From an uncultured Spirochaetales bacterium (lineage in GTDB: Bacteria > Spirochaetota > Spirochaetia > Sphaerochaetales > Sphaerochaetaceae), in NCBI GenBank assembly GCA_949295505.1, contig CASFLH010000017.1:1-61792 (forward strand): 61,792 nucleotides of DNA, read 5' to 3'. Each line of letters starts with the position of its first letter. Position 1 is the first letter of the stretch. The translations under genes were made by a program, and so were the position numbers. The notes under the pieces are model-generated. The model had not been told where the DNA came from. It saw nothing but the letters and a program-made list of their open reading frames with translations, and searched no databases. This document shows positions 1-61,792 of this stretch, in pieces.

Positions 1-408
1 GATAGCCTCTCTGACGGCTTCATTCTGGAAGGCTGATCCGATGAGAACAACAGCATTAACCCTACGTGAGGAAAGTATCCTTATATACTGAGCCTTGCTC
101 TCATCTGTCTCACCGGCATTGAGGATAAGCGAGCAGTATCCCATTCTCATGAAATGCTGCTCTATCATATACGCGCCCTCGATATGGTGCTGATTCCTGA
201 TATCAGAAACAAGAATGCCGATCATCCTGCTTGTCTGGTTGACAAGACCACGAGCGGCCTCACTGACGGAGAAGTTGGATTCTTTCAGTATCTTCTCAAC
301 CTTCTCCCTTGTGGTCTTCTTGATGCCGGGCCTTGAGTTTATAACCCGGCTGACAGTGCTTGCGGATACCCCTGCCTCTCTTGCGATATCATAGATAGTC
401 AGCCCCAT
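1..408 (-). CDS. LacI-family transcriptional regulator (partial, N-terminal 136 residues)
   Basis: The gene runs off the left edge, so only the N-terminal part is visible. It opens with MGLTIYDIAREAGVSAS-TVSRVIN, the LacI-type helix-turn-helix and hinge (residues 1-50), followed by the start of a periplasmic-binding-protein-like effector domain (IGILVSDIRN, residues 63-72). LacI proteins are sugar-responsive repressors. It begins 6 bp after the ketopantoate-reductase-like gene and has no clear Shine-Dalgarno sequence, so it is probably translationally coupled to that gene. The ligand cannot be read. Nearby genes suggest a sugar acid, and the paired CG-centred dyads at 2278-2298 are a candidate operator (inference). 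Confidence 0.93.
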   Translation of the reverse strand, partial: MGLTIYDIAREAGVSASTVSRVINSRPGIKKTTREKVEKILKESNFSVSEAARGLVNQTSRMIGILVSDIRNQHHIEGAYMIEQHFMRMGYCSLILNAGETDESKAQYIRILSSRRVNAVVLIGSAFQNEAVREAI

Positions 409-414
409 ACAGCT

Positions 415-1332
415 TCAGATCCTTTTCACACCCTCCAGTGCATGTATCAATGATACAGCCATTTCATGATGGGGAACAGCTATTCCTAGCTCATGGGCCT
501 TGGAGACGACAGCGCCGCTGATGGTATCCACTTCCGTCTTCCTGCCATTCTTTATATCCATCATGATGGATGTGTAGCCACCTTTGTTATTCTGGCTGGT
601 TGCCCTGACTTTCTCGATCACCTTCTCCTCATCAAAGGAGAGTCCCATGGCAGAAGCCACGCTGATTGTCTCCCCGATCAGGCTCTTGCATATTGAGAAA
701 GCAGATTCATTCTCCGAGATGTAATGCATGTCACTCTGAAGTATTGCTGTCAGGACGGAAAGCGAGACATTCGTCATCAGCTTGTCCCAGATAAGCTGCT
801 GTATATTGTGATGGATTCTCACATCGAATCCACAGCAGTCAAAAGTTTCCTTGATACGATGCAGCATCGGGTCATCACCGCCATCAAGCTTCCCTATGTT
901 CGTTACGCCTTTTCCCCCATGATGGACCTTGCCAAGCGAAAGAACTGCGCCATTGTCCTCGGTAGTACCGATGATGATATGATCCTCATCCACGAAACCG
1001 GAAAGGATACGTTCATGCCCCGCTCCGTTCTGCAGTGTCATGAGATAGGTGTCTTTTCCTATCGCCTCCTTGATGTTCGAAAGGGCAGCAACAGAATAAA
1101 GCGCCTTTGTGAAGAGAATCACAAGATCCGCACTACCCGCACCTGCCGCATCCAGAGCTGCAGAAGGATGGAAGGTTCTCTCTTCTCCGTTTTCTTCCAG
1201 GACAATGCCATCTTTGCCGATTTTATCGACAAGAGATGCATTGGTATCAACAAGCGTCACACTATTTTCCTGGCTGAGCCGCCCTCCATAGATAGAGCCC
1301 ATAGCACCTGCACCGATAACGATTATGTTCAT
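415..1332 (-). CDS. Ketopantoate reductase family protein (ApbA/PanE-like)
   Basis: Predicted cytosolic NADPH-dependent 2-ketoacid reductase of 305 residues, the usual length for PanE. The N-terminus shows the Rossmann motif GAGAMGSIYGGRL (residues 7-19). FTKALYS supplies the conserved Lys near residue 75. The all-alpha C-terminal domain carries WDKLMTNVSLSVLTA, in which the second conserved Asn of the usual WxKLxxNxxxN pattern is lost, and GRKTEVD with the conserved Glu. True PanE makes pantoate for coenzyme A, but many homologues reduce other 2-keto acids. Placement between a cyclase-family hydrolase and a LacI regulator favours a catabolic role (inference). A GAGGTG ribosome binding site precedes ATG at 1332. 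Confidence 0.85.
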   Translation of the reverse strand: MNIIVIGAGAMGSIYGGRLSQENSVTLVDTNASLVDKIGKDGIVLEENGEERTFHPSAALDAAGAGSADLVILFTKALYSVAALSNIKEAIGKDTYLMTLQNGAGHERILSGFVDEDHIIIGTTEDNGAVLSLGKVHHGGKGVTNIGKLDGGDDPMLHRIKETFDCCGFDVRIHHNIQQLIWDKLMTNVSLSVLTAILQSDMHYISENESAFSICKSLIGETISVASAMGLSFDEEKVIEKVRATSQNNKGGYTSIMMDIKNGRKTEVDTISGAVVSKAHELGIAVPHHEMAVSLIHALEGVKRI

Positions 1333-1367
1333 GAAACACCTCGAACAAAGGAAGCCATCAGCAAGCT

Positions 1368-1408
1368 GACGGGAAAAAGAAAGACTGGCATGGTATTCCC
1401 CACGCCAG
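1368..1408 (-). terminator. Rho-independent terminator after the cyclase gene
   Basis: Read on the minus strand, CTGGCGTGG (1408-1400) pairs with CCATGCCAG (1393-1385) with one G-U pair and a 6-nt loop, followed by a T-rich tract (TCTTTCTTTTT). It lies in the gap between the cyclase stop and the reductase start. It therefore either separates these transcription units or attenuates expression of the reductase and LacI genes. Confidence 0.7.
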
Positions 1409-1470
1409 CGCTTATACCAACAGCCATCTGGCTGAACTGCAACTGAATATCTTCTGTGAAAGTCTTCAGC

Positions 1471-2160
1471 TTACTTGTCGAATCCCGGGATGCCCTCGAT
1501 CGCATAAGCCCTTACAGGACATGAATCAAGGCCCAGGATCGGAAGCGGTGCATAGCTCATGAAGAACACGTCCTTCTCAAGCTTATCGAGATTCTGCAGA
1601 ACTTCAAGGAAGACGATATTCTCTGCAAGAAGGATATCATGGAAAGGCTTCACGTCCTCATTGCAGTTCTCAATCGAGACGCCATCGCCGAATCCGATGC
1701 ACTTTGCCTTGTGTTCCTTGAACCATGTTGCTGTCTCCCCGTTCACAAGGAGTCTCTTGTCTTCCGGTGTGTTGGTTTTAGGCGTGAATGGCTTGAGCTT
1801 ATATGGGCTGTCGATGATGACAATCGTATCATCCTGCATCTTGGGCAGACAGTACTTGTCGAGCATCTCCGCTGTGATATGGGAATTCGGTGCAGCATCC
1901 GGAATCGTCACATAGATAGCACGCCCAAAGAAAGTCGTGAGAGGAAGCTCAGCAACGCTCGGCCAGTTGTCATCATGATGATAAGGACACTCGCAATGCG
2001 TGCCAAGATGGCTCGTAAGATCCATGATGGTATGGAAATCTGGAATAGGACCACCTGTGTTGAAGCGGAAAAGGTGGCACCTTCTTGTCTCTGTCTTCGG
2101 ATCAAGAGTCTTCGTAAGATCAACAACTCTGAGATCACCCATTCTGTAAACGCAATCCAT
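1471..2160 (-). CDS. Cyclase-family metal-dependent hydrolase (kynurenine formamidase-like fold)
   Basis: A 229-residue member of the cyclase family (Pfam PF04199), zinc/manganese hydrolases acting on amides or lactones. The metal-binding signature HLGTHCECPYHH (near residue 50) matches the family HxGTHxDxPxH pattern, with Glu in place of the usual Asp. Late residues FGDGVSIEN and the FLEVLQNLDKL block are also typical. The substrate is unknown. Kynurenine formamidase is only one family activity, and no tryptophan genes are nearby. The start at 2160 is set by AGGAGAGAA directly before ATG. The dyads at 2278-2298 lie about 120 bp upstream and may control it. Confidence 0.8.
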   Translation of the reverse strand: MDCVYRMGDLRVVDLTKTLDPKTETRRCHLFRFNTGGPIPDFHTIMDLTSHLGTHCECPYHHDDNWPSVAELPLTTFFGRAIYVTIPDAAPNSHITAEMLDKYCLPKMQDDTIVIIDSPYKLKPFTPKTNTPEDKRLLVNGETATWFKEHKAKCIGFGDGVSIENCNEDVKPFHDILLAENIVFLEVLQNLDKLEKDVFFMSYAPLPILGLDSCPVRAYAIEGIPGFDK

Positions 2161-2277
2161 TTCTCTCTCCTATATTCCGGGTTTCCCCGGCCTGCCAGGA
2201 TCTGTGCAGGGAAGCAATTCCTGTGCTTCTGCAACTATGGTATTATCCCCGGAAAAAATTGTAAAGAATTTTTTTGC

Positions 2278-2298
2278 AATCGATTTCAAAAATCGATT
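2278..2298. promoter_or_regulatory. Inverted repeat with two CG-centred boxes, candidate LacI-family operator
   Basis: AATCGATTT (2278-2286) and AAATCGATT (2290-2298) form a perfect 9-bp inverted repeat with a 3-bp spacer. Each arm contains the self-complementary AATCGATT with a central CG, the classic shape of LacI-family operators. It lies in the intergenic region upstream of the cyclase gene, in the same locus as the LacI regulator at the left edge. No T-run follows on either strand, so it is not a terminator. Confidence 0.55.
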
Positions 2299-2352
2299 AG
2301 CACCCATCCTCTCCCTGTCCCATCAATGACAACAAGGCGTATCCTCAGGCTC

Positions 2353-2805
2353 TCAGACTGGCACTTTTACGACTATCTTGCAGATTTCCATCTTCTCACC
2401 AGCTGTGAGGCGCGGCTTATGCGCATCGGAAGGGGCAAGAACAATGAAATCCCCAGCGCGAAGCAGCACCTTGCCTGAAAGTGCCGGATTCTCATAGAAC
2501 GTGATGTCATCACTCTCGGAATAAGGTGTCCTCACGACAAGCCCTTCCCTTGGGCAGACTCCGCAGAACTCCTCACCCTGGATAACGTACTGGACATCGA
2601 AGAACTTCTCATGGGTCTCGAAATAGACTTCATCTTCGGCAAAGCTCGTGTATCTCTGGACAGATGCCCTCACTCCGTTATCAAGCTCAATCCAGCCAAC
2701 CGGAAGATCCAGAAGATCCGTACTCTTCAGAAAATCAAAAGCCGTTCTGAATTTCGGTGCGGAGAGATCATACTTATACTCCTCACCATTCTTTGTGCTG
2801 TACAT
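2353..2805 (-). CDS. YhcH/YjgK/YiaL family protein
   Basis: A cupin-fold protein of the YhcH/YjgK/YiaL family (DUF386; relatives include the beta subunit EbgC). Members sit in sugar-acid and sialic-acid operons and are thought to act as anomerases or small sugar isomerases. Family blocks seen are FEHEKF-type FETHEKFFDVQYVI and GDFIVLAPSDAHKP, with conserved His residues near 85 and 129. The start is ATG at 2805. The longer frame opens with a GTG that overlaps the AAGGAG ribosome binding site, which is spaced 8 nt from the chosen ATG. The mature product is 150 residues. It lies downstream of the acetylesterase and acyltransferase-like genes, probably in their operon. Confidence 0.85.
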   Translation of the reverse strand: MYSTKNGEEYKYDLSAPKFRTAFDFLKSTDLLDLPVGWIELDNGVRASVQRYTSFAEDEVYFETHEKFFDVQYVIQGEEFCGVCPREGLVVRTPYSESDDITFYENPALSGKVLLRAGDFIVLAPSDAHKPRLTAGEKMEICKIVVKVPV

Positions 2806-2915
2806 GAAAAACACTCCTTATTGGTTTTATTATCGTCTCTTCTTCATCGGGATGATCAGTGAAATGAAGATACAGATGAAGAAAAGCAGAGAATTCTAAG
2901 CAACGAAAGAAACCC

Positions 2916-3569
2916 TTAATGTATAATTCTTTCCACTATAAGATTTTGATTTTTACAGATCATGCAAGGTGGAATATAACCACGAACGGATGAAAGCGGA
3001 TAGACAACGGAATCATGTCCGATGACAGTACCTGGATTGAGGACCGCGTTGCAGCCGATTTCCGCCCTGTCTCCTATGAATGCTCCGACTTTCTTCCTCT
3101 TTGTAAGAACTTCCCCATCCGGAAGGTGCAGCACGACTTCCTTTTTGTCTGACCGGAAATTCGAGGTTATCGACCCGGCGCCCATATGCGCCTTGTAGCC
3201 GAGGATGCTGTCTCCCACATAGTTGAAGTGAGGGACCTCTGCGCAGTCTGAGATTATCGCATTTTTCACCTCTACAGAGTTTCCTATCACAGCATTCTCC
3301 CCTATTATGGCATTCCCCCGGATAAATGCAGAGTGACGGATCTCCGTCCCTTTCCCGATGATGCATGGAGGCTGGATACATGCGCTGGGAGCAATGGAAA
3401 CATCTGAGGCCACCCATACGCCTTCTGACACTTCCATATATCCTGCCTTGGGGATGGATAGGATAAAATCATGAATTTCCCCAAGAGAATCTGTTATCAG
3501 GGGAAACGATGAGAAATAATCCCAGGCAATCGAGTGTCCAGGCTTAAAAAGCAGCTCAGCAATGTTCAC
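2916..3569 (-). CDS. Left-handed beta-helix (hexapeptide repeat) protein, GlmU C-terminal-like
   Basis: A 217-residue protein whose middle and C-terminal parts are hexapeptide repeats ([IVL]GxxxxI type, e.g. IIGKGTEIRHSAFI, IIGENAVIGNSV), folding as a left-handed beta helix. Blocks such as HFNYVGDSILG and GAGSITSNFRSD resemble the acetyltransferase half of GlmU and related sugar-nucleotide enzymes. The nucleotidyltransferase half is absent, so this is an acyltransferase or binding domain only. A GTG start at 3569 is preceded by GAGGA at 5 nt spacing. The gene overlaps the acetylesterase stop by 14 nt, so the two are translationally coupled. The substrate is unknown. Confidence 0.8.
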   Translation of the reverse strand: MNIAELLFKPGHSIAWDYFSSFPLITDSLGEIHDFILSIPKAGYMEVSEGVWVASDVSIAPSACIQPPCIIGKGTEIRHSAFIRGNAIIGENAVIGNSVEVKNAIISDCAEVPHFNYVGDSILGYKAHMGAGSITSNFRSDKKEVVLHLPDGEVLTKRKKVGAFIGDRAEIGCNAVLNPGTVIGHDSVVYPLSSVRGYIPPCMICKNQNLIVERIIH

Positions 3570-4221
3570 AGCAATCCTCTATCAGGGAAAGATGCTCTGA
3601 GATAAGCCGGGCTACCCAGGCGGCACCTTCCACACTCAGATGCGTATCATCCTGATTCCCATCAGGATAATTACCGTAAATCCCTGGCCCGAAATTCATG
3701 AACATCTTCTTCGAGCACTCATCCCCCATCGCGGCAATATCAACCATGGTGGGAATCGTCATATCTATGCAGGGAATCCCTGCTGTCGCAGCAGCGTATT
3801 TCATTGCAGCGGGCCAGTCTCCATGCGTATCAGAAAGCCTGCCATCGATGAATTTCCTTCGGGCTATCGGTGTGATGAAAACCGGTCTTCCTCCCTTTTC
3901 CTTCACACATTCTGCCATATAGATGAGATTTGCAATATATTCCTGCCAGGCAGGTGCCCCCCTTTCGGCATCATCAAGTTTCTCATCATTATGCCCATAC
4001 TGAATCAGGACAAGATCCCCTGATGTGATGGAATCCCGAACAGCCTGGAACTCACCACGGGCGATCACGTCCTTGGTCGATCTGCCGTTCACAGCCCTGT
4101 TATCAAGGCGCCATCCTGGCTTAAGGTACTTGCGGAAAGCCTCTCCCCAGCCTGTTTCAGGCCTTGCGGATTCTTCTTTCACTGCAGCTGTTGAGTCTCC
4201 GAGAATAAAAACCGTATTCAT
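3556..4221 (-). CDS. SGNH/GDSL hydrolase, rhamnogalacturonan acetylesterase-like
   Basis: A 221-residue carbohydrate esterase. SGNH block I is FILGDSTAA (nucleophile Ser), block II NRAVNGRSTKD (Gly), block III QYGHNDEK (Asn) and block V DDTHLSVEGA (Asp/His). The combination matches rhamnogalacturonan acetylesterases (CE12), which remove acetyl groups from pectin backbones. There is no signal peptide, so it acts on imported oligosaccharides (inference). The start is placed at ATG 4221, because the upstream in-frame ATG at 4248 lies inside the loop of the preceding gene's terminator hairpin. Only a weak AGAAG precedes the chosen start. Confidence 0.85.
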   Translation of the reverse strand: MNTVFILGDSTAAVKEESARPETGWGEAFRKYLKPGWRLDNRAVNGRSTKDVIARGEFQAVRDSITSGDLVLIQYGHNDEKLDDAERGAPAWQEYIANLIYMAECVKEKGGRPVFITPIARRKFIDGRLSDTHGDWPAAMKYAAATAGIPCIDMTIPTMVDIAAMGDECSKKMFMNFGPGIYGNYPDGNQDDTHLSVEGAAWVARLISEHLSLIEDCCEHC

Positions 4222-4230
4222 GTTCTTCTG

Positions 4231-4258
4231 AAAAAACCCGGAGACCATGGCCTCCGGG
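4231..4258 (-). terminator. Rho-independent terminator of the purine permease gene
   Basis: On the minus strand, CCCGGAG and CTCCGGG form a perfect 7-bp stem around an 8-nt loop containing CCATGG, followed by six T. It ends 9 bp before the acetylesterase start, so that gene either needs read-through or a promoter inside the permease 3' end. Confidence 0.85.
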
Positions 4259-4279
4259 CTGGATGAAGCGTCAGCAAGA

Positions 4280-5647
4280 TCAGGCTGTCGCTTTCAGGAT
4301 GAAGTCGATTACGAAGAGCACGGAAGCCACTGCGATGATCGGGTGGATTTCCCTTGCCTTCTTTGTGAATATCTTCGTAATGCAGTACATGATGAAGCCC
4401 GCAGCGATACCGTTTGTGATTCCGTATGTGAAGCTCATGACAGCAACTGTGAAGAAGGCAGGAACAGCTTCCTTGAGATCCTTCCAGTTGATTTCTGCGA
4501 ATGGCTCAACCATGAGAATACCAACTACGATGAGTGCTGGAGATGTGGCAGCTGACGGTACCATTCCGATAAGACCGGAGAACGGCAGACAGATGATGAA
4601 CATCGCTGCTGTCACAAGGCTGGTAAGACCTGTGCGGCCACCTGCTGCAATACCGGCAGAGCTTTCAACGAATGTAGTTGCGTTGCTGGTTCCGAAGAGA
4701 GCGCCGATGCTGGTTGCGAAGCTGTCTGCAACGAGAGCCTTGTCGAGGCGGCTCTTGAATCCGGAACCCTCAAGAGCTTTCTCATCCTCTGCGTCGAAGA
4801 TATGGCTCTTGCGGCCTGTACCGATGAATGTACCGATTGAATCAAATGTATCGGAAAGACACATTGAGAAGATCGTAACAAGTACAAACGGAATCTTGGA
4901 GGCATCTGCGAAGAGCGAGCCGAAGCCTGGATTGCCGAAGAAGCTGAAGGCAACATCCTTGAAGCCCTGGACTGTCTCGCTTCCGGAGAAGATCGATGCC
5001 GGCATCTGTGTAACGCCAAGCGGAATACCGATAATTGTCGTTGCGATGATTCCGATGAGCATAGCGCCCTTAACCTGCATGACCATGAGGATGACGATAA
5101 TCAGGAGTCCTATAACGGCAAGCACAAGATGAGGTGCATTGAACGGCTGCATGCCCGGTGTCACGCTTGGATAAGCCCCTGTGAAGGAGATGAGGCCCGC
5201 GTTGTTCATTCCAAGATATGCGATGAAGAGGCCGATTCCGCCTCCGATTGCATTCTGAAGACTTTCCGGAATGGACTTTACGATTGATTTCCTCAGCTTG
5301 GTTACTGTGATTACGATATTGATAAGACCGCAGATGAAAACCATTGCGAGTGCTTCCTGCCAGACAAACCCACCTGCCAGACAGATCGTATACGTAAAGA
5401 GAGCATTGAGGCCCATTCCCGGAGCGACGGCATACGGAACATTCGCAACAAGCGCCATGATGAGCGTTCCGACAGCAGCGGCAAGACAGGTAGCAACAAA
5501 GACCCCGTGCCAGCTCATGCCAGTCTCTGCAAGCATATTCGGGTTAACGAAAATGATGTAGGCCATGGTGAAGAACGTCGTAAGGCCCGCAACAATCTCG
5601 GTCTTTACATTGGTGTTCTTTTCAGCGAGACAAAAGTAATCCTTCAT
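4280..5647 (-). CDS. NCS2-family purine permease (AzgA/PbuG-like)
   Basis: A 455-residue inner-membrane purine:cation symporter. The N-terminus NVKTEIVAGLTTFFTMAYI and the motif SDTFDSIGTFIGTGRK identify the AzgA/PbuG/GhxP branch of NCS2, which imports adenine, guanine or hypoxanthine. Many hydrophobic segments span the whole length, consistent with the 14-helix fold. The start has an excellent AAAGGAGG four nt before ATG. It is bracketed by its own promoter (5731-5759) and a strong terminator, so it is a single-gene unit. Its presence among sugar-acid genes looks incidental. Confidence 0.9.
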   Translation of the reverse strand: MKDYFCLAEKNTNVKTEIVAGLTTFFTMAYIIFVNPNMLAETGMSWHGVFVATCLAAAVGTLIMALVANVPYAVAPGMGLNALFTYTICLAGGFVWQEALAMVFICGLINIVITVTKLRKSIVKSIPESLQNAIGGGIGLFIAYLGMNNAGLISFTGAYPSVTPGMQPFNAPHLVLAVIGLLIIVILMVMQVKGAMLIGIIATTIIGIPLGVTQMPASIFSGSETVQGFKDVAFSFFGNPGFGSLFADASKIPFVLVTIFSMCLSDTFDSIGTFIGTGRKSHIFDAEDEKALEGSGFKSRLDKALVADSFATSIGALFGTSNATTFVESSAGIAAGGRTGLTSLVTAAMFIICLPFSGLIGMVPSAATSPALIVVGILMVEPFAEINWKDLKEAVPAFFTVAVMSFTYGITNGIAAGFIMYCITKIFTKKAREIHPIIAVASVLFVIDFILKATA

Positions 5648-5730
5648 ATCTCCTCCTTTAATCAGAAGTGAAGGACGGACAGCAATCTCCGGATTTACCG
5701 GGACCAGTCACATCCATAGTAACCAGATTC

Positions 5731-5759
5731 AGTATAAGTTGTGTTTCAGATACACGCAA
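5731..5759 (-). promoter_or_regulatory. Sigma-70-type promoter for the purine permease
   Basis: On the minus strand, TTGCGT (5759-5754) is separated by 17 bp from TATACT (5736-5731). Transcription would start near 5724, giving a leader of about 75 nt. That leader contains a CCGG hairpin with loop TAAAT and can fold into a small junction, but it does not match a known riboswitch core. Confidence 0.45.
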
Positions 5760-5858
5760 TTCATTTTGATGTACAGCACATCTGTATGATGGATATTGCG
5801 CATTATCCCTTGATTTTCCAGTCTGAAAGCAACTTAAAACGCAGAATTCCAACCTAAC

Positions 5859-5882
5859 AAAAACAGCGTGCCGAAGCACGCT
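5859..5882 (-). terminator. Rho-independent terminator after KDG kinase
   Basis: On the minus strand, a perfect 7-bp stem AGCGTGC/GCACGCT closes a TTCG tetraloop and is followed by GTTTTTG. It separates kdgK from the permease transcript. Confidence 0.88.
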
Positions 5883-5894
5883 GCTGTTTCCTTT

Positions 5895-6929
5895 TTAACG
5901 CTGTACGCGTCCTGATCCATCTCCCTCGCAGAGAGCTTTGACCTCCGAGAGGCGGGAAAGATTGAAATCCCCGCTGATGGAGTGCTTGAGGCAGGAAGAT
6001 GCAACCGCGAAATTGATTGCGTACTGCTCATCATCGAAATGGGAGAGAGCATAGATGATTCCAGCTGCGAAAGAATCGCCGCCGCCGACTCTGTCGACGA
6101 TATCTGTGATCTCATAGTGTCTTGAGAGGTAGAATCCTGTCTTTCCGGAAAGTGCTGCGGACCAGCCGTTGTGGTCAGCGCTCTTTGACTCGCGGAGCGT
6201 GATGGCAACTACTGAGACGTTCGGGAACTGCTCCTTGACCTTTCCTGCAAGCTCCTCGTATACCTTTGTATCAAGCTCGCCCTTCGTGACATCGCTGTCT
6301 GCCTCGATTCCAAGGCACTTTTGGATATCTTCCTCGTTTGCGATGATGACATCAGCATACTTAACAAGCTCTCTCATGACCTCTGGAGCCTTCTTTCCGT
6401 AATTCCAGAGCTTCTTGCGGTAGTTGAGATCGATGGAAACTGTAGCACCAGCCTTCTTTGCAGCCTTCATAGCCTCAAGCGCACAGTCTGCCGCACCCTG
6501 GCTGATAGCCGGAGTGATTCCTGTCGTATGGAACCAGTCAGCACCCTTCATGATTACATCGAAATCGAAATCAGAAGGCTTTGCCTCTGCAACAGCCGAA
6601 CCTGCGCGGTCATATACAACAAGAGAAGGTCTCTGGTTTGCTCCCGTCTCAAGGAAATAGATTCCAAGCCTTCCGCCCTTCACCTTGCTGATAGCGGAAA
6701 CATCAACACCATACTTCATGAGCTCACGCTCAGCAGCCTCGCCTACTGCGTTGTCTGGAAGAGCAGTGACGAACTTCGCATCCTCACCGAAAATCGAGAG
6801 GGATACAGCAACATTTGCCTCTCCACCACCGAAAGTAGCCTCAAGGGATGGTGTCTGGAAAAGACGATAAAGCTCCTGGCTTCTAAGGCGGAGCATGATT
6901 TCACCGAAAGTCACATATTTCTTGGACAT
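5895..6929 (-). CDS. kdgK: 2-keto-3-deoxygluconate kinase (PfkB family)
   Basis: A 344-residue cytosolic ribokinase-family enzyme predicted to phosphorylate 2-keto-3-deoxygluconate to KDPG. It has the GGGEANVAVSLS substrate block near residue 33 and the C-terminal signature DRVGGGDSFAAGIIYAL with the catalytic Asp and anion hole. The divergent neighbour is KDPG aldolase, which uses the product, strongly supporting this substrate over other sugars. The start is ATG 6929 with AGGAGG 6 nt upstream. An upstream in-frame ATG would place that ribosome binding site inside the coding region. A -35/-10 pair and a GGAACA-type operator lie upstream. Confidence 0.9.
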   Translation of the reverse strand: MSKKYVTFGEIMLRLRSQELYRLFQTPSLEATFGGGEANVAVSLSIFGEDAKFVTALPDNAVGEAAERELMKYGVDVSAISKVKGGRLGIYFLETGANQRPSLVVYDRAGSAVAEAKPSDFDFDVIMKGADWFHTTGITPAISQGAADCALEAMKAAKKAGATVSIDLNYRKKLWNYGKKAPEVMRELVKYADVIIANEEDIQKCLGIEADSDVTKGELDTKVYEELAGKVKEQFPNVSVVAITLRESKSADHNGWSAALSGKTGFYLSRHYEITDIVDRVGGGDSFAAGIIYALSHFDDEQYAINFAVASSCLKHSISGDFNLSRLSEVKALCEGDGSGRVQR

Positions 6930-6984
6930 CAGAAACCTCCTATCCATAACTATACTAAATGGTTATCAAATTCCGGATGATGTC

Positions 6985-7013
6985 ATTTTATAGTTAGTTT
7001 GGAGTGCGGTCAA
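6985..7013 (-). promoter_or_regulatory. Promoter of kdgK
   Basis: On the minus strand, TTGACC (7013-7008) and TAAAAT (6990-6985) are separated by 17 bp, with five of six matches at each hexamer. This is one of the best promoters in the window. Confidence 0.7.
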
Positions 7014-7023
7014 GTTTGAGACT

Positions 7024-7036
7024 GGAACAATGTTTC
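7024..7036. promoter_or_regulatory. KdgR-like operator between kdgK and KDPG aldolase
   Basis: GGAACAATGTTTC is a near-perfect dyad that on the other strand reads AATGAAACATTGTTCC, very close to the enterobacterial KdgR (IclR-family) box. It lies 10 bp upstream of the kdgK -35 element, between the divergent genes. A near-identical dyad precedes the kduD-like gene at 26744-26756. The binding protein is not in this window. Confidence 0.6.
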
Positions 7037-7249
7037 ATTTTCGTGCAACAAGTGGCTGGCAAAGTCCTCTTTCGCTTGCACGCAAGATGAAAGAATGGTA
7101 GTGTAACAAGGAGGGAAATGGCGATTTTCCATGCCCTGACAAGGACAGGAAATAATCACTCTGCAGCAGACAGGAGACTTAAATCATGCAAGCCGCTGTC
7201 ATCAGGCAGCCAGATCCTAGGATTACGATTACAGGAAAAGGAGATCAGT

Positions 7250-8212
7250 ATGACAAGAGAAGAGCTTTTCACCACATTCCATGATATCGGCCTCGTACCG
7301 GTAGTGAAAATCGACGATGCAGAGAAGGCAGTACCTCTCGCAAAGGCACTTATCGACGGAGGAATCCCCTGCGCAGAAATCACATTCCGCACAGATGCAG
7401 CAGAAGAGGCAATCAAGAGGGTCTCAAAGGCATATCCTGAGATGCTGGTAGGTGCTGGTACGGTCATCAATCCCCAGCTTGCAGAGAAAGCTGTGGCCGC
7501 TGGAGCAAAATTCATTGTCTCCGCAGGCTTCAATCCAGAGACTGTCGCATGGTGTATTTCACATAACATTCCGGTCGTACCTGGCGTCTGCACTCCTTCC
7601 GAGATCGAGCGCGGCCTCGCAATGGGACTCAACGTCCTCAAGTTCTTCCCGGCAGAGGCATCCGGCGGTGTTTCCATGCTGAAGAATTTCGCAGGGCCAT
7701 TTGCCCAGGTCAAATTCATGACTACAGGTGGAATCAACACAAACAACCTTCAGGACTATGCAAAGACATCCAACGTACTGGCTATCGGAGGATCCTGGAT
7801 GGTCAACGCAGACCTTATCAATAACGAGAAGTGGGATGAGATCACAGCACTCTGCCAGGATGCGGTAATCAAGATGCAGGGCTTCAAGATCGTACATGTC
7901 GGAATCAACCTTGCAGATGAGAGCGCAGCAGCAGGTGCCGCAGAGGAATTCGCAAAGTTCGGCATGGCTATCAACAACGGCAACTCATCCATCTTCATGG
8001 ACAAGGACATTGAGCTGATGAAGAAGCCTGGCCTCGGAAAGAACGGTCACCTCGCTGTCAGATGCAATGATATCGAGAGAGCTGTATATTATCTCAAGGG
8101 CAAGGGATTCACCGTCAACGAGGAGACAGTGAAGCTTGATGCAAAAGGCAAGATGAAGGTCTGCTACCTCAACGAAGAGGTCGGCGGGTTCGCTATCCAC
8201 CTTGTCAAATAA
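7250..8212 (+). CDS. KDPG/KHG aldolase fused to a C-terminal VOC (glyoxalase-like) domain
   Basis: Residues 1 to about 205 are a class I KDPG aldolase that splits KDPG into pyruvate and glyceraldehyde-3-phosphate. AEITFRT holds the catalytic Glu, LKFFPAEASGG the Schiff-base Lys, and TTGGIN follows. Residues from about 212 to 320 form a VOC-like domain (IVHVGINLADES, KNGHLAVRCNDIERAVYYLK, GGFAIHLVK). The same architecture is known in some Firmicutes and spirochaete aldolases. The role of the second domain is unclear and may be sugar-acid binding. Start: ATG 7250 with AAAGGAG 6 nt upstream. The open frame continues back to 7118, but that segment does not resemble the family. Confidence 0.9.
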   Translation: MTREELFTTFHDIGLVPVVKIDDAEKAVPLAKALIDGGIPCAEITFRTDAAEEAIKRVSKAYPEMLVGAGTVINPQLAEKAVAAGAKFIVSAGFNPETVAWCISHNIPVVPGVCTPSEIERGLAMGLNVLKFFPAEASGGVSMLKNFAGPFAQVKFMTTGGINTNNLQDYAKTSNVLAIGGSWMVNADLINNEKWDEITALCQDAVIKMQGFKIVHVGINLADESAAAGAAEEFAKFGMAINNGNSSIFMDKDIELMKKPGLGKNGHLAVRCNDIERAVYYLKGKGFTVNEETVKLDAKGKMKVCYLNEEVGGFAIHLVK

Positions 8213-8234
8213 GCTGATAATATAAGCAACATAA

Positions 8235-8274
8235 GAGCTGCTGGAAGCTTAACGGTTTCAAGCAGCTCTTTTTT
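8235..8274 (+). terminator. Rho-independent terminator of the aldolase gene
   Basis: GAGCTGCT (8235-8242) pairs with AGCAGCTC (8261-8268), followed by TTTTTT. It lies 22 bp after the stop codon. Confidence 0.88.
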
Positions 8275-8308
8275 GACCACCGGTATAATCCAAACGGGAT
8301 TGTCACCT

Positions 8309-8659
8309 TCAGCGTAGCTTCCTGTAAAAAGCCTCTCCTGTATTCATGGCCCAGACAACTCTTCCTCGTTTTCCGGGAAATGAGAGCTCCTCATCCCATT
8401 CTGGATACAGCTTTCTTATGACTACGCCGTCCCATGTCTCCAGGGCAATGAATGAGATATAGCCGTCCTTCGTCATCGGATGGGTGAGAGTGACGATGAT
8501 CTCATCCCCGTCTGCCCTGACAGAGATACCATCCCCTTCTTCGGATTCCTGCAGCAGCAGTTTCCTCAGATCCTTTTCACAGCAGCCTACAGAAGGAACC
8601 GCTGATGAAACGACAATCTCCCCACAAAATGGACAACAGAAATATGAGAAACCACGCAT
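8309..8659 (-). CDS. Small zinc-knuckle protein resembling a degenerate desulfoferrodoxin/superoxide reductase
   Basis: A 116-residue protein. The N-terminus has CCPFCGE and a later CC pair, like the metal-binding knuckle of desulfoferrodoxin. The C-terminal half (VTLTHPMTKDGYISFIAL...LSFPGKRGRVVWAM) follows the superoxide-reductase beta-sandwich. The iron ligands look incomplete: HPM keeps one His, the usual HYI His is a Gly, and the terminal Cys-His pair is missing. It is therefore unlikely to reduce superoxide. Start ATG 8659, with AAAGGAG 5 nt upstream, overlaps the GH28 stop by one base, so it is expressed with the polygalacturonase. Its function is unknown. Confidence 0.7.
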   Translation of the reverse strand: MRGFSYFCCPFCGEIVVSSAVPSVGCCEKDLRKLLLQESEEGDGISVRADGDEIIVTLTHPMTKDGYISFIALETWDGVVIRKLYPEWDEELSFPGKRGRVVWAMNTGEAFYRKLR

Positions 8660-10011
8660 CAAGACTCCTTTCTGATCGTAACGCCATCCTCTATGATGAG
8701 CTCGGGGCTGTCTGACTTTATCACCAGATTCTCAATAGTCACTTCCGCGTTCCTGATGCGGAAACCTCTGGATGGAGGGTCAGGAAGACCGTTATACATA
8801 TCGCTCTCATCTATCGGGCGGTCAGGATGATCAGCAACTGCGAAAGAGGAATTCCTGATAACAAGATTGCCCAGAGGGCTCTCAGGAAGCCCCACAACCA
8901 TGCCGGCAGATGCTCTGGATCCTTCAGCATGGCAATCCTCTATCGTGATATTGTACAGTTTAGGGGTTCCGTCATCCACGGTCTGAGGATCAAGGGAAAA
9001 AAGCGACATGTCGGAAGTCCCGCAGCGGTAATACATGTTTATTACAAACGGGCAGAGATTGTCCTTCATCCTTATCCTGCGGAAGACGGCATCGTGAATC
9101 AGGCCTCCACGTGTTCTCCTGCTCTTGATCCTTATCCCCCTGTCTGTTCCATCGAAGAAGCAGTCCTCTGCGATGAAGTCAGAGATCTCCGCGGCTGTCT
9201 CGGATCCGATGACAGCCCCTCCATGCGCGGAACGCACGATGCAGCCCTTCACATGGACATGCCTTGTCGGGATATTATCCCTGATTCCATCGGGCCCCGA
9301 ACCGGACTTGAGCGCGATGCCGTCATCCCCTACATCCACGATACAATCCAGAACTTCAACATATGAAGATGACTCTATATCTATTCCATCTGTATTGGGC
9401 GCCTCTGCCGGGTTCTTGATATGAATGCCGCGGATTGTCACATGCTCTGAGAACAAAGGGTGAACCGTCCAGAACGGCGAGTCAGTAAGCCTGACACCCT
9501 CAATGAGGACATTGGAACTGCTGCGTATCTGGATAAGAGGAGGCCTCATGAACTGATACTCCCTTCCTCCCCCTCCTCCCGGCTGATTCCTGTAATCAGG
9601 ATTCAGGGAGGCAAAATACTTCTCTATCTCCGCCTGCGGTTCCTTTACTCCGAGCCTTCTCCGGTCGAAAACGATATCCCACCATGGCTTACCGGAACCA
9701 TTTATCTCTCCTTTGCCGCATATTGTGACATCATCGGCCTCATTTATGTAAATACATGGATGCATTGCCCAGCAGCGTACGCCCTCCCATCTTGTGAACA
9801 CAGGAGGGTAAAGGGAGAAATCAGGGATGAATTGAAGAACCGCATCCTCTGCTATTTCCAGACGGGAACCCGAAGGGAGCATCAGCGGTCCGGTGTGGAA
9901 CACACCCCCAAGGAGAGTCACTTCCTTTCTCTCCGCAAGAGCTTTCATCAATGCCTTGCTGATATCCCTTCCATCCGCAGCGATTCCATAGGATTCAAGC
10001 ACGTTCTCCAT
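8659..10011 (-). CDS. Glycoside hydrolase family 28 (polygalacturonase-like), apparently intracellular
   Basis: A 450-residue right-handed beta-helix enzyme of GH28. Diagnostic motifs in order are NTDGIDIES, GDDGIALKSG (catalytic Asp pair), SAHGGAVIGSE (the GHG block with Ala for Gly) and RGIRIKS. Such enzymes hydrolyse polygalacturonan or related oligogalacturonides by inversion. No signal peptide precedes the mature sequence, so it probably acts on imported oligosaccharides as an exo-acting enzyme (inference). Start ATG 10011 follows AAAGGAGG by 4 nt. The divergent sugar-isomerase-like gene begins only 44 bp away, and the SOR-like gene is coupled downstream. Confidence 0.9.
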   Translation of the reverse strand: MENVLESYGIAADGRDISKALMKALAERKEVTLLGGVFHTGPLMLPSGSRLEIAEDAVLQFIPDFSLYPPVFTRWEGVRCWAMHPCIYINEADDVTICGKGEINGSGKPWWDIVFDRRRLGVKEPQAEIEKYFASLNPDYRNQPGGGGGREYQFMRPPLIQIRSSSNVLIEGVRLTDSPFWTVHPLFSEHVTIRGIHIKNPAEAPNTDGIDIESSSYVEVLDCIVDVGDDGIALKSGSGPDGIRDNIPTRHVHVKGCIVRSAHGGAVIGSETAAEISDFIAEDCFFDGTDRGIRIKSRRTRGGLIHDAVFRRIRMKDNLCPFVINMYYRCGTSDMSLFSLDPQTVDDGTPKLYNITIEDCHAEGSRASAGMVVGLPESPLGNLVIRNSSFAVADHPDRPIDESDMYNGLPDPPSRGFRIRNAEVTIENLVIKSDSPELIIEDGVTIRKES

Positions 10012-10055
10012 ATCTCCTCCTTTACTTCGTTCCTTCATCAGCATATCCTTTCAAT

Positions 10056-10934
10056 ATGCCAAGAATAGGATACAGAGCCCACGATTTCGGCTCATTTGAC
10101 TCAGCCTCCGCACTCGGCGAGAGGATAGAAAGCATCCGGCCTTCCTGCATACAGCTTGCTCTGAACAAGGTCATACCTTCCGCAAAGCCATGGCAGGAAT
10201 GGGATGAGGAATATATCTCCGGCATTGCCTCAGATCTCAGAGCCCATGGAGTGACAGTAGCAATCATAGGCTGCTACATCAATCCGATAAACCCTGACAA
10301 GGAAGCAAGGAAGAAGGAAATCGAGAGATTCGGCAGATCCCTTTCCCTTGCCTCTGCCTTTGGCTGTCCTTATGTCGGAACCGAAACGGGAACCATAGCT
10401 CCCGACGGCGGCTTCCACATAGATACATCCAATCCGGGCAATCTGGCTATTTTCCGGGACTCGCTTGCAAGGATGCTGGATCTTGCAGAAAAGCATGACG
10501 CCTACGTGGCCATTGAAGCCGTCGCGAGGAATCACTCGATTTCCACTATAGAGCGCATGGCAGACATACTCTCGCGTTTCCAGACAACAAGGCTGAAGAC
10601 CATCTTCGATCCGGTCAACCTGATTCCATACACAGGCATCACGGAAGCCGACGGAGTCTCCCTCCGCGTTCCTTCAGAGGAGGCGGAACAGCGCTTCATC
10701 TCACGCGTCCTGGATCTCTATGGCGAAAGAATGGTAGCAGTCCATTGCAAGGACTACATACTTGATCCGGAAACCGGAACCAAGATAGGCGACCTGCCAG
10801 CCCTCACGGGAGTCTTCCGCTGGGCTTCCTTCGCAAGAGAACTCAGGAAGAGGAATATAGATGTCCCATGGCTTCTGGAGAACCACAATCCTGCAACAGT
10901 CAGGGAAACAGCAGAAACCCTAGAGAAATTCTAA
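10056..10934 (+). CDS. Sugar phosphate isomerase/epimerase-like TIM-barrel protein (AP endonuclease 2 family)
   Basis: A 292-residue TIM barrel of the xylose-isomerase-like superfamily, often sugar epimerases or isomerases. Metal-site blocks visible are CPYVGTETG, VAIEAVARNH, TIFDPVNL, MVAVHCKD and LLENHNP, giving the Glu/Asp/His/Glu ligand set. The substrate is unknown. Divergence from GH28 suggests a uronate or deoxy-sugar. There is no ribosome binding site. A TATCCT hexamer lies 6 nt before ATG, so the mRNA may be leaderless. A weak 8-bp hairpin without a T-run (10916-10945) spans the stop codon. Confidence 0.78.
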   Translation: MPRIGYRAHDFGSFDSASALGERIESIRPSCIQLALNKVIPSAKPWQEWDEEYISGIASDLRAHGVTVAIIGCYINPINPDKEARKKEIERFGRSLSLASAFGCPYVGTETGTIAPDGGFHIDTSNPGNLAIFRDSLARMLDLAEKHDAYVAIEAVARNHSISTIERMADILSRFQTTRLKTIFDPVNLIPYTGITEADGVSLRVPSEEAEQRFISRVLDLYGERMVAVHCKDYILDPETGTKIGDLPALTGVFRWASFARELRKRNIDVPWLLENHNPATVRETAETLEKF

Positions 10935-10979
10935 CTCCTAGGGTTCTGCAGTAAACGGGATGTTTTTGGACAAAAGAGA

Positions 10980-12122
10980 TTAAAGGAGATATGGCTGGGA
11001 GAAAGAAACAGGATGCCTGTTCTCAAGAAGGACTTTCTCCAGATATGCCGTATCAAGCCTGAGATCCGTCACCATCCTGACAAGAAGAGACTCTCCGAGA
11101 AGGTTCTGCTCACAGAAAAGATATGAGAGAGCCTTCTCCGCTATATGTGAAGGCTTCATTGAATTAAGATAGATAGCGGCATCCTCTGTGTCCCCATAAC
11201 GCCTTGAGAGGTTGTCAAAGAGCTGGGATTTCTCCGGCTTCTCAAGAAGAGCCGCCAGCTCATTCCTCAGCGGTGCCGGATTGCCCCTTCCCGCCTCTTC
11301 GCCAAGCGGCTTGAGCGTGAAGAAGGTATATTCCTTTCCAGGAAGGAAGTGATGCTCCTCGCAGCGTGCCGCATAATTAGGCTCCAGATCGCTGTTCTTG
11401 ACCCGATCTCCCCCGACTACGATAAGAGGATCAAAATACAAGGCGGGACACTCGTCCTCTCCCACCTGATAATACCGGTATGTGTAAAAAGCAGAAGCCA
11501 TGCAATCTGGATGCTCACAGTATGCGGTGAGAGGAATCACGTCAGTAGCTATATCCAGCATCAGGCGTGCCGTTGAATTGAAGAACTCTCTGCGGAAATT
11601 GAGTATGAGTGTCGGGAAAACAAACATGCATCCTTTCTCTATGGCGTAATTCCTTGCCACATACGCAAGCCGTTCATCGAAAAACGATGCCTCGTCGATG
11701 ATGAACGTTCCCACTTCAGGATTGTCACGGAGGACCTCCTCAAACCCGAACGAATCATTGATTCTCGCTATATTCCCACCGCATCTGACATAACCAGAAC
11801 GATATGGCAGCGCATCATCAGGATACTCAGAGAAGCGTCCGCCATCGATGCCGGACCGGATGAAGAAGATGTTCCGCCTATCAAGGAGACCGGTGGACGT
11901 CATAGCCTTCACTCTATCGCTTTTTTTCCTGGCAACAGCGGCATCCCTCCATACGCGCGCAGCGAATTCCGTCTTTCCGGAACCCATCGGGCCGATGACA
12001 AGGACACGCCGGCCAGGCGTGGTGAAGTCAAAATGCGTGAATGACTCATGCACATCAAGAGTCGGAAAACCAAGGGACTTGAGGAAATCCGCCCCCGGTG
12101 TGGTATTCTCGGTATTAGGCAT
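10980..12122 (-). CDS. Thymidine kinase-like protein with long C-terminal extension
   Basis: A 380-residue protein, nearly twice the length of type II thymidine kinases. Residues about 35-260 carry the kinase core: P-loop [13 protein letters not shown], Walker [17 protein letters not shown] in place of the usual GLDxDFR, and a zinc region with YCEHPDC and ARCEEHH. The last 120 residues have no family I recognise. It overlaps the deoC stop by 8 nt (AAGGA before ATG 12122), placing it in a deoxynucleoside salvage operon. It could phosphorylate thymidine or act on another nucleoside, and the altered substrate loop makes specificity uncertain. Confidence 0.75.
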
Positions 12123-12765
12123 TTTCTTCCTTCACGATCGCAATGCCTGCGCTTGCGCCGATTCTTGTTGCACCAGCTTCAATCATAGCCTTCGCGCTCT
12201 TGTAATCCCTGACACCTCCGGAAGCCTTAACGCCGAGCCTGTCACCGACCGTAGCCTTCATGAGAGCGACATCATGCACCGTAGCTCCCCCCTTGGAGAA
12301 TCCAGTGCTTGTCTTGACGAAATCGGCACCGGCTTTTTCCGAAAGCTCACAGGCAAGACGCTTCTCATCATCGGAAAGAAGACATGTCTCGATGATAACC
12401 TTCAGTATCTTTCCCTCTGAAGCTTTCCTGACTGCCTTGATGTCATCAAGTACCTTATCCTGCTCGCCGGACTTCAGGTATCCGATATTAATGACCATAT
12501 CAATCTCATCTGCTCCGGAAGAGACCGCGTTCTGCGCCTCAAAGGCCTTTGCCACAGTATCCATCGCACCAAGGGGGAACCCTACGACTGTACAGACATG
12601 GACACCCGTCCCCTTCAGAAGCTCCGCCGCCAGGTTTACCCAGCAGGAATTGACGCAGACAGAGGCGAAGTGATGCTCTGCGGCCTCCTCACATAACTTT
12701 CTGACAGCACTTTCCGTTGCATCTGCGGCAAGCAGCGTATGATCGATATACTTTGCTATGGACAT
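12115..12765 (-). CDS. deoC: Deoxyribose-phosphate aldolase
   Basis: A 216-residue class I aldolase that converts 2-deoxyribose-5-phosphate to acetaldehyde and glyceraldehyde-3-phosphate, the last step of deoxynucleoside catabolism. Signatures are YIDHTLL at the start, [11 protein letters not shown] (active-site Asp), [11 protein letters not shown] (Schiff-base Lys) and VKASGGVRD. The length is standard for short bacterial DeoC. AAGGAG precedes ATG 12765. The gene has its own TGCTATAAT extended -10 overlapping the stop codon of the upstream oxidoreductase, and is coupled to the thymidine-kinase-like gene. Confidence 0.95.
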
Positions 12766-12788
12766 ATTGTTCTCCTTATCAATGCAGT

Positions 12789-12797
12789 ATTATAGCA
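12789..12797 (-). promoter_or_regulatory. Extended -10 promoter of deoC
   Basis: On the minus strand, TGCTATAAT overlaps the TAA stop of the upstream gene. The same nonamer occurs before nagA and dnaX. No good -35 is visible, as expected for an extended -10 promoter. Confidence 0.55.
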
Positions 12798-13761
12798 GTC
12801 TTCCGAGCCTGGCATCCTCGATACCTGAGATAATCCCAGGATAAGCCTCCCCGGCATCGATGCGTCTGATGATATCCGCTATGGCTATCTCATCATCATT
12901 GAGTTCCGCCGGATAGAAAGGATTGACGAACACCGTACGCTCTCCGAGTGTAGCATGGGAAAGCGTCAGGCTTCCATTCCCCGTTGTCCAGTCCCGGTGA
13001 AAGGCAAAAGGCAAGATGCATGGATATCCGTCAGGACCCAGGCAGCGCACCTCACGCTCATTAATGATTCCATCCCTTCCCCTTATCTCGAAACTCCTGC
13101 CATAAAAATACGAATGATACTGATTGGTGGAGAAATCCTGTATGAAGAGCTTCTCCCCGAATCTCAGCAAACGAAGCTTCCTCGTATAATCCTCCGCTGT
13201 CCCATTGACAATCATGCCTTCCTTGCTCCCGGTCTTCCTTATCGATGAAGGGAAATCCAGAGTGCGTATCTCATCTGGCATCCTGCTGCCAAGCCCAAGC
13301 ACTGTACGGGCAATGGATGCCGCGTGATGATTGTGCAGGCCGGAAAGATATAGCTGATCAACCTCTCCTATCATATCCATCGCTGCGATGGCAGATGCAT
13401 AAAGCGGCGTGAAACGGTATTGTTCCGCAACCGCGCCTTTCATTCCTGAAAGATCATCAAGCTCCTTATCAGACAGCGGCAGGAAGGAAGTTTCCGTCAA
13501 AACGAACTCGGACCGTTCCTTAAGACGGCACATCAGGGGATAGAAACCTTCCTTTCCCGACACTGCAAGCGTGATGTCATGGGGAACGGCGAGAGCCTTT
13601 TCCGGATCGGTATAGGCTGCAAGCCCCTCTTTCCTCATGAACTCCGCTCTCTCTTCCTTTCTCGTGCAGACAGAGACAATCTCCAGCAGCTTTGGAAGAG
13701 CCCTGGCAATCCTGACATAGAACATGGCACGCCATCCGGTGCCGAACAGAACAGCTTTCAT
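12790..13761 (-). CDS. Gfo/Idh/MocA-like NAD(P)-dependent oxidoreductase
   Basis: A 323-residue protein starting MKAVLFGTGWRAMFYVRIA, a Rossmann dinucleotide motif, with an EQYRFTP block near residue 120 like the EKP region of Gfo/Idh/MocA dehydrogenases. The C-terminal half should be the alpha/beta substrate domain. The substrate is unknown. The start is ATG 13761: TACAAT lies 6 nt upstream with no ribosome binding site, so the transcript seems leaderless and the longer frame back to 13794 is unlikely. Confidence 0.7.
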   Translation of the reverse strand: MKAVLFGTGWRAMFYVRIARALPKLLEIVSVCTRKEERAEFMRKEGLAAYTDPEKALAVPHDITLAVSGKEGFYPLMCRLKERSEFVLTETSFLPLSDKELDDLSGMKGAVAEQYRFTPLYASAIAAMDMIGEVDQLYLSGLHNHHAASIARTVLGLGSRMPDEIRTLDFPSSIRKTGSKEGMIVNGTAEDYTRKLRLLRFGEKLFIQDFSTNQYHSYFYGRSFEIRGRDGIINEREVRCLGPDGYPCILPFAFHRDWTTGNGSLTLSHATLGERTVFVNPFYPAELNDDEIAIADIIRRIDAGEAYPGIISGIEDARLGRLL

Positions 13762-13767
13762 ACTGAC

Positions 13768-13773
13768 ATTGTA
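13768..13773 (-). promoter_or_regulatory. -10 element of a leaderless transcript (oxidoreductase gene)
   Basis: TACAAT on the minus strand ends 6 nt before the ATG at 13761. A start about 7 nt downstream of the -10 would fall on the initiation codon. Confidence 0.5.
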
Positions 13774-13809
13774 CCCCATTAGCCAAGATTGCATATTACC
13801 CTTCTACCT

Positions 13810-13815
13810 GATAAT
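13810..13815 (+). promoter_or_regulatory. -10 element of the Nudix gene, possibly leaderless
   Basis: GATAAT ends 8 nt before ATG 13824. The intervening CTCAAGGA places AAGGA directly against the ATG, too close to act as a ribosome binding site. Confidence 0.4.
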
Positions 13816-13823
13816 CTCAAGGA

Positions 13824-14753
13824 ATGCTGCTGAATATATTCCAAGAGCTCTTCACATGGTTGATGCTCTTCATAATCCTTCTGAATATCTCACAGAGGAA
13901 ATATCCTCGCACTGAGAAGAAAAGAAAGGCGACGATCCTCATCGCCGTGGACTTTCTTGTCGTCTATACATTCATCGCGCTTTCCTCGATCTGGAATCTC
14001 CCCGAATGGGTTGGCTGGATCTTCCCAGTCCTCGGTATCGTCGCAATCATCATTTTCCGGAAGCAATTCTGGCCGTTCAGGCTCCACTGCGCGGAATGTG
14101 GCGCAAAAATGGATTACAACAGGGTCATCGCCTATGACGAGAACCTCTGCCAGGAGTGCTACTGGAAAGCACACCCTGAAGAGAAAGCAATTGAGGATGC
14201 AAAGAAAAAGACTCCTGAAGAAGTCCTGGAAGAGCGTTTTATCAATGCAGACAAGGTCGATGATATCCCATGGGACCTCTGGGAACCTACGGAGAGCTGT
14301 GTGCTTACATATGTCACGGACGGGGACAGAATCCTGATGATCGAGAAGAAAACGGGACTTGGCTCCGGGTACATAAACGCACCTGGTGGGCATATTGAGC
14401 TTGAGGAGACGAAGACGGAAGCCGCAATAAGGGAGACCGCGGAGGAGACAGGCCTTACTGTCTCTTCCTTGGAAGAACGCGGCGTACTGCGCTTCCAGTT
14501 CAAGGATGGACTCAGGATGCTGGGCTATGTCTTCTTCACATCTTCCTGGGAAGGCAATCTCATCGATGAATGCGAGGAGACAAGACCTTTCTGGACAGAG
14601 ATCAGCAAACTTGACTACTCAAGGATGTGGGAGGATGACAGGCTCTGGCTTCCTATGGCACTGGAAGGAAAGCATTTTTCCGGCTACTTCATCTTTGATG
14701 ACAAGACCATGCTTGATGCGAGAATAGACGAAGAGGATGAGGATCTGGAATAG
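13824..14753 (+). CDS. Membrane-anchored zinc-ribbon Nudix hydrolase
   Basis: A 309-residue protein with three parts. Residues 1 to about 80 contain two or three hydrophobic helices (LFTWLMLFIILLNI, ILIAVDFLVVYTFIAL, WIFPVLGIVAIIIF). Residues 88-115 form a four-Cys zinc ribbon (CAECG...CQECY). Residues about 150-300 are a Nudix domain with the box GGHIELEETKTEAAIRETAEETGL (GX5EX7REUXEEXGU). Nudix enzymes hydrolyse nucleoside diphosphates linked to other groups; this box and length resemble 8-oxo-dGTP-type members. The membrane anchor is unusual. The next gene starts inside its last codons. Confidence 0.82.
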   Translation: MLLNIFQELFTWLMLFIILLNISQRKYPRTEKKRKATILIAVDFLVVYTFIALSSIWNLPEWVGWIFPVLGIVAIIIFRKQFWPFRLHCAECGAKMDYNRVIAYDENLCQECYWKAHPEEKAIEDAKKKTPEEVLEERFINADKVDDIPWDLWEPTESCVLTYVTDGDRILMIEKKTGLGSGYINAPGGHIELEETKTEAAIRETAEETGLTVSSLEERGVLRFQFKDGLRMLGYVFFTSSWEGNLIDECEETRPFWTEISKLDYSRMWEDDRLWLPMALEGKHFSGYFIFDDKTMLDARIDEEDEDLE

Positions 14754-15597
14754 CGAGACTGCGCTGGGGCTATGGAATCTTTCCAGTTCCTCTTTCCATC
14801 GCTGCCTTTCTCCAAGAGAAGGAAAGAATCTCATAAAAGCTGCCTGGAAAGCCGGGATACGCACATTTGATACGGCCTACTCCTATGCAGAAGCATCTTC
14901 ATTGCTCTTTGCGGCAATGAGGGAGATGGGTGTGCATGACGATGTGAATATCATAACAAAAGTCATGCCTGTACCTACTCTCCGAAGACGTTTTGAAACT
15001 GAGCTGAGAAGGATGGGAAGGGATTACACGGACATCCTGCTCATTCACTGGCCATCAGAAGAGCCTCAGCTCGCTGAAAGCCTTGAAACGCTGACAGCTC
15101 TGAAGAATGAGGGAAAAGCAAAGGAAATAGGTGTTGCAAACTTCCCTGTCGATCTTCTCCGGTGGGCCGCCGAGCGCTTCCCCATCTCGTATCACGAGAG
15201 GGCGCTTTCCCTTGTCTGGAGCAAAGGATGGGAGGAAGAGAAGCATCTCGGGCTCAGGACAATTGCCTATTCCCCACTCGGTATGGGACTGCTCTCCGGG
15301 CGCTACCAGAAAATAGAAGAGATAACAGATCGCCGGAAAGATCTCCCCATATTGAAAACTGCCGCATTCCCACAGATGCTGAAGGAAATCAGGGGGACCC
15401 CAGACACTGCGCTCTCCTGGGTATATGGAGAGAAACCGTGGTGCGTGGTGTCAGGATTCAGCAACCCCGACCAGCTGGGGATACTCAAAAGCCTTGCTCC
15501 TCTCACGGCAGAGAGACAGCAGGAACTTGCAGATCTCGCTTCCCTGCTTTCAGCGGAAACTGATGCGGATAATATCTTCGCACATCACTGGCATTAG
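14737..15597 (+). CDS. Aldo/keto reductase
   Basis: A 286-residue NADPH-dependent TIM-barrel oxidoreductase. AGIRTFDTAYSYAEAS contains the catalytic Asp and Tyr, ITKVMP the Lys, and LLIHWPS the His of the Asp-Tyr-Lys-His tetrad. Aldo/keto reductases reduce aldehydes and ketones to alcohols; the substrate cannot be predicted. The start at 14737 overlaps the Nudix coding region by 17 nt, so the two are translationally coupled. Confidence 0.87.
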   Translation: MRIWNSETALGLWNLSSSSFHRCLSPREGKNLIKAAWKAGIRTFDTAYSYAEASSLLFAAMREMGVHDDVNIITKVMPVPTLRRRFETELRRMGRDYTDILLIHWPSEEPQLAESLETLTALKNEGKAKEIGVANFPVDLLRWAAERFPISYHERALSLVWSKGWEEEKHLGLRTIAYSPLGMGLLSGRYQKIEEITDRRKDLPILKTAAFPQMLKEIRGTPDTALSWVYGEKPWCVVSGFSNPDQLGILKSLAPLTAERQQELADLASLLSAETDADNIFAHHWH

Positions 15598-15599
15598 GG

Positions 15600-15605
15600 T
15601 AAAAT
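15600..15605 (+). promoter_or_regulatory. -10 element of leaderless yigZ
   Basis: TAAAAT ends 6 nt before ATG 15612, and TTCGCA (15577-15582) lies 17 bp upstream. No ribosome binding site is present. Confidence 0.5.
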
Positions 15606-15611
15606 CAGAGC

Positions 15612-16208
15612 ATGCTTGTTCCTACAGCAAGAGCGGAAGCCGGAATAGAGGTAAAGAAATCAAGATTCATCGCCATTGCGATACCGACCTCTACAATGGA
15701 GGAAGTGAAGGAAGCTGTTCTCTCCGTAAGAAGAGAGCATCCTGATGCCAATCATGTCGTTCACGCCTCCGTGATCGGAAAAGCCGGAACAATGTATTCA
15801 TCATCGGATGACAGGGAACCGAAGAACACGGCAGGGCGCCCCGCCCTTGAAGTCGTGAAAGGCTCTGGCATCACGAACATAACAGTTGCCATCGTGCGTT
15901 ACTTCGGAGGAACCCTTCTGGGAACCGGAGGTCTTGTCAAAGCATATGGCGACAGCACGAAGGAAGTCCTTAAGGTTGTCCCGACAGAGGAACTCATTGA
16001 AAAAACTTCATTCACAATGACAATCCCTTACAACTCATACACGCTGGTGAAAAGACTTTTCGAAACGCTTTCCGTAACGCTGATCAAGGAGGATTTCGAC
16101 ATCTCGATCAGACTCGAAGGGCAGCTTCCTTCTGACAATCTAGACGAGCTAAGGAAAGGAGCAGCAGATATCGGGCAGGGAAGAATACTTCTGGAGATCA
16201 ATACCTAG
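15612..16208 (+). CDS. YigZ/IMPACT family protein (UPF0029)
   Basis: A 198-residue member of the YigZ/IMPACT family. The N-terminal domain shows EVKKSRFIAIAIP, HPDANHVVHAS and the hallmark VRYFGGTLLGTGGLVKAYGDS (RYFGGxxLGxGGLxRAY-type). The C-terminal ferredoxin-like UPF0029 domain follows. The eukaryotic relative IMPACT modulates translation-stress kinases; the bacterial role is unknown. It converges on the M28 peptidase with an 11-bp overlap. Confidence 0.88.
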   Translation: MLVPTARAEAGIEVKKSRFIAIAIPTSTMEEVKEAVLSVRREHPDANHVVHASVIGKAGTMYSSSDDREPKNTAGRPALEVVKGSGITNITVAIVRYFGGTLLGTGGLVKAYGDSTKEVLKVVPTEELIEKTSFTMTIPYNSYTLVKRLFETLSVTLIKEDFDISIRLEGQLPSDNLDELRKGAADIGQGRILLEINT

Positions 16209-17571
16209 AAAGCCTGTACTTCTTCCCGTCTTCAAGCAATCCGGCTTTTTCTTCCACAGCTTCCTTCCTGTCAAGTTCTTCAACCAGCTTTATCGTTACT
16301 GCCATCGCAATCGACAGCGCCTCCTGTGACACTTTGTCAGGCGTGTCATCTTCTGTATGGGCTGGTGTTTCAATCCCGCTAGCCATCGAGGTAAGCGTGG
16401 TCGCCTCAACTCCTGCCATGGAGGCGGAGACCGCGTCGGTGGCACCTCCCAGGAAACCTAGCTTCCCTGTCTGCACTTTGTATCCCATGCTGATTGCGAG
16501 AAGAGAGCACCTCGATGCCAAGGAGGATGAAAGAGGAACGAATCCGTTTCCATCGGAGGACAGGAACGCCAGAGTGTCAGCATCGTAAAGACCATCGAAA
16601 TTGACGTTGATGGGATTTACCAGGATGTGAGAGTTATCACGATACCAGATTGCGCTTCCTTCTGCCCCGCACTCCTCACCGTCAAATGAGACAAATACCA
16701 GCCTGGTGGATGCAAGCCCTTTCCCCTGCCGGCTCAGTTCCGCATAATACCTTCCAAGCGTTGCCACGACAGCAACACCGGAAAGATTGTCCCCAGCACC
16801 GCTGGTATAGGCAGAGAGGGATGAAGCAAAGGCCAGATAGAACGAAAGCACCGCGAACGCAGAGGAAAAGAAACTCAAGAAGAATACAATCCAGCCAGGA
16901 AACCCGACTCCGAAAAGACGTCCCTGTATGAGTTCCAAAACAAGCTGGAAGATAGAAAGAACAGCGAGAATGAGAAAACTGACAGCTCCAGTCTTCGCGG
17001 AAAGACGCGAAAGGATTCCTTCTTTCTCTGTTCTTGAGACCGCAGCTGTATCATGATGGGCGGAAAGAATCAAAGTGCGTTCCGCCACCCCCTCAGGCTC
17101 AATGACAGCATGTACATTTGCCGCTTCTCCTGAAGGAAACACTGAACGCAGGGGATTCTTCCTCACGCGGAGCTCATTTATTGCGGAAACAGTAAAAAGA
17201 ACACCAACAACAGACGCAACAATAGGAAGTCCTATGGAAATGAATATAAAAATCAGAATGGAGGCTATGATTGCGGAAAGGAGCATCCATTTGCCTATCG
17301 CAGGGACAATTCGGCCTGTTGTCACCGTGACATCATCAGAGAAAGATCCGAACACCTCTCCTATCCGGCGAGCCGCGTTCCGGGAGGCCGCAGTCGCCGC
17401 AGGCCTTGGGCCAAGATCCTCAAACAGAGAGCACAGCAAGGAGTACGCTTCCTCCGAAAGTCGGGGAGCTTTTACGTTCTCAGCTGGCTCTGCCTGAACC
17501 TGATTTCCTTTTTTCAGCTTTTTCAGGCCACGCTGCATCAACTCCCCTATTTTCCCGAACCTGTTACCCAT
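16198..17571 (-). CDS. Membrane-integrated M28 family metallopeptidase
   Basis: A 457-residue protein with a zinc aminopeptidase-type M28 domain interrupted by membrane helices. Metal ligands visible are SAHHDTA (His/Asp), GAGDNLSGVAV (bridging Asp), SFDGEECGAEGS (catalytic Glu pair) and the late AHTEDDT (His). Hydrophobic stretches occur near residues 90-130 and 205-265, the latter between the first and second ligand blocks. Known relatives cleave peptides at the membrane. The start is ATG 17571, with TGTTATATT ending 7 nt upstream; the longer frame to 17619 would span the promoter. Confidence 0.82.
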   Translation of the reverse strand: MGNRFGKIGELMQRGLKKLKKGNQVQAEPAENVKAPRLSEEAYSLLCSLFEDLGPRPAATAASRNAARRIGEVFGSFSDDVTVTTGRIVPAIGKWMLLSAIIASILIFIFISIGLPIVASVVGVLFTVSAINELRVRKNPLRSVFPSGEAANVHAVIEPEGVAERTLILSAHHDTAAVSRTEKEGILSRLSAKTGAVSFLILAVLSIFQLVLELIQGRLFGVGFPGWIVFFLSFFSSAFAVLSFYLAFASSLSAYTSGAGDNLSGVAVVATLGRYYAELSRQGKGLASTRLVFVSFDGEECGAEGSAIWYRDNSHILVNPINVNFDGLYDADTLAFLSSDGNGFVPLSSSLASRCSLLAISMGYKVQTGKLGFLGGATDAVSASMAGVEATTLTSMASGIETPAHTEDDTPDKVSQEALSIAMAVTIKLVEELDRKEAVEEKAGLLEDGKKYRLSRY

Positions 17572-17578
17572 AATCTGG

Positions 17579-17587
17579 AATATAACA
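17579..17587 (-). promoter_or_regulatory. Extended -10 of the leaderless M28 peptidase gene
   Basis: TGTTATATT on the minus strand (TGn plus TATATT) ends 7 nt before ATG 17571. No ribosome binding site is present. Confidence 0.5.
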
Positions 17588-17634
17588 GAACAGCAGAAAA
17601 CCGTCATCAATGAACACAATACCTAATTGCCGCA

Positions 17635-17663
17635 TTGATTAATTTCCTTTCCAAACATACGAT
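17635..17663 (+). promoter_or_regulatory. Promoter of the outer-membrane-type protein gene
   Basis: TTGATT (17635-17640), a 17-bp spacer and TACGAT (17658-17663) precede the gene at 17682, which has GGGGAA as ribosome binding site. Confidence 0.45.
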
Positions 17664-17681
17664 ACCAGCAGTGGGGAAAAT

Positions 17682-18695
17682 ATGAAAAGAATCCTTATTA
17701 TAGCAATGCTCCTGATTGTGTCCCTTTCACTGCTATCAGCAAATGAATACACGGTATCCCTCAATGCAGGAGCCTCAATAGCCATCAGGAATTATTCTTC
17801 AGGCTTTCCTTTCGAGGCAAGGCTTGATGTCTTTTTCGACAAGCTATCTCCGGAAAGAGATTACACAGAGCCTCTTGAGAAGAGACTCAATGAACTGAGA
17901 GCGCTGGATGAAAAGCTGACAGAAGAGATCAGAGAACCCTTCGATCCACATGAAGTCGGAGATCCTGCTCTCAGGGTCGAGAGAGATGAGCTTCTTACCG
18001 ACGTATACAGGAAGGAAGTCACTGACAAGGCAATGCTTAACAAAGCATATTACATGAGGCCCACACGCTATGGCACATGGGTGGATGCAGATAGCAATCT
18101 CATCGGGGATCCGTTCCGCTATCAGTGGGAACACGATATCCTCCATGACCTTTCAGACCGTGTCGCAGATGAAATGGTATCTGCGATAGACGAGAAATAC
18201 GCAGATCTCCTTCTCGGCAATGAGGCAGAAGCCGCACAGAAGAGGGATTACAACGACAATCGCAAGGCTCTGAAAGAAGAAAGAAAGGATGTGCGCAAGG
18301 AAATCAGGGAGCTGGAGGCAGCTATCAACAATAATGATACATATATCTACGGTCTCTCTGCCGCGGCTGAGTACATTCTCAACACTCGCCTTACATCCAC
18401 AGTTCATCTCGGCAAGGTCTCCGCGGGCGCCCTTTTCCGCATTGTGAACTGGGACGGATACAGGATGACAGCCGGAGCAGATCTTGATATCTACTTCAAC
18501 GAAGATCTGATTGGCGTGGGCACAACGCTGTCATGGAATAACATCTTCCCGTTCGGGAACGCACTTGCCTTCAGGACAGGGCTCTCTTTGGATGCCTATG
18601 TACCTTTCTTCATCTCCGACAACACTCACGGAATTGACGACACGTACATACCTGTCGACTTCTCGGTATACGCCGGCATCCAGTACACGTTCTAA
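17682..18695 (+). CDS. Exported outer-membrane-type protein with coiled-coil insert
   Basis: A 337-residue protein I do not recognise by family. It has a signal peptide (MKRILIIAMLLIVSLSLLSA), a short beta-rich start, then about 190 charged residues rich in Glu, Lys and Arg likely to form helices or coiled coil (ALKEERKDVRKEIRELEAA). The C-terminal part alternates aromatic and polar residues and ends IQYTF. A C-terminal Phe after a beta strand is the usual signal for BAM-dependent outer-membrane insertion. Its partner is probably the lipoprotein 13 bp downstream. The function is unknown. Confidence 0.7.
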   Translation: MKRILIIAMLLIVSLSLLSANEYTVSLNAGASIAIRNYSSGFPFEARLDVFFDKLSPERDYTEPLEKRLNELRALDEKLTEEIREPFDPHEVGDPALRVERDELLTDVYRKEVTDKAMLNKAYYMRPTRYGTWVDADSNLIGDPFRYQWEHDILHDLSDRVADEMVSAIDEKYADLLLGNEAEAAQKRDYNDNRKALKEERKDVRKEIRELEAAINNNDTYIYGLSAAAEYILNTRLTSTVHLGKVSAGALFRIVNWDGYRMTAGADLDIYFNEDLIGVGTTLSWNNIFPFGNALAFRTGLSLDAYVPFFISDNTHGIDDTYIPVDFSVYAGIQYTF

Positions 18696-18708
18696 GGAGG
18701 TATCCTGA

Positions 18709-19242
18709 ATGAGAAAGCTATTTATATTGATGATAATCACCTCTGTTGTCCTTTCTTCCTGTTCATTCCTGGCCGGTCCATCTGAACCATCAGAGGAACC
18801 TGTTGTTATCAAAGACAGGGTTGCCTCTCTCCCGCCTCAGCCGACAGTATATCCTGGCGGACAGTCGATGCTGCCTTTCAGATATGTGCAAGTTGTTGAT
18901 ATGGAAGATCTCGACAACGCCAGATACAGCATTGTCGGTGAAGTCCGCGGAACAGGATGCGTGAATGCGGAGAATCCGGAAAAAGGAGACACGCATCATT
19001 ATGGAAAGCTCGTCGCCGAGGAATTCCAGTACACCGAGAATGTCGCGACAGCTCCGACAGATGCCTACAGCGTTGCTCTTGGAAACGCCATGCACGAGCT
19101 GATCGTCAGTGTCCATGAGAAAGGTGCGCAGTTCGTCATCTTCCCCTCCTACACTGTCGATTTCTCAGAGAATGGCTGGATTACAGTGGAAGCAAGGGCA
19201 CTGGCTGTGCAGATCAAGGCAGATACGGAACCAGAAGTATAG
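18709..19242 (+). CDS. Predicted lipoprotein of unknown function
   Basis: A 177-residue protein with a lipoprotein signal, LFILMIITSVVLSSCS, where Cys near residue 18 would be lipidated. A Ser/Pro/Glu-rich linker follows, then a compact domain (YSIVGEVRGTGC, ALGNAMHELIVSVHEKGAQFVIFPSYTV) with the alternating pattern of small envelope domains. I do not recognise the family. It follows the outer-membrane-type protein by 13 bp with GGAGG as ribosome binding site, so the two are one operon. Confidence 0.7.
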   Translation: MRKLFILMIITSVVLSSCSFLAGPSEPSEEPVVIKDRVASLPPQPTVYPGGQSMLPFRYVQVVDMEDLDNARYSIVGEVRGTGCVNAENPEKGDTHHYGKLVAEEFQYTENVATAPTDAYSVALGNAMHELIVSVHEKGAQFVIFPSYTVDFSENGWITVEARALAVQIKADTEPEV

Positions 19243-19263
19243 GCAGCACCATCTCCAAACGGA

Positions 19264-19292
19264 TTGACAACAATCTGCTCTGTTAGTATCAT
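19264..19292 (+). promoter_or_regulatory. Strong promoter of the tRNA-SRP RNA cluster
   Basis: Perfect TTGACA (19264-19269), a 17-bp spacer and TATCAT (19287-19292) lie about 24 nt before the first predicted start and 30 bp before the first tRNA. Confidence 0.75.
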
Positions 19293-19322
19293 TCAGTCCT
19301 TGATTGGTGATTTCCAGAATTT

Positions 19323-19407
19323 GGAGAGATGTCCGAGTGGTCGATGGTGGCAGTCTTGAAAACTGCTGAGGCGAAAGTCTCCGGGGGTTCGAATCCCTCT
19401 CTCTCCG
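19323..19407 (+). tRNA. tRNA-Ser (anticodon UGA)
   Basis: 85 nt with acceptor stem GGAGAGA/TCTCTCC, discriminator G, long variable arm typical of serine tRNAs, and the TGA anticodon in loop CTTGAAA. The 3' CCA is not encoded. Confidence 0.95.
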
Positions 19408-19415
19408 TTCTTAAA

Positions 19416-19505
19416 GGAGAGGTGCGAGAGAGGCCGAATCGGGCTCCCTGCTAAGGAGTTGACCTGGCAAACCCGGGTCCGGGGGTTCGAATCCCCCCCT
19501 CTCCG
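19416..19505 (+). tRNA. tRNA-Ser (anticodon GCU)
   Basis: 90 nt with acceptor stem GGAGAGG/CCTCTCC, long variable arm and anticodon loop CTGCTAA, reading AGC and AGU codons. The 3' CCA is not encoded. Confidence 0.95.
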
Positions 19506-19510
19506 ATAAT

Positions 19511-19584
19511 GAGACCATAGCTCAGCTGGATAGAGCATCAGTTTGCGGAACTGAGGGTCGGAGGTTCGAATCCTCTTGGTCTCG
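19511..19584 (+). tRNA. tRNA-Arg (anticodon GCG)
   Basis: 74 nt with acceptor stem GAGACCA/TGGTCTC, discriminator G and a D-arm and T-arm very like bacterial arginine tRNAs (A20 present). The anticodon stem TCAGT/ACTGA encloses TTGCGGA, so the anticodon is GCG rather than the usual ACG that is edited to inosine. It would read CGC and CGU. The 3' CCA is not encoded. Confidence 0.9.
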
Positions 19585-19591
19585 TACCAAT

Positions 19592-19679
19592 GGAGAGATG
19601 TCCGAGTGGTCGAAGGAGCCGGACTCGAAATCCGGTGTAGTGCTTTGCATTACCGAGGGTTCGAATCCCTCTCTCTCCG
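19592..19679 (+). tRNA. tRNA-Ser (anticodon CGA)
   Basis: 88 nt with anticodon stem CCGGA/TCCGG and loop CTCGAAA, a long variable arm, acceptor stem GGAGAGA/TCTCTCC and no encoded CCA. Confidence 0.95.
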
Positions 19680-19713
19680 AAGAGATGGGCAGATCTCTTA
19701 ATATATTGCCTCT

Positions 19714-19799
19714 GGAGAGGTGTCCGAGTGGTCGAAGGTGCACGATTGGAAGTCGTGTATGGTCGAAAGCCATCGGGGGTTCGAATCCCCCCCTCTCCG
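19714..19799 (+). tRNA. tRNA-Ser (anticodon GGA)
   Basis: 86 nt with anticodon stem CACGA/TCGTG and loop TTGGAAG, a long variable arm, acceptor stem GGAGAGG/CCTCTCC and no encoded CCA. It ends 5 nt before the SRP RNA. Confidence 0.95.
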
Positions 19800-19804
19800 T
19801 TTTT

Positions 19805-19905
19805 CAGCAGCAGATACTTGGCTATGTGCGCCGCCCAACCCCGTCAGGGCAGGGATGCAGCAGCGGTAAGCGGAAAGCACATGAGACCAGGACCATTTGC
19901 TGCTG
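19805..19905 (+). ncRNA. ffs: Signal recognition particle RNA (4.5S type)
   Basis: About 100 nt forming one long hairpin: CAGCAGCAGAT pairs with ATTTGCTGCTG, then ATGTGC with GCACAT. The apex is the conserved domain IV, with CAGG on one side and AGCAG on the other, a GCA/TGC helix and a GGGA (GNRA) tetraloop. This RNA binds Ffh to target nascent membrane proteins. TTTCTTTTT follows and probably ends transcription. Location just before dnaX-ybaB-recR is common in bacteria. Only 5 nt separate it from tRNA-Ser, so it is probably cut out of the tRNA transcript. Confidence 0.9.
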
Positions 19906-20021
19906 TTTCTTTTTCAGGATAATGCCTGCTGCACTGATACATACTTCTGAGAATCTGCAGAGCCCTGCAGGAAGAGCAGCAGCAAGACAGATTGCTATCC
20001 TATCCAACAGAAGGCCTTACA

Positions 20022-20030
20022 TGCTATAAT
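20022..20030 (+). promoter_or_regulatory. Extended -10 promoter of dnaX
   Basis: TGCTATAAT lies 17 nt upstream of ATG 20048. The start would fall near 20037, leaving a very short leader that still contains GGAGGA. Confidence 0.55.
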
Positions 20031-20047
20031 CAGCCACCGGAGGAAGA

Positions 20048-21796
20048 ATGGCAGCCGCATCCTATGAAGTAACAGCAACAAGGAAGAGACCACAGGACTT
20101 CGAACGCCTTGTGGGGCAGGATTTCGTCGTCTCAACACTTGAGAATGCAATCAAGGAAGGAAGGATTGCCCATGCCTATCTCTTCTCTGGCCCAAGGGGC
20201 GTCGGAAAGACAAGCTCTGCCCGTCTCCTTGCGAAAGCCCTGAACTGCGAGCAGGGTCCCACACCGCATCCGTGCGGGAAATGCGAATCATGCAGAGCAA
20301 TAGCTCAGGGAAAAGCCGTTGATGTAATTGAAATCGACGGCGCTTCCAACACGAGCGTGAATGATATCCGGACGATAAAAGAGGAGGTGATGTATCCTCC
20401 CCAGTCATCGCGATACAAGATCTACATCATCGATGAGGTTCACATGCTCTCGACATCAGCATTCAACGCATTGCTGAAAACCATCGAGGAGCCACCTGAA
20501 TACATCATCTTCATCTTCGCAACAACGGAGCTCCAGAAAGTACCGGCGACTATCAGATCCAGATGCCAGCAGTTCCGGTTTCATCTCATCGGTCAGGATC
20601 TCATCACACAGTGTCTCAGAAGCGCAGCGGAGGATCTGAATATAAAAGCGGATGACGATGCTCTTTTCTGGATTGCCCGGGAATCTACGGGATCGATGAG
20701 AGATGCCTATACGCTTTTTGATCAGGTGGCGGCCTTCTCCGGAGACCATATCACACTGCAGAAAATCAGGGAAAAGCTCTCTATAGCTGGCTTCGGCGCC
20801 ATCGCCGATATCGTGCGCAGCGCACTTACAGGACAGCAGGACAAAGCCATAGATGGTGTTTCCAACCTGTTTGAGTCCGGAGTCTCCGCAGATCAGATCA
20901 TCAAGGACTCCGCAGATTTCTTCAGGACGCTGATGCTCTATAAAGCCGGCATACGGCGTCAGGACATACTCGGAGCCTCTCTCTCAGACATCCCGGAGGA
21001 CATCATCGCCATGCTTTCGGCAGAGCAGATAGAAGCTGCACTCAAGGCCTTCCTCAATCTGTACAGGGATGTTCGTTATTCCCTGTCTCCGCGTTTCGAG
21101 ATTGAGCTCATGATGCTGCGGCTTGCCACACTTCCCTCCATGGTGTCACCGGAAGCCCTTGTAAGGAAACTGGAGGACATGAAAAAAGGGGTGGCAGAGG
21201 GAAGCATTGTTGTCACAGCGCCAAAGAAGGTCATCACACCAGCCGCGCCGGCAAACAACCCACAGCCTAAACCAGCCGTGCCTGAAGAACCTTCAGCAAC
21301 TGTGGAAGAGGTACCTGAGGAGACAGCAGAAGAAGCTGAACCCATACAGGAAGAAGCATTCTCCATAACACTTTCGGACCTTGAGGCCATCGCTGAGGCC
21401 TTGAGAAAGATGGGCAAGTCAATTGCGGCAAGATACATCTCATCCATCGAGCGTATAGAGGAGAGCGATGGTGCATTCGTGTTCGTGACATCAAAACCGC
21501 TGGCCTACAACAGCCTCAGAAACGATGAGAAGAGTCTCAGAAGCGCCATTGCCTCCGCACTAGGAGAAACCCCTGTGATAAAACTCAGGCTCGAGGAGAA
21601 AGAGAGCGAGGATGCAGGTTTTTCACCCCAGATGAAGGAACTGAAAGCCTTCTTCGGAGGCAGCCTGATGAAGACAGCGAAAGAAGGAAATGAAGAGAAG
21701 GAGACTATAACGAGCTATGCCACTGAACATGAACCCGTTCGAACTTATGAAAACGATGGGCTCTATACAGAGCCAGATGAAGACAATCAAGGATGA
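20048..21796 (+). CDS. dnaX: DNA polymerase III subunit gamma/tau
   Basis: A 582-residue clamp-loader ATPase. Walker A is GPRGVGKTSSARLLA (near residue 47), the zinc module spans CEQG...CGKCESC, Walker B is YIIDEVHMLS, and sensor 1/SRC is ATIRSRCQQFRF. Domain III follows, then a Pro/Glu-rich linker from about residue 385 and a tau-type C-terminal domain. The C-terminus makes full tau; a shorter gamma form is not evident. GGAGGA precedes ATG 20048. The last 80 nt overlap ybaB. Confidence 0.95.
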   Translation: MAAASYEVTATRKRPQDFERLVGQDFVVSTLENAIKEGRIAHAYLFSGPRGVGKTSSARLLAKALNCEQGPTPHPCGKCESCRAIAQGKAVDVIEIDGASNTSVNDIRTIKEEVMYPPQSSRYKIYIIDEVHMLSTSAFNALLKTIEEPPEYIIFIFATTELQKVPATIRSRCQQFRFHLIGQDLITQCLRSAAEDLNIKADDDALFWIARESTGSMRDAYTLFDQVAAFSGDHITLQKIREKLSIAGFGAIADIVRSALTGQQDKAIDGVSNLFESGVSADQIIKDSADFFRTLMLYKAGIRRQDILGASLSDIPEDIIAMLSAEQIEAALKAFLNLYRDVRYSLSPRFEIELMMLRLATLPSMVSPEALVRKLEDMKKGVAEGSIVVTAPKKVITPAAPANNPQPKPAVPEEPSATVEEVPEETAEEAEPIQEEAFSITLSDLEAIAEALRKMGKSIAARYISSIERIEESDGAFVFVTSKPLAYNSLRNDEKSLRSAIASALGETPVIKLRLEEKESEDAGFSPQMKELKAFFGGSLMKTAKEGNEEKETITSYATEHEPVRTYENDGLYTEPDEDNQG

Positions 21797-22031
21797 AATC
21801 GCGAAGATAACCGCAACAGGCTCTGCAGGCGCAGGACTTGTCGAGGCAACAGTCAATGGCGAGTTCTGTGTACAGAAAATCACGATTTCAGACAGCGCCA
21901 TGGCAATGAATGACAAGGGAACGCTCGAGGTACTCACCGCTTCCGCCATCAACGATGCCATTGCGAAAGTAAAGGAAGCAACAGAAGCAAAATCCCGGGA
22001 TATCCTGCAGAATATCGAGAGGAGAAGCTGA
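21717..22031 (+). CDS. YbaB/EbfC family nucleoid-associated protein
   Basis: A 104-residue small dimeric DNA-binding protein of the YbaB/EbfC family, first described in a spirochaete (Borrelia EbfC). Start MPLNMNPFELMKTMG; the family usually begins at MNPF, so ATG 21729 is an alternative. The core VEATVNGEFCVQKITISD is typical. It overlaps dnaX by 80 nt, and its TGA overlaps the recR ATG, giving the standard dnaX-ybaB-recR order. Confidence 0.92.
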   Translation: MPLNMNPFELMKTMGSIQSQMKTIKDEIAKITATGSAGAGLVEATVNGEFCVQKITISDSAMAMNDKGTLEVLTASAINDAIAKVKEATEAKSRDILQNIERRS

Positions 22032-22618
22032 TGGAAGCCATCGAGGAGCTGCAGGCCCTGATAAAAAAACTCCCGGGCATGGGCGAGAAATCCGCACAGC
22101 GTCTGTCCTACCATCTGATAAAAACCGATGAGAGCTTCAACAAAGCGCTCGGGGAAGCAATAGCTACTATCAAGGAGAAAATTCATCCATGCCCTATCTG
22201 CGGCTGTTACACTGAGCATGATATCTGCTCCTACTGCGCAGATCCGGCAAGGGACAGGACTCTCCTTTGCATCGTTGAAGAGCCTCAGGATGTCCTTTCT
22301 ATCGCCTCGTCCGGAGCATATAACGGGCTTTTCCATGTTCTCGGCGGAGCGATAAACCCGCTTGGAGGCATTGGTCCTGACAGTCTATCATTCCCCGAAC
22401 TGGTGAAGAGGGTCGATGAAGGGAACTTCAAGGAGATAATCATCGCAACAAACCCCACGGAGGAAGGCGACACGACAGCTCTGTATATCAGGCACCTGAT
22501 GAAGGACAGGGATATCTCGCTCACAAGGCTTGCATCAGGTCTTCCTATCGGAGGAGACCTCGGCTATGCCGACAAGCTCACCCTGATGCGATCTCTCAGA
22601 GGCCGTATCAGATTCTGA
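22031..22618 (+). CDS. recR: Recombination protein RecR
   Basis: A 195-residue recombination mediator that helps RecF/RecO load RecA on gapped DNA. The N-terminal helix-hairpin-helix is LIKKLPGMGEKSAQRL, the four-Cys zinc finger is CPICGCYTEHDICSYC, and the Toprim block is LLCIVEEPQDVLSI...VLGGAINPLGGIGPD. The C-terminus VYADKLTL-type GYADKLTLMRSLRGR is complete. The final 84 bp overlap the 3' end of the opposite-strand permease gene. Confidence 0.95.
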   Translation: MEAIEELQALIKKLPGMGEKSAQRLSYHLIKTDESFNKALGEAIATIKEKIHPCPICGCYTEHDICSYCADPARDRTLLCIVEEPQDVLSIASSGAYNGLFHVLGGAINPLGGIGPDSLSFPELVKRVDEGNFKEIIIATNPTEEGDTTALYIRHLMKDRDISLTRLASGLPIGGDLGYADKLTLMRSLRGRIRF

Positions 22619-23362
22619 GAAGGATATGGCAATCAGCTCGAGAGCAATTCCCAGCAGCAGAAGGACCACAGCGGGGAACAGTACAGTATGAGGAGAGGAA
22701 AGCATCACTGGCCTCGCTTCCGAGAGTATTGAGCCAAGGGATGGCTGAGGTGCGGCGATACCGCAACCAAGATATGATATCGTGGACTCGGCTATGATGG
22801 CGGAAAGGAAGATGGAGACACCCTGAAAAGCAAGATATGGCATGATATGCGGAAGCATTATGCGGAAAAATACGCGCGAGTTACGAGCTCCTATGCACCT
22901 CTCTGCCTCAACGAATTCCTCATTCATCAGCATCGCAGTCTTCGAATATGCTGTCCTGGATATATCTGATATATGCGAAATCGAAATCGCCGCTATGAGC
23001 TTCATTATTCCCGGTCCGGAAAGAGACGCCAGAAACAGCGCAAGCACAATCGATGGAACAGCTTTCATAGTGTCAGCAACGGACAGAAGGATCTCCTTCG
23101 GGAAACGCGGCAGAGTATACAGATAGGAAAGGATGATACCGAGAGCTGTCGATATAACAGTGACCGCAGAGGCGATGACAAGCGATGAAGCAAGTCCTCC
23201 TGCGGTTCGTGTCAGAAGACTCCGTCCAAGCGTATCAGTCCCGAAAGGCTCCTCGGCAGATGGGGGTTCAAGCCTCTTTGAAGTATCAACGATGCCTTCT
23301 CCGCCAAAAACAATAGCGAATATCACAAGAGACAGCAGAATCAGGACACCAATCCGTCTCAT
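22535..23362 (-). CDS. ABC transporter permease (DppC/OppC type)
   Basis: A 275-residue inner-membrane permease of the peptide/nickel family. The N-terminus has EPFGTDTLGRSLLTRTAGGL, the typical DppC pre-helix block, then five or six hydrophobic segments. The EAA loop EAERCIGARNSRVFFRIMLPHIMP is present. Its last 27 codons lie antisense to recR. It starts 4 nt inside the DppB-type gene (ATGA overlap). Confidence 0.87.
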   Translation of the reverse strand: MRRIGVLILLSLVIFAIVFGGEGIVDTSKRLEPPSAEEPFGTDTLGRSLLTRTAGGLASSLVIASAVTVISTALGIILSYLYTLPRFPKEILLSVADTMKAVPSIVLALFLASLSGPGIMKLIAAISISHISDISRTAYSKTAMLMNEEFVEAERCIGARNSRVFFRIMLPHIMPYLAFQGVSIFLSAIIAESTISYLGCGIAAPQPSLGSILSEARPVMLSSPHTVLFPAVVLLLLGIALELIAISFSESDTASERSHQGELVGIAEVSSDRKT

Positions 23363-24297
23363 CGTTCCCTCCTGTTTCTTGGATCAATGAAAAACGACAA
23401 AAGCTCTGCTACCAGTGATGACAACGATACAAGCATTGCTATGAGCAGCATCAGTATTCCTGCCAGATGCGCATCCCTTGAAAGCGCTGCCGTCACCATG
23501 AGAGACCCGATTCCAGGCAAAGCGAAGACTGTCTCCACAGCTGCGGAGCCTCCAAGGAAAGCAGCGGAAGACTCTCCCATAAGCATCACAAGGAGAGGAA
23601 GTGCTGGTTTTGAAGCACAGCGGATAGAAACAGCGGACCTTCGCATCCCAAGAGCCTCAAAGGTCCTGGAATAAGGCTTCCTCATATTCTCCCTGAGCGC
23701 GCGGCGATACATGATCATGAAAAGCGATGAATGCAGAAGAGCAAGCGAAAGAGAAGGAAGGAAAACCGATGAAAGACTTCTTCCAAGCCCTTCAGAGAAA
23801 GGAACATAGCCTGCAACAGGGAAAAAACCGAGCTTGGCGGAGAAGACAAGAATAAGGAGGACAGCAGTAAGAAAGACAGGTGAAGAGGATACAAACACCG
23901 CATAACCGGTTGCTGCCACACTGCGGAGCGTTCTCTCCTGCAATGAAACATATGAAAGAGGAATTGAGATAAGGAGGGATAGGAGGAGTGCAAGCATGGA
24001 TACCGTCAGCGTGACGGGAATCCTTGCGGAAATAACGGACAAGATATCCTGCCCACCAGCTGTCTTTCCCCAGTCCCCTGAAACAAAAGAGAACAGGAAC
24101 CTGAAGTACCTCTCGGCAAATGGACGGTCCAGCCCGGCCGCTTCCTTGTAGCTCTCTATTTCAGCTTCCGTCGCGTCCTCTGAAAGGATATAGGAAGAAC
24201 TGTCACCTGCAGAGAAGGAGATACAGGCAAAGACAAGGAAAGAAACGATCAGCATCGTCAGAGGCACCGTGATGATTCTTTTCCAAATCCTTCCCAT
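23359..24297 (-). CDS. ABC transporter permease (DppB/OppB type)
   Basis: A 312-residue permease partner with an N-terminal helix, a periplasmic loop ending ERYFRFLFSFVSGDWG (family block) and an EAA region TFEALGMRRSAVSIRCASKPALP. The C-terminal PGIGSLMVTAALSRD is typical. TATAAT lies 9 nt before ATG 24297 with no ribosome binding site, so a leaderless transcript may start here, independent of the binding-protein gene 36 bp upstream. Confidence 0.87.
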   Translation of the reverse strand: MGRIWKRIITVPLTMLIVSFLVFACISFSAGDSSSYILSEDATEAEIESYKEAAGLDRPFAERYFRFLFSFVSGDWGKTAGGQDILSVISARIPVTLTVSMLALLLSLLISIPLSYVSLQERTLRSVAATGYAVFVSSSPVFLTAVLLILVFSAKLGFFPVAGYVPFSEGLGRSLSSVFLPSLSLALLHSSLFMIMYRRALRENMRKPYSRTFEALGMRRSAVSIRCASKPALPLLVMLMGESSAAFLGGSAAVETVFALPGIGSLMVTAALSRDAHLAGILMLLIAMLVSLSSLVAELLSFFIDPRNRRER

Positions 24298-24306
24298 ATT
24301 CCATGG

Positions 24307-24312
24307 ATTATA
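24307..24312 (-). promoter_or_regulatory. -10 element before the DppB-type gene
   Basis: TATAAT on the minus strand ends 9 nt before ATG 24297. A start at the usual distance would leave at most a few untranslated bases. Confidence 0.4.
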
Positions 24313-24332
24313 GCCGCAACTCCCTGCCTTGG

Positions 24333-25823
24333 CTAATCCAGCTCAGCATACCGGAAATGATAGCCATCGGAGAAATCTATGCCATTAAGACAAGAAGATG
24401 ATGCATAGACAGTTGAATAATGCCCCGGGATGATAACAGGTACATATTCCCAGAGACTCTGCTGCGCTTCCTTCCAGACCGCAGCCGCCTCTTCCAGAGA
24501 GGAAGATGATGAAAGATCTTCTATAAGAGCAGAAGAAGTCTTATCTGCAAATCCTCCCGGAGCGGAACTGAAAAGATACCCTTTCTCGATAGGCAGGACG
24601 ACTCTTGAGGCTGCAGAGACATATATGTCCCACGAGGAAGAATCTTTCCGCCGTTCGATGAAGGATGCCCAGTCAAGTATCGTAAGCTCTGTATTGATTC
24701 CTTCCTTGCCAAGCTCTGAGGAAAGCGCGACTGCTATCTTGTCGATATTCGAAAGATTCGGCGCAAGAATCCTGACCACGCCGCCATCATAACCGGAAGA
24801 ATCAAGGAAGGCATGACCCGCTGCCTCGTCTTCCCTTCCATACGGATCAAGGGACGAATCGACACTCCAGAGCGCCTCACCGGCATCCATGTAATCTGAA
24901 CGGACAGTGTATCCATAATCACCATAGCATGCTCTCATCAGTTCCTCCCGGTTGATGAACAATGAAACAGCTCTTCGGAAATCATGATCCGTGCAGATAC
25001 CTTCCCTCTTGTTCAGGGCAAGGACAATTGATCCTGTCTCTCCTCCCTGATGCAAGATAATATCATTGTTCGCCTGAAGCGATTCGATATCATCCGAGGA
25101 GACCGTATCTATGAAATCATACAGGCCACTTTCAAGGCCAAGACGCCTTGTAACTGGATCAGGGACGAAATTATAGCGTATCTCATTTATTGAAGGCTTC
25201 TCTCCCCAGTATTCATCAAAGAGACTCAGCTCTATATAAGCGCCGCTGGACCAGGAGGCTATGGTATATGGCCCCGTTCCTGGCGCACCGGAGATCAGCT
25301 CTCCCGGGGAGAGTGAGGAAACATATGATGACGGTACGATCACAGCAGCCTGAGGAGAGGACGAAAGCATTGAAGGCAGCAAGGCTATCGGGGATGAGGA
25401 GTGAATGGTGACAGTCCGTCCTGCAGCCTCGAACCTTGCGTCCCCGACCATCTTCCTCGCATTGGCATATACTGACAACCATCTGTTCAGAGAAGAAGCC
25501 ACATCCTCCGCATCAAGAGGCGTACCATCATGAAAGACAACTCCATCCCTTATTGTGGCGGTCAGCGTGCAGCCATCATCGGAAAGTTCATAGCTCTCCG
25601 CAAGCAAAGGCTCTATGCTTCCATTCCTGCCCTGCGCGAAAAGGCGCTCATAGACATTTCCCACCACGATATTCCGCCCAGACACTGATGTATTCACCAT
25701 CACATCAAGCGTAGGAGGCTCCTGTGCAGCTGCAACGGAAAGCACAGCGCTGTCTGCATCAACGCTGCAAGAGAGCATGAGAGAAAGAACAAAAGCAGAT
25801 ATGATGGCACCAATTTTCCTCAT
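24333..25823 (-). CDS. Peptide/nickel-type ABC transporter substrate-binding lipoprotein
   Basis: A 496-residue solute-binding protein of family 5. The signal ends in the lipobox LSLMLSCS (Cys near residue 19), so it is membrane-anchored. Family blocks are EPPTLDVMVNTS, VYERLFAQGRNGSIEPLLAESYELSDDG and TIRDGVVFHDGTPLDAEDV. It captures oligopeptides or related ligands and passes them to the two permeases downstream. No ATPase gene (DppD/DppF) is present nearby, so the energy subunit must come from elsewhere in the genome. Confidence 0.88.
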   Translation of the reverse strand: MRKIGAIISAFVLSLMLSCSVDADSAVLSVAAAQEPPTLDVMVNTSVSGRNIVVGNVYERLFAQGRNGSIEPLLAESYELSDDGCTLTATIRDGVVFHDGTPLDAEDVASSLNRWLSVYANARKMVGDARFEAAGRTVTIHSSSPIALLPSMLSSSPQAAVIVPSSYVSSLSPGELISGAPGTGPYTIASWSSGAYIELSLFDEYWGEKPSINEIRYNFVPDPVTRRLGLESGLYDFIDTVSSDDIESLQANNDIILHQGGETGSIVLALNKREGICTDHDFRRAVSLFINREELMRACYGDYGYTVRSDYMDAGEALWSVDSSLDPYGREDEAAGHAFLDSSGYDGGVVRILAPNLSNIDKIAVALSSELGKEGINTELTILDWASFIERRKDSSSWDIYVSAASRVVLPIEKGYLFSSAPGGFADKTSSALIEDLSSSSSLEEAAAVWKEAQQSLWEYVPVIIPGHYSTVYASSSCLNGIDFSDGYHFRYAELD

Positions 25824-25838
25824 AGCACACCCGATAAT

Positions 25839-25864
25839 TCAAAAGCCAGGGTTTCCCCTGGCTT
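25839..25864 (-). terminator. Terminator after the KduD-like gene
   Basis: On the minus strand, AAGCCAGGG and CCCTGGCTT form a perfect 9-bp stem with a GAAA loop. The T-run is short (TTTTG), so strength is moderate. Confidence 0.7.
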
Positions 25865-25886
25865 CAGCTAAACACATCTGTATGCT

Positions 25887-26672
25887 TTACTGAGGCTGCT
25901 TGCCGATGTAAGCAAGGATTCCACCATCAACGTAAAGGATATGACCGTTTACGAAGTTGGAAGCATCAGATGCAAGGAACACTGCCGGTCCCTGAAGATC
26001 CGAAGTCTTTCCCCATCTATGTGCAGGTGTCTTCGCGAGTATGAACTCATTGAACGGATTGCCAGGCACTCTGAGAGGATCTGTCTGAGGCGTCTCGATG
26101 TATCCAGGTCCAATTCCATTGCACTGGATGTTGAACTCGCCATATTCAGAGGCGATGTTCCTTGTGAGCATCTTGAGACCACCCTTTGCAGCTGCGTAAG
26201 CGCTTACAGTCTCTCTTCCGAGCTCAGACATCATTGAGCAGATGTTGATGATCTTGCCATGTCCCTGCTTGATCATGCCAGGAATGACGGCCTTTGATAC
26301 GATGAACGGTCCATTGAGATCAATGTCGATGACCTTGCGGAAATCCGCAGCGCTCATCTCAACCATCGGGATTCTCTTGATGATTCCAGCGTTGTTCACA
26401 AGGATATCAATCTTTCCGAGGTCATTGATGATCTTCTCTGTTGTTGCCTGCACCTGTGCTTCATCCGTTACGTCACAGACATAACCTTTTGCCTCGATTC
26501 CGATTTCCTTATATGCGGCCAGTCCCTTGTCTACAAGCTCCTGGTTGATGTCATTGAATGCGATTGCTGCACCAGCTTTGTGGAAAGCTGTCGCGATAGC
26601 GAAGCCAATTCCGTAGGATGCGCCTGTTACCCATGCAACTTTTCCCTCAAGGGAAAAATCCTTCATCTCCAT
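25887..26672 (-). CDS. SDR oxidoreductase, KduD-like (2-deoxy-D-gluconate/DKI dehydrogenase)
   Basis: A 261-residue short-chain dehydrogenase. TGASYGIGFAIA binds NAD(P), NNAG follows, and the catalytic set is Ser in CSMMSELGRE with YAAAKGG. The best family match is KduD/gluconate 5-dehydrogenase, which reduces a keto-deoxyuronate to 2-keto-3-deoxygluconate, the KdgK substrate. The KdgR-like operator it shares with kdgK supports this. Start ATG 26672 with AGGAGG 6 nt upstream; the longer frame back to 26735 covers the promoter. Gluconate 5-dehydrogenase activity remains an alternative. Confidence 0.85.
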   Translation of the reverse strand: MEMKDFSLEGKVAWVTGASYGIGFAIATAFHKAGAAIAFNDINQELVDKGLAAYKEIGIEAKGYVCDVTDEAQVQATTEKIINDLGKIDILVNNAGIIKRIPMVEMSAADFRKVIDIDLNGPFIVSKAVIPGMIKQGHGKIINICSMMSELGRETVSAYAAAKGGLKMLTRNIASEYGEFNIQCNGIGPGYIETPQTDPLRVPGNPFNEFILAKTPAHRWGKTSDLQGPAVFLASDASNFVNGHILYVDGGILAYIGKQPQ

Positions 26673-26707
26673 GTTCTGCCTCCTGTTTCTTATATTCCAA
26701 AGAAGAA

Positions 26708-26736
26708 GTCTATCCCGGCTTCCCTCTTCTTTCAAG
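26708..26736 (-). promoter_or_regulatory. Promoter of the kduD-like gene
   Basis: On the minus strand, TTGAAA (26736-26731), a 17-bp spacer and TAGACT (26713-26708) are visible. Confidence 0.5.
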
Positions 26737-26743
26737 AAAAATG

Positions 26744-26756
26744 GAACATTGTTCCG
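26744..26756. promoter_or_regulatory. KdgR-like operator upstream of the kduD-like gene
   Basis: GGAACATTGTTCC is a perfect 6-1-6 palindrome flanked by AAAT and GTTTT, close to the KdgR box and to the site at 7024-7036. It lies 7 bp upstream of the -35 element. Confidence 0.65.
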
Positions 26757-26765
26757 TTTTATTCT

Positions 26766-28187
26766 TTATAATTTATCGATAAGCATCGAACACTTGCCTG
26801 ATGGAATCGGAAGCGTCTTCTTCTTATCATCCTCAAGAATATGAATCGTGAAATAGTAGAGCTTCTCAGACTCAAGCCTTATCTCCCATCCCCTTGTATT
26901 CTTGTTTGAGAGAATGGTGATGCTGTTCTTCTTCAGGGAAAGATCCTCAATACCCATTTCCTCAAGGGACTGCATCGTCCAGTTCACGGTCTTCCGCGGG
27001 AGAGAAATCTCAAGTCCGATAACATTCTCGATCATCAGTGCGATGGAAACAAGACCAAGCATCGGAAGATACCTTCTCTTGTTGACCATCGTTTCCGGAA
27101 CAACAGCGGGACCTTCAGAACCAGGCTTGTAGATCTCCCAGGTATCTCCCTGCTGTTCAGCATCGGGATGAAGAGTGTCAAGGATGAAATACATGTGCCG
27201 TATCGTACACTCCCGGGCGAAAACGAAAGCTCCGTAATTTATCAACCCCTTGACTATTATGTAAATGAAGAAAGATGACACACCACCGCAGTATCCATTG
27301 CCGTCATTGCTGAAATACTTTGATGATACAGGCACTGACGGAAAGGGGTTCTCCGTTCCGAACTCTTTCTCATCCTTGAGCTCTTCGATAAGGAACGATG
27401 CATACTCATTGTTCGGAATCTCCGCGAGGAGAGTCATATAGCATCCGATATGCTTGTTCCTGATCCGCTGCTCATCTTTGTCCAGATCATAATAGAAGCG
27501 ATCTTCGCTGTCCCACATCATCCCGTTGATTCTTGTCTTAACGGAGAAATAAATCCTCTTATAACGGAAGGAAAGCTCCTTATCATTGAGGATATCACCG
27601 ATATAGGACATGTAAAGCGCGAAAACGGCAACTGCCGCATTGTAATCTACCGTATACTCCGCCCCTTCCCTGGGAAGATTCTCCATGTGGGTTGCGCTAT
27701 ATGGCACACTGTAAAGACCATTAGGCTGCATACAGTTTGCCTGAATCCACAGAAAATACTTCTCAAGCATAGGAACAACATCCTTCAGCCTCTTCTTATT
27801 GCCGATCTTGTGGAAGAACATGAACTCCACATAAGAGAGCAGCGGAAGAGATATCCCGAGGGGATTGTCAGCCGAGAACACAGGCGTTTTCGTAGTCATG
27901 TCATAGCACTCCGCGATCTGACCATCTTCTCCCTGCATGGAATAGAAGAAGTCAATCATGGAGTACGGGCTGTATATCTGATTGCTATAAACCAGAAAAA
28001 GCGAAGAAAGACAGGCATCGAAGAGATTTATGACCGAAGAGTCCTCATGTGTGAAGTATCCTTCAGGGAACAAGCCATCCTTCTCACCCTGATGCCATAC
28101 CTCGTCCAGCCAGACCCAGGTCCTGTCATACATATCAACGAAATCCTGGTCATAGAAATGAATTCGGGGAACTAAATCTTTTACCAA
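26766..28187 (-). CDS. Trehalase-fold (alpha/alpha barrel) glycoside hydrolase-like protein
   Basis: A protein of about 473 residues with the repeated helical pattern of (alpha/alpha)6 glycosidases of the trehalase/GH63/MGH1 group. Blocks seen are YMDRTWVWLDEVW-type YDRTWVWLDEVWHQG, GQIAECYDMTTKTP, YSVPYSATHMENLP, DYNAAVAVFALYM and MMWDSEDRFYYDLD. An Asp/Glu pair in these loops could be catalytic. The substrate is unknown; proximity to the KduD-like gene hints at uronide-containing sugars. There is no good ATG. TTG 28187 lies 8 nt after GGAG and is preferred over TTG 28193. Confidence 0.68.
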   Translation of the reverse strand: MVKDLVPRIHFYDQDFVDMYDRTWVWLDEVWHQGEKDGLFPEGYFTHEDSSVINLFDACLSSLFLVYSNQIYSPYSMIDFFYSMQGEDGQIAECYDMTTKTPVFSADNPLGISLPLLSYVEFMFFHKIGNKKRLKDVVPMLEKYFLWIQANCMQPNGLYSVPYSATHMENLPREGAEYTVDYNAAVAVFALYMSYIGDILNDKELSFRYKRIYFSVKTRINGMMWDSEDRFYYDLDKDEQRIRNKHIGCYMTLLAEIPNNEYASFLIEELKDEKEFGTENPFPSVPVSSKYFSNDGNGYCGGVSSFFIYIIVKGLINYGAFVFARECTIRHMYFILDTLHPDAEQQGDTWEIYKPGSEGPAVVPETMVNKRRYLPMLGLVSIALMIENVIGLEISLPRKTVNWTMQSLEEMGIEDLSLKKNSITILSNKNTRGWEIRLESEKLYYFTIHILEDDKKKTLPIPSGKCSMLIDKL

Positions 28188-28246
28188 TTCCAAAACTCCG
28201 CAACCAAGGAAAAATCCCTGCTATTTGTCCTTAAATCGCATTCTAC

Positions 28247-28275
28247 ATATTATCGCAAGGAACCCGAGAAGTCAA
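28247..28275 (-). promoter_or_regulatory. Promoter of the trehalase-fold gene
   Basis: On the minus strand, TTGACT (28275-28270), 17 bp and TAATAT (28252-28247). Confidence 0.5.
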
Positions 28276-28386
28276 ATTGTTTTTTTGTTATATTTTCTAT
28301 TGCTATAAAAGGAATTAGGTAAAAATTATTTTTTCTTTGGCCCTTGACAGGCAATGTCAGAGGACAGAATCTGCGGACTGTACCAC

Positions 28387-29331
28387 TCACTTTGAAGACG
28401 AGCGAATCCTACCATGAATCAACTCAAGAGCGCCCGGCATGAGCTCAATGCTGAACTCCTTTCCCGTATGGGAGAAAAGCTCACCATCATAGTGGGCTTC
28501 AACATATCTATCAGCAGCCTTTATCGTGACAGTCCTCGCCCTCATATACGTGAATGTCTCTTTATCCGTGATCTGTGATCCTCTGAGAAAAGACAGCACA
28601 GCTTTCACAAGCCCCCCTCTCTCAAGAGGATAATTGGCGAAGGTAACATCGAAAAGCCCGTCATCGACCTCAGCAAGCGGGGATATAATGAAGGAAGAGC
28701 CCATACGTCTGCCATTTGATACGGATATCTGCTGAGTCTCCAGCTCGAAATGCCTGTCATCAGCATCGAGCGTGATGCTATATGCCTTTGGCGGATGCTT
28801 CAGGATATAGAGGAAAGCAACGCCGTAGCTGAGCATCCCGTTGATATGCTTGTATTCCATCGCCCTGAAATTCACCATGGGTTCAAACCCGAAGCCGACT
28901 CCATTGACAAAATACACACCATCGGGATGATCGGTACCTTTGCAGAACCCAACATCTATCCTTCTTGCCTTTCCTTCCGCAATAAGGCGCACAGCCTTCT
29001 TCTGATTTGAAGGTATCCCTACCATCCAGGAGAAATCATTTCCTCTTCCAATGGGGATAATGCCCATCCTTACTCCTGCGGTTCCGGCTCTCATAATCCC
29101 GTTCACCGTCTCATTCACAGTCCCGTCACCACCAGCTGCGACTATGGTGTCATAACCATAGAGAGCCCCCCTTTTCGCAAGGCTTTCCGCGTGTCCAGGG
29201 GCCCTTGTATATGCAACTGTACACTCCCTTCCGAACTCACGAAAAAGCGCCTGGATTTCCTTGGCTTTCTTCTTGCCGCGTCCTTTGGAAGCATTAGGAT
29301 TTATGATCAGGAGGATATCTTTTCTGAGCAT
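28387..29331 (-). CDS. Diacylglycerol/lipid kinase family protein (YegS/BmrU-like)
   Basis: A 314-residue lipid kinase. The N-terminal domain has LLIINPNASKGRGKKKA and the nucleotide motif VAAGGDGTVNETVNGIM. GIIPIGRGNDFSW and the beta-sandwich C-terminal domain with SNGRRMGSSFIISPLAEVDDGLFDV follow. Such enzymes phosphorylate diacylglycerol or related lipids at the membrane. TAAAAT 8 nt before ATG 29331, TTGTCG 17 bp further up and no ribosome binding site suggest a leaderless transcript, divergent from nagA. Confidence 0.9.
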   Translation of the reverse strand: MLRKDILLIINPNASKGRGKKKAKEIQALFREFGRECTVAYTRAPGHAESLAKRGALYGYDTIVAAGGDGTVNETVNGIMRAGTAGVRMGIIPIGRGNDFSWMVGIPSNQKKAVRLIAEGKARRIDVGFCKGTDHPDGVYFVNGVGFGFEPMVNFRAMEYKHINGMLSYGVAFLYILKHPPKAYSITLDADDRHFELETQQISVSNGRRMGSSFIISPLAEVDDGLFDVTFANYPLERGGLVKAVLSFLRGSQITDKETFTYMRARTVTIKAADRYVEAHYDGELFSHTGKEFSIELMPGALELIHGRIRSSSK

Positions 29332-29339
29332 ATATCCAG

Positions 29340-29368
29340 ATTTTAGTTAATCTGCCGGAAACCGACAA
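29340..29368 (-). promoter_or_regulatory. Promoter of the lipid kinase gene (leaderless)
   Basis: On the minus strand, TTGTCG (29368-29363), 17 bp and TAAAAT (29345-29340), 8 nt before the ATG. Confidence 0.5.
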
Positions 29369-29428
29369 CAAGAAAATACCCGTATGACTATCTCAAAGAT
29401 GGAAAAATATGGCTATTTTCGTCTCAGA

Positions 29429-29437
29429 TGCTATAAT
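29429..29437 (+). promoter_or_regulatory. Extended -10 of leaderless nagA
   Basis: TGCTATAAT ends 7 nt before ATG 29445; no ribosome binding site lies between. Confidence 0.6.
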
Positions 29438-29444
29438 CCAGGCT

Positions 29445-30587
29445 ATGAAAACCATAATCAGGAACATCGATGCAGTAGTATCTGGACGGATTGTCAGGAA
29501 AGACATCGTTATAGAGGATGGATTCTTCAGCTCTGCCGGGACGGGCTCTGCAGATAAGATAATAGACGGGACTGATCTCCTCGCGGTCCCAGGCTTCATA
29601 GACACGCACATCCATGGGATCGGGGGAAGCGGAACAGAAGACGGCACATCTGAGGCCATACTCAATATGTCAGCCACTCTTGCACAGGCTGGCGTCACTT
29701 CTTTCTTTCCGACAATATACACCGATACCATGCCCCGTATCCTGCTGGATGAAAAGGCTATAACAGAAGCCTCCGGCAAGGAGAATGGCGCGGAGATAGC
29801 TGGAATACATCTCGAAGGCCCTTTCATTTCCCAAAATAGGATAGGAGCCCAGAATCCAGCGGGAAGGCTGGATCCTGATGAGAAGGTTTTCATGGGAATG
29901 CTCGATGCTGGAAAAGGTCTTGTGAAGGCAATGACAATCGCACCGGAGCTGCCGGGAACAGAGGAAATAGCACGGCTCAGCAGGAAAAACGGGGTTGTTC
30001 TTTTGATGGGACACACCGATGCTGGATACGAAGAAGCTGTCCATGGGATGGAGATTGGAATCAGACATGCAACGCATCTCTTTAATGCGATGTCCGGATT
30101 CCAGCACAGGAAGCCAGGCGTCGTCGGATGCGCCCTGATGAACGACGCGATGAGCGCTGAAATCATAGCTGATGGCAAGCATGTCAATCCGGAGATTGTC
30201 AGATATTTAATAAAATCCAAAGGTCCTGACAAAATTGCCGTGATCACAGACTCCCTGCGTCCCACGATGCAGAAAGATGGCGTGAAGACGGCTAACGGTG
30301 TCGAAGTGGAAATGGGTGACGGCCTCTGGGTGACAAAAGGCAGGCCTGAACTGATCCAGGGATCAGCTCTCACGATGCACAAAGCCTTCGTCAATCTCGT
30401 CAGCTGGGGAATCCCTATTACAGAAGCCTCTCAGGTCACATCAACGACACCGGCAAGGATTTATGGCCTCTCAGATCGCGGGGAGATAATGCCCGGAAAG
30501 AGAGCGGATCTTGTTGTAATGGACAGGAATCTCGGAATAAGATTCACGATAATCAAGGGAGAAATATCATGTGGTACAGCAAACTGA
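29445..30587 (+). CDS. nagA: N-acetylglucosamine-6-phosphate deacetylase
   Basis: A 380-residue amidohydrolase that removes acetate from GlcNAc-6-phosphate in amino-sugar or cell-wall recycling. Metal and substrate blocks are GFIDTHIHGIGG, GIHLEGPFIS, MGHTDAGYEEA, HATHLFNAMSGF, MNDAMSAEIIADGKHV and the catalytic Asp in VITDSLRP. Start ATG 29445 is chosen because TATAAT ends 7 nt upstream. The longer frame to 29409 would translate the promoter. The last 19 nt overlap pepD. No nagB is seen. Confidence 0.93.
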   Translation: MKTIIRNIDAVVSGRIVRKDIVIEDGFFSSAGTGSADKIIDGTDLLAVPGFIDTHIHGIGGSGTEDGTSEAILNMSATLAQAGVTSFFPTIYTDTMPRILLDEKAITEASGKENGAEIAGIHLEGPFISQNRIGAQNPAGRLDPDEKVFMGMLDAGKGLVKAMTIAPELPGTEEIARLSRKNGVVLLMGHTDAGYEEAVHGMEIGIRHATHLFNAMSGFQHRKPGVVGCALMNDAMSAEIIADGKHVNPEIVRYLIKSKGPDKIAVITDSLRPTMQKDGVKTANGVEVEMGDGLWVTKGRPELIQGSALTMHKAFVNLVSWGIPITEASQVTSTTPARIYGLSDRGEIMPGKRADLVVMDRNLGIRFTIIKGEISCGTAN

Positions 30588-31996
30588 ATAACAAGAGACT
30601 CTGGAAAATCTTCTCAGAGATATCATCAATACCCCGTGAGAGCGGCAACGAGGCAGGAATAAGGGAGTATCTTCTCTCCTGGGCAAAAACAAATGGCATC
30701 GAAGCTTCTGCTGACGAGAAGGGCAATGTATATATGTCCAAGCCTGGCACAAAGGGACTTGAGGTTCTTCCACCAGTCGCTCTTCAGGCCCATGTCGACA
30801 TGGTATGCGTGAAAAAAGAAGGGTCTTCCCATGACTTCACAAAAGATCCGATAAAAATAAAGACGGATGGGGAATATATCTATGCAGATGGCACATCTCT
30901 CGGAGCAGATGATGGCCTGGGAGTGGCAACCATTCTGGATATCCTGTCGGATCCCAGTGCAGAGCACGGCCCGATTGAGGGAATTTTCACCGTTGAAGAA
31001 GAAACGGGACTTGGCGGCGCCTATGCCATCGATGCCAAGAAGATAAAAGCCAGACGGCTCATAAACCTCGATAGCGAGGAAGAAGGCATCCTGTATATCG
31101 GATGCGCAGGCGGTATCGATATAGATGCATCGATGAAACTCAAATATGAGAAAGCAGAGGGAACTGCGCTATCCGTGAAAGTCTCCGGCCTGCTTGGTGG
31201 CCACAGCGGAGGGGAAATACATAAAGGAAGAGGCAATGCCATAAGCATTCTTGCGCGATACCTCGACAGACTGCCTTCTTTCCAGATTGCCTCGATTTCT
31301 GGCGGGACAAGAAGGAATGTCATCCCTTCCAGCGCAGAGGCTGTCATAACAGTACGCGACAAAGACGCCGCGCTCTCGCAAGCAAAGACGCTGCAGGAAG
31401 AGCTTTCTTCTGAATACAGGAATACCGACCCGGATGTACGTCTGACGGTATGCGAGACAAACATGCCGGATACAGTCATCAAGGCAAAGAAAAGCCAGAA
31501 GATAGCGGGTTTGCTCTTCGCTTCTCCGCATGGCGTCAAGGACATGAGCTCTGAGATCCCTGGAATCGTGGAGACTTCTGACAATCTTGCGATAGTCACA
31601 ATCAGCAAGGACCGCATTTATGTGATATACACCGTCAGAAGCAATGTGGATTCGAGAAAAATGGAAATGATGTCCAGGATCCTTACGCTCACTGAGGCTT
31701 TCGGATTCAAGGCAAAAGCCGGAAGCAGCTATCCTGCATGGGCACCGGATACTTCATCCAGACTCGCAAAGGAAGTTGCAGCGGCATATAAGAAAATCAC
31801 CGGGAAGAAGATTCAGGTCACGGCAATCCACGCGGGTCTTGAGTGCGGTATCATCAATTCGATTATACCAGGCATGGAGTCCGTATCCTTGGGTCCGAAT
31901 CTCTGGAACGTCCATTCAATCAACGAGAAGGCCGATGTTGCCTCCGCAGAACGTACGGCAGAGTTCGTCAAGAAAATGCTGCCGACCCTCAGATAA
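30569..31996 (+). CDS. pepD: Aminoacyl-histidine dipeptidase (M20C, PepD-like)
   Basis: A 475-residue zinc dipeptidase that cleaves Xaa-His and other dipeptides. Metal ligands and catalytic residues: LQAHVDMVC (His/Asp), TSLGADDGLGVA (bridging Asp), FTVEEETGLGGA (catalytic Glu pair), INLDSEE (Asp), and a late His in AIHAGLECG. The lid domain starts at LGGHSGGEIHKGRGNA. AAGGGAGA precedes ATG 30569. It overlaps nagA and would recycle peptides, perhaps of murein origin. Confidence 0.93.
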   Translation: MWYSKLNNKRLWKIFSEISSIPRESGNEAGIREYLLSWAKTNGIEASADEKGNVYMSKPGTKGLEVLPPVALQAHVDMVCVKKEGSSHDFTKDPIKIKTDGEYIYADGTSLGADDGLGVATILDILSDPSAEHGPIEGIFTVEEETGLGGAYAIDAKKIKARRLINLDSEEEGILYIGCAGGIDIDASMKLKYEKAEGTALSVKVSGLLGGHSGGEIHKGRGNAISILARYLDRLPSFQIASISGGTRRNVIPSSAEAVITVRDKDAALSQAKTLQEELSSEYRNTDPDVRLTVCETNMPDTVIKAKKSQKIAGLLFASPHGVKDMSSEIPGIVETSDNLAIVTISKDRIYVIYTVRSNVDSRKMEMMSRILTLTEAFGFKAKAGSSYPAWAPDTSSRLAKEVAAAYKKITGKKIQVTAIHAGLECGIINSIIPGMESVSLGPNLWNVHSINEKADVASAERTAEFVKKMLPTLR

Positions 31997-32000
31997 GGCA

Positions 32001-32432
32001 ATGCAGAGAGCAGTCAGGCTTACACTGATATCGCCAATGTATTACTATCCGGTATCGCACACGCTTGAAAGCGCCTTGAAAAAGGCATTCAAGGAAGATA
32101 CCGGATATGATACCGTCATCTGCTATAGCTATCACCTGAAAGATGAGCGCATAGAAATATCGCCGCTCATCTCGGGTGAAAGGAAAGGCTACACTCCCGA
32201 AGAAAAAGCGCAGATAGAAAACGGCATAGCTCTGGAACGGAAGGATGGGGAGGATGTGGATATCCCCGCAGGATCTTATTTGTTTGAGCAGCTTCCGTTC
32301 ATCCCAGAAGAAAAAGATCTGCCACGCATCATCCTGCCCTATCTCACAAAGGACAAGGGGCTATTCTACGCGAGAATATACAAAGAGAACACTCTTGAGT
32401 GCGTGATGCAGCTTCTATTTCCTGCAATATGA
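32001..32432 (+). CDS. Conserved hypothetical protein
   Basis: A 143-residue protein I do not recognise. It starts at ATG 32001, 4 bp after the pepD stop and so coupled to it. The sequence is mixed alpha/beta and soluble, with an acidic, proline-containing middle (FEQLPFIPEEKDLPRIILPYL). No cysteine-rich or membrane motif is seen. The open frame extends back into pepD, but that part is out of register with a real gene. Confidence 0.6.
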   Translation: MQRAVRLTLISPMYYYPVSHTLESALKKAFKEDTGYDTVICYSYHLKDERIEISPLISGERKGYTPEEKAQIENGIALERKDGEDVDIPAGSYLFEQLPFIPEEKDLPRIILPYLTKDKGLFYARIYKENTLECVMQLLFPAI

Positions 32433-32468
32433 ATCCAGGTGCAGTTTTCCTGCAAATGCTTTTGTGGT

Positions 32469-32474
32469 TATACT
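32469..32474 (+). promoter_or_regulatory. -10 of leaderless TraB-family gene
   Basis: TATACT ends 6 nt before ATG 32481. TTTTCC lies 18 bp upstream. Confidence 0.5.
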
Positions 32475-32480
32475 CAATCT

Positions 32481-33671
32481 ATGCAGATTGAGAAATTAAG
32501 CGACACATACCATCACATAACATTTGCTGATGGCAGCGAGGTTTTCCTGATCGGAACAGCCCATGTCTCGCAGAACAGTGTTGAGGAAGTCGCAGAAACA
32601 ATAGACAGGGAACAGCCAGACAGGATCTGCGTCGAGCTTGATGCCTCCAGGCTTTCCAGCAAGACAAAAAAGCAGACCTGGGAAGACACGGACATCAGAA
32701 AAGTCTTCCGCGAAGGAAAGGGATTCCTTCTGCTCGCAAACACGGCACTGGCTTCTTTCCAGAAGAAACTTGGAGCGCAGACAGGCACGGCCCCGGGCGA
32801 AGAGCTTCTCGGTGCAGTGAAGCTTGCAAATGTAAGGAATATACCTCTGTCGCTGTGTGACAGGGATATCCAGACCACATTCAGAAGAGCATGGGCAAAA
32901 TCCTCTCTCTGGAACAAATGCAAATTGCTCAGCACCCTCATATCCGCAGCTTTCTCGAATGAGGAGATATCAAAGGAAGAGCTTGAGGATCTGAAGAATC
33001 AGGAAACGCTCGAGGGCATGCTCAATGAAGTCGCAAAGGAACTTCCATCAATCAAGGAGGTCCTGATTGATGAGAGGGATATATATCTCGCAACAAAGAT
33101 CTATACTGCTCCGGGCCAGAAAAAAGTCGCGGTCATTGGAGCAGGGCATACAAAAGGTGTATTGTCTGCTTTCGAGAAGCTTGAAAGCAACAGTGCCATA
33201 AAAACAACAGAAGAGCTGGAAATCGTGCCGAAAAGCAAAGGCTGGGGGAAAGCCGCAGGATACATAATCCCGACGCTTATCGTTGTTCTCCTTGTCATCG
33301 GAGTTGCAATGAACGGCTGGGATCAGGGTCTGAAGACCTTCCTTTACTGGGTTCTTGTCAATGCAGGTGGTACGCTGATAGCAACAGCAATCTCAGCCGC
33401 GCATCCGCTCAACATACTCTGCTGTGCTGTGACCGCACCATTCTTTGCACTGAACCCGGTTCTTGGTGTCGGCATGCTGGGAGGCATCCTGGAAGCAACA
33501 TTCAGGAAACCGAAAGTAAGGGATTTCGAGATGCTTAACGATGATGCGATGAAGCTGTCCGGGTGGTACAGGAATCGTATCCTTCACTGCCTTCTGGTTT
33601 TCTTCCTGAGCTCTATCGGAAGCATGCTAGGTACATTCGTAGCCTTCCCTCTCCTGATATCAAGGATTTAG
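32481..33671 (+). CDS. TraB/PrgY-family membrane protein
   Basis: A 396-residue protein of the TraB/PrgY family, named after enterococcal pheromone-shutdown proteins. The N-terminal domain has FLIGTAHVSQNSVEEV and DRICVELDASRL, a GTxHxS plus E/D set suggestive of a metalloprotease-like active site, and VAVIGAGHTKGV. The C-terminal third holds three or four membrane helices (IIPTLIVVLLVIGVAM onward). The role in spirochaetes is unknown. The start is ATG 32481, beside a -10 element; the frame upstream is probably untranslated. Confidence 0.88.
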   Translation: MQIEKLSDTYHHITFADGSEVFLIGTAHVSQNSVEEVAETIDREQPDRICVELDASRLSSKTKKQTWEDTDIRKVFREGKGFLLLANTALASFQKKLGAQTGTAPGEELLGAVKLANVRNIPLSLCDRDIQTTFRRAWAKSSLWNKCKLLSTLISAAFSNEEISKEELEDLKNQETLEGMLNEVAKELPSIKEVLIDERDIYLATKIYTAPGQKKVAVIGAGHTKGVLSAFEKLESNSAIKTTEELEIVPKSKGWGKAAGYIIPTLIVVLLVIGVAMNGWDQGLKTFLYWVLVNAGGTLIATAISAAHPLNILCCAVTAPFFALNPVLGVGMLGGILEATFRKPKVRDFEMLNDDAMKLSGWYRNRILHCLLVFFLSSIGSMLGTFVAFPLLISRI

Positions 33672-33691
33672 CAATCGAAACTTACAAACTA

Positions 33692-35053
33692 TTAATTCCT
33701 TGTACTGAAAGCCGCTATCAATGCGGCTTTTATATTGCTCACCTTTTTTACGCTAATTTGTAATCCGCGCTTATTTTCTGCCGTAAGCACCTCCGAGAAC
33801 CCCATATCGGAAAGATTCTTCAGACGTCTATCCGCAAATGATACTGGACGGACTTCACCGGCAAGTGACAGTTCCCCGAAAGCAGCAACAGATGCTTTGA
33901 GAGGCATATCTTCCTTCGAACTGTACAAAGCCAGAGCAAGGGCAAGCTCAATGGACACTTCTGAAAGCTTCATTCCCCCTGCAACATTCACATAAATATC
34001 CTGATCGGAGAGATTGAGACCTGCGTGTTTCTGGAGAATAGCAGCAACCCGGCTTACCCTGGCGTTATCTATCCTGTCAGAATAGATGCGCTGATATCCT
34101 GAGCGGGCAGGTACGACAAGAGCCTGGATTTCAACAGAGAATGTCCGGCTTCCCTCCACGACAGATGTAAACGCGATACCAGATGGCAGGGCATTTCCAT
34201 TCCTTGATGAGAGAAAAAGCGAAGACGGATCTTTAACCACGTGAAGGCCCTTGGCATCCATGGTGAAAAGCCCTATCTCATCTACTGATCCGAATCTGTT
34301 CTTACCCGCCCGGAGAAGTCTCATTCCTGTCTCTGCGCTTTCGAAGTAGAGAACGGTATCAACCATATGCTCTACTATCTTCGGGCCGGCTATAAGACCA
34401 TCCTTTGTCACATGTCCGATAAAGAAGATAGCAGCACCGATTTTCTTCGCAAGCTGGGAAAGTTCCATGCAGCAGACTTTAATCTGATTCGGAGAGCCCG
34501 CTGCAGACGCAACAGAAGCGCTGTAGAGCGTTTGCAGCGAGTCTATGACGATATATCCCGGAGAGACTCTCTCAATTGTTTCTGAGAGCGCCTCAAGCCT
34601 TGTATCGCAGAATACTGAGATGGATTCACTTCTCAATCCAAGACGCTCTGCTCTCATCCGCACCTGAGAAGGAGATTCTTCCCCTGACACGTAAAGCACC
34701 GGAGATGACGAGGAGAGGGCACTGAGCATCTGAATCATAATCGTGCTCTTTCCAATTCCAGGCTCACCTCCCACAAGAACGGAAGAGGGGCGCATCACCC
34801 CTCCACCAAGGACCCTGTCAAGCTCTTCAATTGATGAAGAAACTCTCATTGATGTTTCATAGGGGATATCGGAAAGCCTCTGCACGGAGCTATCGATGAC
34901 TGGCTGGGAATCGCCGTTCCTGCCTTTCTGGGCAGGAATGGTTTTCTCTTCATCAAAGCTGTTCCAGCTGCCGCATTCAGGGCATCTGCCATTCCACTTA
35001 TTCTCAATATGCCCGCACTCACGGCATACATATCGTACAGAACTTTCCTTCAT
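33692..35053 (-). CDS. radA: DNA repair protein RadA/Sms
   Basis: A 453-residue RecA-like branch-migration helicase. It has the N-terminal zinc finger CRECGHIENKWNGRCPEC, Walker A GEPGIGKST, the RadA-specific KNRFGSVDEIGLF, and the Lon-like C-terminal domain (VNVAGGMKLSEVSIELALALAL). It processes recombination intermediates. ATG 35053 is preferred over the TTG two codons upstream. There is no clear ribosome binding site, and it starts 6 nt after the CFBP stop, so translation is coupled. Confidence 0.95.
   Translation of the reverse strand: MKESSVRYVCRECGHIENKWNGRCPECGSWNSFDEEKTIPAQKGRNGDSQPVIDSSVQRLSDIPYETSMRVSSSIEELDRVLGGGVMRPSSVLVGGEPGIGKSTIMIQMLSALSSSSPVLYVSGEESPSQVRMRAERLGLRSESISVFCDTRLEALSETIERVSPGYIVIDSLQTLYSASVASAAGSPNQIKVCCMELSQLAKKIGAAIFFIGHVTKDGLIAGPKIVEHMVDTVLYFESAETGMRLLRAGKNRFGSVDEIGLFTMDAKGLHVVKDPSSLFLSSRNGNALPSGIAFTSVVEGSRTFSVEIQALVVPARSGYQRIYSDRIDNARVSRVAAILQKHAGLNLSDQDIYVNVAGGMKLSEVSIELALALALYSSKEDMPLKASVAAFGELSLAGEVRPVSFADRRLKNLSDMGFSEVLTAENKRGLQISVKKVSNIKAALIAAFSTRN
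33708..33736 (+). terminator. Terminator of the TraB-family gene, inside the 3' end of radA
   Basis: AAAGCCGC (33708-33715) and GCGGCTTT (33723-33730) form a perfect 8-bp stem with a 7-nt loop, then TATATT. The hairpin lies within the final radA codons on the opposite strand. Confidence 0.6.
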
Positions 35054-35059
35054 AAACAA

Positions 35060-36010
35060 TCAGAAATCAAGAAGTTCCACATCAAAGATAAGGTATGAAT
35101 CCGGAGGGATGACTCCTGGATATCCATATTCCCCGTATCCAAGCTCAGGAGGGATAATCAGCGTTCTCTTCTCTCCCTTCTTCATTGTCTGGAGAGCTTC
35201 ATTCCATCCTTCAATCACCTGCCCCACGCGGAATGTCGCGGGTTCATGACGGATAAGTGAAGAATCAAATATCTTTCCATTCAGAAGAGAGCCCTGATAA
35301 TGAACAGTTACTGCCTGCCCATACTGAGGAGATTCCGAACCTGATCCTTCCTTCTGTATGATATACCTCAACCCGGTATTGGTTTTCTCTGCATTTGGAT
35401 ACCTGTTATCGAGCTCTGTTTCGATTTTTTTCCGTGCTTCTGCCAGTTCTGCAGCGTGTTTCGAAGCTGCCTCATCACAAAGCTGGGCAAAATGATCGCC
35501 AGAAACATCGAATCCTTCTGCAGTCGCACCCTTACGAATGATTTTGATACTCCGGATCTTATCATTCTGCTTTATCTTATTGACAACATCCTGTCCCTCA
35601 ATAACATGACCGAATACTGTATGCTTACCATCAAGCCATGGTGTTGCAACATGGGTGATGAAGAACTGGCTTCCATTAGTCCCCGGACCAGCATTTGCCA
35701 TGGAAAGAATACCTGGTCCCTCATGTTTAAGCTCAGGATGAAATTCATCAGGAAAACGATACCCCGGACCGCCTGTACCATCACCCTTAGGACATCCTCC
35801 TTGGATCATGAAATCATTAATGACCCTATGAAATTTCAGTCCATCATAGAAAGGTACACCAGGATTATCCATATTGAGTGAACCTTCAGCCAGTCCGACA
35901 AAATTGCAGACTGTCATTGGGCACTTTTCATATTCAAGTTCAAGGAGTATATCTCCCTTATCAGTATCAATAACGGCATACATGCCGTCTTTAAGATTAT
36001 TCAAATCCAT
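35060..36010 (-). CDS. Dual-family immunophilin: cyclophilin-FKBP fusion peptidyl-prolyl isomerase
   Basis: A 316-residue fusion. Residues about 10-165 are cyclophilin ([31 protein letters not shown]). After a helical linker, residues about 210-316 are an FKBP domain ([47 protein letters not shown]). This CFBP architecture is known in Treponema denticola. No signal peptide, so it is a cytosolic foldase. Start ATG 36010 with GAGGA; the GTG four codons upstream overlaps that site. It sits between parB and radA in one operon. Confidence 0.93.
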
Positions 36011-36022
36011 TTTATTCCTCAC

Positions 36023-37039
36023 TTATTCTGTAAACAGCTCTTCACCGCCTGTAATAAGGCCATAAATCCTTTCAAGGTCCTGCTGGGAGCGGAACCGAAT
36101 CGTCAGTTTTCCCTTTGTAAGCGTTCCTTTGATATCACAGCGGGCACCAAAGGCAGAAACAAACTTCTCAACCACTTCCGAAACTTCAGGATCCTCATCT
36201 TTTGATCCCTTCTTCTGGATGAATTTATGACCTTTGTTATATTCATCAGCAAGTTTCTCTGCATCACGGACGGAAAGATCACCGTTGACAATCTTATCTC
36301 TAAGAAGAATCTGATCAGATGGATTGACTAACGAAAGAATCGCCCGCGCATGTCCTGCTGTTATATTTCCGGAAATGATATCATCCTTGATTTCATCATT
36401 AAGCCCAAGAAGACGGATTGAATTAGCTATCGTAGAACGAGACTTTCCGACTTTCTCGGAAACTTCTTCCTGAGTCATGCCAGAGCGTTGCATCAAATAC
36501 TGATAAGCAGTAGCTTCTTCAATAGGATTGAGATTCTCCCTCTGGATATTCTCAATGAGGGACATCTGGATTCTTTCAAGCTCAGTAAGCTGTCTGACTA
36601 TGACAGGTATTTTCTTCAATCCTGCTTCCTGAGCCGCTTTGAACCTTCTCTCACCAGCGATAATCGAATATTTACCTGGTACAATCTCTTCAACAAGCAA
36701 AGGCTGTATAATGCCCTGAGACTTAATTGATTCAGCAAGCTCAGAAATCGAATCCGGATTAAAGGACTTTCTAGGCTGATTCGGATTAGGAGAAACTGAT
36801 GTTATAGGGACATTGATTGCCTTCAGTGCATCAGGATCTTCTTTCTTATCTGCCACAGGAATACTCATTGAAGTTTTCGCAACTTTCTTCACAGGCTTTT
36901 CTTCTATTATGTTGTTATCAGCCTTTTTCTCACCCGTTGTTTTATTGATTATGCTATCGACCTGCTCATCAAGGCTGAAATCACTGCCAAACAGAGAACT
37001 TATACCACGCCCAAGTCCATGCTTCTTATTACTCGACAC
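36023..37039 (-). CDS. parB: Chromosome partitioning protein ParB
   Basis: A 338-residue ParB/Spo0J CTPase-type DNA-binding protein. The ParB N-domain has VSPNPNQPRKSF and IIAGERRFKAAQEAG (GxRRxxA). The helix-turn-helix is EEVSEKVGKSRSTIANSIRLL, followed by a dimerisation domain. Two parS sites lie at 38290 and 38384. The start overlaps parA by 11 nt, as in most parAB operons. Confidence 0.95.
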   Translation of the reverse strand: MSSNKKHGLGRGISSLFGSDFSLDEQVDSIINKTTGEKKADNNIIEEKPVKKVAKTSMSIPVADKKEDPDALKAINVPITSVSPNPNQPRKSFNPDSISELAESIKSQGIIQPLLVEEIVPGKYSIIAGERRFKAAQEAGLKKIPVIVRQLTELERIQMSLIENIQRENLNPIEEATAYQYLMQRSGMTQEEVSEKVGKSRSTIANSIRLLGLNDEIKDDIISGNITAGHARAILSLVNPSDQILLRDKIVNGDLSVRDAEKLADEYNKGHKFIQKKGSKDEDPEVSEVVEKFVSAFGARCDIKGTLTKGKLTIRFRSQQDLERIYGLITGGEELFTE

Positions 37040-37790
37040 GGCCTACAACCTCCTTTGCAAGCTCTGCAAATGCCTTTGCACCTGCATTTGACTTATCATA
37101 ATAATTAATCGGAAGACCATGAGATGGAGCTTCAGATATTCTTACGGATCTGGGTATGATAGTTTTGAACACAAGATCCGGGAAAAACTCGGAAATATCC
37201 TCAACAACCTGCTGATTGAGTAATGTTCTCTTCGAATACATCGTGAAAAGAATTCCAAGAACCTTTAGTTTTGTATTCAATGATTTCCTCACATTACCAA
37301 TTGTCCTCATTATCAGATTAAGACCTTCCATCGCAAGGTACTCGCACTGAAGCGGAATAAGAACATAATCAGCCCATGCAAGCGCATTCATGGTCTCAAG
37401 ACCAAGAGAAGGAGGACAATCCAAGAGAATGAAATCATAATCTGACTCAAGAGACTCTAAAACTGTTTTCAGATAATACTCCCGGTTATTCTCATTAACC
37501 AGCTCAATTGAAAGGCTAGCAACATCAAGAGAACCAGGAATCAGATAAAGATTCTTGAAAATGGTGCTCTGGACAGCCGAGGCAGCAGGAATTTCACCAA
37601 CCACAACCTGATATATATTCGCCTTCCTAAGATCACCAGACACAGCACCAGTGAGATTACACTGAGCATCAAAGTCTATCAAAAGGACTTTATAATTCAG
37701 GTCCGCAAGAGCAGAACCAAGATTCACAGCAGCTGTTGTTTTTCCGACTCCGCCTTTCTGATTATAGAAAATTACCTTTTTAGCTTTCAT
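37029..37790 (-). CDS. parA: Chromosome partitioning ATPase ParA
   Basis: A 253-residue deviant Walker ATPase (Soj type) with NQKGGVGKTTAAVNLGSAL, LIDFDAQCNLT (Walker A') and ILLDCPPSLG. It drives origin segregation with ParB. No strong ribosome binding site is present before ATG 37790, and a TATCGT 6 nt upstream is a weak leaderless candidate. It diverges from nfu. Confidence 0.95.
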   Translation of the reverse strand: MKAKKVIFYNQKGGVGKTTAAVNLGSALADLNYKVLLIDFDAQCNLTGAVSGDLRKANIYQVVVGEIPAASAVQSTIFKNLYLIPGSLDVASLSIELVNENNREYYLKTVLESLESDYDFILLDCPPSLGLETMNALAWADYVLIPLQCEYLAMEGLNLIMRTIGNVRKSLNTKLKVLGILFTMYSKRTLLNQQVVEDISEFFPDLVFKTIIPRSVRISEAPSHGLPINYYDKSNAGAKAFAELAKEVVGRVE

Positions 37791-37911
37791 GCTTCAACGA
37801 TACACTTATATACAGGTCTTGTCATTATCAAGAATTAGCAAAATGTGAAATTATTTCTCCTTGACCTCGGCACAACGTAACTGTATCTTTATTCAAGAAA
37901 GGAGATAACGC

Positions 37912-38175
37912 ATGAGCGAAAATACCGATCTTGAAAAATCAATAATAGATGCAATTAACGCAATTCGCCCCGCATTACAGAACGATGGAGGCGATATCGA
38001 GTTTGTCAGCTATGACAGCGAAGCAAAAAACGTACATGTAAAACTTGTTGGAGCCTGCGCTGGATGCCCAATGAGCCAGCTAACACTAACAAATGGGGTT
38101 CAGAGATATATACGCGAATCCGTGGATAGCGAAATTACAGTAATTAATGACGATCAGAGTTCATCCTACTTCTGA
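37912..38175 (+). CDS. NifU-like Fe-S scaffold protein (Nfu domain)
   Basis: An 87-residue single Nfu domain with the CxxC motif GACAGCPMSQLTL that binds a 4Fe-4S cluster for delivery to target enzymes. No A-type or N-terminal domain is attached. AAAGGAGA precedes ATG 37912. Confidence 0.92.
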   Translation: MSENTDLEKSIIDAINAIRPALQNDGGDIEFVSYDSEAKNVHVKLVGACAGCPMSQLTLTNGVQRYIRESVDSEITVINDDQSSSYF

Positions 38176-38189
38176 TAAACACGAACTAC

Positions 38190-38220
38190 GGGCGGCAATA
38201 AAAAAGCCGCCCATTTTTTT
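38190..38220 (+). terminator. Terminator of the nfu gene
   Basis: GGGCGGC (38190-38196) and GCCGCCC (38206-38212) form a perfect stem followed by ATTTTTTT. Confidence 0.9.
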
Positions 38221-38289
38221 CGCCCTTCCAACAATTCTTAAATTAAGCGAACCTCCCCACAACAAGCAAAAACAATGGAAATTAATCGA

Positions 38290-38305
38290 TGTTTCACGTG
38301 AAACG
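38290..38305. promoter_or_regulatory. parS centromere site 1
   Basis: TGTTTCACGTGAAACG matches the bacterial parS consensus TGTTTCACGTGAAACA at 15 of 16 bases; only the last differs. ParB from this window should bind it. Confidence 0.92.
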
Positions 38306-38383
38306 TTAAATTCCAGGATTAGGATATATCAAAAAGGCACCATTATTTCGTAAATTCGAATTGTTGTTTCTTGGTGTGGCCGT

Positions 38384-38399
38384 TGTTTCACGTGAAACA
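38384..38399. promoter_or_regulatory. parS centromere site 2
   Basis: A perfect 16-bp match to the parS consensus, 94 bp from site 1, in the same noncoding region. Confidence 0.95.
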
Positions 38400-38847
38400 T
38401 AGCATTAATCGAACTATTAACACTGCATTATGCATTACAAGTGGAAAGTATTCTAATGTGATTTTGCATTACTTTCGCTTATTTTCTTTCTATGAAATAT
38501 CCACAAAAGCTGGTTTATAGCTATTATCCGAATAGACCGATATCACGCATATTTGGGAGTTTATGTTTTGTTCCCCTTCTTGGAGGCAAAACCCTCAAAT
38601 AAAAGCGCCAAATGCGGTTTTTATGATACTTTTTTCTATATATAGAAACAAATCAGAGTAGGGATTTTTATATATTTTCCCTATTTAATAGGGTGAGTTT
38701 TTAACGATTTTGCTGTTGATTTTAACATAATCACATTGCTTCTTTTCTGTTAAACCGAGCAATCTATCGATATTATCTAAGAAATACATCTTTCGACACT
38801 ATTTATGAAATGAGTGAATTATATGTTTTGCATTATGAGAATTCTTC
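38400..38847. other. AT-rich noncoding region between parS and gyrA
   Basis: About 450 bp with no plausible reading frame on either strand and no recognisable structural RNA. It contains T-rich tracts, short repeats such as TATATA, and one isolated near-DnaA-box (ATATCCACA). With the parS pair it makes the largest gene-free stretch in the window. Confidence 0.6.
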
Positions 38848-38880
38848 AAAAAAATAGTGCTTGCCGAGTAGCAAGCACTA
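38848..38880 (-). terminator. Terminator of the gyrB-gyrA transcript
   Basis: On the minus strand, TAGTGCTTGC and GCAAGCACTA form a perfect 10-bp stem around a 6-nt loop, followed by a run of seven T. Confidence 0.92.
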
Positions 38881-38900
38881 ATTCCTTTTACTATAAACAA

Positions 38901-41429
38901 TTATTCTTTATTTTCCGTGGATTCATCCTTTATTTCTGCAGTTTCCGTTTCATTAGGAACCTCTGGCGTCTGGATTTCCTCTTCGGATTCTTCAGCTTCC
39001 TGGTATCCTGTTACAGCGATTGCATTGACAGAATCATCTCTCTTCTTGAATGAAGCCACTCTGACACCCATGGCAGCTCTGCCCTGGATTGAAATGTCCT
39101 TTGCATGAACTCTGATTGTCTGCCCTTTGAGTGTCACGAACACGACATCGTCATCATCACTTACGGAAACAGCACCGACTAGGCCAGATTCTTCAACCGT
39201 ATAGATCTTCTGACCCATTGTTCCTCTGCCATGAGGCATGAACTGGTCGAATCTTACCTGTTTGCCCTTTCCATTCTCCGTGACCATCAGAATGCGCTTT
39301 GAATCATCCACTGCAACGACACCAACAACTTCATCCTCACCAAGCAGCCTGATTCCTCTTACTCCGTGGGTTGCTCTTCCCATGGTTCTTACATCATCTG
39401 CATGGATTCTGAGTCCCTTGCCGTTTCTGGTTATGATCATCGCGTCTTCACCATCTCTGATGAAGATGGATTCCACAAGCTCATCTCCTTCATCAAGGAT
39501 AATTGCCTTCACACCTCTGGCCTTCGCATTTATGAAATCATTCAGCCTTACTTTCTTGGCGACTCCGAAACGTGTCACCATAAGAAGGTATGTATCATCC
39601 TGGAAAGACGGGAACGTGACAATGGAAGTAACCTTCTCATTATTCTCAATCTGAAGGAAATTCTTTATGTTAGATCCCTTCGTGGCCTTAGCTCCCTCAG
39701 GAATCTCAAATGCCTTGCTGTAATAAGCCTTGCCGAAGTTCGTCACGAACATGATTATGTCATGAGAAGAGCATACGAAGAGATGATCTACATAATCACC
39801 ATCAACAAGCTTTGCTCCTATCGTTCCTTTTCCGCCTCTTCCCTGAGCCTTATATTCAGTTGTGCTGAGGCGCTTTGCGAAACCTTTCTTCGAAATGCTG
39901 ATTACAACATCTTCTTTCTTGATAAAATCCTCAGGAGAAGCATCATTGAGCTCCTGTTCGATAATCTCTGTCCGGCGTCTGTCTCCATAAGATGCGCCAA
40001 TGGCCCTGATCTCATCCTTCACTACACCGAGAATCTTGTTTCTGTCAGAAAGAAGATCCTTATAATAAGCAATCTTCGCTTCCAGATCAGCGAGTTCATC
40101 AAGTATCTTCTCTGTCTCAAGGTGGGAAAGCCTTCCGAGTTTCATATCAATGATGGCATCAGCCTGGATCTTATCAAGACCAAACGCCTTCTGGAGTTCA
40201 AGTGAAGCTACGTTGTTATCCTCGCTCTCCTTGATAATCCTGATCACTTCATCGATATTCTCAAGCCCTATCTTCAGACCAAGAAGTATGTGTGCTCTTT
40301 CCTCTGCTTTTCTAAGATCGTATCTTGTACGTCTTTCGATTACCTCCTCACGATGGTCAACATAAATCTGAACCATATCCTTCAGGGTCATCAGCTTAGG
40401 TCGTCCCTGATAGATTGCGAGGTTATAAGCGTTGAAATTGCTCTGAAGGGCAGTGCGGCTGAAAAGCATGTTGAGAACGATTTTCGGCACAGCTCCCTGC
40501 TTCAATTCCACTACAACCCTGATACCATCACGACCGGATTCATCACGGACAGATGCAATATTGGGGATTATCCCATCTTTTCTCAGATCATCGATTTTCT
40601 TGACGAGCTCTGCCTTGTTAACCTGATAAGGAAGCTCTGTGAAGATAATCGCATCATGCCCTCTGTCATTCTCTTCGATCTCATAGCGTGAACGGATGAC
40701 TATCTTGCCTTTGCCTGTAGTATAGGCATCCATGATTCCACGTTTACCGCATATGACTCCATAAGAAGGAAAATCCGGTCCTTTTATGTAGTTCATAAGC
40801 TCAGGTATCGTGATATCAGGATTGTCTATATAAGCACATATGCCATCCACAACCTCAAGAAGGTTATGCGGGGCAAGGTTTGTTGCCATTCCAACGGCAA
40901 TTCCAGATGATCCATTAGTCAGAAGAAACGGGAAGGCTGCAGGAAGAACTGAAGGCTCATCAGTTGATCCATCATAGTTAGGAGTGAAATCAACAGTATC
41001 CTTCTGTATGTCAGTGAGCATTTCCTCACCGATCCTGCTCATCCTTGCTTCCGTGTATCTCATGGCTGCTGGTGGGTCACCATCAATTGAGCCGAAATTG
41101 CCCTGCGGAGATACAACTGGATAACGCAGCGAGAAGTCCTGCCCAAGCCTGACAAGTGCATCATAAACAGATGCATCTCCATGCGGATGGTACTTACCGA
41201 GAACATCACCTACGATACGAGCGCATTTCTTGTTAGGGGAGTTATACCTGATTCCAAGCTCCCACATATCATAGAGTATTCTTCTATGAACTGGTTTAAG
41301 GCCGTCCCTTGCATCAGGAAGAGCACGGCTGATGATGACAGACATAGCGTAATTGATATAGCTAGTCTTCATCTCCTCTGAGATATCCGCCTGCACGATA
41401 CGCGGATTGAGTTCCTGATTATCTTCCAT
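38901..41429 (-). CDS. gyrA: DNA gyrase subunit A
   Basis: An 842-residue type II topoisomerase breakage-reunion subunit. The catalytic Tyr lies in [11 protein letters not shown] (near residue 124), and the quinolone-resistance region [17 protein letters not shown] is intact. The C-terminal beta-pinwheel has the gyrase GyrA-box-type [12 protein letters not shown]. The last 35 residues are very acidic ([11 protein letters not shown]). It lies 8 bp after gyrB. Confidence 0.98.
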
Positions 41430-41437
41430 ACTGCACC

Positions 41438-43483
41438 TCAGATATCAAGCGTCCTGACGAAGGTCGCATTCTGTTCGATGAATTCTCTTCTAGGCTCTAC
41501 ATCTTCGCCCATAAGCATAGAGAAAACCCTGTCTGCCTGTTCTGCATCCTCGAGATGAACCTTTCCGATCATTCTTGTCTCAGGATTCATAGTTGTCTCC
41601 CAGAGCTGTTCCGGATTCATCTCACCAAGACCTTTGTATCGCTGTATGGCTACCTTTGATTCATCGATTCCAGGAGCATATTCGTCGAGTATTTTTTTCT
41701 TATCGACCTCATCATATGCATAGAAGTCTTTTTTATTGATGGTGATCTTATAAAGAGGCGGCATGGCAAAATAGATATATCCAGCTTCAATGAGAGGTCT
41801 CATGTATCTGAAGAAGAATGTCAGAAGCAGCGTCCTGATATGGGATCCATCAACATCGGCATCGGCCATGATGATAATCTTATGGTAACGGGCCTTGGAG
41901 ATATCGAATGTCTTCTCCCCATCATTCTTCTTTCCTTCCTCATCCTCATCATCGAAATCACGGCCTGTATTGTTGTACCTCGTGATTCCAGCTCCTATTG
42001 TCTGGATAACAGGCTCAAGCTTGTCATTATTGAGAACTTTTGCTTCCTGCGCTTTCTCTACATTGAGCATCTTTCCCCAAAGAGGAAGAATAGCCTGGAA
42101 ACGGCTGTCCCTTCCTTGCTTTGCGGATCCACCAGCACTATCACCCTCGACAATGAAGACCTCACAACGTGCAGGATCACGCTCTGTACAATCTGCAAGC
42201 TTTCCAGGAAGTCCGCCTCCCTCAGATTTTTTCCTGATATTTTCTCTTGCTTTCCTTGCGGCTACACGCCCAAGTGCTGCATTCGTGACTTTATCGAGAA
42301 GACGGTCAATCGAATCGGGGAATTCATCAAAGTAATTCGTGAGGTTCTCATAAACAAGAGAATCCACAATACCCTTAACATTCGAGTTACCAAGCTTCAT
42401 TTTCGTCTGACCCTCGAACTGAGGATTAGGAATCTTTACTGAGATGACAGCAGTAAGACCTTCCGAGATATCAGAAGACTCAAGGCTATCAGGGTACTTC
42501 TTCATGTATTTGACGCTCTTTTTGAGCTGGTTGTTAAGGCATCTTGACAAAGCTGCCCTGAAACCGGATAGGTGCGTACCGCCTTCCCTTGTGTTGATAT
42601 TATTTACGAATGTATAGATCTTCTCATCGTATTTATCGTTGTACTGAAGAGATACTTCTACAGATACCTCATCTTTCTGGCACTCGAACGAAATAGGGTC
42701 GAAAAGAACTGTCTTATATTCGTTAAGGTACTTTACAAATGAAGAAAGACCACCTTCAGCGTGGAATGACTCACTCTTCTCGGGATCCGTCCTTCTATCA
42801 GTAATGCTTATCGTGATTCCCTTATTGAGATACGAAAGCTCCTTGAAACGGGCAGAAAGAGTATCATAGCTGAATGAATTCGGCTCCATTATCTCGAAAT
42901 CAGGAGTGAACCTTACTATTGTTCCGGTCCTGTCCGTATCGCCGATGATCTCAACATCCCCAGCGGGAATTCCCTGATGATACGTCTGCCTGTATACATG
43001 AGGTGCGCGGTGAACAGTGACTTCCATCCAGGAAGAAAGAGCATTGACACAGGATACACCGACACCATGAAGACCGCCCGAAACCTTGTACGCGTTGTGA
43101 TCGAACTTTCCTCCGGCATGAAGCTGTGTAAGAACAACCTCAAGAGAGCTCTTGCCTTCTTCAGGATGAATGTCCACAGGAATACCACGCCCATTATCCT
43201 CTACTGTGCATATCTCCCCGTCGCTGCCATTTTCCAGATACACCTTGATATCATTGCAATAACCAGCCATTGCCTCATCTATGGAGTTGTCGACAACCTC
43301 ATAGACAAGGTGATGAAGACCATCAATACCTGTAGATCCGATATACATACCAGGTCTCAGACGTACTGCTTCGAGGCCTTTAAGGACTGTGATACCGCTG
43401 GAATTGTAATCTTCGCTAGCCTTGATCTCAGCTTCTAGTTCTGCTTTATCATGACCTGCTATCTTAAGTTCTTCGTTGTCCAT
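41438..43483 (-). CDS. gyrB: DNA gyrase subunit B
   Basis: A 681-residue ATPase subunit. The GHKL domain shows [23 protein letters not shown] and [15 protein letters not shown]; the Toprim domain shows [14 protein letters not shown] and [14 protein letters not shown]; and the C-terminal [11 protein letters not shown] is present. The N-terminus is about 25 residues longer than many GyrB. GGAAGGA precedes ATG 43483. Divergence from dnaA marks the replichore switch. Confidence 0.98.
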
Positions 43484-43577
43484 TTGATCCTTCCAGTCTG
43501 ATTCAGATATCCGTGGCTGAGACCTTATCGAGCAGGTAGGATAGTCATAGCCTTATTCGGATTTTCAATACTGATTG

Positions 43578-43607
43578 ATTATACAACTTGAAGACATTGA
43601 CTTCAAG
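43578..43607 (-). promoter_or_regulatory. gyrB promoter with overlapping inverted repeat
   Basis: On the minus strand, TTGAAG (43606-43601), a 17-bp spacer and TATAAT (43583-43578) form a promoter with a leader of about 90 nt. CTTGAAG and CTTCAAG (43587-43593 and 43601-43607) form a perfect 7-7-7 dyad that covers the -35 and spacer, a likely regulator site or supercoil-sensitive element. Confidence 0.6.
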
Positions 43608-43693
43608 TATGCCATTAAATTCAATACGTAGTATATCTCTTTATCATAAATTAATTTAAATGTGTATTGATTATGCACCTTCCAACTTCTGGC

Positions 43694-43722
43694 TTTACGG
43701 TGGTGTTACCCTTTGATATAAT
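43694..43722 (+). promoter_or_regulatory. dnaA promoter
   Basis: TTTACG (43694-43699), 17 bp and perfect TATAAT (43717-43722). The expected start is only about 3 nt before ATG 43733. Confidence 0.6.
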
Positions 43723-43732
43723 CTCCGGCAAT

Positions 43733-45079
43733 ATGGAAAACCTCAGCAGTATATGGCAGCAGGCAGCAGCGCATCTGGAAGAAACACTGCCAGAGTCTAA
43801 AAGACAGTGGATAAAGAGAATAAATTTCGAAAAAGAGGAAAACGGAAGAATGATTCTTTCGCTTTCATCAAGTTTTTACAAGGAAACGACAGAAAAGAAC
43901 TGCAAAACGGATATAGAGAACACAGTATCTGAGATAGCAGGTCATGAAATCCCTGTTGAATTCATTGTCAATACAGCAAGAAAACCTTCTCCAAGACAGG
44001 TACAGAAAGAAACAAAAAAAGAGAAAACAGAACCTGCCTCCAGAAATAACACTCTCAATAAACAGTATTCATTCGATAATTTCATTTCAGGGGATAACAG
44101 CAGCTTTGCGTTCAACGCATGCAAGGTTATAGCTCAGAATCCAGGCACATCATTCAACCCATGCTTGATTTATGGCGGAGTAGGTCTTGGAAAGACTCAT
44201 CTTCTTGAATCAATCGGAAATTATATTGATGAGCATAACCCTAAAATGAAAATCATCTACACAACTGCTGAAAGCTTTACAAATGAATTCATTGATTCTC
44301 TTCTTTCAAAAGAAAAGATATCATCATTCAAATCAAAATACAGAAATGTTGATGTTCTTCTTATCGATGATATCCATTTCCTTCAGAAGAAAGATTCTAC
44401 ACAGGAGGAGCTTTTCCACACATTCAATGAGCTTTATGACAATCATAAGCAGATAGTCCTTACCTGTGATCGTCCTATCACGGAGCTCACTGATATAACC
44501 GACAGGCTTAAGACAAGGTTCAGAAAAGGACTTAATGTTGACCTGCAGCCACCTGCATATGAGACAAGAATGGCCATTGCGATGCAGAAATGCAGGGAAA
44601 GAGGTTATCAGATAGACCAGAAAGTACTCGAATACATCTGTCAGAATATAAATACCAATGTAAGGGACCTTGAAGGCGCACTCACGACACTCAGCTCATT
44701 CGCAACACTAGTGGGAAAACCTGTGACACTTGATATAGCAAAAGAACAGCTGAAGAACTTCATAGTCACTCCTGCTATAAGGAACAGCGATATATCAATT
44801 GATAAGATAATCAGCAGTACAGCAGCCTATTTCAACGTAAAAGAGTACGATATCAAGGGTAAAAGCAGAAATAAGAACATCACTCTTGCGCGTCACATAT
44901 CTGTTTATCTGGCTTCTGAACTCACTTCATACTCACTTTCAGAAATCGGCAAGATGATGAATGGAAAAGATCATACTACAATCATGTATTCAGTCGAGAA
45001 GATAAAATCAATTCTGAATACAGATGACTCGGTAAGACAGGCAGTGAATACAATAAAAGAGGAGCTTCTGAACAACTGA
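43733..45079 (+). CDS. dnaA: Chromosomal replication initiator DnaA
   Basis: A 448-residue initiator. Domain I starts MENLSSIWQQAAAHLEE. Domain III has Walker A GGVGLGKTHLLES, Walker B VDVLLIDDIHFL and sensor TCDRPITELTDITDRLKTRF. Domain IV has the DnaA-box-binding signature GKDHTTIMYSVEKI. The longer frame back to 43667 spans the promoter, so ATG 43733 is chosen. No ribosome binding site precedes it, so translation is probably leaderless. Confidence 0.97.
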   Translation: MENLSSIWQQAAAHLEETLPESKRQWIKRINFEKEENGRMILSLSSSFYKETTEKNCKTDIENTVSEIAGHEIPVEFIVNTARKPSPRQVQKETKKEKTEPASRNNTLNKQYSFDNFISGDNSSFAFNACKVIAQNPGTSFNPCLIYGGVGLGKTHLLESIGNYIDEHNPKMKIIYTTAESFTNEFIDSLLSKEKISSFKSKYRNVDVLLIDDIHFLQKKDSTQEELFHTFNELYDNHKQIVLTCDRPITELTDITDRLKTRFRKGLNVDLQPPAYETRMAIAMQKCRERGYQIDQKVLEYICQNINTNVRDLEGALTTLSSFATLVGKPVTLDIAKEQLKNFIVTPAIRNSDISIDKIISSTAAYFNVKEYDIKGKSRNKNITLARHISVYLASELTSYSLSEIGKMMNGKDHTTIMYSVEKIKSILNTDDSVRQAVNTIKEELLNN

Positions 45080-45080
45080 G

Positions 45081-45355
45081 TTTTCCACAATCGGTGGAAA
45101 AACCCTGTGGAAAAACAGTGGAAAAGCTGTTTAAAGCATCTGGAAAAAATGTGGATGAATTCAATGTTTTCCACAGCGTGATGCAGCAAGTGCGCAATGC
45201 TGTGGAAAAGTAATGTTAACACAAGCATTTATCCACATTTTTATCCACAGGATAAATTATTATAAAACAATAAAATAATATGAGTTTTCCACATTTCCGC
45301 GACTCTTACTATTATTACTGCACTTATTTTATGATATATTAATAAACAATAAAGG
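45081..45355. other. Predicted replication origin (oriC): DnaA-box array and AT-rich element
   Basis: The dnaA-dnaN gap contains about ten DnaA boxes. Two are perfect TTATCCACA (45229, 45241). TTTTCCACA or its complement occurs at 45081, 45106, 45167, 45201 and 45285, with near matches at 45093, 45117 and 45150. AT-rich tracts at 45250-45284 and 45306-45355 are candidate unwinding elements. Gene orientation flips just to the left. Confidence 0.85.
45332..45340 (+). promoter_or_regulatory. Extended -10 of dnaN
   Basis: TGATATATT (45332-45340), with TTATTA 17 bp upstream, precedes the AAAGGAG ribosome binding site of dnaN. Confidence 0.45.
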
Positions 45356-45365
45356 AGAGACTGCT

Positions 45366-46475
45366 GTGAAATTCGTATGCCAGTCCAGTGTTCTGAGAGC
45401 CGAAATAGAACTTGCAAACAGCTTTGCCAGCTCTAAGAATTCACTATCAATATCAAGCAATGTTCTTCTGGAAGCAAATAATGATGCTCTTACGATAAAA
45501 GCATCTGATCAGAAAATGGGATTCTCATCCATTGTCCCCGTATCGATAATGGTACCAGGAGCGACGACAGTTTACTGTGAAAAGCTGTCACAGCTGCTGA
45601 AGAACATTCCTGAAACAGAAATAGAAGTATCTGAGGAAAATGGCAATCTTACGATAAAGCCGTCTGATGGCGGTGATTCATTCCTTATCAATATAAAGAC
45701 TATTGAGGCATCTAAGTTTCCAGAGATGATGCAGATTGATGAATCGCTTTATTTCTCTCTTACCCAGCGTGATTTCTTTGATATGGTGGATAAGACTTCA
45801 TTTGCTGTCGCTGATGAGGACTCAAGGCATTTTCTGACTGGCGTGTATATGGAAAAGAAAGATGATAATCTTGTCCTTGTTGCTACTGATGGCAAGAGGC
45901 TTTCATATGTATGCCGTCATTTTGAACAGAACATACCTGATTTCATTCCAGCAATCATACCGACAAAATTTCTTTCACTCATGAAGTCAATCGGAACAGG
46001 TGAAGGTCTATTCTCAATTGGTGTGAAAGAAGGATTCATATTCTCTGAAATAGGGAACAGGACTATCTATTCAGGGCTTATCCAGGGTCCTTATCCTGCA
46101 TATGAGAAAGTTATCCCAAAGGGGCTTATCAATACATGCGTTCTTAAAAAGGAAGATGCTGAGAAAGCAATATCCCTTATATCCATTCTCGTTGAAAGCA
46201 AGTCCAAGAGACTTTACATAGATCTTTCTGAGAATAAGATAACATTCTCAAGTGAGAATACTGACTTTGGTGAAAGCAAGCAGTCGGTTCCTGCTGCATA
46301 TTCAGGGCCTGATGTTAGAATGTCATTCAATTGTCAGCTTCTTCTTACACCTATCAAGAAGATGGACTCTGAATATATGAAGATAATGTTCAACAAACCA
46401 TCATCGGCTATGATATTCACATCAGAACCTGAGAAAGATTATCTTTTTGTTCTGATGCCTATGCAGATACAGTGA
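45366..46475 (+). CDS. dnaN: DNA polymerase III sliding clamp (beta subunit)
   Basis: A 369-residue three-domain ring protein. It starts with GTG, MKFVCQSSVLRAEIELA, after AAAGGAG. Typical strands IKASDQKMGFSS and RHFLTGVYMEKKDDNLVLVATDGKRLSYV, and the C-terminus LFVLMPMQIQ (cleft residues), identify the clamp. Its stop overlaps the recF GTG. Confidence 0.97.
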   Translation: MKFVCQSSVLRAEIELANSFASSKNSLSISSNVLLEANNDALTIKASDQKMGFSSIVPVSIMVPGATTVYCEKLSQLLKNIPETEIEVSEENGNLTIKPSDGGDSFLINIKTIEASKFPEMMQIDESLYFSLTQRDFFDMVDKTSFAVADEDSRHFLTGVYMEKKDDNLVLVATDGKRLSYVCRHFEQNIPDFIPAIIPTKFLSLMKSIGTGEGLFSIGVKEGFIFSEIGNRTIYSGLIQGPYPAYEKVIPKGLINTCVLKKEDAEKAISLISILVESKSKRLYIDLSENKITFSSENTDFGESKQSVPAAYSGPDVRMSFNCQLLLTPIKKMDSEYMKIMFNKPSSAMIFTSEPEKDYLFVLMPMQIQ

Positions 46476-47560
46476 GATTCATTTCTGTATCAATAAACAA
46501 TTTCAGAAATATATCCTCCGTTGATCTTGATCTTGATGCGGAGGATATTGTTCTTACCGGCATCAATGGCCAGGGAAAGACTAATTTTCTTGAATCAATA
46601 TATACGTTATGCTATGGATCCTCTTTCAGGACAAATCATCTTAGGGAAGCAATAAAGCATGGAACTGATGGTTTCTCGCTTTCCGCTGTCGCGGAAAATG
46701 ACAATGGTATAAGGGAAAGGCTGGTAGTATCACTATCAGAAGGAAAGAGGAAAATATCCATCGACAACAAGGAAGTCAATGACAGAAGAAACCTTATATA
46801 TAGTTTTCCGTGCATAGTTTTCTCTCATGATGATATCCTGTTTGTAAAAGGAGAACCTGAGAACAGAAGAAGGTTCTTTGATCAGATGATGAGTCTCTAT
46901 TCTCCTTTTTTCTTTGATTCTCTTCGTTCATATAGAGCTATTCTCATGCAGCGCAATGCTGCTGTGAAGCAGAAGGATAAATCACTTATAAGTCTTTATG
47001 ATAGCAGACTGGCATCATACGGTCTTGAGCTGATGAAGGAAAGAGCCGAGGCCGTATATGGTTTCAATGTCATATTCCCTGAACTTTTCAGAAGAATATC
47101 CGAGACGGATATGAATATAACAGTGAAATACCAGCCCTCGTGGGGAGCAATGGATAAAGAAGATGAGATAGTATCATATCTTGAGGAGAATACTGAGCGT
47201 GATATCATATTATCCACGACTACAAGCGGTCCTCATCGTGACAGATTCACAGTTATGTGTGATGGTGTACCGTTCTCATCCATTGGATCAACTGGTCAGA
47301 TAAGACTTGCATCAATACTTTTCCGCATAGCAGAAGCTGAATATTTCTCTTCAAAGACAGGCAAAAAACCATTATTGCTTATTGATGATGTATTGCTTGA
47401 GCTTGATGGTAAGAAAAGAGGTCTTGTTCTTGAATCGCTGCCATCATATTCCCAGGCTTTCTATACATTCCTGCCAAATGAAAGCTATTTTTCATCGAGA
47501 AGGGATAATGCTTTATCATATAAAGCAGTTAATGGAGAATTCATCATTGATAGAGGTTAA
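46472..47560 (+). CDS. recF: DNA replication and repair protein RecF
   Basis: A 362-residue SMC-like ATPase that acts with RecO/RecR at gaps. It begins RFISVSINNFRNISSVDL, has Walker A GINGQGKTNFLES and the signature region TTSGPHRDRF, and Walker B LLLIDDVLLELD. It uses a GTG start and a four-base GTGA overlap with dnaN. Confidence 0.96.
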   Translation: MRFISVSINNFRNISSVDLDLDAEDIVLTGINGQGKTNFLESIYTLCYGSSFRTNHLREAIKHGTDGFSLSAVAENDNGIRERLVVSLSEGKRKISIDNKEVNDRRNLIYSFPCIVFSHDDILFVKGEPENRRRFFDQMMSLYSPFFFDSLRSYRAILMQRNAAVKQKDKSLISLYDSRLASYGLELMKERAEAVYGFNVIFPELFRRISETDMNITVKYQPSWGAMDKEDEIVSYLEENTERDIILSTTTSGPHRDRFTVMCDGVPFSSIGSTGQIRLASILFRIAEAEYFSSKTGKKPLLLIDDVLLELDGKKRGLVLESLPSYSQAFYTFLPNESYFSSRRDNALSYKAVNGEFIIDRG

Positions 47561-47828
47561 GGAAATAAAGGATCTTGTCAGGGAATATGTGGATAAGACA
47601 GTTTCTCCTGATTTACGCTGTCATCGTGAATGGCCTCTTATAGCTGGGGATAATCTTCGTAGAGTTACATCATTTGCACGCATGGATGGAAATACCATAT
47701 GCATATATGCAAAAGGGTCATCTGCAAGGACAAGAGTAATGCTTGAGAAAAGAAGGATCATCAGTGATTTCAATAAGCGTTTTCCTGATATGATGGCTGA
47801 TGACATAAGAATTCTGAGACTCCAGTGA
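47532..47828 (+). CDS. DUF721/DciA-like protein (predicted helicase loader or operator)
   Basis: A 98-residue DUF721 protein: MENSSLIEVKEIKDLVREYV, then WPLIAGDNLRRVTSFARMDGNTICIYAKGSSARTRVML. DciA proteins help load DnaB in bacteria without DnaC, and lie after recF. It overlaps recF by 29 nt without a ribosome binding site. The helicase-loader role is inference from family and position. Confidence 0.8.
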   Translation: MENSSLIEVKEIKDLVREYVDKTVSPDLRCHREWPLIAGDNLRRVTSFARMDGNTICIYAKGSSARTRVMLEKRRIISDFNKRFPDMMADDIRILRLQ

Positions 47829-47850
47829 ATCAATACAGGAATAATATGGG

Positions 47851-47879
47851 TTGACCTGTGATGCTGTGTTTGCTAGAAT
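47851..47879 (+). promoter_or_regulatory. rpmH promoter
   Basis: TTGACC (47851-47856), 17 bp and TAGAAT (47874-47879) lie 73 bp upstream of rpmH. Confidence 0.7.
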
Positions 47880-47952
47880 CACATAATTGGGCGTAAAGGC
47901 AGCCATAATCTGATATTAACCGCTTTATAGCGATGGATTTGGAGTATATCAA

Positions 47953-48120
47953 ATGAGTAACAAAGGCAAGAGAACCTATCATCCAAGCAAGATGAAGAGG
48001 ACAAGGAAGTTCGGTTTCCGTGCAAGAATGGCCACCAAGGGTGGACGTCTCGTGCTTGCTCGCCGCAGAGCTAAGGGCAGACACAGCCTCACAGCTAGCG
48101 ATGAGAAGAAGCCTTACTAA
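47953..48120 (+). CDS. rpmH: 50S ribosomal protein L34
   Basis: A 55-residue basic protein too short for most gene finders. The family core [20 protein letters not shown] and [17 protein letters not shown] is intact. About 8 extra residues (TASDEKKPY region) extend the C-terminus. GGAG precedes ATG 47953. The last 20 nt overlap rnpA in another frame. Confidence 0.95.
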
Positions 48121-48463
48121 GACAGAGATCATCAGAAAAAAAGAAGAAATCAATCGCATTTTCAGGCAGGGTAAATCATTTTCCTGCAGGGGAATGCGAT
48201 TAATCAGTCTTAGCAACAATCTGGGTTTTGACCGTATCATAGTTATTCCGGCGAAGCATTTCGGCAATTCTGTCGAGCGCAATAAAGCGCGGCGCAGAGC
48301 CAAAGAGGTTTTCCGCAATTATGATGGAAGGATAAGCCTGGATAATCCAATGGAAGATGAAGGACGGGATTTTGTTCTTGTCCTGTATCCTGGTAAGGTT
48401 TCCACCTTTTCCTTGCTTGAGTCCGGCTTCTTGGAGCTTCTGGACAGGTCAAGGCGGAAATAG
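48101..48463 (+). CDS. rnpA: Ribonuclease P protein component
   Basis: A 120-residue cofactor of the tRNA 5'-processing ribozyme. It has the start [14 protein letters not shown], the central FRQGKSFSC, and the RNR motif [16 protein letters not shown]. It starts inside rpmH. The catalytic RNA is not in this window. yidD, which usually follows, is absent. Confidence 0.93.
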
Positions 48464-48541
48464 TTCCTATTCTTTCTCATCAGCAGAGATTTCCTATTCC
48501 AGCTTCCGGATACATATCTTTCCATCATTCAAGGAGAAGAG

Positions 48542-50332
48542 ATGGATAGGAATACCATCATTGCGATTGTTTTGTCCGTTATAGTCATTACAGTGGGAAT
48601 GACTATCCAGACAGCCTTCTTTCCACCGGAGATTCCTTCTGCTGAATCAGGAACATCGGTGGTTGAGACAATTGATGCATCGCTGCCTGAAGCTTCGGGC
48701 AGTCATATAGAAGCAGTAGGAACGGATCCTGATTCAACGCCATTTACAGTTTCAGCAGGTGCATATTCAATAACATTCGATCCAGAAGGTGCTTCGGTAT
48801 CTTCTATAAAGCTCAATGAGCATCTTGATAATGGAGAGCCTGTTGAGCTTCTTTTCAAGGATGCTGATGATGAGAATGCATTCATGCTTTATGCTGGAGG
48901 TGACATAACCCAGCCGATAGATGCTGTATTCAGCCATAGTGAAAGCGTAAATTCCAATGGCCTGAATATTGTTTCCTTCACAAGGGATTTCATCACAGAT
49001 GACGGAAAGCCATTCACCATCAACAAGCAGTTTGCTATTCCTGATAACGGCGAGTATATGATTCAGCTTTCAGTCAGGATAAGCACTCCTGATGGATCCC
49101 CGGTTCCTCTTAATGTCTCATCTGATATGTATACCATTTCTGTTGGTCCTCAGATTGGTCCCGCTTTCGAGTCAATATCCAATAACTATGATTACAGAAG
49201 GGTATCGGTACGCTATGACGGCAAAGGCAGAAGCGATGCCAGATTCAGTGATGGCCTTTTCGTAGCAGATGAGGACAAGAGTGTTGACTGGATGTCTATC
49301 GCAGGAAAGTATTTTGCGTTCATTCTCATCCCTGGTAATAATGTAACGATATCCTCATCACAGGCAATTCAGTTATCAAATGAGACAGGAGTAACACAGG
49401 AGGATATCATTTATTTGTCCCGCAGTGCCTCTGGAGAGTCATCTGTGCAGGATATGTATTCCTTCTATGCGGGTCCTAAGGTCAAGAATAATCTTTCCAT
49501 TTATGACAATGCTGATGAGAACATTTTCCGTATTGAAGGACATGAGCTCACAGCGATAATAGATGGAAGCTGGCTTTCCTGGCTTGAGAATATACTTAAC
49601 TGGATTCTTCAGCTTTTCTATAAGGCCATTCCGAATTATGGTGTTGCTATCATACTCCTCACAATTCTTATCAAGCTGCTCCTGCAGCCGCTTGCAAAGA
49701 AGGGACTTGATTCCACAGCCAAGATGAGTGCGCTTACACCTAAGATCAATGAGATCAAGGAAAAATATCCTGATGATCCTGAGGCACAGAATGCTGCGAT
49801 GGCAAAGCTGTATAAGGAAGAGAAGATAAATCCTATGGGATCATGTCTGCCGATGCTTATCCAGTTCCCGATATTCATTGCCCTTTACGGACTTCTGAAT
49901 ACGAATTTCGATCTGCGCGGTTCCATGTTCATTCCTGGGTGGATACCTGATCTCTCTATTCCTGATACGATATTCACTCTTCCATTCTCTATTCCGCTTC
50001 TCGGTGCACAGGTTCATATACTTCCGATTCTCTACACTATCTCCATGATTTTCTCGATGAAGATAACGCAGACAGGGTCGCAGGCAGGAGCAGGATCACA
50101 GGCTGGAATGATGAAGTTCATGACATATGGTATGCCTCTTATTTTCTTCTTCGTTATGTATAACGCACCATCAGGTCTGCTTCTTTACTGGTCAACTGTC
50201 AATGTCATCTCAATAGGACAGCAGGTATTCGTAAACAGAAAGAAGAAGAATACATATGCAGAGGAAATCGCTGAGAGGGATGCCGAGAAGCATGCCAAGA
50301 AAGAGGCAAAGAGAAAGAACAGGAGAAAATAA
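48542..50332 (+). CDS. yidC: Membrane protein insertase YidC
   Basis: A 596-residue inner-membrane insertase. It has an N-terminal helix, a large periplasmic beta-rich domain (about residues 40-340) as in Gram-negative bacteria, then the catalytic 5-helix core (LNWILQLFYKAIPNYGVAIILLT, MGSCLPMLIQFPIFIALYGLL). It ends in a Lys/Arg-rich tail. AAGGAG precedes ATG 48542. It inserts proteins with or without SecYEG. Confidence 0.96.
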   Translation: MDRNTIIAIVLSVIVITVGMTIQTAFFPPEIPSAESGTSVVETIDASLPEASGSHIEAVGTDPDSTPFTVSAGAYSITFDPEGASVSSIKLNEHLDNGEPVELLFKDADDENAFMLYAGGDITQPIDAVFSHSESVNSNGLNIVSFTRDFITDDGKPFTINKQFAIPDNGEYMIQLSVRISTPDGSPVPLNVSSDMYTISVGPQIGPAFESISNNYDYRRVSVRYDGKGRSDARFSDGLFVADEDKSVDWMSIAGKYFAFILIPGNNVTISSSQAIQLSNETGVTQEDIIYLSRSASGESSVQDMYSFYAGPKVKNNLSIYDNADENIFRIEGHELTAIIDGSWLSWLENILNWILQLFYKAIPNYGVAIILLTILIKLLLQPLAKKGLDSTAKMSALTPKINEIKEKYPDDPEAQNAAMAKLYKEEKINPMGSCLPMLIQFPIFIALYGLLNTNFDLRGSMFIPGWIPDLSIPDTIFTLPFSIPLLGAQVHILPILYTISMIFSMKITQTGSQAGAGSQAGMMKFMTYGMPLIFFFVMYNAPSGLLLYWSTVNVISIGQQVFVNRKKKNTYAEEIAERDAEKHAKKEAKRKNRRK

Positions 50333-51033
50333 TGCAGAAAGAATATGAAGGAAGAACCGAGCAGGAAGCGATAGACAAAGCTATCAGGGAACTCGGACTT
50401 GATCGTGATCAGTTTGATGTCGAGGTAATCGAGAAGGAGAAAAAAGGTCTCTTCAGAAAGGGAAACGTCAGAATCAGGGTCTATTATGGCAGTGATTCCA
50501 ATGCTGATGACAATACTGAAGACTATGATGATGAGGATTCTGAGCCTGCAGAGACCGAAGAGGATCGCAATCCTGAGCCACAGAATGATAATGAGAGGAA
50601 AATCCTTGAATTTCTTGATACCCTTATCATGAAGATGGGGTATACGGGAAAATCGTCTATTTCATTCAGAAGGGATTCGAAGATAGGTCTTAACATCGAA
50701 AGTGATGATTCATCTATCATTATTGGTCGTAAAGGCAAGAATCTCGATGCAATCCAGCTTATCACCAATGTGTATGCCGGTAATCTTGATCCGGATATCA
50801 AGGTAGTGATTGACAGTGAGAATTACAGGATGAGACATGAGGAACAGATTATCCGTACTGCATATAGGACAGCTGCTGATGTAAGACGTACAGGAAGGTC
50901 GCGTCTTCTTGATCCTATGAATCCTTTTGAGAGAAGACTTGTCCATACAGCACTTAATGATTTCGATGGTGTTGAGACAAAAAGCGAAGGAGAAGGCCTT
51001 TACAAGCAAGTGAGAATTCTTCCTAAGAAATGA
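50332..51033 (+). CDS. khpB: RNA-binding protein KhpB/Jag (Jag-N, KH, R3H domains)
   Basis: A 233-residue RNA-binding protein. It has an N-terminal Jag-N domain (YEGRTEQEAIDKAIRELGL), an acidic Asp/Glu linker at about residues 60-85, a KH domain with IIIGRKGKNLDAIQLI (GxxG), and an R3H domain (NPFERRLVHTALNDFDGVETKSEGEG). It works with YidC-linked regulation of cell elongation in other bacteria. Its ATG overlaps the yidC stop by one base. Confidence 0.93.
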   Translation: MQKEYEGRTEQEAIDKAIRELGLDRDQFDVEVIEKEKKGLFRKGNVRIRVYYGSDSNADDNTEDYDDEDSEPAETEEDRNPEPQNDNERKILEFLDTLIMKMGYTGKSSISFRRDSKIGLNIESDDSSIIIGRKGKNLDAIQLITNVYAGNLDPDIKVVIDSENYRMRHEEQIIRTAYRTAADVRRTGRSRLLDPMNPFERRLVHTALNDFDGVETKSEGEGLYKQVRILPKK

Positions 51034-51039
51034 GGTATC

Positions 51040-51067
51040 GCTCCGGTTTAATCCCGGAGCATTTTTA
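51040..51067 (+). terminator. Terminator after khpB
   Basis: GCTCCGG (51040-51046) and CCGGAGC (51054-51060) form a 7-bp stem, then ATTTTTATT. The perR -35 begins right after it. Confidence 0.85.
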
Positions 51068-51096
51068 TTGACATTTTATTTTAGTAATGATACTTT
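51068..51096 (+). promoter_or_regulatory. perR-rubrerythrin promoter
   Basis: Perfect TTGACA (51068-51073), 17 bp and a weak TACTTT (51091-51096) place the start near 51103. Confidence 0.5.
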
Positions 51097-51098
51097 GT

Positions 51099-51113
51099 TG
51101 ATAACAATTATTA
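51099..51113. promoter_or_regulatory. Candidate PerR/Fur-type box
   Basis: TGATAACAATTATTA matches the PerR consensus TTATAATTATTATAA at 11 of 15 positions and covers the predicted transcription start, consistent with autoregulation. Confidence 0.5.
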
Positions 51114-51127
51114 ATAAGGATAGATTG

Positions 51128-51523
51128 ATGGAAAGAAGGAATACGATGCAGAAGGCACTTACCTATGAGGCTGTAATGTCGTATCCCGGGCATCCGAGCG
51201 CAGATGATGTTTATCGCGTCATCTCAGCTGAGCATAGTTCCATATCGAAAGCTACTGTCTACCGTAATCTTGCGCTTCTTTCTGAGGAAGGCAGGATAGG
51301 AAAAGTGGAATCATTCGGAAACGGAGAAGTCCACTATGATCACAGGGCAGAAAAGCATTGTCATGGATACTGTACAAAATGCGGAAGGGTTGTCGATATC
51401 GATTTATCATATGATAATGAACTTGTAGTCAAAGCCTCACCGATGGAAGATGGGTTTGCCATCACATCCCATGAGTTGATATTTGAAGGTATCTGCAAAG
51501 AATGCAGAGAGAAGGAGAATTAA
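51128..51523 (+). CDS. Fur-family regulator, PerR-like
   Basis: A 131-residue metalloregulator. The winged helix has [34 protein letters not shown]. The metal sites are [14 protein letters not shown] and CxxC pairs CTKCG and CKECR that bind structural zinc. The rubrerythrin gene starting one base after its stop supports PerR-type peroxide sensing over iron uptake control. AAGGA precedes ATG 51128. Confidence 0.88.
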
Positions 51524-51524
51524 G

Positions 51525-52064
51525 ATGGAACTGAAAGGATCAAGGACTGAGAAGAATCTTCAGGCGGCATTTGCAGGCGAGAGCCAGGCAAGAAACAAGT
51601 ATACTTATTTTGCTTCCAAGGCAAAGAAAGAGGGCTATGAGCAGATTGCAGCTATCTTCCTTGAGACAGCAGAGAATGAGAAAGAGCATGCAAAGCTCTG
51701 GTTCAAGTATCTCGAGGGTGGTGATATCAAGTCCACAGCAGAGAATCTCAAGGCTGCTGCAGAGGGTGAGAACTATGAGTGGACAGATATGTATGCTGAG
51801 TTCGCAAAGGTAGCAGAAGAGGAAGGTTTCAAGGAAATTGCAGCAAAGTTCAGAGGTGTTGCAGCAATCGAGAAGCATCATGAGGAGAGATATCTTGCAC
51901 TTCTCAAGAATGTTGAGGAAGGACTTGTCTTCTCAAGAGATGGCGAGATGATCTGGAAGTGCAGAAACTGCGGTCATATTGTCATTGGCAAGAAGGCTCC
52001 TGGAATCTGCCCTGTCTGCAACCATCCACAGGCATATTTTGAGCTTGTTGGTCAGAATTACTGA
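51525..52064 (+). CDS. Rubrerythrin
   Basis: A 179-residue peroxide reductase of anaerobes. The N-terminal four-helix diiron domain has [28 protein letters not shown] and [11 protein letters not shown] (Glu/His ligands). The C-terminal rubredoxin-like domain has CRNCGHI and CPVCNHP binding a single iron. It reduces hydrogen peroxide using electrons passed through the rubredoxin site. AAGGAG precedes ATG 51525. It is co-transcribed with the PerR-like gene. Confidence 0.95.
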
Positions 52065-52090
52065 TTCCGTTATTCTTTTAACAAATACTG

Positions 52091-52116
52091 GGACCTGGAG
52101 AGATTCAGGTCCTTTT
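52091..52116 (+). terminator. Terminator after rubrerythrin
   Basis: GGACCTG (52091-52097) and CAGGTCC (52106-52112) pair around an 8-nt loop, followed by TTTT. Confidence 0.75.
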
Positions 52117-52206
52117 CATTGTCCCGGCAGGAGAATCAGGGCAAAAGCGCTCATCATTTGACAATATTTCTTATCTTTAGTTCTATGTATGGTTGGAGGA
52201 ATGAGT

Positions 52207-53571
52207 ATGCCATCGGACAATACCGAGAAGCTTTTTCTTGGAACCAGCCCCGGACATCTTTTTTTCAAAGCAGCAATACCTGGTGCCTTGGGTATGCTTG
52301 CGTCGTCTCTTTATTACCTGCTTGAGGGTATTCTTGTAGGCCGTGTGCTTGGTGCAGAGCCTTTTGCCGCGATTAACCTCGCAATGCCTTTTGTCATCAT
52401 AAACTTTGCGATTTCAGACATGATCGGTGTCGGATCTTCTGTTCCGATTGCCATCAAGCTTGGACGAGGGGAAAAGGAAGAGGCCAACAGCATTTTCTCA
52501 GCTGCCATAGTCATGATAGCTGTTGCTGGCGTTATAACAGGATCACTTCTTTTCATTTCCGCGCCAACACTTTTCCATCTGATGGGTGCGGATGAGCACC
52601 TGATTCCATATGCTGTTGATTATCTGAGGATGTACGCATGCTTCTCTCCTCTTACGACCATGGTTTTCGCTATGGACAACTATCTGAGAATATGCGGAAA
52701 GATCAAAGGCTCGCTCATGATGAATATCTGCATGGCTTCAGCAGGTGTTGTCTTTGAGGTTTTCTTCCTCATTATACTGAAAGGAGGCATAGCCTCTGCA
52801 GCTCTTGGCACATGCTGCGGCATGAGTTCAGCGGTCCTTGTTGTGCTGTCCATTTTCCTCAGCGGCAGAATGAATCTCAGGTTCAGGAAGCCGCAGTTCC
52901 ATCTTTCTCTCATCAAAACCATTGTCTCATGTGGTTTGCCGACGTTTCTTTCCAATGTCTCTGGCAGGATAATATCCATCATCATGAATGTTCTCCTGCT
53001 TTCACTTGGAGGTGCGTCTGCAGTCAGTGTCTATGGTATCATCATGTCTGCCGACGGCGTCGTTATGCCTCTTCTCTATGGCACGTGCGATTCACTGCAG
53101 CCTTCTGTAGGATACAATTGGGGTGCAAGGAGATATGACAGGGTGGGGAAGATCGAGAGATACTGCTTCTCTACAGGAGCTATCATCTCTCTGCTTTTCG
53201 GATTGTTCCTGTTCTTCTTCCCAGACTTTGCAGTAAGCCTTTTTATTGAGGATAATAGTACGGGAATACACACGCTCGGCATAACAGCACTCAAGATCTC
53301 TGCCTTTGCTTTCATCTTCAGATGGATCGCTGTATGCACACAGTGTTTTATGTCTGCAATAGAGAAACCGTTCTACGCGGCATCTATTTCAGTATCCGCA
53401 GCCTTTGTTTTCCCTTTGATTCTCATTATTGCCCTGCATCCGATCGGACTTAATGGCATATGGATGAATCTCCCAGGGACGGCATTTCTGACAGCTATGC
53501 TTGCCCTGTTCATCCTCACTAGATACAGAGTGATTCTTGATAAAGAGAAAAAGCTCAGATCAGCTGATTGA
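52207..53571 (+). CDS. MATE-family efflux transporter
   Basis: A 454-residue inner-membrane drug/cation antiporter with about 12 hydrophobic segments. The N-terminal block FFKAAIPGALGMLASSLYYLLEGILVGRVLG and central PTFLSNVSGRIISIIMN fit the MATE family. Start ATG 52207 gives GGAGG at 7-nt spacing; two upstream in-frame ATGs overlap or abut that site. Its 3' end overlaps the opposite PfkB gene by 17 bp. Confidence 0.9.
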   Translation: MPSDNTEKLFLGTSPGHLFFKAAIPGALGMLASSLYYLLEGILVGRVLGAEPFAAINLAMPFVIINFAISDMIGVGSSVPIAIKLGRGEKEEANSIFSAAIVMIAVAGVITGSLLFISAPTLFHLMGADEHLIPYAVDYLRMYACFSPLTTMVFAMDNYLRICGKIKGSLMMNICMASAGVVFEVFFLIILKGGIASAALGTCCGMSSAVLVVLSIFLSGRMNLRFRKPQFHLSLIKTIVSCGLPTFLSNVSGRIISIIMNVLLLSLGGASAVSVYGIIMSADGVVMPLLYGTCDSLQPSVGYNWGARRYDRVGKIERYCFSTGAIISLLFGLFLFFFPDFAVSLFIEDNSTGIHTLGITALKISAFAFIFRWIAVCTQCFMSAIEKPFYAASISVSAAFVFPLILIIALHPIGLNGIWMNLPGTAFLTAMLALFILTRYRVILDKEKKLRSAD

Positions 53572-54541
53572 TTTTCCTTTTGATTTCTTCCATGCGCTCA
53601 GATGGAAACTGTGCTCCCATCTGGGCAACGATCTCCCCTGCAAGGAATGATGCAATCCTTCCTGATACAGCAGAAGAGAAGCCTTTTACGTAGCCATAAA
53701 GGAAACCTGCGGCATATGTGTCTCCCGCTCCTGTCGTATCGATGGGTTTTGTTGAACCATATAGCGGAATCTCAGTCATCTGACCATGATCAGAGATATA
53801 TGATCCGTTCTTTCCGTTTTTCACGACAGCTATGCTGCATAGCTTTCCCATTGAGCGGCAGCATTCATATGCATCATAATTATTGAAAAGGAATCTTGCT
53901 TCCTCACTGTTGGCGAATACTATATCGCAATAGTTGCTGACCAGATCCAGAAAATCCTGTCTGTAACGTCCGACAGCGAATGGATCTGCAAGATCAAATG
54001 CAACCTTGACATCGTTTTCCTTTGCGATTTCCAGTGCTTTGCGAACCGCGCTTTTCTGGGCTTCGGTGTCCCACATATATCCTGTGAAATAGAAAAGCTC
54101 CGCTTCGGAAGCACTTCTTGCATTCACTTTTCCCGCATCATATAAGCGGTTTGCACCGAGAAAAGTATTCATTGTCCTTTCTCTGTCCTGCGTTAGGAGG
54201 ATAATCGATGTTCCTGTGGCTGCCGGAAATGATACCGTCTCATCCTTGACGCTGTTTTCCCTGAGCCTCCTGCGGTACATTTCCCCATATTCATCATCTC
54301 CGACTCCGCCAGCCAGCGTGGTCTCGATTCCGAGCATCCGCAGTGTCACCATTGTATTTGGACATGATCCGCCGCATGAGATTGTCTTGTTTCTCTCCCT
54401 CATCCGTTCCAGTATTTCTGAACGTTTGCCTTCATCAATCAGGAGCATTGTCCCTTTATGCAGAGACAGTTCCTCTATATCGCTTTCATCCGCGTAACAG
54501 AGAAAATCAATGAGCGGATTGCCGATTCCATAGACAGCCAT
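53555..54541 (-). CDS. PfkB-family carbohydrate/adenosine kinase-like protein
   Basis: A 328-residue ribokinase-family enzyme. GGSCPNTMVTLRMLG and GGVGDDEYGEMYRR form the N-terminal half, and KPIDTTGAGDTYAAGFLYG is the catalytic signature with the Asp base. Overall it looks most like the adenosine kinase branch. The substrate is not certain. Start ATG 54541: TATACT ends 6 nt upstream, no ribosome binding site, and the longer frame to 54592 runs into DnaA boxes. Confidence 0.85.
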   Translation of the reverse strand: MAVYGIGNPLIDFLCYADESDIEELSLHKGTMLLIDEGKRSEILERMRERNKTISCGGSCPNTMVTLRMLGIETTLAGGVGDDEYGEMYRRRLRENSVKDETVSFPAATGTSIILLTQDRERTMNTFLGANRLYDAGKVNARSASEAELFYFTGYMWDTEAQKSAVRKALEIAKENDVKVAFDLADPFAVGRYRQDFLDLVSNYCDIVFANSEEARFLFNNYDAYECCRSMGKLCSIAVVKNGKNGSYISDHGQMTEIPLYGSTKPIDTTGAGDTYAAGFLYGYVKGFSSAVSGRIASFLAGEIVAQMGAQFPSERMEEIKRKINQLI

Positions 54542-54547
54542 GGCAAT

Positions 54548-54553
54548 AGTATA
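54548..54553 (-). promoter_or_regulatory. -10 of leaderless PfkB-family gene
   Basis: TATACT on the minus strand ends 6 nt before ATG 54541. The nearest DnaA boxes are only 32 bp upstream. Confidence 0.5.
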
Positions 54554-54584
54554 AGGATATTGGAGGCGTGGCGCTATATATAGT

Positions 54585-54856
54585 TTTTCCACAGGTTTTC
54601 CACAGGTCAGTGGAATTGATGTGGAAAAGGTGGAAAAAGTCTTCTATAGGGGTTTAGATTAACACTATCAAATAAAGTGTAATATATAACATATTTATTT
54701 ATATTGAAATGATTTAATTAATATTGAAAACTCGTCAATAACATGGGATTTATATAAATTCAATGCAGAATTAATTGCGTTGAAATGACTGTGGAAAACC
54801 ATTTTCCCCCAGAGTTTTCCACAGGTTTTCCACAGTTATGAATTCAGTTATCCACA
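54585..54856. other. Second DnaA-box cluster flanking an AT-rich core
   Basis: Eight boxes in about 270 bp. TTTTCCACA occurs at 54585, 54596, 54815 and 54826; complements TGTGGAAAA at 54620 and 54790; near match GGTGGAAAA at 54629; and perfect TTATCCACA at 54848. Two tandem pairs (11-bp pitch, identical) stand 230 bp apart around an AT-rich block (54650-54780). The array fills the gap between the PfkB gene and the AAA+ gene, which holds no coding frame. Confidence 0.75.
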
Positions 54857-54921
54857 CGCTGATAATTAATAATGACAACAGGAATTAACAATAAGGTAAT
54901 ACTGTAGGCGCTTTGCATGGG

Positions 54922-55947
54922 CTAGTGTCTTATCCCTTGCAGATATAGTTCTGCTTCCTTGAAAAGCTCCCTCACATTACCGGGAAAACTGTGCATGAAA
55001 TATGACATGTCAGGGATGTGCCTGATTTCTTCATGCTTGTTCCGTCTAAAGACCTCAAGCAGTTCGGGAATATCTTCAGGATGCTCGTCAAGACTTGGCA
55101 TTCTGATTTCCATGCCGGAGATCCGGTAGTAGAAATCCTTTCTGATCCTTTTCTCAGCAAGCAGTGAGGCAAGAGGCATGTTGGATGCTGTTATAAGGCG
55201 GAAAGAGGTCTTCATGATCAAGTCGGAGCCAAGTTTCCTGTATTCTCCTGAATCAAGCACGCGAAGCAGCTTTATCTGGATATTCAGAGGAAGGTCCTGT
55301 ATTTCATCTAGGAAAAGCGTTGATCCATTTGCCTCAGCAAGAAGACCTTCTCTGTTGTCATAGGCACCAGAGAATGCACCTTTGATATGTCCGAAGAGCT
55401 CACTGTCAGCAATATCCGTGGCAAGACAGCCACAGCTTTCCATCACTAATCTGCTGTCACCTTGCGAAAGAGTGTGAATAAGCTTTGCTGCAAGAGTTTT
55501 TCCGGTTCCTGTTTCTCCGACAATGTGAACAGGAAGGGTGGATTTTATAGCCATATGCAGCTGCTTTCTTGTCATTCTCATTATCTCAGAGCTTCCAGCC
55601 AGGGAATGCTGCAGTGAGTATGATATCTGATCCGAGTCTGCCATTTTCCTGATGATGATTGAGAGTTCTTCGTCTGTGCACCCTTTTCTGACAGGTATTG
55701 TCATTCCATCGGAGCTTCCAGGTATTGTATCATCTTCATGGAAAAGGATTATCCGTATTTCTCTTCCGAATCTCTCCATGAGAGACGGTTTTGCTGCTGA
55801 GGCATCCATTAGGATTACGTCATTCTTATCTATTCTTATCAGCGAAAGGCGTTGCGGTGACGGACAGGACACCGTCTCGTAATCCTGCAGCAAAGGAAGG
55901 ATTCTCTCCGACAGAATCCTTCCAAGTGAATATAAAATGAATTTCAA
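54922..55947 (-). CDS. Sigma-54-interaction AAA+ domain protein without visible DNA-binding domain
   Basis: A 341-residue protein with an N-terminal receiver-like or unique region (residues 1-125) and a sigma-54 activator AAA+ core: Walker A GETGTGKTLAAKLIH, ELFGHIKGAFSGAYDNREG (GAFTGA loop altered to GAFSGA), Walker B TLFLDEIQDLP, and RKDFYYRISGMEIRMPSLDEHPEDIPEL. It ends soon after FPGNVRELFKEAELYL, so the usual Fis-type helix-turn-helix is missing. TTG 55947 after AAAGGGGGA is the preferred start. It may act from solution or no longer activate sigma-54. Confidence 0.83.
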   Translation of the reverse strand: MKFILYSLGRILSERILPLLQDYETVSCPSPQRLSLIRIDKNDVILMDASAAKPSLMERFGREIRIILFHEDDTIPGSSDGMTIPVRKGCTDEELSIIIRKMADSDQISYSLQHSLAGSSEIMRMTRKQLHMAIKSTLPVHIVGETGTGKTLAAKLIHTLSQGDSRLVMESCGCLATDIADSELFGHIKGAFSGAYDNREGLLAEANGSTLFLDEIQDLPLNIQIKLLRVLDSGEYRKLGSDLIMKTSFRLITASNMPLASLLAEKRIRKDFYYRISGMEIRMPSLDEHPEDIPELLEVFRRNKHEEIRHIPDMSYFMHSFPGNVRELFKEAELYLQGIRH

Positions 55948-56170
55948 AATATCCCCCTTTTCCTTTACGATGGCTGATAATCCGATAATTATCAAAATAA
56001 AATGGCTGTTTATGAATCAAATGTTACATGTGTGTTGAAGAATTTAATGGCAGGCCTTTGCGGTATATATCACAATTCCTTATTATCAATACAGATAGTC
56101 TGCGATAGTGTGATAAAGGTATCAGAGAGGGGAAAAAAGATTTTCCAGAAGATGTCTGTTTTTCTGATAC

Positions 56171-56908
56171 TCAGTTCTGCATTATGGCCTGGATTGCCGC
56201 TGCTGTATATATCGCGGCTGTTTCCGCGCGCAGGATGTTCGTTGCCAGAAGCACGGGGATGAGGCCTTTTTCCACCGCTTCATCGCACTCTTTGTCTGAG
56301 AAGCCTCCTTCTGGTCCTATCATGAATGAGACAGGTGTGTCCGGTGTGATTCCCTGAAGAACAGCTGAAAGCTTTTCCGTTCCCACGATTGTGCTCTGAT
56401 GCAGGATGATCGATCTGCCTTCTGCCTTGGCGAGAGCTTCCTGAAAACTGACTGGTCCTATCAGTTCCGGCTCTCTGCTGCCGGACTGCTGTACAGCTTC
56501 CCTGATTATCGATACCAGTCTCTCCCTCTGATGCCCTGATAACGGAGTCTGCACGAATTCCGTCTCCATGAGGATTATCTTCCTGACCCCCATCTCAGTC
56601 AGCGCTCTTACCTCCATTTCATTCTTCTTGCCCTTAAGCACGGAAATGAAGGCGTTGAGAGGGGTGAAAGGTCCCTGATAGGAAGAAAGATTATCAAGGA
56701 GAGTTTCCTCCGGTTCTGCTGTCTCCTCGAGCGTTATCGTATTCTCATCGAAAAGAAACGCCTTGTAGTAATGTTCCTGGCTGTCCTTGGCTGTGAAGAC
56801 ATCATTTACGCTGAGGCGGAGGACGCGGAAAAGATAATTTCTCTCTTTCTGGGAAAGGGGATAGATCCCGGTTCCGGTATAATCTTTCCGCAGCAGGAAG
56901 ACTCTCAT
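56171..56908 (-). CDS. rsmE: 16S rRNA (uracil-1498-N3)-methyltransferase RsmE
   Basis: A 245-residue SPOUT methyltransferase. The N-terminal PUA-like part is RVLRLSVNDVFTA and the catalytic knot is FMIGPEGGFSDKECD...LLATNILRAETAAIYTAAAIQ. It methylates 16S rRNA in the 30S subunit. It starts 4 nt inside the S41 protease stop (ATGA overlap). No terminator follows. Confidence 0.95.
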   Translation of the reverse strand: MRVFLLRKDYTGTGIYPLSQKERNYLFRVLRLSVNDVFTAKDSQEHYYKAFLFDENTITLEETAEPEETLLDNLSSYQGPFTPLNAFISVLKGKKNEMEVRALTEMGVRKIILMETEFVQTPLSGHQRERLVSIIREAVQQSGSREPELIGPVSFQEALAKAEGRSIILHQSTIVGTEKLSAVLQGITPDTPVSFMIGPEGGFSDKECDEAVEKGLIPVLLATNILRAETAAIYTAAAIQAIMQN

Positions 56909-58332
56909 TCGCCTAATACCTCCAGAGCCTTTGTGATGTATTCATCAAACCAGACATCTGCAACAGGACGTTCTTCATAATCCATTGAATAGATATATTC
57001 ATTGCGGACAAGAAGGATCAGTATGTCTTCCGGCACTCCGCTGTCTTTGTGCTCTTCTGCGAAAGCCTCGATATTCTCCCTTGTATAGTCAGGATGCTCT
57101 GCAATGTATGCAGAACAGTGGTCTTCCTGCATGAAGGCTGCGAAAGCTTCCATTTCCTCATCTGTGTATTCCGGATCATCTACAAGGATGCCAGGGGTGA
57201 TTCCGACTTCGTGTATATCCTTGCCGGACGGTGTGTAGAAATGGCCTGTGGTTATCTGCACATATCCTTCTCGGAAAGGACGGATTTCCTGCGATATGCC
57301 TTTGCCGAAAGTCTGGCTTCCGAGCACGGTGGCTCTTCCGTTATCCATCAGGGCACCTGTGAGGATTTCACTTGATGAAGCTGTTCCGCCGTTCACGATC
57401 AGAAGAAGAGGCATATCCTCTGGAACAAGAACCTGGCTTCCGGCATATGCTATGTCTTCCGACCGCCCGGAACCAGGCTTGTACTTCGTTTTCAGCATTA
57501 TGCCTTCAGAGAGAAACATGTCGGCAGTCTCAAGTGCGCTCTGGACGGTTCCTCCGCCATTGTTGCGAAGGTCAATGATGAGCTTTTCGGCTCCTTGGTC
57601 AATGAGGGAGTTTATATCTGCGGCGACAGATGATCCCGTTGTGAGAGAGAATGTGTAGATCGCGATATACCCGATATCATCAGTCAGCATCCCGGAAGCT
57701 GTAGATGGTGTGGTTACCACTTCTGGCGTAAGCGTTATGTCAAAAACGGCAGTTCCCCGATGCACTGTAAGGGTTATATCCTCACCGGGATGGCCTTTCA
57801 TCATTTTCGATGCTTCGGTTGCCGTAAGCGGAGAAACATCCTCGCCGTTTATGGCACTGATCATGTCCCTTGGCCTCAATCCGGCTCTGTCTGCAGGTCC
57901 TCCCGGGAAAGGGGAGGCGATGATCACCATATAGCTTTCCGGATCAGAGGAATCTGCATATGCAGGGTTCATCTTTGTCAGATACGTCCCGATACCGACA
58001 TATTCACCTTTGCTTTCCTCTGCGAAATCCGCAGCGATATCAGGGGGAATGTAATATGAATACTGATCGCCCAGAGAATCAATCATCGCTCCTATCAGCT
58101 CCGTCTCCATTGCGTCCGTATCGATATCATAGAGGAAATTCGTGCTCAGATAAGCGTAGAGATTGCCAAGCGAATAGAGTATCTGTGAAATGCTCCTTGA
58201 GCTCTCTGTCGCCTCCGCAGCTTCAAGATGCGAGGGCTGTACCGTCATTACGGGTGTATATTCTGGCGTTGCCCCGGCAGAGAGGCCGGTCAGCGTACAT
58301 AACATAGCAATAACCGCAGCAGCTTTCTTCAT
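56905..58332 (-). CDS. C-terminal processing peptidase (S41, PDZ)
   Basis: A 475-residue exported protease. The signal peptide is KKAAAVIAMLCTLTGLSAGA. A PDZ domain (about 130-215) has FPGGPADRAGLRPRDMISAINGE. The S41 catalytic part has LIIDLRNNGGG, GGTASSSEILTGAL (nucleophile Ser) and GSQTFGKGI (Lys). CtpA-type enzymes trim envelope proteins. TGATATATT ends 6 nt before ATG 58332, so the message is probably leaderless. Confidence 0.93.
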   Translation of the reverse strand: MKKAAAVIAMLCTLTGLSAGATPEYTPVMTVQPSHLEAAEATESSRSISQILYSLGNLYAYLSTNFLYDIDTDAMETELIGAMIDSLGDQYSYYIPPDIAADFAEESKGEYVGIGTYLTKMNPAYADSSDPESYMVIIASPFPGGPADRAGLRPRDMISAINGEDVSPLTATEASKMMKGHPGEDITLTVHRGTAVFDITLTPEVVTTPSTASGMLTDDIGYIAIYTFSLTTGSSVAADINSLIDQGAEKLIIDLRNNGGGTVQSALETADMFLSEGIMLKTKYKPGSGRSEDIAYAGSQVLVPEDMPLLLIVNGGTASSSEILTGALMDNGRATVLGSQTFGKGISQEIRPFREGYVQITTGHFYTPSGKDIHEVGITPGILVDDPEYTDEEMEAFAAFMQEDHCSAYIAEHPDYTRENIEAFAEEHKDSGVPEDILILLVRNEYIYSMDYEERPVADVWFDEYITKALEVLGE

Positions 58333-58338
58333 AACAGC

Positions 58339-58347
58339 AATATATCA
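58339..58347 (-). promoter_or_regulatory. Extended -10 of the leaderless S41 protease gene
   Basis: TGATATATT on the minus strand ends 6 nt before ATG 58332. Confidence 0.5.
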
Positions 58348-58431
58348 CCAAAGACATGAGTATTGCATCCAGCATCTTCCTGGGAAAGAAATTTCATATG
58401 CTCCTGTTTACATTGCTGGAACCTCTCAGTC

Positions 58432-58460
58432 TTGCCTGTGAAAGCCGTCAGGCGTACACT
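58432..58460 (+). promoter_or_regulatory. Promoter of lgt (leaderless)
   Basis: TTGCCT (58432-58437), a 17-bp spacer and TACACT (58455-58460) end 7 nt before ATG 58468. Confidence 0.5.
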
Positions 58461-58467
58461 TATCACT

Positions 58468-59478
58468 ATGCTTGCGCAGTTTATAGAATTTCCGCAGTGG
58501 ATAAGTCCTTATGTGATAAGCGGCCTCCCTATCAGATGGTATGCTGTCATGTATCTTGTCGCTTTCGCGATTGCCTATGCGCTTTTCCGCTATCAGTGCA
58601 GAAATGATGGATATCTGAGGATGAATAGCGATGAGAGCCAGACATTCTTCTTCTATGGAATACTTTTCCTGCTGCTCTTTGCGCGTCTGTTCTCCGTGCT
58701 TTTCTATAGTGATGGCCTTTATTACATCACGCATCCTTGGATGATATTCTGGCCTTTCCGCAATGGCCATTTCGTTGGATTGCCTGGCATGAGCTATCAT
58801 GGGGGAGTCGTCGGAGCGCTCGTCGGGGGAATCATATACTGCCATTTCTATAAGCAGAAGCTGATGCGGATAACAGACACTGTCGTTGCCGGCATTCCAT
58901 TAGGCTATACTTTTGGCCGCCTTGGGAACTTCATAAACGCAGAGCTGTATGGCCGTGTCACAACCGTGCCATGGGGCATGGTGTTCCCTACAGCTCCCGG
59001 ATTCTCATCAAACGAGGAATGGGTAAGGGAAGTTGCCGACAAGATGGGGATTGATTATGTGCTTGGGGATATCATCAATCTGCCGCGGCATCCGTCGCAG
59101 CTGTATGAAGCTCTTTTTGAAGGTATTGTTCTTTTCCTGATACTCTGGTTCATCATCAGGCCCTGGAAGCTGAGGAAGAAGCTGCCTGATGGCACGGTCT
59201 TTGCTTTCTATCTCATGGGTTATGGATTCTTCCGATTTGTAATCGAATACTGCAGACAGCCGGATGAGGGCATAGGATATGTCATTGCTCTTGGCAAGGA
59301 AAGTGATAATATCGCCCTTTTCCAGTCATTCCTGAATATTTCAAAAGGACAGATCTTCTGTCTTATCATGATAGCAGCGGGCGCTGCTCTTCTTGCAGTT
59401 CTTCTTTGGAGGTACAGACATGGATATAGAGAGGAGGCTGACAAGCCTCAGAAAAGAGCTAAGGGAAAGAAGCATTGA
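58468..59478 (+). CDS. lgt: Prolipoprotein diacylglyceryl transferase
   Basis: A 336-residue inner-membrane enzyme that adds diacylglycerol to lipoprotein Cys residues. The signature GYTFGRLGNFINAELYGR (near residue 150) and SYHGGVVGALVGG (catalytic His) are intact, with about seven helices. The C-terminus ends in a Lys/Arg-rich tail. The long frame upstream from 58363 is not homologous, and ATG 58468 follows a -10 by 7 nt. It should serve the lipoproteins in this window. Confidence 0.96.
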   Translation: MLAQFIEFPQWISPYVISGLPIRWYAVMYLVAFAIAYALFRYQCRNDGYLRMNSDESQTFFFYGILFLLLFARLFSVLFYSDGLYYITHPWMIFWPFRNGHFVGLPGMSYHGGVVGALVGGIIYCHFYKQKLMRITDTVVAGIPLGYTFGRLGNFINAELYGRVTTVPWGMVFPTAPGFSSNEEWVREVADKMGIDYVLGDIINLPRHPSQLYEALFEGIVLFLILWFIIRPWKLRKKLPDGTVFAFYLMGYGFFRFVIEYCRQPDEGIGYVIALGKESDNIALFQSFLNISKGQIFCLIMIAAGAALLAVLLWRYRHGYREEADKPQKRAKGKKH

Positions 59479-61183
59479 TGCTTATCTTGTGACAGGGACC
59501 GACCCGCATCAGAGCGAGTATGTGGCTCCCAGATGGAGAACCAGGGCTTTTATCTCTGGTTTCACGGGCTCTGCCGGTACGGTGGTCGTTACGCAGGATA
59601 AAGCCGTGCTCTGGGTTGACAGCCGTTACTTCATACAGGCAACCAGGGAAATCGAAGGAACAGAGTATGAGATGATGAAGCTTGAGACAGACGGAACACC
59701 TGATCCTTATCAGTGGCTTGAAAGCCTTCCTTCCGGATCGAAGGTCGGGGTTGATGCCTCTTCTGTCTCCATTGCATTGTTCTCATCGCTTTCAGAAAGG
59801 CTCAGGGCTTCGGGCATCATGCTTGAGGCTACCGAAGATCTTCTTGCTCCCATATGGGATGACCGTCCTGCGGTTCCCGTGACAGAGTGCGTGGAAATGG
59901 CTGCTGAATATGCAGGGAAAAGTGCGGCGGAGAAGGTTGCGGATGTGAGAAAGGCCTTACGCGATAAAGGCCTCAGATGGACGTTCATCGCTTCCATTGA
60001 TGACATTGCCTGGCTGACAAATCTCAGAGCCGATGATATCCCATGCAATCCCGTGTTCGTCTCATATGCTTTCATATCCCTTTCGAAGGCTGTGCTTTTC
60101 GTAGACAGGAAACGGTTTCAGGACAAGATGGTTCTGCAGCATACGAAAGCTGTCTTTGAGATAAGGCCGTATGAGGATGCAGTGGCGGATATGAAAGCAC
60201 TGGCAAAGGGTGCCGGATATTACTCCCCAGATAAAGTCAGTGAGGTTTTCCATAAAGCCCTTTCCGGCAAGAAGAACATCACAGGGCGTGATCTCACAAC
60301 GGACATGAAGACCCAGAAGAATGAGGCAGAGCTCAGAGGTATGAGACTTGCGCATATCTATGATGCCGCTGCATATGTGTCCTTTCTCGCCAGACTGGAC
60401 AGAAATGGCAGATATGATGAGATTGCGGTCTCTTCACGTCTCGAGGAGGAAAGGAAAAGGATTCCTGGATACCTTGGCCCGTCATTCAATCCGATCTCAG
60501 GCTACAGGGAACATGGAGCGATGTGTCACTACAGCGCGACCAAGGAGAGTTCTTCCGATGTGAATGGTCATGGACTGCTTGTCCTTGATACAGGATCACA
60601 GTTTGAATTCGGTACAACGGATATCACAAGGACTTTACTGTTCGGAGAGGAGGCCTCGGAAGAGGAGAAGAGGGATTACACCCTTGTTCTCAAAGGTCAT
60701 CTGGCCCTTTCTAGGCAACGTTTCATAAAGGGTACCCGTGGCGTGCAGCTTGATGTGCTTGCAAAGCAGTTCCTATGGCAGTATGGCGAGAGTTTCTATC
60801 ATGGGACGGGACATGGCGTGGGCTGCCGTCTGAATGTTCATGAGGGTCCTCTCCGTATCTCATCGGCGCTTATAGATGTCCCGCTCCTTCCAGGAATGGT
60901 CACATCCGACGAGCCAGGGCTCTACAAGGAAGGCAGGTATGGCATAAGAATCGAGAATCTTCTTGCGGTAAAGGAAGATATGAAGACAGAGTTTGGTGAT
61001 TTCTATTCATTCGAGGTCCTTACTCTGGTACCATACGAGAAGAAACTTATAGACATGAGCCTCATAACAGCTGAGGAGAGGAAGCAGATTGATGATTATC
61101 ATAAGCGGATATTCGAAGAGCTTCATGAGCTTGTTGAGCCAGATGTGCTCAGATGGCTTTCAGATGCCACTTCACCGCTTTGA
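59420..61183 (+). CDS. Xaa-Pro aminopeptidase (M24B, PepP-type)
   Basis: A 587-residue metallopeptidase with two creatinase-like N-terminal domains and a C-terminal pita-bread domain. Metal ligands: LVLDTGSQFEFGTTDITRTL (two Asp), HGTGHGVG (His), TSDEPGLY (Glu) and GIRIENLLAV (Glu). It removes N-terminal residues before proline. ATG 59420 has GGAGG 7 nt upstream and lies inside lgt, overlapping by 59 nt. Confidence 0.93.
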   Translation: MDIERRLTSLRKELRERSIDAYLVTGTDPHQSEYVAPRWRTRAFISGFTGSAGTVVVTQDKAVLWVDSRYFIQATREIEGTEYEMMKLETDGTPDPYQWLESLPSGSKVGVDASSVSIALFSSLSERLRASGIMLEATEDLLAPIWDDRPAVPVTECVEMAAEYAGKSAAEKVADVRKALRDKGLRWTFIASIDDIAWLTNLRADDIPCNPVFVSYAFISLSKAVLFVDRKRFQDKMVLQHTKAVFEIRPYEDAVADMKALAKGAGYYSPDKVSEVFHKALSGKKNITGRDLTTDMKTQKNEAELRGMRLAHIYDAAAYVSFLARLDRNGRYDEIAVSSRLEEERKRIPGYLGPSFNPISGYREHGAMCHYSATKESSSDVNGHGLLVLDTGSQFEFGTTDITRTLLFGEEASEEEKRDYTLVLKGHLALSRQRFIKGTRGVQLDVLAKQFLWQYGESFYHGTGHGVGCRLNVHEGPLRISSALIDVPLLPGMVTSDEPGLYKEGRYGIRIENLLAVKEDMKTEFGDFYSFEVLTLVPYEKKLIDMSLITAEERKQIDDYHKRIFEELHELVEPDVLRWLSDATSPL

Positions 61184-61199
61184 GTCATTCCGATATATT
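61171..61199 (+). promoter_or_regulatory. Promoter of gpmI
   Basis: TTCACC (61171-61176), 17 bp and TATATT (61194-61199) overlap the end of the aminopeptidase gene. The leader is about 14 nt and contains AAGGAG. Confidence 0.5.
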
Positions 61200-61219
61200 C
61201 ATAGTTAAGGAGAAGTCTT

Positions 61220-61792
61220 ATGGTTGAACCACTTAAGAAAAATGGGAAAATCCAGCGCCGTGGCCCTGTTATGCTCGTCATAATGGATGGAGTTGGATTC
61301 GGAAAGTATAAAGAAGGCGATGCTGTTGCAGCTTCCATGACAAAGAATCTCGATGCTCTTTATGCGTCTTGTCCATGGACAAAGCTCAAGGCACATGGAA
61401 CGGCTGTAGGACTGCCTTCCGATGCAGATATGGGCAACAGTGAAGTAGGTCACAACGCAATGGGATGCGGAAGGGTTTTCGCACAGGGGGCAAAGCTGGT
61501 TTCCAATGCCATTTCTTCCGGTGACATGTTCAAGGGTGCCACATGGCAGAAGCTTGTCGCAAACGTGAAGAAGAATGGCTCTACGCTCCATTTCATCGGC
61601 CTCCTTTCCGATGGCAATGTACATTCCCATATCGATCATCTCAAGGCAATGGTCGCTGAAGCGAAGAAGGAGGGCGTTAAGAGAGTCCGTGTCCATGCGC
61701 TTCTTGATGGCCGCGATGTAGGAGAGGTTTCTGCTCTCGATTACTTCGATCCGTTCGCAGAGTATCTCAGCGAGCTCTCGGCAGATGGCACC
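61220..61792 (+). CDS. gpmI: 2,3-bisphosphoglycerate-independent phosphoglycerate mutase (partial, N-terminal)
   Basis: The first 191 residues of a glycolytic manganese-dependent mutase; the gene leaves the right edge. LVIMDGVGFGKY supplies a metal Asp, DADMGNSEVGHNAMG the catalytic Ser that is transiently phosphorylated, and GLLSDGNVHSHIDHL and LLDGRDVGEVS the substrate region. AAGGAG is 7 nt before ATG 61220. Confidence 0.96.
   Translation, partial: MVEPLKKNGKIQRRGPVMLVIMDGVGFGKYKEGDAVAASMTKNLDALYASCPWTKLKAHGTAVGLPSDADMGNSEVGHNAMGCGRVFAQGAKLVSNAISSGDMFKGATWQKLVANVKKNGSTLHFIGLLSDGNVHSHIDHLKAMVAEAKKEGVKRVRVHALLDGRDVGEVSALDYFDPFAEYLSELSADGT

Follow-up and report, generated by a model that had tools for sequence, protein, structure and literature searches.

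Introduction

How initiation is held to once per cycle is largely unknown outside Escherichia coli and Bacillus subtilis. In E. coli, it is around oriC that DnaA boxes are most concentrated, an arrangement that favours titration. DARS1 and DARS2 lie far from oriC in that species. The datA locus of the same species needs a defined spacing between its boxes together with a bending site (PMC10380432). DnaA-box clusters near oriC are reported to repress untimely initiation in B. subtilis and Streptomyces (PMC4585315), and the deletion of the six such clusters of B. subtilis is reported to lead to early initiation (PMC13220808). Among spirochaetes, the DnaA protein of Borrelia binds dnaA-dnaN and other upstream regions (PMC9879097). 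The open-access literature that we searched contained no description of a DnaA control element of such kind for spirochaetes, Treponema or Sphaerochaeta.

Here we analyse a stretch of 61,792 nucleotides (hereafter the window) that forms the start of contig CASFLH010000017.1, from the MAG of a gut spirochaete (Candidatus Ornithospirochaeta), 1.76 Mb in size and rated 80% complete (GCA_949295505.1). Its dnaA has relatives at 82-94% identity in uncultured Spirochaetaceae and Spirochaetales and in Candidatus Ornithospirochaeta stercoravium. The window contains an array of DnaA boxes that is probably a previously undescribed switch timing the start of chromosome copying. We give a probability of about one half to our preferred reading, in which the array would be a cis-acting DnaA control site near oriC and separate from it, similar to datA or to the clusters of Bacillus and Streptomyces.

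A cluster of DnaA boxes outside oriC

The array, at 54585-54856, comprises seven strict DnaA boxes (TTWTNCACA) and one with a single mismatch, which bears out the eight boxes in 270 bp counted by an earlier note on this DNA. The strict boxes start at 54585, 54596, 54815, 54826 and 54848 on the plus strand and at 54620 and 54790 on the minus strand; the whole window contains 18 of them against 3.5 expected, a number reached by none of 100 shuffles. The left module opens with a tandem pair, L1 and L2 (54585-54604, plus strand; TTTTCCACAGGTTTTCCACA), which is kept across genus and family, and continues with a strict inverted box 24 bp past L2 (54620-54628, minus strand) and the eighth, degenerate box (TTTTCCACC; 54629-54637, minus strand). 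Beyond an AT-rich core (54638-54789), the right module is made of a strict inverted box (54790-54798, minus strand), a second tandem pair, R1 and R2 (54815-54834, plus strand), and a strict TTATCCACA box 22 bp past R2 (54848-54856, plus strand). The two identical tandem pairs, described earlier as lying 230 bp apart, are a unique feature of the locus, as the genome has two copies of TTTTCCACAGGTTTTCCACA, both in the array and at that distance. Their description as mirrored has to be corrected: the two pairs repeat each other directly, with no change of orientation, and inversion is confined to the inner boxes.

The source genome holds 40 strict TTWTCCACA sites, 14 of which fall in the only two clusters that it has. 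Seven are found between dnaA and dnaN (45081-45293) and seven in the array, in agreement with the equal box density claimed for the two loci, and the remaining sites are scattered, at a number near the background of 18 given by the reversed pattern. Consensus DnaA boxes are here clustered in non-coding DNA outside oriC, as in the clusters of B. subtilis and Streptomyces, which are reported to restrain untimely initiation. Unlike the six B. subtilis clusters, the array is one site, with two modules arranged in a near-fixed manner on either side of an AT core, and it is kept in at least two spirochaete families. With E. coli datA it shares the presence of several DnaA boxes in non-coding DNA near oriC, their spacing being important in datA (PMC10380432); unlike datA, located at 94.7 min, it has at each end a direct tandem pair with an 11-bp pitch, and it lies ~9 kb from oriC. 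This likeness is one of layout and position.

Conservation and geometry of the array

Nearly all genomes of the genus have the array. The pair pattern TTTTYCACA-NN-TTTTYCACA was found in 42 of 48 genus genomes (its reversed control gave zero matches), and a reading of the loci placed G026, G031 and G034 among the genomes that carry the array without a strict pair. From pair to pair, 28 of 41 genus arrays measure 229-231 bp, most of those of another subclade 207-209 bp and that of G014 197 bp, some of these values depending on a degenerate box within a pair. The genus spacings of 230, 208 and 197 bp differ by 11 or 22 bp, that is, in 11-bp steps, which is at most suggestive of a helical phasing of the pairs. 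Outside the genus, spacings of 233, 223 and 204 bp are not all in phase, according to an estimate rather than a formal test. We do not claim strict helical phasing family-wide, because phases scatter across genera.

Absence from close relatives was what the earlier note would have taken as evidence against its proposal; the array is conserved in them and well beyond the genus. Arrays of the same plan occur in other genera of the family (g33, g31, g29, g30, g26, g136, g42 and g37), ~8-30 kb from dnaA, with a weaker candidate at 48 kb in G217, and in a second family (f26; G073, G093 and G165), ~10-12 kb from dnaA. Families f4 and f31 have one candidate array each, both weaker. Throughout the genus, the other genera and the second family, a distance of ~7-48 kb separates the array from dnaA; it is on the dnaN side, with its pairs on the strand of dnaA, and both side and strand are constant throughout family f1. 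Conservation near oriC is, in short, a property of the array. In two f24 genomes (G360 and G315), which we presume to be Treponema-like, there are two pairs 228-229 bp apart, but dnaA is on another contig, and the array may therefore not be close to oriC in every lineage. The 24-bp offset from L2 to the inverted box recurs in this group (G315; locus L203).

In f24, the arrays of the same plan at L203 (~2332-2614) and L204 (~2395-2679) have two genes next to them, one for a STAS plus zinc-ribbon protein and one that is polyprenyl-synthase-like. A reading frame near the G073 array resembles a STAS plus zinc-ribbon protein, as recognised by eye.

Independence from neighbouring genes

In the window, the array is flanked on the left by the gene of a PfkB-family sugar kinase (53555-54541, minus strand), absent beside the array in several relatives, and on the right by that of a sigma-54 activator-like AAA protein (54922-55995, minus strand); in one subclade the latter was not found next to the array, whose neighbour there is rsmE. 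The slot itself is constant: it has the dnaN-side gene block on one side and the s54-rsmE-ctpA block on the other, whether pfkB is present or not, and likewise for the sigma-54 activator gene.

A regulator of the pfkB promoter, said to be 32 bp away, was one of the roles put forward in the earlier note. PfkB most likely starts at the ATG at 54541, at a distance of 43 bp from the first box, and this proximity would suit a control by DnaA of the transcription of a neighbouring promoter (here pfkB) or of an unannotated RNA in the core, as would the binding of spirochaete DnaA upstream of replication genes in Borrelia (PMC9879097). However, the array persists where pfkB does not: in seven genomes (L102 and L107-L112) it lies between converging genes, matE or rbr (plus strand) and s54 (minus strand). 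L123 and L124 lack both pfkB and s54, and perR, on the left, is directed away from the array. Regulation of pfkB is therefore rejected as its main role. Moreover, neighbours vary between clades. A scan of the core for sigma-70 promoters and terminators gave counts below those of shuffles, and the array had zero Rfam matches at E up to 1, and we discarded both a promoter or terminator in the core and an RNA element. A transcriptional function appears quite unlikely to us, with some probability left to it because Borrelia DnaA binds other upstream regions in addition to dnaA-dnaN.

The array's independence from genes and its position near oriC would also be expected of a chromosome-organisation or anchoring site close to the origin, for which DnaA would serve as a handle on the DNA. 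Nothing in our results points specifically to such a site, which we hold to be highly improbable.

One genome (G035) has two pfkB copies on two contigs (L104 and L015) with an array beside each, the product of either a duplication or a mixed MAG.

The AT-rich core

No other part of the window is as unstable as the core at the 50, 100 and 150 bp scales, dnaA-dnaN coming second, which confirms the AT-rich block reported earlier inside the array. Unstable AT-rich DNA next to boxes, one of the marks of an oriC, is thus found here. In an alignment of the genus, a dyad-like TTAATT..TATA..AATTAA and a TATATA are conserved and the rest of the core is poorly so. The TATATA (54751-54756 in the window, 64 bp ahead of R1) stands 63/64 or 53/54 bp ahead of R1 in 37 of 41 genomes, against 0.58 in shuffled cores. 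The difference between these two offsets is close to one helical turn, and the shorter is found in separate clades of the dnaA tree, with few independent events available. Inspection of the core by eye showed no IHF consensus site; a protein of the HU/IHF family is encoded in 48 of 48 genus genomes, as a single copy in most.

Replication probably starts at dnaA-dnaN

The dnaA gene (43733-45079, plus strand; Pfam Bac_DnaA and Bac_DnaA_C) is followed by an intergenic region with DnaA boxes and a DnaA-trio run, CTCTTACTATTATTACTG, that is the likely oriC (45081-45320, plus strand), ~9 kb from the array. At the end of this region (45285-45320), a TTTTCCACA box, a 9 bp spacer and the trio run come in the textbook order, a clear predicted unwinding site for a spirochaete. 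In most genus loci read, the last dnaA-dnaN box likewise precedes a DnaA-trio-like run (for example CTTACTATTATTACTG), and in some subclades the run is further on or was not found in dnaA-dnaN. The mean DnaA-trio score, calculated with our own weighting and not with the published BUS program, is 8.4 at dnaA-dnaN versus 1.9 at the array, the latter being lower in 35 of 37 genomes; a DnaA box joined to DnaA-trios was not found at the array.

The cumulative GC skew tells the same story. In G188, G217, G065 and G032, where the array is 29, 48, 24 and 7 kb from dnaA, respectively, the skew minimum falls within ~1.1 kb of the end of dnaA, and in none of the four is it at the array. The skew analysis that the earlier note had advised for finding the initiation site leads to dnaA-dnaN and away from the array, which is separate from the GC-skew origin. 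We rejected the array as a replication start on these two grounds, the skew and the missing DnaA-trio.

The same data bear on the proposal that the array is an element of a bipartite oriC, that is, a second module that would loop to dnaA-dnaN to build the initiation complex, or would itself act as an occasional start site. The instability of the core, a box number equal to that of dnaA-dnaN and the constant side and strand relative to dnaA in family f1 all speak for it, and the two clusters near dnaA with AT-rich DNA recall the bipartite origins of B. subtilis and Helicobacter pylori. Yet known bipartite origins flank dnaA, whereas the array is not next to it, at a distance that varies between ~7 and 48 kb, and is devoid of a DnaA-trio. 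With both the skew minimum and the trio at dnaA-dnaN, we do not favour this proposal of the earlier note and consider it unlikely, with some probability left to a role as a distant helper.

A putative DnaA control site

The box variant (TTTTCCACA or TTATCCACA) covaries between the array and dnaA-dnaN (rho of 0.65 at position 3 and 0.45 at position 5, in 51 genomes and ignoring relatedness), as expected if DnaA reads both loci. From this and from the boxes themselves we infer that DnaA binds the array. We favour a DnaA control site because the array has a near-fixed geometry, is tied to the origin region and not to a gene, and bears the same boxes as dnaA-dnaN. A titrating site like datA is the best supported of the four roles suggested in the earlier note: the location of the array, its box layout, its AT core and its lack of ties to neighbours all speak for it, by analogy only.

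Such a site could work as follows. DnaA would bind the two box modules, each made of tandems at 11-bp pitch and inverted boxes, on either side of a core of nearly fixed length that is presumably easy to bend or melt. A bending protein, perhaps of the HU/IHF family, would join the modules into one complex, with looping of the DNA between them. Because the array duplicates soon after initiation, the capture or inactivation of DnaA would double at that point, when re-initiation must be blocked, and the position of the array thus suggests a negative effect. Several points go against this reading. The instability of the core equals that of an unwinding element, more than titration by itself would call for, no match to the IHF consensus was seen there, the helical phasing of the pairs is at most suggestive, and in f24 the array of the same layout is on a contig other than that of dnaA.

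Alternatively, the array could be a positive element, either a DARS-like site that exchanges ADP for ATP on DnaA or an enhancer that delivers DnaA to oriC from a distance. The inverted boxes beside direct pairs and the strict spacing would be in keeping with this, and the conservation and position data fit it equally well. Like DARS1 and DARS2 of E. coli, the array is a non-coding DnaA-box site outside oriC; unlike them, it is close to oriC, and their remoteness counts against a DARS-like function. Duplication right after initiation also suits a shut-off better than a reactivation, and we find a positive role improbable.

Returning to the control site, no Hda was found above the curated cut-off in the genomes examined, in which the best matches are DnaA itself. 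We give a little less than even odds to the array representing a deeply conserved spirochaete class of two-module DnaA-box sites, in which the AT core is near-fixed and the TATATA has a set position, and which would fold DnaA into a defined complex and time initiation without Hda. With no gene inside it and a geometry shared by a whole family, the element offers a direct target for the study of initiation control in spirochaetes.

Variation at dnaA-dnaN

The complete f24 genome G058 (L255, 1-19900) has zero strict DnaA boxes in the 7.7 kb from dnaA and hence none between dnaA and dnaN, if the two genes are adjacent; its origin layout may differ from the others. At L187 (G390), the dnaA-dnaN cluster (3286-3690) is very dense, with 18 boxes in 400 bp and runs at 11-bp pitch.
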